Source of the DNA: Armatimonadota bacterium
Lineage (GTDB): Bacteria; Armatimonadota; Zipacnadia; Zipacnadales; VGFC01
DNA: 32,900 nucleotides
Direction: 5' to 3'
Assembly (NCBI GenBank): GCA_016869045.1
Contig: VGFC01000032.1
Location: 1 to 32,900 of the forward strand
Every line of letters starts with the position of its first letter. Within the stretch, counting starts at the first letter, position 1. A program made the position numbers and the translations under genes. The notes under the pieces were generated by a model that was given only the letters and a program-made list of their open reading frames with translations, did no database searches and was not told the origin of the DNA. Below are positions 1 to 32,900 of this stretch, one piece after another.

Positions 1-1
1 C

Positions 2-574
2 GCTTCGCCGCAGGGCGCTCAGGTGCTCGCCGAGGGCGTCGATGAGGTAGACAACCTCTTCCGGGGCATCGAGGCCCTGCCGGGAGCCGAGTGGGTGCTG
101 ATGCTCGCCTCGGACGTGCCGATGCTCACCGCCGACGCGGTCGATGACCTCGTCGCGAATGCGCCGGAGGTGGACTTCGTCTTCCCGATCTGCGAACGGA
201 GCGTCACCTTGGCCCAGTACCCGGACCGCAAGTGGACCTTCGTGAAGACGACAGACGGGGCCTTCACCGGCGGCTGCGGCTTCCTGTTTCGACCGCAGGC
301 GGTGCTCGAGCGCCGCGCGTGGGTTCAGGAGGTCTTCGATTCCCGCCGCAACCCGTGGAAGCTCATGCGCATCTGGGGCCTGATCTTCGGCCTCAAGGCC
401 CTGCTGGGCCGCGTCTCCCTCGCCGAAGCAGAAGCGCACATCAGCCAGGTCCTCGGCCTCACCGGCCGCGCCTACATCACGCGGTACCCCGAGCTGTGCT
501 ACGACCTGGACTATGCGCCGCACGTCGCACAAGTACGAGAGCACATGCGACAGCGGATGGGATCAGGGCCGTAG
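2..574 (+). CDS. MobA-like nucleotidyltransferase (NTP transferase domain), 5' truncated by window edge
   Basis: The frame is open to the left edge, so the true start lies outside; an internal GTG at 23 is probably not the start. The visible 190 residues contain the core of a MobA-like NTP transferase: the strand-turn VLMLASDVPMLT, whose Asp is the usual metal-binding residue after the nucleotide site, then GAFTGGCGFLFRP, a typical substrate loop. The family transfers a nucleotidyl group from an NTP to a phosphorylated acceptor. The N-terminal nucleotide-binding loop is missing, so the substrate cannot be named and a role in molybdenum cofactor synthesis should not be assumed. It converges on the sugar transferase gene, with 22 bp between stops. 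Fold call confident, function not. Confidence 0.7.
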   Translation, partial: ASPQGAQVLAEGVDEVDNLFRGIEALPGAEWVLMLASDVPMLTADAVDDLVANAPEVDFVFPICERSVTLAQYPDRKWTFVKTTDGAFTGGCGFLFRPQAVLERRAWVQEVFDSRRNPWKLMRIWGLIFGLKALLGRVSLAEAEAHISQVLGLTGRAYITRYPELCYDLDYAPHVAQVREHMRQRMGSGP

Positions 575-596
575 GCGGTCGGAAGCCCGTTGCCGT

Positions 597-1277
597 TCAG
601 TAGGCTCCTCTGCCGGTGAGGACTGCGGGGATGGTGAGAAGGAGGATCTTGAGGTCCAGCCACAGGGAGCGGTTGCGGACGTATTCCACGTCGAGGCGCA
701 TCCACTCGTCGAAGCCGATGTCGCTGCGACCGCTGACCTGCCAGATACAGGTGAGACCGGGCTTCACGCTCAGGCGCTGCAGCATCCACGGCTCATAGCG
801 CGCGACCTCGTCCGGCACCGGCGGGCGCGGGCCCACGAGCGACATCTGCCCGGTAAGCACGTGCCAGAGCTGCGGCAGCTCATCGACGCTCATCTTCCGC
901 AACACGCGCCCCACGGCGGTGATGCGCGGGTCCTTGCGGATCTTGAAGACCGGGCCGCTGACCTCGTTCATGCCCTCCAGCGCCGCCCGCAGGACCACGG
1001 CCTCCTGGCACATCGAGCGGAACTTGAAGAACTCGAACGGCTCGCCGCCTTGGCCCAGGCGCGTGTGGTGGAAGAACACGGCGCCCGTCGATTCGAGCTT
1101 GATCACGATGGCGGTGACGATCATCAGCGGCAGCGCCATGAGCAGCGCGACGCTTGCGCCGACGAGGTCGATGGCGCGCTTCGCGATCCGGTAGGCCGGC
1201 GAGTCGGTGGCTTTCGGAATCGTCGGGACGATATGGATAAGCTGCGGCTGCGGCTCTTCGAGTCTCACTGCAGCCAT
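597..1277 (-). CDS. Short bacterial sugar transferase (monotopic phosphoglycosyl transferase)
   Basis: 226 residues from an ATG at 1277 preceded by an AGGAGGG ribosome site about 6 nt upstream; longer upstream frames lack a better start. Hallmarks of the bacterial sugar transferase family (PF02397): a hydrophobic segment near residues 25-50 (KRAIDLVGASVALLMALP onward), FFKFRSM, the catalytic Asp-Glu pair in SVDELPQLWHVL, LVGPRPPVPDE, and GLTCIWQVSGRS near the C-terminus. Such enzymes move a sugar-1-phosphate from a nucleotide sugar to undecaprenyl phosphate at the inner membrane and start exopolysaccharide or glycan assembly. This is the minimal short form without the multi-span N-terminal domain of WcaJ. 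No other glycan-assembly gene is visible in the window, so its pathway is unknown. Confidence 0.88.
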   Translation of the reverse strand: MAAVRLEEPQPQLIHIVPTIPKATDSPAYRIAKRAIDLVGASVALLMALPLMIVTAIVIKLESTGAVFFHHTRLGQGGEPFEFFKFRSMCQEAVVLRAALEGMNEVSGPVFKIRKDPRITAVGRVLRKMSVDELPQLWHVLTGQMSLVGPRPPVPDEVARYEPWMLQRLSVKPGLTCIWQVSGRSDIGFDEWMRLDVEYVRNRSLWLDLKILLLTIPAVLTGRGAY

Positions 1278-1427
1278 CGAGCGCCCTCCTGTCGTCCCCC
1301 CAGATGCGGTGCCCGCATCATCCCAGACCCGCGTATCAGTGCCCCAAGGCCGATGTAAAACAATCGCAACATCGCGGCAGGACCCGCACCCCCGAAACGG
1401 GAAGCCCTGAGCGAGGAACGCCACCGA

Positions 1428-3305
1428 ATGCACGGACTCCTGGGGAGCCTGGTTCTGTTGAGCACCGCCAATGCCGCCGCCAACCTGGCGCCGAACGCAT
1501 CCTTCGAGGCCGGGGCCGAGGCGCCCGGCAGTTGGGATGCCTTCCGGCCCGCCGGGGCGCGCCTCTCGCGCGATGCGAACGTCGCCCGCTCCGGCAACGC
1601 CTCGGCGCGGATCGACAGCGACGCCGAGGGCGCGAAGGAGTACCCGAACTTCCGCTACACCGTGCGGGACGTGAAGCCCGGCGAAGTCTACCGCGCGTCC
1701 GCGTGGGCGCTCAACCGGGAGATGACCGACATCGGGGCATATCTGACCCTCGAGCCCTACTCCGGCGCTCAGCGTGGCACGTTCGCATCGAGCGACTTCG
1801 CAACGGCGAGTACCGACCAGTGGCGGCACCTCTCGGTGCGCCTGATGGTCGGGGAGGGGGAGGACTCGCTGGTCGTGTGTCTCGTTGCCCACGGCGAGGG
1901 CACCGTGTGGTTCGACGACGTGGAGTTGGTGCGCGAGTCCGAGGCGCCGCCCGAGTCAGGCGCCACCGAGGTGACACTGCGCCTCCGGCCACGCACCGTC
2001 GTCTGCCCGCGGTTCTACGGCTTCGGCGCGCAGGGGGACTACTTCCTCACGCGAAGCTGCAACACGAGCAAGGGCGTGGACGACGCCGACCGGAAGCTGG
2101 TGCTCGACCGCGTGGCCGCAATGCGCCCGGCTCTCATCCGCACCTTCTTCGATTACCAGTGGTGGGAGCCCGAGGAGGGGCGACAGACCCCAGACAGCGA
2201 GGCGATGCGGGACTACGTAGGCTGGGTGCGCTTCCTGGGAGGGATCGGCACGTCGGTCCTCCTCTGCCCATGGGGCGACTACTTCGCGTATCCCGCCTGG
2301 ATGCGCGACGGCGAGCAGCGCCTGCCGCACCCCGACAAGCGCGACGCGATGGTGCGCAGCCTGGTCGATCTCGTCGCCTACCTGCGGCGCACTGAAGGCC
2401 TCGACGACGTGCGCTTCCTCTGCCTGATGAACGAGCCGGACAGCGCCTTCCCCGTGCGCCCGACGCCGCTCGACGAGTACGTGCGCCTCAACCGCCTCCT
2501 CGACCGGATGCTGCGGGACCGGGGCCTGCGGGATGAGGTCTTCCTCCTCGGCCTCGATGAGTGCCAGAGCGGGCCCCTCGAGGTGAGCGATTGGTTCCGC
2601 ACCAACCTCGCGCGGGAGTCCCGCTGCTATGACGGCCTCTCGGTGCACACCTACCGGCACCGCTACACGCCGGCGTTCGTGCCCTGGTTTGCGGGCCGGC
2701 AGCACGCGCTCACGGCGGCGCAGACGGACGGCCGCTGGCGGCCGATCCTCATCACCGAGTCCGGCTACGGCGGCGGTACGTTCGACAATCCCGAGAACGG
2801 GAAGTACGAGTACGGCCTCTGGATGGCGGACTTCGCCGTCACCGCCCTGCGCGAGGGCGCGGCGGCGGTGCTCACATGGTGCCTATTCGATACGTACTAT
2901 ACCGACGAACTCGCGCAGCACTGGGGCCTGTGGCAGTACAAGGACCACGGCTGGGAGCCGCGCCCGGGGTTCTACGCCTGGTCGCTCCTGACGCGGTACA
3001 CGCGAGCGGGGAGTCGCGTCATCAGGGTCGACGCGGTGCCGAGCGCGCCGTCCCTGCGGGCCACAGCGCTCCTCTCGCCGGATGGGAAGCTGACCGTGCT
3101 GATCGTGAACCGGTACCCGCGCCCGATCACGGTGCGCCTCACCGGCGGTCCCGAGCGCACGCTTCGGGAGTACGTCTACTCGGCCGAGTCGATTCCCACA
3201 CCCGATCAGCGGATGATACCGCCCTCCGGCACGCTGAGGGCCTGGGGCACAGAGGCGCTCGTGGTGGCGCCTCAGTCGTTCGTCCTGTTCACCGACGCCG
3301 GCTAG
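1428..3305 (+). CDS. Secreted clan GH-A glycoside hydrolase with N-terminal carbohydrate-binding module
   Basis: 625 residues. A signal peptide (hydrophobic run LLGSLVLLSTANAAA) is followed by a CBM4/9-like beta-sandwich at about residues 20-170, ending in the typical VWFDDVELVR. From about residue 185 a TIM-barrel follows. CLMNEPD carries the likely acid/base Glu (residue 336) and LITESGYG the likely nucleophile Glu (residue 444), both expected positions for clan GH-A retaining enzymes such as GH39, GH30 or GH5. A small C-terminal beta domain follows (about 530-625). It probably cleaves a plant or microbial polysaccharide outside the cytoplasm; the exact family and substrate cannot be decided by eye. 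It stands alone and converges with the next gene, sharing overlapping stop codons. Confidence 0.82.
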   Translation: MHGLLGSLVLLSTANAAANLAPNASFEAGAEAPGSWDAFRPAGARLSRDANVARSGNASARIDSDAEGAKEYPNFRYTVRDVKPGEVYRASAWALNREMTDIGAYLTLEPYSGAQRGTFASSDFATASTDQWRHLSVRLMVGEGEDSLVVCLVAHGEGTVWFDDVELVRESEAPPESGATEVTLRLRPRTVVCPRFYGFGAQGDYFLTRSCNTSKGVDDADRKLVLDRVAAMRPALIRTFFDYQWWEPEEGRQTPDSEAMRDYVGWVRFLGGIGTSVLLCPWGDYFAYPAWMRDGEQRLPHPDKRDAMVRSLVDLVAYLRRTEGLDDVRFLCLMNEPDSAFPVRPTPLDEYVRLNRLLDRMLRDRGLRDEVFLLGLDECQSGPLEVSDWFRTNLARESRCYDGLSVHTYRHRYTPAFVPWFAGRQHALTAAQTDGRWRPILITESGYGGGTFDNPENGKYEYGLWMADFAVTALREGAAAVLTWCLFDTYYTDELAQHWGLWQYKDHGWEPRPGFYAWSLLTRYTRAGSRVIRVDAVPSAPSLRATALLSPDGKLTVLIVNRYPRPITVRLTGGPERTLREYVYSAESIPTPDQRMIPPSGTLRAWGTEALVVAPQSFVLFTDAG

Positions 3306-4084
3306 CCGGCCGTCAGCCGGACCATGTGTTCGTGCGCTTGCTTCACATACGCGTGTAGGTTCCCAGGGTCGGTGACCTCCATCTCAATCGCCAGCGCGGC
3401 CTCGTAGCCGATCGCACGGAGCTCGGCGATCAGGCCCGGCAGGTCGATCTCCCCGGCGCCGATGGCGACCGACTGCGGCCCGATGTGGTCCTTCAGATGC
3501 ACGTTGTAGATGCGCTCCGGGTACTGGCGGATGAGCGCCTTCCAGTCCACCCCCGCCGTGTGGAAGTGCCCCGTGTCCACGGTGATCCCAAAGCGCGGGA
3601 AGGGCAGCTCCCCCATCAGGCGGTCGTACTCCTCCGCGTAGAGGATCTGTGAGCCGACGTGCGGTTCGAGCGCCACGCGGATAGGGAGATCGCCGAGCGC
3701 CTCGTCAAGCTGCTGCAGCCCGGCGAGCGTGCGGTCGAGGCCTCCCTCGGAACGCGGGCCGCCGGTCTGCACCAGCAGGTCGCAGTCGAGTTCCCCGGCG
3801 GCCTGGGCGGACAGAGCGATGTGCCGGGCGCCCTCGGTGGCGCGCTCGGGCGTATCGGTCGGGATCGGCGGCGTCCAGACCTCGGTCAGCCGCGTCAGCC
3901 CGGCCGCCAGCGCGCCCGCCTTCACCTTCGCTGTGTCCATCCACTGGATCAGGCCCGGCTCCCAGGTGAACGGCCCCCCGAGCCCCCACGCCGTGAATCC
4001 GGCCTCGGGCGCCCAGCGGAACGTCTCCTCGATCTCATCGCGGCCTCTGCCGCGCAGGCTGCACGTCGTGCAAGACAGGATCAT
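3302..4084 (-). CDS. Sugar phosphate isomerase/epimerase family protein (xylose-isomerase-like TIM barrel)
   Basis: 260 residues from the ATG at 4084 (MILSCTTCSL), chosen because the family begins with such a first beta strand; the frame extends 21 codons upstream to another ATG without family-like sequence. Motifs include VALEPHVGS, GITVDTGHFHTAG and YNVHLKDH, supplying the acidic and histidine residues that bind the divalent metal in AP endonuclease-2/xylose-isomerase-like barrels, and a final Glu in ALAIEMEVTDPG. The family isomerises or epimerises sugars and inositols. It is cytoplasmic, with no signal peptide. A second, distant member lies at 30549-31373. No clear ribosome site precedes 4084. 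Substrate unknown. Confidence 0.8.
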   Translation of the reverse strand: MILSCTTCSLRGRGRDEIEETFRWAPEAGFTAWGLGGPFTWEPGLIQWMDTAKVKAGALAAGLTRLTEVWTPPIPTDTPERATEGARHIALSAQAAGELDCDLLVQTGGPRSEGGLDRTLAGLQQLDEALGDLPIRVALEPHVGSQILYAEEYDRLMGELPFPRFGITVDTGHFHTAGVDWKALIRQYPERIYNVHLKDHIGPQSVAIGAGEIDLPGLIAELRAIGYEAALAIEMEVTDPGNLHAYVKQAHEHMVRLTAG

Positions 4085-4266
4085 GGGGGCCCCCGGGTCG
4101 CGCGGTGGGTTGCCTGGAAGCGCAAGGCGCGCAGGCCTATCCGACATTCTGCGCCGGATGGGCAGAGCCCTGCCTCTGTTCGGGCGGCCGTAGACAGAGC
4201 AGGAAACGGGCCGCTTGGGGGGAATCGTCAGCCTCAGTCGCCAAACTCGGCGGAGGAGGCCCTCCG

Positions 4267-5148
4267 ATGTACGTGGTGTTCCTGGACGAGAGCGGATCAG
4301 CCTATGCCGACTACCGGAGCTTCCGCGACAAGTACGAGACGCGCCTGCAAGCTATCGCTGGCGGGCCAGTTCCCCCATATCCGTACTTCGTTCTCGCGTC
4401 CGTCGGGTTGCGTGAACACCATCTGCCCATGGTTGACCAGTGGCTTGGGGACATCAAACGGAGTTTCCTCGGCAGCGCGAGCCCTCAAGCCAGACAGGAG
4501 TATGAGATCAAGGGAGAGGTGCTATACTCCCTGCGCGAGGGGCGAACTCCGGCCGCGTGGCAAGGCACACGCAGGAAGAAGCAGCAAGCAGCGGCTGCGG
4601 CTCAGATGGCCATCTGGCGGTCCTTGGCGCCTCACGATCTGGCGCAACTCGAGGAGTCCGTCTTCGACCTCCTTGGTCGCCTCTCGCCGACGGTATGGGT
4701 GGTGGTTGTCAGGCAGCGAGACATCTTCAGGAGGTTCCGCGAGCGAACGTGGGCCCCCCACTACTGGGCGCTGACGTACGTTCAGCAGCGGGTCGTCCAG
4801 TACGTTCAGATGGCCCGAGGCGCTTACGAGCGTGCGATGTTTCTGATGGATGAGACGTCTAGCCTGAACACCGCAGCCCAGTTCGACCGGTACCTCGCGG
4901 TTCGGGAGACGATCAACAACAGCGCTGCGTGGCCGGTTGAGTTTGGGCGCCATCTGCTGGACATCCCGGTGTCCGGCAAGTCGCACCTTCACCAGGGGCT
5001 GCAGCTAGCTGACATCGTCGCACACGCCGTCTGGCGTCACGTCCACAAGCACGATCCCCTGGGCTGGTTCGGCCGCATCGAGCCGTACCTTCAGCGGCAC
5101 TGGAAGACGGGCACGTACCGCAACGCGGGCCTCACCTACATCTACTAA
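4267..5148 (+). CDS. DUF3800 domain protein
   Basis: 293 residues from an ATG at 4267 with a GGAGGA ribosome site about 7-10 nt upstream. The N-terminus MYVVFLDESGS is the DUF3800 signature, with Asp and Glu on the first strand. A second acidic motif FLMDETSS and the late LQLADIVAHAVWRH complete the pattern, which is generally viewed as an RNase H-like nuclease fold with an Asp in each key position. DUF3800 proteins have no settled biochemical role and are common in mobile or defence regions. The gene stands alone, is less GC-rich than its neighbours, and is followed at once by a candidate small RNA on the other strand. Family call firm, function unknown. Confidence 0.88.
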   Translation: MYVVFLDESGSAYADYRSFRDKYETRLQAIAGGPVPPYPYFVLASVGLREHHLPMVDQWLGDIKRSFLGSASPQARQEYEIKGEVLYSLREGRTPAAWQGTRRKKQQAAAAAQMAIWRSLAPHDLAQLEESVFDLLGRLSPTVWVVVVRQRDIFRRFRERTWAPHYWALTYVQQRVVQYVQMARGAYERAMFLMDETSSLNTAAQFDRYLAVRETINNSAAWPVEFGRHLLDIPVSGKSHLHQGLQLADIVAHAVWRHVHKHDPLGWFGRIEPYLQRHWKTGTYRNAGLTYIY

Positions 5149-5161
5149 GGGGCCACCACAG

Positions 5162-5186
5162 AAAAGGCCACCCCGAGAGGTGGCCT
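5162..5186 (-). terminator. Intrinsic terminator of the candidate small RNA
   Basis: AGGCCACC (5165-5172) pairs perfectly with GGTGGCCT (5179-5186) around a 6-nt loop. On the minus strand the stem is followed by TTTTC (5165-5161), giving a normal intrinsic terminator. On the plus strand it is followed by GGAGAAGC with no T-run, so it is a poor terminator for the DUF3800 gene. Confidence 0.65.
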
Positions 5187-5228
5187 GGAGAAGCAAGCGA
5201 CCAGGCACGAAGCCCGCCACTCACCACT
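5162..5228 (-). ncRNA. Candidate small RNA antisense-oriented next to the DUF3800 gene
   Basis: Inferred transcript of about 67-70 nt bounded by a promoter at 5235-5262 and a terminator at 5162-5186, both on the minus strand, in the 107-bp gap between DUF3800 and the next gene. Reading the minus strand, ACCAG at the 5' end (5231-5227) can pair with CTGGT about 30 nt later, enclosing a GC-rich part with short GGC/GCC pairing; then comes a pyrimidine-rich linker and the terminator stem. No convincing short peptide fits. From memory, conserved RNA motifs named after DUF3800 have been described beside such genes (Weinberg and colleagues, 2017); whether this one belongs to them needs a covariance-model search. 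Confidence 0.5.
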
Positions 5229-5234
5229 GGTAGG

Positions 5235-5262
5235 AGTATACCACAAACACGGCTGATGTCAA
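5235..5262 (-). promoter_or_regulatory. Near-consensus sigma70 promoter firing into the DUF3800 3' side
   Basis: Minus strand TTGACA (5262-5257), 16-nt spacer, TATACT (5240-5235). The -35 is perfect and the -10 matches five of six. Expected start point is A5231 or A5228. No minus-strand protein gene follows, so the promoter only makes sense for the short RNA. The -35 overlaps the most upstream ATG (5256) of the plus-strand glycoside hydrolase gene. Confidence 0.65.
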
Positions 5263-7442
5263 CATCGAGAAGGATGCGCTCTGCTCAGGGCCCCGTGCTG
5301 GTCTGCGGTCTTCTGGTCCTCTGCCGCACGGTTCCTGCTGAGGAGGCCCCCATGCTGACGATTCGCGAAGGCGACCTATGCGTTGCCCTTCGGGACGGGG
5401 CGAGTGTGCCCGAGCAACGCGCGGCGGAGCTGCTCAGCGCCGAGGTGTCGCGGCGCTGCGGCTTCGCAGTGCCGGTCGGCGCGGGCCAGGCGCGCTACGC
5501 GCTGCACCTCGGGATCGATCCAGCGCTCCCGACCGACGGTTTCCGCCTCGAGATTGCGCCCGGCGGGCGTCTCTCGATCCTGGGCCAGAGCCCCAGCGGC
5601 GTCGTCGCGGGCGTCGGCAGGCTCCTGCGGCTGATGCGCTACCAGGACGGCAGCCTGGAGATTCCTCAGGTGGACGTGACGGACGCGCCCGTCCTGCCGA
5701 TCCGCGGCATCTACTTCGCCTCCCACTTCTTCAACTTCTACCACGTGGCCCCGCTGGAGGAAGTGGACCGCGTCATTGAGGACTTCGCGCTCTGGGGCGG
5801 CAACCAGCTCATCGTTTGGTTCGACATGCACCATTTCCGGGACTTCCGGGACCCGGCGGCTCAGGAGCACTTCGCCCGGCTCAAGCACTTCGGCGAGACG
5901 GCCCACTCGTTGGGAATGCAGTTCGGGCTGACCTTCATCGCGAACGAGGCGTATGACTCAAGCCCGGTGGAACTGCGCGCCGACTCGCGTACGGGCACGG
6001 CGCACTACGAGCGTGAGCTGTGCCCCTCTAAGCCCGGCGCGCTGGAGCTGATCGGCAAGTGGCAGGCGGAGGAGCTGGACGCCTTCCGCGACGTGGACTT
6101 CATCTGGATGTGGCCCTACGATCAGGGCGGCTGCGCATGCCCGGACTGCGCGCCGTGGGGCGCCAACGGCTTCCTGAAGTGCTCGGAGCAGCTCGCGAAG
6201 CTCTACCACGACCGCTTCCCCGAGGGCAAGCGCTGGCTCTCGACGTGGCTGATCGACCAGGTGAACGCCAAGGGCGAGTACGAGGGCCTCTTCCGCTACG
6301 TCCGCGAGAAGCAGCCGGACTGGTTCGACGGCTACGTCATCGGCACGCATGGCGACTGGATTCCGCAGCCGCTGCTAGAGCGCCCGTTCCCCGAGCGCTA
6401 CCCGATGGCCGCTTTCCCCGAGATCTCGATGTACCGCATGGGCCCGTGGGGAGAGCACGGCGCGAACCCCTTGCCTGGCTTCAACACGCGCCTCGCCGAG
6501 AAGCTCCGGGGCAACATCCTCGGTGGCTGGCCCTATTCCGAGGGCATCTACGAAGACCTGAACAAGTGGTTCTGGTGCCGCTTCTACTGGAACCCGAACG
6601 GGGCGACCGATGAGATGCTGGCGGAGTACGCGACCTACTACCTCAGCCCCGAGGTCGCGACGGACGCGGTTCGCCTGTTCCACTTGATGGAGCAGACCCA
6701 CGCGCGGAACGGCTGGCGGGTGGCGAACCTGGAGGGTGCCGACGAGGAGTGGCGGCTCGCGCAGAGCATCGACGTGCGGCTGCCCGCCTGGGCGAAGCAG
6801 TCGTGGCGTTGGCGCATCCTGTACATCCGCGCCGCGATCGACGGGACCCTCCAAGAGCAGGGCTTCAACGATCCCCTGGCCCGCGAGAAGCTGCGTCCGC
6901 TGTGCGACGAGCTGGTCGCGATCTACCACGCCGACCGCACGTTCATCCGCCCGCCGGAGTTCCCACCCGCGCCCGATCCCCGCAACGTCGCCTACGGGAA
7001 GCCGGTGACGGTGTCGTCATGCGGAGTGGGCTACGAGGATCGGCCCAAGCACCTGACCGACAGCGTCCTCTCGCAACATGACGGTGAGAACTTCTGGTGC
7101 CACAATCCCAAACAGGAACCGACGGCGACCGTTACGATCGACCTCGGCGAGCCGGTGCGGGTTGCGGATGTCCGCTTGCAGTTCCGCGGCCTGCACGGCG
7201 TGTACTGGTTCATCCCGGAGAGCCTGGAGCTCCAGACCTCCGTCGATGGCGAGCGCTTCTCAACCGTCACGACCACGCACGACCTGCCGGTCGAAGGCAG
7301 CCCCTACGCGCCTGACCTGCGTGTGTACGCGGTGGGGGCCGAGGCGCGCTACGTCCGCCTCGTCCTCGGCCCGTCCCAGCACAAGGGGGACCAGTTCGCA
7401 GGGGTGATTGAGCTGACCGAGGTGGAGGTCTACCGGGGGTAG
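5256..7442 (+). CDS. Secreted GH20-like glycosidase-type protein with C-terminal F5/8 type C (discoidin) domain
   Basis: 728 residues. A signal peptide with Arg-rich start and hydrophobic VLVCGLLVLC ends near PAEEAP. Residues about 35-130 resemble the small alpha/beta domain preceding GH20 and GH67 barrels. A TIM-barrel-like region follows (about 145-490): RGIYFASHFFNFYHV, NQLIVWFDMHHF, WMWPYDQGGCACPDCAPWG. From about residue 575 a discoidin domain begins with NVAYGKPVTVSS and ends ELTEVEVYRG; such domains bind carbohydrate. The classic GH20 Asp-Glu pair is not obvious, so activity may differ. Start uncertain: ATG 5256 and ATG 5274 lack a spaced ribosome site, while ATG 5352 has a strong AGGAGG 5 nt upstream but would remove the signal peptide. 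Confidence 0.72.
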   Translation: MSTSRRMRSAQGPVLVCGLLVLCRTVPAEEAPMLTIREGDLCVALRDGASVPEQRAAELLSAEVSRRCGFAVPVGAGQARYALHLGIDPALPTDGFRLEIAPGGRLSILGQSPSGVVAGVGRLLRLMRYQDGSLEIPQVDVTDAPVLPIRGIYFASHFFNFYHVAPLEEVDRVIEDFALWGGNQLIVWFDMHHFRDFRDPAAQEHFARLKHFGETAHSLGMQFGLTFIANEAYDSSPVELRADSRTGTAHYERELCPSKPGALELIGKWQAEELDAFRDVDFIWMWPYDQGGCACPDCAPWGANGFLKCSEQLAKLYHDRFPEGKRWLSTWLIDQVNAKGEYEGLFRYVREKQPDWFDGYVIGTHGDWIPQPLLERPFPERYPMAAFPEISMYRMGPWGEHGANPLPGFNTRLAEKLRGNILGGWPYSEGIYEDLNKWFWCRFYWNPNGATDEMLAEYATYYLSPEVATDAVRLFHLMEQTHARNGWRVANLEGADEEWRLAQSIDVRLPAWAKQSWRWRILYIRAAIDGTLQEQGFNDPLAREKLRPLCDELVAIYHADRTFIRPPEFPPAPDPRNVAYGKPVTVSSCGVGYEDRPKHLTDSVLSQHDGENFWCHNPKQEPTATVTIDLGEPVRVADVRLQFRGLHGVYWFIPESLELQTSVDGERFSTVTTTHDLPVEGSPYAPDLRVYAVGAEARYVRLVLGPSQHKGDQFAGVIELTEVEVYRG

Positions 7443-7446
7443 CTTT

Positions 7447-7474
7447 GGAGGACAGGCAAGAATGCCTGTCCTCC
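7447..7474. repeat. Perfect 12-bp-arm palindrome, REP-like
   Basis: GGAGGACAGGCA (7447-7458), loop AGAA, then its exact reverse complement (7463-7474), in the 42-bp gap between two convergent genes. Neither strand carries a T-run after the stem, so it is not a classic terminator, though it could protect 3' ends. It shares the GGACAGGC core with the palindrome at 22513-22585. Confidence 0.75.
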
Positions 7475-7484
7475 ACCACTCGCA

Positions 7485-8318
7485 CTACTCGTAGTTGAGG
7501 ACGATGAGGCGGGTGGGCGCGTCCGGTTTGTCCACCTCGGCCTTCGTGATGGTGACCGAGTTCACGTCGGACTTCGTCAGGACCCAGTCCCCGGGGATCA
7601 CCTTCAGGAGGTCCTCCACCGGCGCGATGGGCAGGTCGGGCTTGGTGGCGGCGGTCTTGTAGTGCATCGGGATGACGAACTTGGCCTTGAGGTCCTGGGC
7701 GGCCTGCACGGCCTTGTTCGCATCGATGGTGAAGAAGCCGCCGACGGGCACCATGAGGACATCGACCGGCCCGAGTGCGGAGATCTGGTCGGGGCTCAGC
7801 GAGTCGCCGAGGTCGCCGAGGTGAGCGAGCTTGATGCCCGCCCTCGTCCAGCGGAACATCACCACATCGCCGCGCTCCGCATTCTTGCCGGGCTCATGGT
7901 GCGGCGCGGCTACTCCGACGAACGTCAGACCCTCAGCCTCGGTGGTGCCGGCGGTCTTCACGACCTGCGGGTCCCCCGAGACGGCCGCCACGTTGCTGTG
8001 GTCGAAGTGCCCGTGGCTCACCAGGCAAACGGTCGCCGCGAGTTCCGGCACCTTGTAGCCGACCTTCGCGTCGAACGGGTCGAGGGCGACGCTGTGCGCG
8101 GCGTCGTCGGTCACCAGGAAGCACGCGTGGCCGAAGTACCTGATCGTGACACCCGGTTCCATCGTGGCGGCCTCCTTCTGCTTGCCCGCCCCGGGCTGCG
8201 CGGGCGGCGTGACCGTCTCCTGAGCAGGCTGCTTCGGGCAGCCGCCGACCAGCAGTGCCGCGAGGGCGATCAGCCCGAGTCCCGGCAGTGTATGCGCGGC
8301 AGTCCTCGCAGCGCTCAT
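7485..8318 (-). CDS. Metallo-beta-lactamase-fold hydrolase, lipoprotein (UPF0173-like)
   Basis: 277 residues. The N-terminus has a lipoprotein signal: hydrophobic GLGLIALAALLVGG, then Cys27 with CPKQP after it. A Pro/Gln-rich linker leads to the catalytic domain from about residue 55 (VTIRYFGHACFLVTD). CLVSHGHFDHSN is the HxHxDH metal motif; APHHE, LAHLGDLGDSL and VIPMHYKT supply further metal ligands. The pattern matches the UPF0173/beta-lactamase superfamily type of small metal-dependent hydrolases (like UlaG-type), usually cytoplasmic; a lipid-anchored version is unusual. Substrate unknown. It is transcribed alone, converging on the GH20-like gene. Confidence 0.85.
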   Translation of the reverse strand: MSAARTAAHTLPGLGLIALAALLVGGCPKQPAQETVTPPAQPGAGKQKEAATMEPGVTIRYFGHACFLVTDDAAHSVALDPFDAKVGYKVPELAATVCLVSHGHFDHSNVAAVSGDPQVVKTAGTTEAEGLTFVGVAAPHHEPGKNAERGDVVMFRWTRAGIKLAHLGDLGDSLSPDQISALGPVDVLMVPVGGFFTIDANKAVQAAQDLKAKFVIPMHYKTAATKPDLPIAPVEDLLKVIPGDWVLTKSDVNSVTITKAEVDKPDAPTRLIVLNYE

Positions 8319-8378
8319 CGTGGGTACCGTCCCGGGGTGTTTGTGGGATGCGCATGCAGTCCGTGCGGAACAGAAACA

Positions 8379-8437
8379 GGGGACAGTCCATGCGTCCCGA
8401 TCCCGCAGGCGGGATCGGGACTTGGACAGTCCCTGGC
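8379..8437. repeat. Nested palindrome between two minus-strand genes
   Basis: The inner hairpin is perfect: GTCCCGATCCCG (8394-8405), loop CAGG, reverse complement (8410-8421). It is flanked by imperfect outer arms GGACAGTCCA (about 8381-8390) and TTGGACAGTCCC, matching about nine of ten positions. It lies upstream of the lipoprotein gene and just downstream of the HNH gene. Neither strand has a T-run after the stem. The GGGACAGTCC motif resembles the other REP-like elements of the window. Confidence 0.7.
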
Positions 8438-8441
8438 AGCG

Positions 8442-8969
8442 CTAGTGGTCGAGCCTGGGCGCGAAGGGCTCCAGGTACTGTTGCCACTCATCGACGCGGA
8501 CGGCCCGCGCGAAGGCGCTGAAGCTGATGTGCGGGACGAAGCGCGGGCGGCGGGGCTGTCGGATGAGCGTCAGGCCGGCCTGTCTGGGCGTCCGATTGCC
8601 CTTCGAGTTGTTGCACTGGATGCAGGAGCAGACCAGGTTCTCCCACGAGTGGCTGCCGCCGTTCATGCGCGGGATGACGTGGTCGATGGTGAGCGGGCTG
8701 GTCTGTCGGCCGCAGTACTGGCACGTGAAGTTGTCGCGGGCCAGGATGCTCCGGCGGGAGATGCGCAGCTCGGGCCGCGGGCGCTTCACCAGGTAATTCA
8801 GGCGAACCACGCTCGGCATCCGCATCTCGATCCGCTCCGAGCGGACCCACTCGCCGTTCGTCTCCAGCACCGTGGCTTTGTCCAGGAACAGCAACCCCAG
8901 AGCCCGGCGGAAGCTGCAGATGTTGAGCGGCTCGTAGTTGAGATTGAGAACGAGAACCTGATGGCTCAT
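8442..8969 (-). CDS. HNH endonuclease
   Basis: 175 residues from ATG 8969 (MSHQVLVLNLNYEPLN), the typical start of this widespread bacterial HNH family; a longer frame upstream has no better codon. The HNH core spans residues about 75-125: FTCQYCGRQ, then LTIDHVIPRMNGGSHSWENLV and CSCIQCNNSKGN. The two CxxC pairs bind structural zinc and the IDHVIP His is the catalytic base. Members are nicking or double-strand nucleases of unknown role, often single-copy housekeeping-like genes. The tandem repeat array lies in its 5' direction, about 520 bp from the far end of hrcA's promoter. No obvious partner gene. Confidence 0.88.
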   Translation of the reverse strand: MSHQVLVLNLNYEPLNICSFRRALGLLFLDKATVLETNGEWVRSERIEMRMPSVVRLNYLVKRPRPELRISRRSILARDNFTCQYCGRQTSPLTIDHVIPRMNGGSHSWENLVCSCIQCNNSKGNRTPRQAGLTLIRQPRRPRFVPHISFSAFARAVRVDEWQQYLEPFAPRLDH

Positions 8970-9307
8970 GGCAATCGCGGCGGCCTTTCCGTGCACGCGC
9001 AAACAATCGCCCGCCGGCCAAAGGTGGCGCAGCGGGCGACGGGACGCAGCTACAGTTGTCGGCGTCTGACTATCCAGACGTTGGGGCTTACTCGGAACTC
9101 GAGGGCGTAGGCCGGACCGACCGGCCCCTGCGGCCGCCCGGCAACCAGCGGCACGGGAGCCAGGCACGGGACAGCCGCGCCGGCCACACCGCAAAGCGCC
9201 CTTCCGCAGGCTTGTGCAAGGCGTTCGACAGGCTTCATGGTTCACCGCGCCCCACGGCGCAAAGTGCAGCCGGAGTGTACCAGAGGAGAGCGCCGTTCGT
9301 CAAGCTC
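8970..9307. other. Intergenic stretch with no supported gene
   Basis: Between the HNH start and the tandem array. A 62-codon minus-strand frame (9050-9238) ending WIVRRRQL exists but has no good ribosome site or recognisable family. A small hairpin CGTCTG-ACTATC-CAGACG sits at 9063-9080. I see no clear promoter, RNA gene or terminator. Confidence 0.5.
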
Positions 9308-9790
9308 TCGAGCACCCAAACGCAGGTGTCGTGGGAGGGGCCGAATGCGAAGCATCCGGCCCGGTGTCCAGCGCCCCAACGCGGGCGTCGTGGGAGGGGC
9401 CGAATGCGGAGCATCCGGCCCGGCGTTCAGCGCCCAGACACGGGTGTCGTGGGAGGGGCCGAATGCGAAGCATCCGGCCCGGCGTTCAGCGCCCAGACAC
9501 GGGTGTCGTGGGAGGGGCCGAATGCGGAGCATCCGGCCCGGCGTTCAGCGCCCAGACACGGGTGTCGTGGGAGGGGCCGAATGCGAAGCATCCGGCCCGG
9601 TGTTCAGCGCCCAGACACGGGTGTCGTGGGAGGGGCCGAATGCGGAGCATCCGGCCCGGTGTTCAGCGCCCAAACACGGGTGTCGTGGGAGGGGCCGAAT
9701 GCGAAGCATCCGGCCCGGTGTTCAGCGCCCAGACACGGGTGTCGTGGGAGGGGCCGAATGCGAAGCATCCGGCCCGGTGTTCAGCGCCGA
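9308..9790. repeat. 59-bp tandem repeat array, eight copies
   Basis: The landmark GTCGTGGGAGGGGCCGAATG recurs at 9328, 9387, 9446, 9505, 9564, 9623, 9682 and 9741, an exact 59-bp period. Each unit carries two palindromes: a short GACAC-GG-GTGTC hairpin and a longer GGGCCGAATGC / GCATCCGGCCC hairpin with one mismatch (a G-U pair if transcribed from the minus strand) around GAA or GGA. Units are directly contiguous, so it is not a CRISPR. Because 59 is not a multiple of three, repetitive reading frames appear in all three frames and are artefacts. The array ends about 20 bp before the hrcA promoter. Confidence 0.92.
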
Positions 9791-9808
9791 AGCGGCCTAT
9801 CGGGCCGG

Positions 9809-9837
9809 TTGACACCCGGGGACGAAACTGCTACCTT
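9809..9837 (+). promoter_or_regulatory. Likely promoter of the hrcA heat-shock operon
   Basis: TTGACA (9809-9814), 17-nt spacer, TACCTT (9832-9837). The -35 is perfect and the -10 weak. It lies between the tandem array and hrcA, 60 bp before the chosen hrcA start. No CIRCE element (TTAGCACTC-N9-GAGTGCTAA) is visible nearby, although HrcA normally binds one. Confidence 0.5.
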
Positions 9838-9896
9838 TCGTGCCGCGGGAAGCCTGCGCCACGGGGAGGGCGCCGGGCGGGCAAGAGGGTGTGACC

Positions 9897-10943
9897 GTGG
9901 CCGACAGCAGATCACCAACACCGACCGAGCGACAGCAGCGCATCCTTGCGGCCATCGTGCGCGAGTGCACGCGAACGGGTCACCCGGTCGGCTCCAAGAC
10001 CGCGCGCGAGGCCCACGAGATCCCCGCCAGCTCGGCGACGATCCGCAACGAGATGGCGGCGCTGACCGAGATGGGGTTGCTCGAACAGCCCCATACCTCC
10101 GCCGGGCGGCGCCCCACCGATCGCGGCTACCGCTACTTCGTCGAGAATCTGATGGCCGAGGAGCCGCTGGAACTGCGTGAGACCGCGTGGGTCCGGAGCG
10201 CCTTCCGCCGAAGCGTGGACCGCTCGTCCGACGTGTTGCGGGAGGCCGCGCGACTGCTCTCCGAACTGCTGCAGTGTCCGGCGGTCGTCCTGTCGCCCCG
10301 TGAGCCTTCCCGCCAACTGCAGCACTTCCACGCCTCGCCCGTCAGCTCTCGGAACGTCCTCCTCGTGTTCGTGACCGCCGACGGTCACGTCGAGAACCGC
10401 CTTGTGGAGCTGCCCGCGCCGGTCACCTCGCCGCAGCTGGAGCGACTGAGCGAGGTTCTGAACCGGCGCTTCGTGGGTGCGGAGATCGGGGCGCTCACCC
10501 GGCTCGACGTCGAGTACGTGCTTGCCGAGATGGGCGACCTGGCGCTACCGCGGGCGGTCATCGAGGCGCTCCGGCAGGGCATGGAGCACGAGCAGCAGCA
10601 CGACGTCTACCTCGACGGCGCGATCTACATCCTGCAGGACCCGGAGTTCACGCGGGCTCGCGAGCTGCGGGACATCGTCGAGACGCTGTATCAGGAGCGG
10701 CTCATCCGTCAGCTCCTCAGGCCCTTCGCCCGGGAGAGGCGCGTCTGCGTACGAATCGGGGCCGAGAATCCTCTGCCCGCCGCGCGGGGATGCGGCGTGG
10801 TGGCGACGACGTATGTCGGCGGCACGGGCTCGCGAGGAGTCGTGGCGGCACTGGGGCCCAAGCGCATGAGATACTGGCGCGCGATACCGGCCGTCACGTG
10901 TGTGGCCGGTGAGTTGACCGAGCACTTGGGCGCCGCCCGGTAG
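9897..10943 (+). CDS. hrcA: Heat-inducible transcription repressor HrcA
   Basis: 348 residues, the usual HrcA length, from GTG 9897 with AGAGGG about 7 nt upstream; GTG 9891 is too close to that site. The N-terminal winged helix (residues about 8-75) shows TERQQRILAAIV, VGSKTAREAHEIPASSATIR and the wing LEQPHTSAGRRPTDRGYRYFV, diagnostic for HrcA. A GAF-like dimer domain follows. HrcA represses chaperone genes by binding CIRCE operators and needs a chaperonin, normally GroEL, for activity. Here the next gene is a group III chaperonin instead. It opens an operon with that chaperonin, grpE and a lipoyl-domain gene. Confidence 0.95.
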   Translation: MADSRSPTPTERQQRILAAIVRECTRTGHPVGSKTAREAHEIPASSATIRNEMAALTEMGLLEQPHTSAGRRPTDRGYRYFVENLMAEEPLELRETAWVRSAFRRSVDRSSDVLREAARLLSELLQCPAVVLSPREPSRQLQHFHASPVSSRNVLLVFVTADGHVENRLVELPAPVTSPQLERLSEVLNRRFVGAEIGALTRLDVEYVLAEMGDLALPRAVIEALRQGMEHEQQHDVYLDGAIYILQDPEFTRARELRDIVETLYQERLIRQLLRPFARERRVCVRIGAENPLPAARGCGVVATTYVGGTGSRGVVAALGPKRMRYWRAIPAVTCVAGELTEHLGAAR

Positions 10944-10972
10944 CGCCCGCACAGTCGGAACGTCGCCAAACC

Positions 10973-11004
10973 GCGACCCTCCCCTCGGCCGAGGGAAGGG
11001 TCGC
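10973..11004. other. Strong hairpin between hrcA and the chaperonin gene
   Basis: GCGACCCT (10973-10980) pairs with AGGGTCGC (10997-11004), and CCCTCGG with CCGAGGG inside, with one C/A mismatch between the two helices. There is no T-run, so it is not a terminator. It ends 7 nt before the ribosome site AGAGGTG of the chaperonin gene, so it could be an mRNA processing, stabilising or temperature-sensitive element. Confidence 0.6.
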
Positions 11005-11024
11005 ATTCGCCAGAGGTGTCGGCC

Positions 11025-12644
11025 ATGGGTGAGACCCCTGCTACACCGTCTTCGTTGTCCGATGTGGACGAGAGGCGACGCGCGCTCCGCTCGAACGCCG
11101 GCGCGGTGCGCACCATTGCGTCGGCCGTCGAGGGCACCCTGGGGCCCAAGGGCCTCGACGTCATGCTGGTCGATCGCTACGGCGACGTGACGATCACCAA
11201 CGACGGATCGACCATCCTCGGCAGGATCGACGCCCAGCACCCGGCCTCGCGCCTGCTGATCCACGCCGCGCAGGCGCAGGACGAGGCGGTCGGCGACGGC
11301 ACCACCACGGCGATCGTGCTGGCTGCCGCGCTCGTCGAGGCAGGCGTGTCTCACATCCTCCAGGGCGTTCCGGCCACCAAGGTCATCGAGGGGATGCGGG
11401 CGGGCCTGCAGGCGGCCCTGGAGTGGCTGGAAGGGGCTGCCGTAAGGGTGACGAGTCTCGACGATCCGCTGCTTTCGGCGGCGGCGCAGGTCTCGGCGCG
11501 CGGCAACGCGGCGCTGGCCGACCTGGCGGTGAGGGCGGCGTCGATCGTGCCGCCGGACAAGCTCCTGCACGACCCGGCGTTTCGGCTCGGCAAGTGCGTG
11601 GTTGCTCAGGAAGGGGCGGCGGATTCGGTCTTCGAAGGCCTCATCATCGACAAGGACCGCCTGAACCGGCAGATGCCCTCGGTGGTGCGAGACGCGCGCG
11701 TGCTCGTGGTTGCGGATGCGCTGGAGCCGGAGAAGGTCGATGACGAGGCGCTCGCCACCGAGGCCGGGTTCCGGCGACACACAGCCTTGCGCGAGGAGTT
11801 CGAGGCGAGCATCCGCGGGCTCATCGACCTCGGAGCCAACTTCGTGGCGGTCGAGCGACGCGTCGATGAGGTGGCCGAGGAGCTGCTGACCGAGGCGGGC
11901 GTGATGGTCCTGCGGCGCCTCGGACGCCGGGACCTGGCGGCGATCATCGACCACTGCGGCGCCAGGCCGATCATGCGGTCCGGCCTGCGGCGTGGGGGAG
12001 AGGAGATCGCCCGGGCGTTGGGCACGGCCGAAGAGATCGCGGAGGATGAGCGGCTCGGCTTCGTCTCCATCCGCGGCGGCGGGGGCGTGCCGGCAGCCAC
12101 CATCCTTGTCGGTGCGGGAACGGCCGAGGTCAAAGACGAGCGGCTGCGGATCGCCCACGACGCGGCCTCGGCGGTACAGGCGACGGCGAGGGGAGGTGCG
12201 CTGCCCGGCGGCGGCGCGGCGGAGATCGGCGCCCTGCCGGCGGTCGCGCGATGCCGGGACGAGCTGACCGGCATGGCGGTCTACGGCGCCGAGGCCGTGC
12301 TGGCGGCGCTGCGGCGGCCGCTGGCGCAGATCGTGGCCAACGCGGGCCTCAACCCGCTGGAGAAAGTGGCCCAGGTCGTGGCCCGGCAGTCGGCAAGCGG
12401 CAGCCCTGCGCTGGCCATCGACTGCGACTCGGGCGAGATCGCCGACATGCTCGCCGCGGGCATCGTCGATCCGGCGCCCGTGAAGCTCTCGGCTCTGAGA
12501 ACTGCGGGCGAGATCGCGGAGGCCATCCTGCGTATCGGTGTCGTTATTAGAATGAGAGCGCCCCAGACGAGTGCCGACGGGGAAGAGCCCCCGGGCACGG
12601 CGCGCGGCGCGTCTCTGACGACGTCTGATGTTGGGGGACTGTAG
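11025..12644 (+). CDS. Group III chaperonin (archaeal thermosome/TCP-1-like) in a bacterial heat-shock operon
   Basis: 539 residues from ATG 11025, preceded by AGAGGTG at 6 nt; an in-frame GTG at 11016 lies inside that site. Chaperonin equatorial motifs: TLGPKGLDVMLV (about 38-49), TNDGSTIL (58-65) and EAVGDGTTTAIVLA (87-100), whose Asp91 is the ATPase Asp. GGALPGGGAAEI and IVDPAPVKLSALRTA lie in the C-terminal equatorial half. TNDGSTIL and the overall pattern follow the thermosome/CCT lineage, not GroEL, and no GroES gene is adjacent. Bacterial copies of this class, called group III, were described in Carboxydothermus and other Firmicutes, often in the dnaK operon (Techtmann and Robb 2010). 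It likely forms a double ring with built-in lid. Confidence 0.88.
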   Translation: MGETPATPSSLSDVDERRRALRSNAGAVRTIASAVEGTLGPKGLDVMLVDRYGDVTITNDGSTILGRIDAQHPASRLLIHAAQAQDEAVGDGTTTAIVLAAALVEAGVSHILQGVPATKVIEGMRAGLQAALEWLEGAAVRVTSLDDPLLSAAAQVSARGNAALADLAVRAASIVPPDKLLHDPAFRLGKCVVAQEGAADSVFEGLIIDKDRLNRQMPSVVRDARVLVVADALEPEKVDDEALATEAGFRRHTALREEFEASIRGLIDLGANFVAVERRVDEVAEELLTEAGVMVLRRLGRRDLAAIIDHCGARPIMRSGLRRGGEEIARALGTAEEIAEDERLGFVSIRGGGGVPAATILVGAGTAEVKDERLRIAHDAASAVQATARGGALPGGGAAEIGALPAVARCRDELTGMAVYGAEAVLAALRRPLAQIVANAGLNPLEKVAQVVARQSASGSPALAIDCDSGEIADMLAAGIVDPAPVKLSALRTAGEIAEAILRIGVVIRMRAPQTSADGEEPPGTARGASLTTSDVGGL

Positions 12645-12645
12645 G

Positions 12646-13314
12646 ATGGGCAAGACCAACGCGGAGGGTGGAAACGGCCCGCGGCGGATTCGGATCTCCT
12701 CTCCCGAGGACGAGCCTCTCGCCGAACCGGAAGCCGCTGAGTGTCCCTTCGTGCCGGGCGCCGACGCGGCCTCGGCCGAGATACCGGCGGCCGTGCAGAT
12801 CGAGAACGATGCGGACGAGCAAGCCACCGAGGAGGAGATGGGGAAGCTGCAGGAGCTGCTCGGCGAACTCGAGCAGAAGTGCGCCTTCGCCGAGGACCAG
12901 CATCTCCGCGTGGTGGCCGAGCTCCAGAACTACAAGCGTCGCGTCCATCAGGAGAAGGAGCAGATCGCCCGGTTCGCGCTCGAAGGTCTCGTCACGGAGC
13001 TGATCCCGACCCTGGACAACTTCGAGCGCGCGATGGAGGTCACGGTGGACTCGGCCGGTGCCGAGTGCCTGATGGCCGGCGTGAAGATGATCCACGACCA
13101 GCTCCAGACCGTCCTGGCGGGCCACGGCGTCGAGCGCATCGAGGCGTTGGGAGCGGACTTCGACCCTCACCTCCACGAGGCGGTTGAGAAGGAAGAGTCC
13201 ACGGCGCTCCCTCCGAACGTCGTCGTGCGGGAACTCGCGAAGGGCTACGCGCTCAACGGCCGCCTGCTGAGGCCCGCTCGCGTCCGGGTCACCGTGCCGC
13301 CGGCGCCGGAATGA
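12646..13314 (+). CDS. grpE: Nucleotide exchange factor GrpE
   Basis: 222 residues from ATG 12646, one base after the chaperonin stop, with GGGGGAC upstream, so translation is probably coupled. A low-complexity acidic N-terminus (1-65) leads to the long dimer helix with LRVVAELQNYKRRVHQEKEQ (a GrpE hallmark), then LIPTLDNFERAM and the C-terminal beta domain FDPHLHEAVEKEES and VVRELAKGYALNGRLLRPARV. GrpE releases ADP from DnaK. Neither dnaK nor dnaJ follows in the window, unlike most hrcA-grpE operons, so they must lie elsewhere. Strong call. Confidence 0.95.
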   Translation: MGKTNAEGGNGPRRIRISSPEDEPLAEPEAAECPFVPGADAASAEIPAAVQIENDADEQATEEEMGKLQELLGELEQKCAFAEDQHLRVVAELQNYKRRVHQEKEQIARFALEGLVTELIPTLDNFERAMEVTVDSAGAECLMAGVKMIHDQLQTVLAGHGVERIEALGADFDPHLHEAVEKEESTALPPNVVVRELAKGYALNGRLLRPARVRVTVPPAPE

Positions 13315-13339
13315 CTGCGGCGCCGAGGAGGCGATAGGA

Positions 13340-13597
13340 CTGTCTCGTCTTGTTGAAGTCTGTGCCGACGAACAACCACCGGAGGAGCAGGCAGGCTGCG
13401 AGGCGATGCTGCTCTTCTGGTACGTGGACGAAGGGAGCGCCGTCGTCGAGGAGGAGGACCTGGCGGAGATCGAGACGGCGAAGGCCGTGGTCATCGTGAA
13501 GGCGCCGGCCTCGGGGGTCCTACGTCAGGTGCTCGTGAGGGAGGGGGACGCTGTAGACCCCGGCCAGACGCTGGCCGTAATCGAGTGTCCCGACTAA
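13340..13597 (+). CDS. Small stand-alone lipoyl/biotinyl-domain protein
   Basis: About 85 residues. The core is a biotinyl/lipoyl attachment domain: FWYVDEGSAVVEEEDLAEIE, then ETAKAVVIVKAPASGVL with the modifiable Lys in ETAK, then VLVREGDAVDPGQTLAVIE. An ATG at 13406 would cut off the first strands. The full domain needs a start near 13340, where a CTG follows a perfect AGGAGG (13326-13331) by 8 nt; no ATG, GTG or TTG is available in frame. It could serve as an acyl or aminomethyl carrier, like a free E2 lipoyl domain or GcvH-like carrier. It follows grpE by 25 bp, probably in the same operon. Family firm, start and partner uncertain. Confidence 0.7.
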   Translation: MSRLVEVCADEQPPEEQAGCEAMLLFWYVDEGSAVVEEEDLAEIETAKAVVIVKAPASGVLRQVLVREGDAVDPGQTLAVIECPD

Positions 13598-13604
13598 GCA
13601 GGGC

Positions 13605-13717
13605 TCCGCGATTCTCGTCCGAGCCCTTCCCGTGTGGGGGCGCGACTGTCGTCCGAGCCGTTTCCATGTAGGGGCGCGATTCATCGCGCCCAAGAACCGA
13701 CATCGCGGATTCCCACA
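13605..13717. repeat. Composite palindromic element A (short terminal inverted repeat)
   Basis: It begins TCCGCGAT and ends ATCGCGGA, with CTCGTCCGAGCC after the left end and AAGAACCGACATCGCGG at the right. Inside is one intact hairpin unit GTAGGGGCGCGATTC...GCGCCC (13668-13691) plus a degraded one. The same frame is found at 18190-18316, with three internal hairpins there. It fills most of the gap between the lipoyl gene and the ModA-like lipoprotein gene. Confidence 0.75.
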
Positions 13718-13769
13718 TAGGGGCCTATCCCCGCCCGTGAGGGCAAATCAGCCGTTCAGGAGGGTCGCC

Positions 13770-15101
13770 GTGAAACGTGCGCTGGTAGGGTGCATCATTG
13801 CCTTCATCCTTGCTTCTCTGATTGTTGGTTGCCCGCCAAAGACGAGTGAGAAGACCGCGCTCGACGCGCAGTTGCCGAAGAACGCCACGCCGCCGGGGGA
13901 AGGGGGCATGACGGCCGCGGCGACGGGGACCGTGAGCGTTGACATCCCCTGCGGCCTGACGGTGCCGCTGCGCGAGGCGATGGCGGCCTTTGAGAAGGCC
14001 AATCCGGGTGTGAAGATGGAGGGCACGTATGACAACGCCATCACGAACGCCCGCGAGATCCTCAAGAAGGGCAAGCGCCCCGACCTGTTCATCTCCCCCG
14101 GCAAGCGCGAGATGGGGATTCTGGAGGAGCAGGGGCTGATCGACGGGACCACCAAGGCCGCGATCGGTTTCTTCGAGCTGGTGGTGGTGGCGCCGAAGGA
14201 CAACCCGAGGAACGTCCACTCGCTGCAGGACCTGCCGAAGGCCGACGTGATCTCGCTCCCCAACCCGGAGTACAACTCCATCGGCGTCTACGGGAAGGAA
14301 GCGCTTCAGAAGGCCGGACTGTGGGACAAGCTCACGCCCAAGGGCGATGAGAAGATCATCCGAACGGAGTTCCCCATCACCGCCTATGAGATGATCGCGT
14401 CCGGCAAGGCCGAGGCGGCGCTCATGTTCCGCAACTGCCCGATGCAAACGTACCCCGAGAAGCTGAAGAAGGGCAGCGTGGTGATCGTCGCGGATGTGGA
14501 CAAGAAGCTGTACGAGGAGCCCCTCTGCTACATCGCAGTGATGAAGGACGCGCCAAACCCGTCCGCGGCCAAGCAGTTCATCGCCTTCCTTGCGACCCCC
14601 GAGGGGCAGAAGCTGCTCGGCGACAACGGGCTGGATGCTCTGAACGAGCGCGCCCAGGAGTTGCTGCCCGAGGGGATCAAGGGCCCTGACGCAGCCGCCA
14701 TCGCAGCCGGCGCCGTCGCGCCGGACCCGAAGGCCGAAGGCGTCGCGGAGGCCGGCGTGGGCAAGGCCGAGGACCTCAAGACGCCGATCAAGGTGGAGGC
14801 GTACTACCCGGACAACGCGGGACACGCGCACCTCAAGACGCTCGTGCAAGAGCTGCCAAAGCGCTACCCAGGCAAGGTGCAGGGGGAGTTCATCGACTTC
14901 ACGAGCGACGAGGGTTACGTGCGGTGGCACGACGAGCGCAAGATGAGCTGCGGCGGCTTCCTGCTGAACGGGCAGCAGACGTTCCTTGTTGACCGCAGGG
15001 GGAAGATGGTCGAGGTGACGTTCATGATGGGCGAGGGCGGCGAGTGGACGCGCGAGGACCTCTACTGGGTGCTCGACAAGGCCACGGGCAAGAAGCCCTG
15101 A
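13770..15101 (+). CDS. ModA-like substrate-binding lipoprotein fused to a thioredoxin-like domain
   Basis: 443 residues from GTG 13770 with AGGAGGG 5 nt upstream. The signal peptide ends in a lipobox IVGC (Cys21). Residues about 45-300 form a periplasmic-binding fold of the molybdate/tungstate type: VSVDIPCGLTVPLREAM, DLFISPGKREMGILEEQG, FFELVVVAPKDNP, and PSAAKQFIAFLATPEGQ near the end. From about 337 a thioredoxin-like fold follows (IKVEAYYPDNAGHAHLKTL, QTFLVDRRGKMV) lacking the CxxC pair, leaving one Cys in MSCGGFLL, so it is probably not a disulfide reductase. No ModB/ModC transporter genes follow. The cysteine desulfurase gene starts 24 bp downstream, suggesting a molybdenum/sulfur role. 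Ligand inferred. Confidence 0.8.
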   Translation: MKRALVGCIIAFILASLIVGCPPKTSEKTALDAQLPKNATPPGEGGMTAAATGTVSVDIPCGLTVPLREAMAAFEKANPGVKMEGTYDNAITNAREILKKGKRPDLFISPGKREMGILEEQGLIDGTTKAAIGFFELVVVAPKDNPRNVHSLQDLPKADVISLPNPEYNSIGVYGKEALQKAGLWDKLTPKGDEKIIRTEFPITAYEMIASGKAEAALMFRNCPMQTYPEKLKKGSVVIVADVDKKLYEEPLCYIAVMKDAPNPSAAKQFIAFLATPEGQKLLGDNGLDALNERAQELLPEGIKGPDAAAIAAGAVAPDPKAEGVAEAGVGKAEDLKTPIKVEAYYPDNAGHAHLKTLVQELPKRYPGKVQGEFIDFTSDEGYVRWHDERKMSCGGFLLNGQQTFLVDRRGKMVEVTFMMGEGGEWTREDLYWVLDKATGKKP

Positions 15102-15125
15102 GGCAGTCCGCGGGAGGCGCACCCG

Positions 15126-16331
15126 TTGGAGGTCTACCTCGACCACAACGCGACGACACCGGTCCGCGCCGAGGTCATTGAGGCGATGGAGGAGTGCCTG
15201 CGCGCCGATGGCGCGTTCGGCAACCCCTCCAGCCTCCACGAGGCGGGCCGCCTGGCGCGCAAGCGGCTCAGCGACGCCCGACGGCTGGTGGCGGACGCCC
15301 TCGGGGCCGAGCCGGCCGGCGTCACCTTCACCGGCTGCGGCTCCGAGGCCATCAACCTCGCGCTGAAGGGCACCTTCTTCACCTCGACTCTCCCCCACAA
15401 GCACATCGTCACCACCAGCATCGAGCACTCAGCCGTCCTCAAGACCTGCGCCTGGCTGCAGACCCAGGGCTGCGAGACCACCTACCTGCCCGTGGACAAC
15501 ACGGGCCGCCTCGATGTGGAGGAAGTCGCGCAGGCCCTGCGTGAGGACACGATCCTGGTCTCGCTCGTCCACGCCAACAACGAGGTCGGCACCCTCCAGC
15601 CGACCGCCGAGATCGGCGCCCTCTGCCGCGAGCGCGGCGTGCCGCTCCACGTCGATGCAGTACAGGCCGTGGGCAAGTTGCCCGTCACCCTCGAGAGCCT
15701 CCAGTGCGACATGCTCTCCCTCTCGGCGCACAAGTTCCACGGCCCGAAGGGCGTGGGCGCGTTGGTGACGCGACCCGGAGTCGAGCTGACGCCGCTGATC
15801 CACGGCGGCGGCCAGGAGCACGGCGTGCGCAGCGGCACCGAGGCCGTCGCACAGGCCGTCGGACTCGCCAGGGCCCTCGAGCTCGCCCTCGCGGAGCTGC
15901 CGCAGACCCGGGAGAAGCTGTGGGCGCTCCGGCATCGATTCCTGCGGGTGCGCGAGGAGTTGGAGGCGGTGAAGCTCAACGGCCATCCCGAGCACACGCT
16001 GCCGCACACCGTGAACCTCTCGTTCATGTACTGCGACGGGATGGCCCTGGGCCTGAACCTGAACCTGCGCGGCATTCGCGTGTCGCAGGGCTCGGCGTGC
16101 GCGTCCGGGCAGATCGAGCCCTCGCACGTGCTGATGGCGATGGGCCTCAGCGAGAAGGCGGCCCACGGCGCGATCCGCTTCTCACTGGGCCGGGACAACA
16201 CCGAGGAAGAGATCGACTACGTCGTCGCCGAGCTGGTGAGCACGGTGAAGAAGCTCCGCCTCCTCACCGCGCCCGAAGACATCGGCAAGTGCGACGAGAA
16301 CTGCCCGTGCTTCGTGCTCCAGGAGGCCTGA
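15126..16331 (+). CDS. Cysteine desulfurase (NifS/IscS family)
   Basis: 401 residues from TTG 15126, with GGAGG about 10 nt upstream; the first residues MEVYLDHNATTP match the family start exactly. PLP-enzyme motifs: HANNEVGTLQP, VDAVQAVGK, and the PLP lysine in LSAHKFHGPKG (K203). The active-site persulfide Cys is in GSACASG (C325). The C-terminus carries extra cysteines, CDENCPC. It removes sulfur from L-cysteine as a bound persulfide and passes it on. With the sulfur carrier and E1-like genes downstream it probably feeds molybdopterin or another thiolated cofactor; Fe-S cluster supply is the alternative, though no IscU/SufB gene is near. Its stop codon overlaps the start of a repeat element. 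Confidence 0.93.
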   Translation: MEVYLDHNATTPVRAEVIEAMEECLRADGAFGNPSSLHEAGRLARKRLSDARRLVADALGAEPAGVTFTGCGSEAINLALKGTFFTSTLPHKHIVTTSIEHSAVLKTCAWLQTQGCETTYLPVDNTGRLDVEEVAQALREDTILVSLVHANNEVGTLQPTAEIGALCRERGVPLHVDAVQAVGKLPVTLESLQCDMLSLSAHKFHGPKGVGALVTRPGVELTPLIHGGGQEHGVRSGTEAVAQAVGLARALELALAELPQTREKLWALRHRFLRVREELEAVKLNGHPEHTLPHTVNLSFMYCDGMALGLNLNLRGIRVSQGSACASGQIEPSHVLMAMGLSEKAAHGAIRFSLGRDNTEEEIDYVVAELVSTVKKLRLLTAPEDIGKCDENCPCFVLQEA

Positions 16332-16516
16332 GAGCGTGTATGACAAGGGTGGCCGGGCGCCATGAATGGCGCCCCTACACAACTGGGCGCGATGAATCGC
16401 GCCCCTACATCACAGACGACCGTACATCGCCGTCATGTAGGGGCACGATTCATCGTGCCCGAGTGTAGGGGCGTGATTCATCACGCCCAATGCCGTGCTT
16501 CTCATACACCCTCTGA
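16330..16516. repeat. MITE-like element with 18-bp terminal inverted repeats, copy 1
   Basis: Left end GAGAGCGTGTATGACAAG (16330-16347) matches the reverse complement of the right end (16498-16515) at 15 of 18 positions. Inside are four hairpin units of the GTAGGGGC...GCCC family: two in reverse orientation (about 16355-16378, 16385-16408) and two forward (16437-16460, 16464-16488). It shares both ends, internal sequence and order with the element at 20864-21131. It separates the cysteine desulfurase gene from the sulfur-carrier gene. No transposase gene and no clear target duplication. Confidence 0.82.
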
Positions 16517-16562
16517 GAAGCAACGGGCGAAGGACATCCAAACGCATCGCCGGGGGGCGAAC

Positions 16563-16841
16563 ATGGTTAAGGTCAAGCTGTTTGCCAATCTGCGGGAGGC
16601 CGCGAACGGCCAGCGTGTGGTCGAGTGCGCGGTCGAAGAGCCCGTATCCACCACGGAGTTGCTGCGAAAGCTGGCGGACCAGTATGGGGAGAAGGCGCAG
16701 AAGCTCCTCTTCGACAAGGGCGGCGGCGTCTGGCAAAGCATCGTCATCATGCGTAACGGCGAGATGGTGCGGGATCGCGAGGCGAAGACCATTGGGCCTG
16801 GGGATGAGATCGCCGTGCTGCTGCCGGTTGCCGGGGGCTGA
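16563..16841 (+). CDS. MoaD/ThiS-family ubiquitin-like sulfur carrier
   Basis: 92 residues, ATG 16563. It has the beta-grasp layout: VKVKLFANLREAANGQ at the first strands, TTELLRKLADQYGEKAQKLL as the helix, then MRNGEMVRD, GPGDEIAVLLPVAGG ending in the required C-terminal Gly-Gly. Such carriers are adenylated at the Gly-Gly end by a ThiF/MoeB-type E1 and then receive sulfur as thiocarboxylate for molybdopterin, thiamine or related products. The E1-like gene begins 18 bp downstream, a near-certain operon. A MoaD-like role is favoured by the ModA-like gene upstream; a tungsten or molybdenum aldehyde oxidoreductase system is a plausible client, not seen here. Confidence 0.88.
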   Translation: MVKVKLFANLREAANGQRVVECAVEEPVSTTELLRKLADQYGEKAQKLLFDKGGGVWQSIVIMRNGEMVRDREAKTIGPGDEIAVLLPVAGG

Positions 16842-16859
16842 CAGAAGGGAGCGAGTGCG

Positions 16860-17600
16860 TTGGTCGAGCTGACCGAGTGGGAACTCGAGAAGTTCAAGCG
16901 CCAGATCCAGATCCCCGGCTTCGGCGAGGAGGCGCAGCGCAAGTTGAAGGCCTCCTCGGCGTTGGTCACGCGGGTGGGCGGGCTGGGCGGCCCCACGGCG
17001 ATGTGGCTGGCGGCGGCGGGGATCAGGCGCCTGGTGCTCGCTCACGGCGGCACGCTCACACCCTCCAACCTGAACCGCCAGATTCTGATGCGTGGCGACG
17101 GCGTCGGCAAGCCGCGAGCGCCTCAGGCCGACGAGACGCTCCGCCGCTTCAACCCCGACCTCGAACTGAAAGCCTACGGGGAAGATGCCAAGCCCCACAA
17201 CGTGGCGGAACTCGTGGGCCAGGTGGACCTCGTGTGCGACTGCTCGCCGGACTTCGGCGAGCGACTGCTGCTCAACGCTGAGTGCTGGCGTCAGGGCAAG
17301 CCGATGGTTGAGGCGGGCATGAACGGCATGGAGGCGCACCTGACGACGATCCTCCCGCCTCACACCCCCTGCCTGCAGTGCACGGTGCCCGAGGTGCCCG
17401 ACTGGTGGGACCCACTGGGTTTCGGCGTGCTCGGCGCCGTACCCGGAACGCTGGGCGCCTTGACGGCCCTGGAAGCGATCAAGGTGCTGACCGGCTTCGG
17501 GGAGATACTGGCGGGCACGCTGCTGGTCTTCGATGGCGAGGACATGACCTTCAGCAAGTTCGCGATCAGCAAGCGCCCCGACTGCCCCGTGTGCGGGTGA
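16860..17600 (+). CDS. ThiF/MoeB/HesA-family adenylyltransferase (E1-like)
   Basis: 246 residues from TTG 16860 after GGGAGCG. The Rossmann core shows RVGGLGGPTAMWLAAAG (nucleotide loop), SNLNRQIL (Arg that contacts ATP), VGKPRAPQADETLRRFNP (Lys) and VCDCSPDF (the Asp of the adenylation site). Two CxxC motifs, CLQC and the C-terminal CPVC, likely bind zinc. The strand before SNLNRQ reads VLAHGGTLT where MoeB-type enzymes have an acidic residue (LxDxD) that binds the ATP ribose, so this is a divergent subfamily. It should activate the Gly-Gly tail of the upstream sulfur carrier. No catalytic-Cys claim is made. Confidence 0.88.
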   Translation: MVELTEWELEKFKRQIQIPGFGEEAQRKLKASSALVTRVGGLGGPTAMWLAAAGIRRLVLAHGGTLTPSNLNRQILMRGDGVGKPRAPQADETLRRFNPDLELKAYGEDAKPHNVAELVGQVDLVCDCSPDFGERLLLNAECWRQGKPMVEAGMNGMEAHLTTILPPHTPCLQCTVPEVPDWWDPLGFGVLGAVPGTLGALTALEAIKVLTGFGEILAGTLLVFDGEDMTFSKFAISKRPDCPVCG

Positions 17601-17651
17601 AAAACGGGACGGAGGCGTTTTCCGATTCGTCTCGGAAGATGCCTCCGTCCC
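17600..17651 (-). terminator. Terminator of the heavy-metal-binding lipoprotein gene, possibly bidirectional
   Basis: GGGACGGAGGC (17606-17616) pairs with its exact reverse complement (17641-17651), and inside TTCCGA (17620-17625) pairs with TCGGAA (17632-17637). On the minus strand the stem is followed by G then TTTTT (17604-17600), a good terminator for the gene at 17676-18146. On the plus strand it is followed only by ATTTCTC, a weaker stop for the ThiF-like gene. Confidence 0.7.
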
Positions 17652-17675
17652 ATTTCTCGCACTCCTCGACTCGTC

Positions 17676-18146
17676 CTACGTCGTCCCTGCATCCCCCTTC
17701 GCCGGCTCGGCCGGTTGCTGCTCCTTGCCCTCGCCTGAGGGCGCCGCGGGCTCGGTCTTCTCGCCACCCGTTGCCGGTGTTACGCCGCCGGCGGGGCGCG
17801 CCTCCAGCACCATCCCCCCGCACTTCTCGCACACGCCGGGCTCCGACGCCACCACATCGGCGTGCATCGGGCAGAAGTACTCCACCGGCTCGGTCGTGTC
17901 GGCCTTCATCGGCTTGTCGCAGGTCGGGCACTTCGCGGGCTTGTCGGACTTCTGGTCGGGGTGATCCGGGCAGACGTAGGTGAACGCACTCGTCGTCGCC
18001 GCTCCGCTGGGAGCATCGGACGGCGGGGGTCCAGTGACCGGGCTCGTCACGGGCGGCGGCTGAGTCTTCCGCGGGCAACCTGTCGCGTACAGCCCGGCCC
18101 CGACGATCACCACCAGCAACACGACAACCATCACTGCTCTCTTCAT
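17676..18146 (-). CDS. Lipoprotein with two heavy-metal-binding (HMBD/YHS-like) zinc-ribbon motifs
   Basis: 156 residues from ATG 18146. A long hydrophobic signal VMVVVLLVVIVGAGLYATG precedes Cys24, followed by PRK and a Pro-rich linker. Two copies of a metal-binding motif follow: YVCPDHPDQ...KCPTCDKPM (about 57-81) and YFCPMHADVV...VCEKCGGMV (about 89-113), each with CPxH and CxxC as in the HMBD domain of copper-exporting ATPases and CusB-type proteins. The tail is Pro/Glu/Gly-rich and low complexity. It probably binds a soft metal ion at the outer face of a membrane; whether it stores or transfers it is unknown. Transcribed alone. Confidence 0.8.
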   Translation of the reverse strand: MKRAVMVVVLLVVIVGAGLYATGCPRKTQPPPVTSPVTGPPPSDAPSGAATTSAFTYVCPDHPDQKSDKPAKCPTCDKPMKADTTEPVEYFCPMHADVVASEPGVCEKCGGMVLEARPAGGVTPATGGEKTEPAAPSGEGKEQQPAEPAKGDAGTT

Positions 18147-18189
18147 CCTTCGAGTCCTCCGTGAGGTGAGATGGGCGCTAAGTAGGAAA

Positions 18190-18316
18190 CCGCGATTCTC
18201 GTCCGAGCCGTTCCCATGTAGGGGCGCGATTCATCGCGCCCGAATGTAGGGGCGTCATTCATGACGCCCGCCGTGTAGGGGCGACATTCATGGCGCCCAA
18301 GAACCGATATCGCGGA
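18190..18316. repeat. Composite palindromic element A, second copy
   Basis: It starts CCGCGATTCTCGTCCGAGCC and ends GAACCGATATCGCGG, the same ends as the copy at 13605-13717. Between are three hairpin units in tandem: 18218-18241 (perfect), 18245-18269 (perfect, different stem) and 18274-18298 (one stem mismatch). It fills the gap upstream of the HMBD lipoprotein gene. Confidence 0.78.
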
Positions 18317-18392
18317 TTCCCATATCGACCTCACGCCCTTACAAACGTGAGTCGAGACAGAGCCAACGAATCCTACAACGACCGCGGGCACG

Positions 18393-19142
18393 TCACGGCC
18401 CTTGCAGCTTCACCGGCACGGGGAGAGAGACGGTGAGGTCGAGGTGGAACCGATCGTCGGCGCTCACATCCCGGCCCCCGTCCTCCATGATGGCGGGGAA
18501 GCGGACCTCGAAGACCGGGTGCTCCCACTGGCGCAGGTCCTGGACCACGACGTCGGTCGGCGCACGCAGCTCGATGGTGATGGCGTCCTCGGCGCCCTTC
18601 GCGATCTCGATCTTGGCCCCTTCTCCGTTCCAGATCTGGAAGTTGTTCTCGCGCTGCTGCAGCGGCAGGCCCACGATCTCCGGATCGCCCTCGACCTGCG
18701 CGATCGTCAGGTCCTTGCCGCCGTACTGCGCCACCGGCAGGTTCACGGAGAGCTGCAGTCCGTTGAGCTTGAGGGCGCCGGTCATGCTGAGGTCGTACTC
18801 GAGCCGGAGGCTCTGGGGCAGGGCCTTCACGCTCTCAATGAACCGGATGCCGGCGCCGGCGGCGGTCGGGATGGGCAGCGTGCCCTCGAACCGCTTCCCG
18901 GTTCGGTCCGGGAGGTCGCTGATCTGGGCGGTGGCGCTCTCCTGCGGGGCGTGCGTCCAGTCGGTGCCGTGCGCGTTCAGCTCGATCATGGCCAGCTGCA
19001 CGTCGCCCCGGTAGAGCCGAACCATGCCGGAGGGATCGAGCTTCGCGGAAACCGTCTCCTGCGCCCACACCCCGTTCGCCGCGGCGGAAGCCGCAGCCAC
19101 CAGGACACTCACGAGGACCGTTCCAGCCTGTAGCCTGCTCAT
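18393..19142 (-). CDS. Secreted protein of unknown function
   Basis: 249 residues from ATG 19142 with GGGAGG about 7 nt upstream. A signal peptide (VLVSVLVAAASAAANG, likely cut near VWA-QE) is followed by about 220 residues of alternating short strands such as LRLEYDLSMTGALKLNGLQLSVNLPV and HLDLTVSLPVPV, suggesting a beta-sandwich. No catalytic motif or known family is recognised. It diverges from the DUF1549/1553 gene, which starts about 150 bp away, so they may share a control region, although function cannot be inferred. Confident it is a gene; function unknown. Confidence 0.75.
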   Translation of the reverse strand: MSRLQAGTVLVSVLVAAASAAANGVWAQETVSAKLDPSGMVRLYRGDVQLAMIELNAHGTDWTHAPQESATAQISDLPDRTGKRFEGTLPIPTAAGAGIRFIESVKALPQSLRLEYDLSMTGALKLNGLQLSVNLPVAQYGGKDLTIAQVEGDPEIVGLPLQQRENNFQIWNGEGAKIEIAKGAEDAITIELRAPTDVVVQDLRQWEHPVFEVRFPAIMEDGGRDVSADDRFHLDLTVSLPVPVKLQGP

Positions 19143-19294
19143 GCAATCGCCTCCCTCGCTGGATATGCTGACACCCGGAACCCGCGACTTGTTCCGACGC
19201 CGAACCTCCGCCTCTGGGAGGCGTTTATATTGGCAGGTGCTCGTGACCCTCTCGCCGTGGCGGATTCCGCACCGGCGCCGGAGTGACTCGCCTG

Positions 19295-20854
19295 ATGAAG
19301 CCCTGGCTGATCGCGGCGCTCCTCTCGTTCTGCGGCGCGCACACTGTGGCCGCGCAGACGGTGCGCCCGTTCGAGAGCGACTCCTGGTCCGTGCCCGCGA
19401 ACGGGGTGGACACGCGGGTGCTGGCCGGGCTGCAGAAGAAGGGCCTCCAGCCCGCGCACCCGTGCTCCGATGAGGTCTTCATCCGGCGCGTCTACCTGGA
19501 CCTGATCGGCACGCTCCCTGAGCCCTCCGCAGTTCGGGAGTTCCTCGCGGACGCCAGCCCCGACAAGCGCGCCGCCCTGATTGGGGCCCTGCTGCAGCGG
19601 GACGAGTTCGCCGACTACTGGGCGCTCAAGTGGGGCGACCTGCTGCGGGTGAAGGCCGAGTTCCCCGTGAACCTGTGGCCCAATGCCGTGCAGGCGTATC
19701 ACCACTGGATTCGAGAAGCGGTCAAGGAGAACCGCCCCTACGACCAGTTCGCGCGCGAGCTGCTGACCTCCAGCGGGAGCAACTTCCGCGTGCCGCCGGT
19801 CAACTTCTACCGCGCGGTGCAGGGGCGCGAGCCGGCGGCGCTGGCGGAGGTCGTCGCCCTGACCTTCATGGGCACGCGCCTGGCGAGTTGGCCGGCCGGC
19901 AAGCGCGCCGACCTGGCCACCTTCTTCTCGCGGGTGGCCTACAAGAAGACCGGCGAGTGGAAAGAGGAGATCGTCTACCTCGACCTCGCCCCGACCGAGC
20001 CGCTCGCGGTCGTCTTTCCCGACGGGACCAAGGCCTCGATCCCGGCCGGCGATGACCCACGGGTCGCGTTCGCCGACTGGCTGATCCGTCCCGACAATCC
20101 CTGGTTCACGCGCAACATCGCCAACCGCGTCTGGGCGTGGCTCTTCGGGCGCGGAATCGTCCACGAGCCCGACGACATCCGCCCTGACAACCCGCCCTCC
20201 AACCCGGACTTGCTGTCCTACCTCCAGCAGGAGCTGGTGAACGCGAAGTACGACCTCCGTCATCTCTACCGGCTCATCCTCAACTCCCGCACCTATCAGC
20301 AGTCCGCGATCCCGCAGAGCACCGGCCCGGACGCCGAGGCCTTGTTCGCCTGTTACCCGGTCCGGCGACTGGACGCCGAAGTGCTCATCGACGCCCTCAA
20401 CTGGGTCGGCGGAACCCACGAGAGCTACACCAGCCCGATCCCCGAACCGTTCACCTACATCCCCGAGGATCAGCGGTCCATCGGGCTGCCGGACGGCAGC
20501 ATCACGAGCCTGTTCCTGGAGATGTTCGGACGCCCGCCGCGGGATACGGGTCTCGAATCTGAACGCAACAACCAGCCGACCGATGCGCAGCGCCTGTACC
20601 TGCTGAACTCGACGGACGTGTACCGACGCATCACGCGCAGCCCGCGTCTGCACGCCGTCGCGAGGGCGGCCGAGGGCGATCGGGCTGCGCTGGTCCAGGG
20701 CGTGTACATGACCCTCCTCTCACGCGAGCCAACCGCCGAGGAATTGAGTGCCGCGGAGCAGTACTTCGACACGCCCGAACTGGGAGCCGAGCAGGCTGCG
20801 ATCGACTTGGCCTGGGCACTCATCAACACCATGGAGTTCCTGTACCGACACTGA
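19295..20854 (+). CDS. Secreted DUF1549/DUF1553 domain protein
   Basis: 519 residues from ATG 19295 (MKPWLIAALLSFCGAHTVAAQ, a clean signal peptide); an in-frame GTG four codons upstream is less likely. The DUF1549 half (about 30-215) shows DEVFIRRVYLDLIGTLPEP, EYWALKWGDLLRV-like DYWALKWGDLLRV and NRPYDQFARELLTSSG. The DUF1553 half begins WLIRPDNPWFTRNIANRVWAWLFGRGIV and continues LRHLYRLILNSRTYQQS. These paired domains are typical of planctomycetes and related phyla and normally travel with DUF1501 genes, as here. The biochemical role is unknown; this copy lacks the cytochrome-c domain found in longer relatives. First gene of a four-gene run to 25902. Confidence 0.9.
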   Translation: MKPWLIAALLSFCGAHTVAAQTVRPFESDSWSVPANGVDTRVLAGLQKKGLQPAHPCSDEVFIRRVYLDLIGTLPEPSAVREFLADASPDKRAALIGALLQRDEFADYWALKWGDLLRVKAEFPVNLWPNAVQAYHHWIREAVKENRPYDQFARELLTSSGSNFRVPPVNFYRAVQGREPAALAEVVALTFMGTRLASWPAGKRADLATFFSRVAYKKTGEWKEEIVYLDLAPTEPLAVVFPDGTKASIPAGDDPRVAFADWLIRPDNPWFTRNIANRVWAWLFGRGIVHEPDDIRPDNPPSNPDLLSYLQQELVNAKYDLRHLYRLILNSRTYQQSAIPQSTGPDAEALFACYPVRRLDAEVLIDALNWVGGTHESYTSPIPEPFTYIPEDQRSIGLPDGSITSLFLEMFGRPPRDTGLESERNNQPTDAQRLYLLNSTDVYRRITRSPRLHAVARAAEGDRAALVQGVYMTLLSREPTAEELSAAEQYFDTPELGAEQAAIDLAWALINTMEFLYRH

Positions 20855-20863
20855 GGGCGGTCC

Positions 20864-21131
20864 GAGAGCCCTTATGAGAAGGGTGGCCGGGCGCCATGAA
20901 GACTGTGTTGACAAACGGTACTGGCGGCTCTGGTGAGCCGCCCCACGAGCTCTACAAGACTCGTGGCGCGGCTCACCAGAGCCGCGATACGCCTTGCTCA
21001 ACAGAATCTGAATGGTGCCCCTACGTCACAAACGACCGCATATCGCCCTCATGTAGGGGCGCGATTCATCGCGCCTGCGTGTAGGGGCGTGATTCATCAC
21101 GCCCCATACCGTGCTTCTCATACACGCTCTC
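20864..21131. repeat. MITE-like element with 18-bp terminal inverted repeats, copy 2, carrying an internal nested hairpin
   Basis: Left end GAGAGCCCTTATGAGAAG (20864-20881) and right end (21114-21131) match as inverted repeats at 15 of 18 positions. Both ends and the inner sequence agree with the copy at 16330-16516. Two forward GTAGGGGC...GCCC-type hairpins lie at 21053-21075 and 21081-21104. The left pair is replaced by a nested palindrome: 18-nt arms at 20924-20941 and 20968-20985 plus CACGAG/CTCGTG inside, and each 18-nt arm is itself a hairpin. It fills the gap before the DUF1501 gene. Confidence 0.82.
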
Positions 21132-21153
21132 AGAGGGAAGCGAGGGAAGGACG

Positions 21154-22509
21154 ATGGACGAGCGAGAGATGATCGGGCGCGTAGGTCGGCGCGAGGCGCT
21201 GAAGCGGGCGCTGTTCGGAGCGGCTGGGGCGGCGCTCATGGGCCGCGGGCTGGCCGATGCACAGACGGCCGGGCGGCCCAAGCCGGCGGTCGCTCCCACG
21301 GCGAAGGCCAAGGCGGTCATCCAGATCTGGCTCTGGGGCGGGCCGCCGCACCTGGACACCTTCGACCCCAAGCCGGAGGCGGGACGCGACTACTGCGGGC
21401 CGCTGAACCAGCCGATCAACACCAACGTGCCGGGCATCCGGATCAGCCAGCTGCTGCCGCTGCTCGCCCAGCAGGCCGACAAGTACTCCCTCATCCGCAG
21501 CCTGACCCACGGCAACAACGGCCACGAGACCGCCGCGTACATCCTCCAGACGGGCCGCCAGCCCAACGACCGACTCGTCTACCCGTGCATCGGGGCCATC
21601 GTCTCCAAGTTCAGGGGCTACGAGGGCGGCTATGTCGGCCTCGTCCCGCCCTACGTGGTGCTGACCCAGCCCCAGGGGCGCTTCGACGAGGCGGGCTTCT
21701 TGGGGCCGCGGTACAAGCCCTTCGCCACCGGGGGCGACCCGAACGGGCAGCGTTTCGTCGTCGAGGGGGTCGTCTCGGGCGACATCACTGACGACCGCCA
21801 GCGCTCCCGACGCGAGCTGCTGCATTCCCTCGACACGCTCAAGCAACTCCTGCCGCAGAACCCCCAGGCCGCGAAGCTCGACACGACCGAGACCAAGGCC
21901 TACGACATGATCCTCGGCGACGCCGGCAAGCTCTTCGACCTCTCACAGGAGACGAACCAGCTGCGTACCCAGTACGGCCGCAACACCTTCGGTCAGTCCT
22001 GCCTCGTGGCGCGCCGGCTGGTGGCCGCGGGCGTGCCCTACGTCACGATCAACAACGGGGGCTGGGACACGCACAAAGAGCATTTCCAGACCATGAACTG
22101 GAAGCTGCCTCAGCTGGATCAGGGGTTGGCGACGCTCCTGCAGGACCTGGCCGACCACAACCTGCTCGACAGCACGATCGTCTGGTGTTCCGGCGAGTTC
22201 GGCCGCACTCCGCGGGTCTCGTGGGAGGCGCCCTGGAACGGCGGCCGCCATCACTATGGCGACTGCTTCTCGGTCCTGGTGGCCGGCGGGGGCTTCAAGG
22301 GCGGGCAGGTCGTTGGCGCCTCGGATGCAAAGGGGGAGCACCCGGCAGAGCGCCCGGTGTCTCCGCAGGACCTGCTCGGGAGCATGTGCGAGCTGCTGGG
22401 CGCCGACCCGGACGGTCCGCTACCCAACCCCCGAGGACTGGACGTGAAGCTGATGCCGCCGGACCAGGACCCGGCCAAGGGAGCCGGTCGCCTCAATGAG
22501 ATCATGTAA
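21154..22509 (+). CDS. DUF1501 family protein (sulfatase-fold, Tat-type signal)
   Basis: 451 residues, ATG 21154 (ATG 21172 region also possible), with GGGAAGG upstream. The N-terminus RREALKRALFGAAGAALMG resembles a Tat signal. DUF1501 motifs follow: VIQIWLWGGPPHLDTFDPKP, LLPLLAQQADKYSLIRSLTH, NNGHETAAYILQTG, then VTINNGGWDTHKEHF, WCSGEFGRTPRV and HHYGDCFSVLVAGGGFKGGQVVG. The fold is alkaline-phosphatase/sulfatase-like, but the activity of the family is not established. It sits between the DUF1549/1553 gene and the PPC-domain gene, the usual planctomycete-type arrangement, and its end overlaps the next start by 14 bp. Confidence 0.92.
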   Translation: MDEREMIGRVGRREALKRALFGAAGAALMGRGLADAQTAGRPKPAVAPTAKAKAVIQIWLWGGPPHLDTFDPKPEAGRDYCGPLNQPINTNVPGIRISQLLPLLAQQADKYSLIRSLTHGNNGHETAAYILQTGRQPNDRLVYPCIGAIVSKFRGYEGGYVGLVPPYVVLTQPQGRFDEAGFLGPRYKPFATGGDPNGQRFVVEGVVSGDITDDRQRSRRELLHSLDTLKQLLPQNPQAAKLDTTETKAYDMILGDAGKLFDLSQETNQLRTQYGRNTFGQSCLVARRLVAAGVPYVTINNGGWDTHKEHFQTMNWKLPQLDQGLATLLQDLADHNLLDSTIVWCSGEFGRTPRVSWEAPWNGGRHHYGDCFSVLVAGGGFKGGQVVGASDAKGEHPAERPVSPQDLLGSMCELLGADPDGPLPNPRGLDVKLMPPDQDPAKGAGRLNEIM

Positions 22510-24862
22510 GAAGACGAAATTAGGGACAGGCACCAATTTCGGACATGACGTCCGTCCGAAATTGGTGCCTGTCCCTAATTTCGTCCTCGCCCTCCTCCTC
22601 GCCGCCTCGGCGCAGCCCCAGGCCGTGCCGCGCATCGGCTACGTCTACCCCGCCGGCGGCCGGCAGGGCACGACCGTCCGCGTCACAGTCGGCGGCCAGT
22701 TCCTGCGGGGCGCGGACGAGGCGTACGTCTCCAGCCCGGGAGTACTCGCCTCGGTCGTGGAGTACATCCGACCCCTGGATGCCGGCGAGCTGGGCGACAC
22801 GGCGTGGTTCCTGCGCGAGTTGGTCAGGAGGCGCTGGAGCGCGCGGGTCATGGACGCGGCCGCCAGGCAGGACGCGCCGGACCTGCCCGACCATCCCTGG
22901 CTGCGGGACCTGGATGAGAAGAGCCCCGGAGAGGTCACGCGGCTGTGGACGAGCCTGTTTGACCCCAAGAAGCAACCGAACGCCCAGATCGCCGAGCAGG
23001 TAACGATCGAGGTCACCATCGACCCGAACGCTCCCCCCGGCGACCGCGAGCTGCGGGTGGCGACCGCCGGCGGCCTGACCAACCCCGTGCGGTTCCAGGT
23101 GGGCGTGCTGCCGGAGGTCTCCGAGGAGGACCTGGGCGCCACGGAAGCGGTCGATCTGCCCGCGCTGCTGAACGGTCAGATCATGCCGGGTGAGGTGGAC
23201 CACTTCCGCCTGCGCGCGCGCAAGGGCCTGCGCCTCGTCGTCCGCCTGCAGGCGCGCCGCCTGATCCCCTACCTCGCAGACGCCGTGCCGGGATGGTTCC
23301 AGGCGACGATGTCGCTCCGCGATCCACACGGCAACGACGTGGCCTACGGCGATGACTGGCGCTTCGACCCCGACCCCGTGCTCCTCTGCACCCTCCCCGA
23401 GGACGGCGTCTACGAGCTTGAGGTCCGCGATGCTCTCTACCGCGGGCGCGACGACTTCGTGTACCGGATCGCGGCGGGTGAGCTGCCCTTCGTCACGCAG
23501 GTCTTCCCACTCGGCGCGCAGGAGGGCACGCCGACGATCGCCTCGATCGCGGGCTGGAGTCTGCTGACCGACAAGCTCACGCTGGACACCGCACCGGGGG
23601 GAGGCGAGACCCGAACCGCGGAAGTCGGCCAGGACCAGGGGCTGTGCAGCGAGATCCCCTACGCCGTGAGCGCGCTTCCCGAGTGCCTCGAGGGCGAGCC
23701 CAACGATACCATTGACAAGGCGCAGCAGGTCACGCTCCCGATCATCGTCAATGGCCGCCTCGGCCAGGCCGGCGACGTGGACACCTTCCGCTTCGATGGC
23801 CGGGCCGACGAGGAAGTGGTGGCCGAGGTGTACGCCCGCCGGCTGAACTCCCCGCTCGATCCCGCGCTGCGATTGGTGGACTCGACCGGGGCCGTCGTGG
23901 CGGCGAATGACGACCACGATGACCCCGAGATGGGCCTCATCACGCACCAGGCCGATCCCTACCTCCGGGCGCGTCTCCCGCAAAACGGGACGTACTCGAT
24001 CCGCCTCTGCGACGCACAGCAGCAGGGGGGCGACGCGTACGCCTACCGCCTGCGGATCGGGCCGCCCCAGCCCGACTTCGCCGTGCGCCTGACGCCCAGC
24101 ACGGTGAACGTGCCCCCCGGCGGCTCGGCCACGCTGACCGCCCACGCGGTGCGCAAGGACGGCTTCGATGGCGACATCGACGTGGTGGTGATCGACACCC
24201 CTCCGGGCTTCGCCGCGGGCACCGCGCGAATCCCCACCGGGAAGGACTCGGCCGAGCTCAAGGTAAGCGCCCTGCGCGGTGCAGCCCGGCAGCTCGTCCC
24301 CTTGCAGTTCGAGGCGCGCGCCCAGATCGCCGGCCTCCTGGTCAGCCACCCGGCCGTGCCTGCCGAAGACATGATGCAGGCCTTCGCCTATCGGCAGCTC
24401 GTGCCGCAGCAGGTCCTCCTGGTCGCCGTTCCGGGGCCTCGACCCGTGCCGGCGGTCTGGCGTCCCCTCGTGGCGGGCATCCGCCGGGCCGCCGAGGCTC
24501 CCGTTCGGATTCCCCTCGGCGGCATGGCGGAGGTGCAGGTCCAGGCTCTCCCGGACCGTCAGGGCCCCGCGCTGGAGACGCTCCGGTTCGCACTCAGCGC
24601 CCCGCCGAGAGGGGTCACGCTTCGGGGGACGACCTTCACGGGGGGGCACGTGATCTTCACGGTGAAGGCCGACGCGAACATCTCGCAGGCGGGCGAGTCC
24701 GGCAACCTGATCCTCGAGGCGTTCACCGAGGGAATTCGGGGACATGACCCGATTCAGGCCTCACCGAATCGGGATCGTGTCCCCGGATTCCCGGTCTCAG
24801 GCAAGCAGCGCCTCTCCCTCGGCGTCCTGCCCCCCATCCCCATCGAGGTCGTGAAGCCTTGA
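22496..24862 (+). CDS. Secreted pre-peptidase C-terminal (PPC) domain protein with two embedded palindromes
   Basis: 788 residues from ATG 22496, overlapping the DUF1501 end. After the hydrophobic FVLALLLAASA, RIGYVYPAGGRQGTTVRVTVGG forms an IPT-like first domain. PPC-like beta domains follow, such as LNGQIMPGEVDHFRLRARKG (about residue 220 on) and EGEPNDTIDKAQQV...GDVDTFRFDGRADEEV (about 400-520), then an Ig-like part FAVRLTPSTVNVPPGGSATL. Such proteins accompany DUF1501 genes and may bind surfaces or partners; no enzyme motif is seen. The first ~30 residues are encoded by a palindromic element that pushes the signal peptide inward; in-frame TTG 22562 or GTG 22565 inside the element could be alternative starts. 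A second palindrome encodes part of the C-terminus. Confidence 0.82.
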   Translation: MRSCKKTKLGTGTNFGHDVRPKLVPVPNFVLALLLAASAQPQAVPRIGYVYPAGGRQGTTVRVTVGGQFLRGADEAYVSSPGVLASVVEYIRPLDAGELGDTAWFLRELVRRRWSARVMDAAARQDAPDLPDHPWLRDLDEKSPGEVTRLWTSLFDPKKQPNAQIAEQVTIEVTIDPNAPPGDRELRVATAGGLTNPVRFQVGVLPEVSEEDLGATEAVDLPALLNGQIMPGEVDHFRLRARKGLRLVVRLQARRLIPYLADAVPGWFQATMSLRDPHGNDVAYGDDWRFDPDPVLLCTLPEDGVYELEVRDALYRGRDDFVYRIAAGELPFVTQVFPLGAQEGTPTIASIAGWSLLTDKLTLDTAPGGGETRTAEVGQDQGLCSEIPYAVSALPECLEGEPNDTIDKAQQVTLPIIVNGRLGQAGDVDTFRFDGRADEEVVAEVYARRLNSPLDPALRLVDSTGAVVAANDDHDDPEMGLITHQADPYLRARLPQNGTYSIRLCDAQQQGGDAYAYRLRIGPPQPDFAVRLTPSTVNVPPGGSATLTAHAVRKDGFDGDIDVVVIDTPPGFAAGTARIPTGKDSAELKVSALRGAARQLVPLQFEARAQIAGLLVSHPAVPAEDMMQAFAYRQLVPQQVLLVAVPGPRPVPAVWRPLVAGIRRAAEAPVRIPLGGMAEVQVQALPDRQGPALETLRFALSAPPRGVTLRGTTFTGGHVIFTVKADANISQAGESGNLILEAFTEGIRGHDPIQASPNRDRVPGFPVSGKQRLSLGVLPPIPIEVVKP
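22513..22585. repeat. Perfect 31-bp-arm palindrome inside the start of a coding gene
   Basis: Arms 22513-22543 and 22555-22585 are exact reverse complements around an 11-nt loop CATGACGTCCG. The left arm contains TTAGGGACAGGCACC. It lies entirely within the coding frame of the PPC protein, between its ATG and its hydrophobic signal segment, and is translated as a Lys/Pro/Val-rich peptide. It is far too long and perfect to be chance. Confidence 0.92.
24731..24791. repeat. Second palindromic insertion in the same coding gene
   Basis: Outer arms GGAATTCGGGGACA (24731-24744) and TGTCCCCGGATTCC (24778-24791) match with one mismatch; inner CCCGATTC and GAATCGGG pair exactly around AGGCCTCACC, with a small internal bulge. 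It is read in frame as a polar peptide between FTEG and a VSGKQRLSLG strand of the PPC protein. It shares the GGGGACA edge with other REP-like elements here. Confidence 0.82.
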
Positions 24863-25902
24863 TGAGGCCGGCCCCGGTTGCCCTCGCTCTGGCGCTCCTC
24901 GGAGGCACGCAGACGATGACCGCCGCCGATCCGCGCTTCTTCGCTCCCCCAACCGACACCGACCGCCCCGTGTGGGGCCTGCGCAATGGCCTCCGCTTCG
25001 GCATCTGGCCCGGCGCCATCGGCGGACGGGGACCGGGCGGGCCGCGCGGCCTGATCCGGGTAGGCTACCCCGCCCTGCCTGGCGGGGCCTACCTCCTGGT
25101 GAACTTCATCGCCATCGAGCCGGTCGTCGAGGGGCAGCGGGCGCGCGGCTTCAGTGAGCTGGAGGTCAGCACGAGCGACGGTCGCCCCGGGAAGACCATC
25201 GACGCCGGCCCGCCACCGGGGGTCGAGTGGCGCCCGACCGAGGCCGAGCCCATCTACCCAGGGCGAATCGAGGCGCTCGACGGCGGCGCGGCCCGACTGA
25301 CGGTCTGCCTGCGCATGGAGCGGTTCGCCTCGGGGGCACACGTCTACCTACTCGCCTCCGTCCGCACCGACCGGCCCGACGAGCTGGAGCTCCGGACCTT
25401 CACCGAGGCCGATTCGGCGCCCCTCGCGGCCTGCGTCCTGACCGCGACGATGGGCAACTTCGAGCGCCTGCGCCAGCTCCACCTGAGGGACCGCGTCGTG
25501 ACGACCCAGGAGCTGTACCCCGACTTCACCGGCAACGACTTCGCGCCACACAGGCGGTTCGCCCTCGACCAGCTCTCCCGGGCCGCCGACGGCAGCCTCC
25601 TCGTCGCCGCCACCACCGACGAGCCCGACCCGGCCGCCACCCTTCCCGACCCGAACCGCCCCTGGTTCTGGCACTACAGCGGGCAGAAGCTCACGCAGTT
25701 CTGGCGCAAGTACCCGGACGCCGTGCAGCCACTGCTCGCCGTCGCGGTGAACGCCCGGCGGGTCTACTGGGCCTCGACGTGGCCGATCCCCAACGGCGCC
25801 GCCTTCGAGAACTTCGAGCTGAACGAGCCCTTCCTGCAGGGCCAGACGACCGCCTTCGGCCTCACCCCCCTTTCCCCCACCCAACTCCTCGCCTCCCCCT
25901 AA
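24862..25902 (+). CDS. Secreted protein of unknown function
   Basis: 346 residues from ATG 24862, which overlaps the previous TGA as TGATG, so translation is coupled to the PPC gene. A signal peptide (VALALALLGGTQTMTAADP) is followed by a protein rich in short strands and aromatic turns, for example GLIRVGYPALPGGAYLLVNFIAIEPV, LTATMGNFERLRQLHLRD and PWFWHYSGQKLTQFWRKYPDAVQPLL. No family or catalytic motif is recognised; the layout suggests a beta-rich extracellular protein. It closes the DUF1549/DUF1501/PPC run and may work with those proteins outside the cell. Followed at once by a three-copy 42-bp repeat. Confidence 0.75.
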   Translation: MRPAPVALALALLGGTQTMTAADPRFFAPPTDTDRPVWGLRNGLRFGIWPGAIGGRGPGGPRGLIRVGYPALPGGAYLLVNFIAIEPVVEGQRARGFSELEVSTSDGRPGKTIDAGPPPGVEWRPTEAEPIYPGRIEALDGGAARLTVCLRMERFASGAHVYLLASVRTDRPDELELRTFTEADSAPLAACVLTATMGNFERLRQLHLRDRVVTTQELYPDFTGNDFAPHRRFALDQLSRAADGSLLVAATTDEPDPAATLPDPNRPWFWHYSGQKLTQFWRKYPDAVQPLLAVAVNARRVYWASTWPIPNGAAFENFELNEPFLQGQTTAFGLTPLSPTQLLASP

Positions 25903-25904
25903 GC

Positions 25905-26030
25905 CGTCGCCGCTGTGCCTGCGAGACTCCCGTCTCGCAGCCGTCCCGTCGCCGTTGTGCCTGCGAGACTCCCGTCTCGCAGCCGTCCCGTCGCCGTTGT
26001 GCCTGCGAGACTCCCGTCTCGCAGCCGTCC
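25905..26030. repeat. Three tandem copies of a 42-bp unit with internal palindrome
   Basis: Units start at 25905, 25947 and 25989. Each contains CTGCGAGAC, TCCC, GTCTCGCAG, a perfect 9-bp-arm hairpin (first at 25919-25940, then +42 and +84). It begins right after the stop of the secreted protein gene and lies upstream of the CHAT-STAND gene. The 42-bp period is a multiple of three, so frames run through it without stops; that extension of the next gene is not credible as protein. Confidence 0.9.
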
Positions 26031-26042
26031 CTGCCGTTCCCC

Positions 26043-26072
26043 TTTCGTGTCTTTCGTGTGTTTCGTGGTTCC
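26043..26072. repeat. TTTCGTGT-type triplet repeat, copy 1
   Basis: Three 9-10-bp steps TTTCGTGTC, TTTCGTGTG, TTTCGTGGTTCC. Related copies at 30511-30542 (with CCGTGT in place of TTCGTGT) and 31531-31560 share the same end GTGGTTCC. It lies 70 bp before the CHAT-STAND gene. Role unknown. Confidence 0.65.
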
Positions 26073-26140
26073 TCGCCGTGCCGTTCCCCCGCAGGACTCC
26101 GCTCCTCTTCCGTCGAATACCGGTTCGGGGTGTGATCGAC

Positions 26141-29100
26141 ATGGCCGAGTACACGCTTTCGACGTTCCAGCAAGACCCCTCCCACGTCCAGGTCCGCTTC
26201 GCCGCGGGAACCGCCTCTCCGTCCGTCCACGAACTCTCCCTCGATGCCGTTCAGGCCTTCGCCGCCGACGTGGAGGCGAAGCTCCAGCTCATCGGCAACC
26301 ACGCCGGCTGGCTCCAGCCGCAGCTCGACCTCGGCCGCGCGCTGTACCGTTGGCTGCACGAGGTCACCGAGGGGCGCATCGACGAGGCCGTCGCCTCGCC
26401 CGGGACGTTGACCTTGCGCTTCGCCCTCCTCCCGGAGCTACAGGTCCTGCCTTGGGAGCTGCTCGCCCGCGGTACCTTCCTCGCCCATGACGCCACGCGC
26501 CCCTTCTCGCCGGTGCGCGTGTGCAACGCGACACATGAGTGGCCGCCGCAGGCCAACCGTCCACTGCGCGTGCTCTTCATGGCCTGTTCGCCGCAGAACC
26601 TGCCGGAGGAGGAGGTGCTCCGCTTCGAGGAGGAGGAGAACCTCATCCTCGATGCAGCACGGGGCCCTTCCATCGAGCTGCAGGTCGAGGAGAGCGGCAG
26701 CCTCGCGGGGCTGAAGCAGCGCCTCGCGGACTTCGGCGATGGGCACTTCGACGTCGTGCACCTCACCGGCCACGCGAACATCGTGGATGGCAATCCGTAC
26801 TTCGCCGCCGAGGATGACTTCGGCCAGGCGAAGCCCGCCTTTGCCGATGACTTCGGCGAGGCCTTCGGCACGATCTGGCCGCGCGTGGTGGTGGTGTCCG
26901 GCTGCAAGACGGGCCAGGCCGGCGCGGGCGGCGCCTTCCCCTCGCTCAGCGAGAAGCTCGTCGAGTCCGGCGCGGCGGCGGTAGTCGGCTGGAGCGCCAG
27001 CGTCGCCGACGCGACCGGCAACGTCTGCGCCCAGCATCTCTACGGAGAACTCTGCGGCGCCCGCCCGCTGTGCGAGTCGGTCGCCGAGGCCCGCCGCGAG
27101 CTGCTCAATGCCAACCGCTCGGACTGGCACCTCCTCCGCCTCTACACCGGTCATGGGCCACTCGGCCCGCTCGTCACCCCGCTCAACACGAAGCGCCGCG
27201 CGCGCGTTCATCTGCGCCCCGCGCAGACCCAGATGCTCGGGCAGGGCTGCAAGACCGAGGTGGCCAAGCGCGAGAGCTTCGTCGGCCGCCGCCGTCCGCT
27301 GCAGGCCTGCCTCCGCGCCCTCTCCACCGTGCCCGGCACGCCCGACCACGTCCACGGCGTACTCATCCACGGCATGGGCGGCCTGGGGAAGAGCAGCCTC
27401 GCCGCGCGCCTCATGGATCGCCTGTCCAGCCACCGTCGCGTCGTCATCCCCGGCGCCTTCGACGAGACCGAGTTCATCCGTCGCGCCGCCGACCAGCTTC
27501 CCGCCGAAGCCGGCAAGCTCCTCAACGAGCCCGACCTCAGCCTCCGCCACCGCCTCCAGGCCGTCTTCGAAGGTCCCTTGGCCGCCGAGTCAGCCATCTT
27601 CCTCTTCGATGACTTCGAGCACAACATCGACCTCTCCCTGGATGCGCATCCGCCCTCCCCGCCTACGGACCCCACGTGTCTCGTAGGTCGGGATACCAAT
27701 CCCGACATCGCCTTTGTCAACACAACCCGTGCTCTGCCCCCGCCTTCGCTCAACCCCGACGCCCGCGACGTCCTCGCCGCCCTCTTCCACGCGCTGGAGG
27801 ACACCGGCTCCGATACCCGCGTGATCGTGACGAGCCGCTACCAGTTCCCCGTCCCCGCGCCTGGCCGCCTCTCCGACCAGGGCCTCCTCTCCATGCACGG
27901 GGCCGAGCTGCAGAAGAAGTGCGACCTGCTCCCGGCATGGCAGGCGGGCAGCAAGGTCGAGGCAAAGGCACGGCAGGACGCCGTGCACGTGTCGGGCGGG
28001 AATCCGCGCCTGTTGGAGTGGCTGGACAAGGTGCTGGCTGGCTATACGGGTGCGGAGGCGCAGGGCATCATGGCGTCAATGCAGGCGAAGGCCGCCGAGT
28101 TCCGCGAGGACGTCCTCGCCGAGCAGCTCATCACCCGCGAGGGCGAGCCGCTGCGCCGCCTGCTGGCCCTCTGGTCACTCCCAACGCTCCCGGTCCCTGA
28201 GGCCGCCTTCCGCGCTCTCGCCGGCGATGCCGACTTCGGCGACGCCCTCACTCGCGCCGTCAGCGTTGGCCTCGTCGAGGCCGGCCTCGACGAAGAGACG
28301 CAGCAGCCTCTCTACCATGTCTCCGACACGCTGGACAGGCTGACCGACTCCGCCGTCACCCCCGCCGACCGCGAACAGGCCGCCTATCGCGCCGCGGAGG
28401 CGCTCCACCAGGTCTGGTGGGTGCCGCGGGGAGGCGCGCGCGAGGACCGGGCGTGGGAGATCCTCCGCCTGGCGGTCGATGGGAAGCACCTGGAGGTTGC
28501 GGCGGGGGTGGGTGATGCGATCAGCGCGGCGATGTACAACCGCAGTCGCTTCCGCGAGGCAGCCGCGGTGGCCGCCATAGCCTTGTCGGTCGGCGAGGAC
28601 TACCGCCTTCTTCACGCCCTCGCCCGTGCGGAGGAGGTGCTGGGCGAGGCCTCCGCCGCCCTCGTCCACTACCAGAGGGCTCTGGCCCTGTGCCCCGCGG
28701 GCGACGCGTTGCCCGCGGCGGTCGTGCGCGAGCGCGGGTCCATCTTGCACAACACGGCCATCCTTTGCGTGCGCCAGGGCGACCTCGGAAGCGCTGTGGC
28801 GCTCTGCCGCCTGTCCCTGGCCGCCAAGGAGCAGACGGGCGACGACGTCGGCACGGCTGCGACACTGCACGTCTTGGCTGACATCCATAGGCAGCGTGGC
28901 GAACTCGACGACGCTCTGGGCCTCTGCGAACGGGCCGTGCGCATCTGCGAGACGAGGCGAGACGCCCGCGGCAAGGCGGCCACGCTGCACCAGATGGCTG
29001 GTATCCACGAGCGGCGAGGCGACCCAGAACAGGCCCTGGCATTCTACCAGCAGTGCCTGCCCATTCAGGAACGGATTGGCGACGCCCTCGGCATGGCCGC

Positions 29101-29776
29101 AACGCTCCACAACATGGCCCTCATCAACGAACAGCGCGGGGACGTCCGAGGCGGTCTGGCGCTCTACGAGCAGTCCCTACGCATCTCAGAGGAGATTGGT
29201 GACGCCCACGGCAAGGCGGCTACGCTGGCCGGCATGGCGGCCACGGCTTGGCGGCGAGGGGACACCATGGCGGCGCAGACCTACTCGGCCCAGGCGGCCT
29301 CGATCCTCGTCGCCGCGAGAGCCTGGCCGGACGCCGTGACCGTCATCGGGAACCTGTCGGAATACGACTCAGGCCGAGCGCAGACGTATCTGGCGCAGAC
29401 GCTCTGGTTGGCCCTACGGGCGGAGGCCCAACTGCAGCAGACCATCCTGACTGCCGGGCACTTGCAGCAGGACCTCGGCAGCGACCAGGCCGTCGCGCCC
29501 CTCCTCGCGACGACCGCGATGTACTTCGTCACGAGGCGCGGCGAGAAGCATGTGGAGCGAGAGGAACTCGAAGGCGTCGCTTGGGGCATGTTGGGGGCCT
29601 GCGCTGAGGCCCGAGGAATCGCGGCAGAGGACATCCCCGCATGGGTCGAGCGCGAGCGCCTCAACGACGCAGACTACTTCCTCCCGGCGTTGAGTCGAGC
29701 CTTGGAGGAGATGGTCGGCGAGGATGAGTGGCTGTTCGACCGAACCCAGGTGCCCCGGCCCGAGTGGGACGCCTGA
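26141..29776 (+). CDS. CHAT protease - STAND NTPase - TPR protein
   Basis: 1211 residues from ATG 26141, GGGG about 10 nt upstream. Residues 1-130 are a beta-rich N-terminal domain. A CHAT caspase-like domain follows (about 140-360), with catalytic His211 in VVHLTGHANIV and Cys255 in VVVVSGCKTGQAG. After a linker with KRESFVGRRRPL (about 385) comes an NTPase: Walker A GMGGLGKSS (411-419, Lys417), Walker B IFLFDDFE (Asp490, Asp491) and sensor RVIVTSRY (about 561-568), then a winged-helix-like part. TPRs with an exact 40-residue period run from about 820 to 1060, e.g. at 904, 944, 984 and 1024. This NLR-like plan suggests a switch in which ligand binding to TPRs frees a peptidase. Defence role inferred. 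A palindrome is inserted between Walker B and the sensor. Confidence 0.88.
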   Translation: MAEYTLSTFQQDPSHVQVRFAAGTASPSVHELSLDAVQAFAADVEAKLQLIGNHAGWLQPQLDLGRALYRWLHEVTEGRIDEAVASPGTLTLRFALLPELQVLPWELLARGTFLAHDATRPFSPVRVCNATHEWPPQANRPLRVLFMACSPQNLPEEEVLRFEEEENLILDAARGPSIELQVEESGSLAGLKQRLADFGDGHFDVVHLTGHANIVDGNPYFAAEDDFGQAKPAFADDFGEAFGTIWPRVVVVSGCKTGQAGAGGAFPSLSEKLVESGAAAVVGWSASVADATGNVCAQHLYGELCGARPLCESVAEARRELLNANRSDWHLLRLYTGHGPLGPLVTPLNTKRRARVHLRPAQTQMLGQGCKTEVAKRESFVGRRRPLQACLRALSTVPGTPDHVHGVLIHGMGGLGKSSLAARLMDRLSSHRRVVIPGAFDETEFIRRAADQLPAEAGKLLNEPDLSLRHRLQAVFEGPLAAESAIFLFDDFEHNIDLSLDAHPPSPPTDPTCLVGRDTNPDIAFVNTTRALPPPSLNPDARDVLAALFHALEDTGSDTRVIVTSRYQFPVPAPGRLSDQGLLSMHGAELQKKCDLLPAWQAGSKVEAKARQDAVHVSGGNPRLLEWLDKVLAGYTGAEAQGIMASMQAKAAEFREDVLAEQLITREGEPLRRLLALWSLPTLPVPEAAFRALAGDADFGDALTRAVSVGLVEAGLDEETQQPLYHVSDTLDRLTDSAVTPADREQAAYRAAEALHQVWWVPRGGAREDRAWEILRLAVDGKHLEVAAGVGDAISAAMYNRSRFREAAAVAAIALSVGEDYRLLHALARAEEVLGEASAALVHYQRALALCPAGDALPAAVVRERGSILHNTAILCVRQGDLGSAVALCRLSLAAKEQTGDDVGTAATLHVLADIHRQRGELDDALGLCERAVRICETRRDARGKAATLHQMAGIHERRGDPEQALAFYQQCLPIQERIGDALGMAATLHNMALINEQRGDVRGGLALYEQSLRISEEIGDAHGKAATLAGMAATAWRRGDTMAAQTYSAQAASILVAARAWPDAVTVIGNLSEYDSGRAQTYLAQTLWLALRAEAQLQQTILTAGHLQQDLGSDQAVAPLLATTAMYFVTRRGEKHVEREELEGVAWGMLGACAEARGIAAEDIPAWVERERLNDADYFLPALSRALEEMVGEDEWLFDRTQVPRPEWDA
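27687..27706. repeat. Palindrome inserted within the NTPase domain coding sequence
   Basis: GTCGGGAT (27687-27694), loop ACCA, ATCCCGAC (27699-27706), a perfect 8-bp-arm hairpin. It is translated as part of VGRDTNPDIAFVNTT in an extra loop of about 30 residues (roughly 506-538) between Walker B and the sensor strand, in a place where related NTPases usually have only a few residues. The loop is Pro-rich and unlike the flanking domain. Confidence 0.72.
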
Positions 29777-29784
29777 CCCACGAC

Positions 29785-29834
29785 GGGCCGCATGCCTGGG
29801 CGTCGAGGGTCCTCGACGCCCAGGCATGCGGCCC
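29785..29834. repeat. Perfect 24-bp-arm palindrome between CHAT-STAND and toxin genes
   Basis: Arms 29785-29808 and 29811-29834 are exact reverse complements separated by GT. It lies between the convergent CHAT-STAND and toxin genes. Neither side has a T-run, so it may act as a bidirectional 3' barrier or be another mobile palindrome. Confidence 0.85.
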
Positions 29835-29848
29835 CTCCCCTTGGCGCT

Positions 29849-30127
29849 TCACTGCCTGCGTTCCAGCTCCTCGTAGATCCGGCTCCGGTGGCCCGCCCAG
29901 ACCACGGTCACGACCCGCGCGTCGTCATCCACGCGATAGGCCACGCGGTAGTCGCCGATACGCAGCTTGCGGAACGGTCGGAGCGTGCCGCTGAGGGCTT
30001 CGCTGCCCCACGGGCGAGGGTCGTCGGCCAGCGCGCGAATCCCCGCCCAGATGCGATCGACCACCGGCTGGGGCAGCCGTCTGAGGGCGCGAGGGACCTG
30101 GGCCTCCACGCGAACGGTGTAGCTCAC
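29849..30127 (-). CDS. RelE/ParE-family toxin
   Basis: 92 residues from GTG 30127, whose GTGA overlaps the antitoxin stop by 4 bp, giving coupled translation. The family pattern is clear: VRVEAQVPRALRRLPQPVVDRIWAGIRALADDPRP (paired helices), then LSGTLRPFRKLRIGDYRVAYRVDDDARVVTVVWAGHRSRIYEEL, with the LRIGDYRVAY strand and C-terminal HRSRIYEEL typical of RelE-type toxins. Family members either cut mRNA on the ribosome (RelE) or poison gyrase (ParE); the sequence does not decide which, though HR..IY fits RelE-like. A longer upstream frame is an artefact. The gene faces the CHAT-STAND gene. Confidence 0.9.
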   Translation of the reverse strand: MSYTVRVEAQVPRALRRLPQPVVDRIWAGIRALADDPRPWGSEALSGTLRPFRKLRIGDYRVAYRVDDDARVVTVVWAGHRSRIYEELERRQ

Positions 30128-30375
30128 CGCTTCAGCTCTGCCTCGGCTTCCTCGAGGGTGAGCCACTCGCTGTTGGGGTCCGCCAGTATGCGCTCGCACT
30201 TCTCGGCGAGTAGACGGTCCTCCAACTTGTCCAGCAGTTCGAGATCGTCCAGCGGCACGACCGCAACCAGTGGCTTCCCGTGTCGCTCCACAATCACCCG
30301 CTCCCGTCCGAAGGCGACGCTGTTGACGACTCGCGCCAGGTCCCGGCGCAGGTCGCCCATCGTGATCGCATCCAT
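30124..30375 (-). CDS. Phd/YefM-family antitoxin
   Basis: 83 residues from ATG 30375, preceded by GGAGGGGGAA. The N-terminal DNA-binding dimer domain reads MDAITMGDLRRDLARVVNSVAFGRERVIVERHGKPLVAVVPLDDLELL, the standard Phd/YefM pattern. The C-terminal acidic helix (LEDRLLAEKCERILAD, then LTLEEAEAELKR) would cover the toxin. It neutralises the toxin encoded by the overlapping downstream gene and represses its own promoter. A promoter and a 10-bp-arm operator-like palindrome lie just upstream (30399-30440), consistent with autorepression. Confidence 0.92.
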   Translation of the reverse strand: MDAITMGDLRRDLARVVNSVAFGRERVIVERHGKPLVAVVPLDDLELLDKLEDRLLAEKCERILADPNSEWLTLEEAEAELKR

Positions 30376-30398
30376 GGTGGTTCCCCCTCCGCGAGGTT

Positions 30399-30440
30399 AG
30401 TGACGAAAGTGATGATACATACGTTTCGTCACTTTGTCAA
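30399..30440 (-). promoter_or_regulatory. Promoter and operator of the toxin-antitoxin operon
   Basis: On the minus strand: TTGACA (30440-30435), 17-nt spacer, TATCAT (30417-30412). The -35 is perfect and the -10 five of six. AGTGACGAAA (30433-30424) and its exact reverse complement (30408-30399) bracket the -10, a good site for an autorepressing antitoxin dimer. This stretch is clearly less GC-rich than its surroundings. Confidence 0.8.
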
Positions 30441-30510
30441 CAAATGCCGTGCCGTAGGAGCGTCCCGCCGTCCCGGGACCCTCGTCCGCATGCCGTGCCG
30501 TCGCCGTTCC

Positions 30511-30542
30511 CCTTCCGTGTACTCCGTGTGCTCCGTGGTTCC
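30511..30542. repeat. TTTCGTGT-type triplet repeat, copy 2 (variant)
   Basis: Three steps CTTCCGTGT, ACTCCGTGT and GCTCCGTGGTTCC. It has the same architecture as copies 26043-26072 and 31531-31560, and like the first copy is preceded by GCCGTTCCCC and followed by TCGCC. It lies between the antitoxin promoter and the downstream end of the TIM-barrel gene. Confidence 0.55.
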
Positions 30543-30548
30543 TCGCCT

Positions 30549-31373
30549 CTATCCGTCAGCCGTTTCCCACGCCGCCTTCGCCACCGCGAGGTCTGCTTCC
30601 GTCTGTTTGAGGAGTTCCTCCAGGGAGAGGTCGCCGTACTCGCTATGGAGGGAGATGAAGCCGTCGTAGGGGATGGCTTTGAGGCAGGTGAAGAACTCCT
30701 TCCAGTCGGTCATGCCCTTGTCGAAGGGGAGCGTCTTGGACTTCCAGCGCACGCCGGCGCCGCTGGTCTCGGGGAACCAGCCGAAGGTCTTTGCTGCGAC
30801 GAGGCGCAGGCGACCTGAGACGAGGTCCAGGCCCTGCCTCCAGACGCCGTACCCGCCCTCCAGGACGATGTGCCCGGCATCCACGTAGATTCCGATGGCT
30901 TCCGAGTCGAGGCCCTCGACGAGCAGGGAGCAGATGGCCGGATCGGCCGTCAGGAAGTTGCCCGAGTGGGTATGGATGCAGGCGGTGACCCCGTGCTCCA
31001 GGGCGAGCGCCTCCAGGCCCTTCAGATCCCCGCGCACCTTCCCGATGGACTCCCGGATCGTGCCGAAGCCCTGGTAGAGCCAGTAGCCCAGCTTCAGGTA
31101 CTTGACCCCGCACGCCGCCGCCGTGCGGAAGATGTCGGCCGCGTGGGGGTCATCCACGCTGGTAACGCCGGTGGTCAGCATGCCGACCACCAGGCCCTTG
31201 CCGCGCAGCATCTCGACCGCGGGCGGCAGCTCGGCGACGACGTTCTCGGGCAGGATGTGACCCTGGTCGCGGACGGTCAGGTCCACGCCGTCGAAGCCCA
31301 TCTGCGCGATCGCGTCCCCCGCCTCGGCGATCGAGAGCTGCTGAAGCATCTTGGAGAACATGATGAACTGCAC
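30549..31373 (-). CDS. Sugar phosphate isomerase/epimerase family protein (second copy)
   Basis: 274 residues from GTG 31373 (MQFIMFSKMLQQLSI), the typical start of this subfamily, with GGGGGAAGA about 5-8 nt upstream. TIM-barrel motifs: MGFDGVDLTVRDQGHILPE, GVKYLKLGYWLY, ACIHTHSGNFL (His ligand), IGIYVDAGHIVLEGG (Asp and His), LVAAKTFGWFPE and FISLHSEYGD (Glu ligand). These match the xylose-isomerase-like barrel that binds a divalent metal and isomerises sugars or inositols. It lacks a signal peptide. It diverges from the membrane protein gene 220 bp away. Only distantly similar to the gene at 3302-4084. Substrate unknown. Confidence 0.82.
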   Translation of the reverse strand: MQFIMFSKMLQQLSIAEAGDAIAQMGFDGVDLTVRDQGHILPENVVAELPPAVEMLRGKGLVVGMLTTGVTSVDDPHAADIFRTAAACGVKYLKLGYWLYQGFGTIRESIGKVRGDLKGLEALALEHGVTACIHTHSGNFLTADPAICSLLVEGLDSEAIGIYVDAGHIVLEGGYGVWRQGLDLVSGRLRLVAAKTFGWFPETSGAGVRWKSKTLPFDKGMTDWKEFFTCLKAIPYDGFISLHSEYGDLSLEELLKQTEADLAVAKAAWETADG

Positions 31374-31530
31374 GGCTCTTCCCCCTTCCCTGGAGTCGCT
31401 GCGGCCTTCGCCGTCGCCCGCTTGCTGCCCTCCGTCCTTTGGGGAGGTGGCCTTGCCTCTCGCAGTGAACCGCCTCCGTGGCACGCGCGGCTCGCGCGTG
31501 ATGCTGTGGCAGGGCAGGCCGTTCCCTGAC

Positions 31531-31560
31531 TTTCGTGTGTTTCGTGTATTTCGTGGTTCC
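31531..31560. repeat. TTTCGTGT-type triplet repeat, copy 3
   Basis: Steps TTTCGTGTG, TTTCGTGTA and TTTCGTGGTTCC, nearly identical to copy 1 at 26043. It lies 33 bp upstream of the membrane protein start. No other structure stands out in the 31374-31593 gap. Confidence 0.65.
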
Positions 31561-31593
31561 CAGGCCGTTCGATCGGAGACCGGTACCCGCTTG

Positions 31594-32900
31594 ATGCCCG
31601 AGACGATCCGCCCTCCGACGCCTGAGACGCTGGCCTACCGCAACACCGGCGTCACGGCCCGCATCCTGATCATCGCGTTCCTCGTCGTGCCCTTCAACGC
31701 GTATTTCATGTCCTTCCTGCAGGGGCCGCGCGGGCTGGAGGGTCCGACGGTCGTCTCGCTCTTCTACAACGTCGTCTTCCTCCTGCTCCTGTTCGCCGGG
31801 ATCAACGCGGTCCTCCGGCGCTTCCTGCCGAATTCGGTCTTCACGCCCGCCGAGCTGCTCGCGTTCTTCATCCTGCTGTCCGTGGCCACGTGCACCAGCG
31901 GCCAGGACACGATGAACACCACCTTCGGCACGATCCAGGGGGCCTTCCGGTTCAACACGCCCGAGAACGGCTGGGACCGGATGTTCATCAGCTACATCCC
32001 CCACAGCATGACGGTGAGCAACGAGGCTGCGCTCGAGCGGCTCTGGCGCGGCGACACGAGCATCTTCAACCCCGAGAACTACCGCGTCTGGATCGGCCCG
32101 ATGCTCCGCTGGTGGCTCTTCTACAGCGCGCTCTGGGCGGCCCCCGCGGGGCTGATCGTGATCCTGCGGAAGCGCTGGATCGAGCGCGAGAAGATGACCT
32201 TCCCCGTCGTGCAGCTCCCGATGGAGATGTCCCGCCCGGGCGTCCCCGCCTTCCGCAACCCCGCGTTTCTGATCGCGGTCGGCCTGGCGGCCTCCGTCAA
32301 CGTGATCAACGGGCTCCACAGCCTCTATCCTGCGGTGCCCGAGATCCCCGTGAAGATGTGGCAGAGCGAGGCCAACGACATCGGGCGCTTCTTCAGGGCC
32401 GCAGGCAAGCCCTGGGACGCCATCGGTTGGATGTACGTCTGCACCTATCCCTTCATCATCGGCCTGGCCATCCTGCTGCCCGGCGAGCTGAGCCTCTCGC
32501 TCTGGTTCTTCTACCTCTTCTGGAAGGCCGAGGCGATCTTCTGCAGCTGGGTCGGCTGGCTCAACATGACTCCCGAGTTCCCCTACTTCAAGGAGCAGTC
32601 ATTCGGCGGCTACATCGCCATGATCGCCTTCAGCGCCTGGGCCGCCCGCGACCACCTCGCCCTCGCCTGGCGCCGCCTCCTCGGCCGCGGGTCGCCGGAG
32701 GTCGACGCCGGCGAGCCCCTGACGTACCGCGCCTCGATGATGCTGTTCGTGATTCCCTTCCTCTACGTCATCTCGGTGGGAATCTCCCAGCGCATGGCGA
32801 TCTGGGTCAGCGTGGCCTTCTTCGTGCAATACTACCTGATGAGCATGATCGTCGGCCGCATCCGCGCCGAGATGGGGCTGCCGACGCATGAGCTGGAGCG
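31594..32900 (+). CDS. DUF6785-like multi-pass membrane protein, 3' truncated by window edge
   Basis: At least 435 residues from ATG 31594, with no stop before the right edge. It is strongly hydrophobic. Segments include ILIIAFLVVPFNAYFMSFL, VVSLFYNVVFLLLLFAGINAV, LLAFFILLSVATC, WWLFYSALWAAPAGLIVIL, FIIGLAILLPGELSLSLWFF and a run near residues 385-420 (MMLFVIPFLYVISVGI). A conserved-looking loop KRWIEREKMTFPVVQLPMEM and the later FFYLFWKAEAIFCSW fit the DUF6785/DUF6784 proteins found in Armatimonadota and similar phyla; no function is established. No good ribosome site precedes the ATG. Membrane protein certain, family call from memory. Confidence 0.72.
   Translation, partial: MPETIRPPTPETLAYRNTGVTARILIIAFLVVPFNAYFMSFLQGPRGLEGPTVVSLFYNVVFLLLLFAGINAVLRRFLPNSVFTPAELLAFFILLSVATCTSGQDTMNTTFGTIQGAFRFNTPENGWDRMFISYIPHSMTVSNEAALERLWRGDTSIFNPENYRVWIGPMLRWWLFYSALWAAPAGLIVILRKRWIEREKMTFPVVQLPMEMSRPGVPAFRNPAFLIAVGLAASVNVINGLHSLYPAVPEIPVKMWQSEANDIGRFFRAAGKPWDAIGWMYVCTYPFIIGLAILLPGELSLSLWFFYLFWKAEAIFCSWVGWLNMTPEFPYFKEQSFGGYIAMIAFSAWAARDHLALAWRRLLGRGSPEVDAGEPLTYRASMMLFVIPFLYVISVGISQRMAIWVSVAFFVQYYLMSMIVGRIRAEMGLPTHELE

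Follow-up and report, generated by a model that had tools for sequence, protein, structure and literature searches.

A candidate structured small RNA convergent with a DUF3800 gene in an Armatimonadota genome, and recurrence of this arrangement at DUF3800 loci of the phylum

Within the analyzed stretch of 32,900 nucleotides of Armatimonadota DNA (hereafter referred to as the window), a gene encoding a DUF3800 protein is separated from the next gene by a gap of 107 bp. This gap contains, on the minus strand and in the right order, a promoter, about 70 nt of further sequence and a terminator (Table 1). The original prediction had described a TTGACA-16-TATACT promoter followed, after approximately 70 nt, by a perfect 8-bp stem with TTTT; both were found in place, and the -10 element proved to be extended in addition. 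The promoter matches the sigma-70-type consensus at 11 of 12 positions, and some 12 nt separate the end of the terminator from the DUF3800 stop codon.

Table 1. Features of the DUF3800 locus, with positions in the window.
Feature	Position	Strand	Remarks
DUF3800 gene, 293 aa, predicted RNase HII-like nuclease	4267..5148	plus	PF12686, E 5e-11, above curated cut-off
-35 element of the sRNA, TTGACA	5262-5257	minus	sequence inspection and promoter scoring
-10 element of the sRNA, TATACT	5240-5235	minus	extended by TG at 5243-5242; spacer of 16 to the -35 element
Predicted sRNA, ~70 nt	5160..5228	minus	start 7 nt past the -10 element, end within the T run or directly behind it; both ends predicted
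Hairpin 1 (16 bp, six G-U pairs among them; one bulge)	5228-5189	minus	predicted fold
Terminator hairpin AGGCCACC/GGUGGCCU, perfect 8-bp stem, 9 bp with closing G-U	5186-5165	minus	followed by TTTT (5165-5162)
Segment absent from the congeneric genome G001	4087..5265		on the right, clear identity is regained at CGAGAAGGATG (5266), 3 bp past the -35 element; left border blurred

Promoter-like sites scoring at least 10/12 were detected twice in the 32.9-kb window (at 5262 and 30440), both on the minus strand and both reaching 11/12; dinucleotide shuffles of the whole window yielded on average 0.05 sites at 10/12 or better and 0.0 at 11/12. Terminators by themselves are common, two being seen in 3.5 kb versus 1.4 expected. 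The remarkable feature is the combination of promoter and terminator in the correct order within 107 bp, and not the terminator singly. Since the T run is present on the minus strand only, the terminator serves a minus-strand transcript and not the DUF3800 gene. An open-frame check found no convincing protein gene between promoter and terminator, as had been claimed for this unit; the sole candidate inside the sRNA, a GTG frame without a stop within the RNA, was rejected. The second 11/12 promoter is located just upstream of genes for a ParE-type toxin and a Phd/YefM-type antitoxin (29849-30375, minus strand), and the genome therefore seems to use promoters of this kind.

The minus-strand sRNA was predicted to fold with about -37 kcal/mol (-36.9; shuffled mean -28.9; z -2.6), compared with -24.9 kcal/mol for the opposite, plus strand, which lies near its own shuffles (z -0.05). 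Because the six G-U pairs of hairpin 1 turn into A-C on the plus strand, good folding is restricted to the minus strand, a predicted bias that identifies it as the RNA strand. In the predicted fold the RNA is almost fully paired, its longest internal unpaired run comprising 7 nt. The second helix originally assigned to ACCAG/CTGGT is missing from this fold, and ACCAG starts upstream of the expected transcript start (~5228); its place is taken by the longer helix at 5228-5189 (16 bp including the six G-U pairs). As no homologue of the window RNA was found for comparison, support for the fold is thermodynamic, without covariation.

The AlphaFold model of the window DUF3800 protein (mean pLDDT 81.5, pTM 0.84) found its best PDB match in RNase HII (1eke, E 1.7e-4), and the leading 19 PDB matches were all RNase HII, HIII or H2 chains with E rising to about 1, at modest values of 10-12% identity and TM-scores of 0.3-0.44 by query length. 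The RNase H-like look attributed to DUF3800 in the original prediction is thus borne out by the model. In an alignment of 52 DUF3800 sequences, the nearest of which shares 25% identity with the window protein, D7 and D249 are present in 52/52 sequences, Q246 in 51/52 and E8 in 50/52, and the position of D195 is occupied by D or E in 46/52. With the type 2 RNases H (RNase HII/HIII) the protein shares the predicted fold, the N-terminal DE motif and a conserved D near the C-terminal helix, but it differs from them by the low identity and TM-scores given above, and its activity is a prediction from the model. By modelled fold and acidic residues it would belong to the RNase H superfamily as a type 2-like member. 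DUF3800 has been described as an RNase H fold tied to Cas12a2 and to ncRNAs (PMC10910872) and has also been connected to VI-F and V-A2 loci (PMC12669027).

In G001, the sole congeneric genome compared, DUF3800 gene and RNA are both absent between the same two neighbour genes, a TIM-barrel gene (85% identity) and a glycosidase-like gene, which are divergently oriented and about 95 bp apart. Target repeats of at least 8 bp were not found around the segment absent from G001, and the difference may represent either an insertion in one genome or a loss in the other.

RNA motifs associated with DUF3800 genes were reportedly described by Weinberg and colleagues in 2017, and a comparison of the window RNA with such families had been proposed. 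Covariance-model searches returned no match: neither Rfam 15 at gathering/curated thresholds over the whole window, so that none of the listed DUF3800 RNA families (I to XI) was recovered, nor the Rfam DUF3800 RNA models applied to positions 5120-5300 with E up to 10. Matches to isrD, Phe_leader and RNAI obtained under relaxed Rfam settings (E 0.6-7) fell on the terminator stem and were rejected. The window RNA is single-copy in its own genome, where no other copy was found, and a covariance model built from this single sequence detected no relative at other DUF3800 loci; its weak, short matches elsewhere (E 0.001-0.04) came from genomes in which PF12686 had no match and probably represent terminators. 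A second DUF3800 locus in the same genome (L002) carries a different RNA, resembling type G as defined below. Close homologues of the window protein were not found, at the thresholds used, in 291 genomes of the phylum, in 85,000 genomes searched by pattern, or among plasmids, phages and viral contigs. One distant relative was identified in a Thermoflexales genome (L098), and the opposite strand of its 3' flank features TATAAT and hairpins, but a poor -35 element. The check on conservation at homologous loci proposed earlier therefore had no close homologues to draw on; distant DUF3800 loci, on the other hand, share the architecture.

A PF12686 search of the phylum yielded matches in 62 of the 291 genomes, the loci were fetched, and promoters were scored in 71 DUF3800 3' flanks, that of the window included. 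Just past the DUF3800 stop, a promoter on the opposite strand was present in 35/71 flanks at 10/12 or better and in 17/71 at 11/12 or better. The sense strand of the same flanks gave one site and none at these two thresholds, shuffles of the flanks gave 0.3 and 0.0, and the DUF3800 5' flanks gave at most 5/67 and 2/67, respectively. Of the DUF3800 loci examined, about half or more share the convergent geometry; one third of the loci are without a good promoter, and some of these perhaps represent distant PF12686 subfamilies. Furthermore, an Rfam scan of the phylum loci revealed ten distinct RNAs of the families DUF3800-VII (RF02967), DUF3800-VIII (RF03075) or DUF3800-IX (RF02968). All ten are encoded on the opposite strand at the DUF3800 3' end, eight of them with a gap of 2-40 nt to the gene and the other two extending into the called open frame at its end. 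In 42 of 45 RNAs read from the opposite-strand promoters, the RNA strand had the better predicted fold of the two, and the longest internal unpaired run in these 45 RNAs has a median of 5 and a maximum of 10. The window unit shows the same architecture, namely an adjacent DUF3800 domain and an RNA lying directly 3' on the opposite strand with its own promoter. It resembles the Rfam DUF3800-VII, -VIII and -IX RNAs in being a small structured RNA gene of similar length on the opposite strand at the DUF3800 3' end. However, the Rfam RNAs adopt branched folds, whereas the window RNA forms two plain hairpins and has no sequence or covariance-model match to them.

Grouped by sequence, the RNAs of the phylum comprise type A with 10 members, types B, C and G with 4 each and types F and H with 2 each, besides Rfam's IX and VII and singletons including the window RNA; type labels outside Rfam were assigned by eye. 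Placed on the protein tree, the labels require 8 changes, which equals the possible minimum and compares with a shuffled mean of 24.5, one label being wrong in this count: family B had been entered as 'VIII' together with L061. The Rfam VIII match is the RNA at L061, also present in L007, and with L061 set apart family B forms one clade. Judged from these sequences, RNA types follow protein clades and appear to be co-inherited, a pattern that is also expected of any co-inherited neighbouring DNA. In type A, 97% of cells are paired, and 16 double-compensated cells were counted versus 4.6 after shuffling and 0-3 with helices slid; these double compensatory changes make at least one of the unlisted types clearly a structured RNA. 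Family A (L025, L027, L028, L032, L065, L068, L069, L071, L082 and L095) combines three hairpins with an almost invariant AGGTGGA linker, has no Rfam match and merits an RNA family of its own. Types B, C and IX have in common an element consisting of YGAAC, one or two hairpins and then UAGG within an outer helix (for example at L006, L008, L010, L015, L031 and L074). This element occurs in 15 of the 71 DUF3800 3' flanks on the RNA strand, in one on the other strand and in 2.2 after shuffling, and it may represent a protein-binding core; the window RNA is without it.

Outside the phylum, one clearly common RNA type occupies the same place and strand on plasmids of Shinella, Bradyrhizobium, Sinorhizobium, Methylorubrum and Novosphingobium. 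On these alphaproteobacterial plasmids (L105-L110), the convergent RNA downstream of DUF3800 is composed of TGGA, a hairpin, TCGGCGTC, the terminator and TTCGCTTTT, and a partly similar stretch exists in Paraburkholderia (L111). Hairpin RNAs with a terminator, convergent as in the window, were also observed at the DUF3800 genes of the actinophages Rhodococcus phage Sleepyhead and Gordonia phage WinkNick (L112, L113); in the latter phage, the DUF3800/RNA pair lies directly after the immunity repressor gene and near the integrase. Rfam matched none of the plasmid or actinophage DUF3800 RNAs, and at a Mucilaginibacter locus (L104) neither a common RNA sequence nor a common fold was found. Promoter scores outside the phylum are lower (7 to 10 of 12), so that the case there rests on common RNA sequence and fold. 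Like the window RNA, the unlisted types (A, B, C, F, G and H, the alphaproteobacterial plasmid type and that of the actinophages) share place, strand, promoter and mostly a terminator, but each belongs to another protein clade and has no sequence similarity to the window RNA.

The minus-strand unit is very likely an RNA gene that belongs with the DUF3800 gene, and the window RNA is most likely a divergent, unlisted DUF3800-associated sRNA, of a known kind by its architecture. In the mechanism proposed, the sRNA would be transcribed from its own sigma-70-type promoter, fold into two hairpins and stop at the intrinsic terminator just short of the DUF3800 gene. The Rfam DUF3800 RNAs, which occupy the same position, suggest by analogy that this RNA is dedicated to the neighbouring RNase HII-like nuclease as its partner; it would act as a folded ligand, be it a bound substrate, an inhibitor or a scaffold, which the protein would recognize through its shape. 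Arrangement, co-inheritance and compact folds all argue for such a dedicated RNA. That the convergent sRNA and the DUF3800 gene form one cassette, in which the RNA is the nuclease's dedicated folded partner and not a pairing guide, is considered the probable reading; for the window pair, we infer that the RNA is transcribed and bound and that the protein is catalytically active, and the same applies to any role akin to addiction or defence.

Other explanations of the locus were weighed against this reading. As convergent transcription by construction makes the RNA complementary to the 3' untranslated part of the DUF3800 message, and the RNA comes within 12 nt of the stop codon, it could be a cis-antisense regulator that controls message stability or terminates transcription by collision, with the protein not being its partner. 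This is unlikely: at a distance of ~880 nt from the start codon a block of translation initiation is not expected, several RNA types per protein clade are kept, Rfam lists DUF3800 RNAs as sRNA genes, and the helices of family A are maintained by double compensatory changes that antisense pairing does not need. Possible as antisense control of the message is, it leaves these conserved internal helices unexplained. A chance or housekeeping constellation, in which the terminator of the DUF3800 gene adjoins a back-directed promoter of the downstream glycosidase-like gene and no functional RNA is made, appears quite improbable. Terminator-like hairpins are indeed common, GTATAC in the -10 region has partial symmetry, and ~5256 marks the start of a plus-strand gene. 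However, the T run restricted to the minus strand means that the terminator is not that of DUF3800, a promoter of 11/12 stands against an expectation near 0, and the same arrangement is found at 35/71 loci with differing neighbours, the longest downstream frame having one orientation in 28 cases and the other in 15.

Omega RNAs guide the nucleases TnpB and IscB, and the original prediction had accordingly considered that the DUF3800 protein might be guided by its RNA. An RNA directing an RNase H-fold protein to targets by pairing would agree with the RNase H-like fold, with a structured RNA adjoining the gene and with the occurrence of DUF3800 proteins in some Cas12a2 loci (PMC10910872). Nevertheless, such guidance is highly improbable, as nothing in these RNAs is unpaired or variable over a sufficient length: the window RNA, almost fully paired, is without an OMEGA-type unpaired variable guide segment, and the runs reported above for it and for the 45 RNAs are too short for one. 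Moreover, the RNase HII-like fold is without the extra domains generally known from RNA-guided nucleases. In type III toxin-antitoxin systems, the antitoxin consists of tandem RNA repeats that precede the toxin gene. With these (ToxIN) and other RNA-toxin modules, the window locus has in common an RNase with an adjacent structured RNA and, from what is generally known of them, a patchy distribution; it differs in that its RNA is convergent, located 3' and single-copy, no tandem repeat being found at the window sRNA, and in that its nuclease is of another fold.

If the partnership of RNA and nuclease were extended beyond the window, DUF3800 genes in general would be one half of a widespread two-gene module consisting of an RNase HII-like nuclease and a convergent, clade-specific structured sRNA that controls, or is neutralized by, the nuclease. 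Such an undescribed addiction or defence module, of which Rfam would list only a part, is put forward tentatively and appears rather doubtful at present; if it were true, the window pair would be a highly divergent case whose RNA is unlisted. A DUF3800 accessory gene was rated essential in a transposon screen, within a list containing antitoxins (PMC7811196), which is a hint suiting an addiction pair, from one gene in one study. A defence role received no support from any sequence search run; PADLOC left the window protein unmatched and assigned one of five proteins tried to a candidate defence model. For years, RNAs have been catalogued near DUF3800 genes with no function attached to them, and the fixed position of promoter, strand and RNA relative to the stop codon, the tie between RNA type and clade and the RNase HII-like fold now make the partnership specific enough to test. 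A simple rule, namely inspection of the opposite strand just past the stop codon, finds an RNA at many DUF3800 genes, including ones that existing covariance models miss.

Further features of the window were recorded. A Cpn60/TCP1 family chaperonin gene (11016-12644) lies between hrcA and grpE (flanking genes at 9840-10943 and 12628-13314), and by eye the chaperonin looks nearer to the thermosome (group II/III) type than to GroEL. Upstream of hrcA, a tandem array of a 59-bp unit comprises 8 copies that are 95% alike (9311-9788). Short tandem repeats with a common ATGTAGGGG core are scattered between genes at 13607-13679, 18216-18298 and 21042-21103 and resemble a dispersed intergenic repeat. 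Finally, a single open frame of 1273 aa (25955-29776) combines a CHAT protease domain, an AAA_16 ATPase and TPR repeats, a mix of domains that occurs in signalling and defence proteins.
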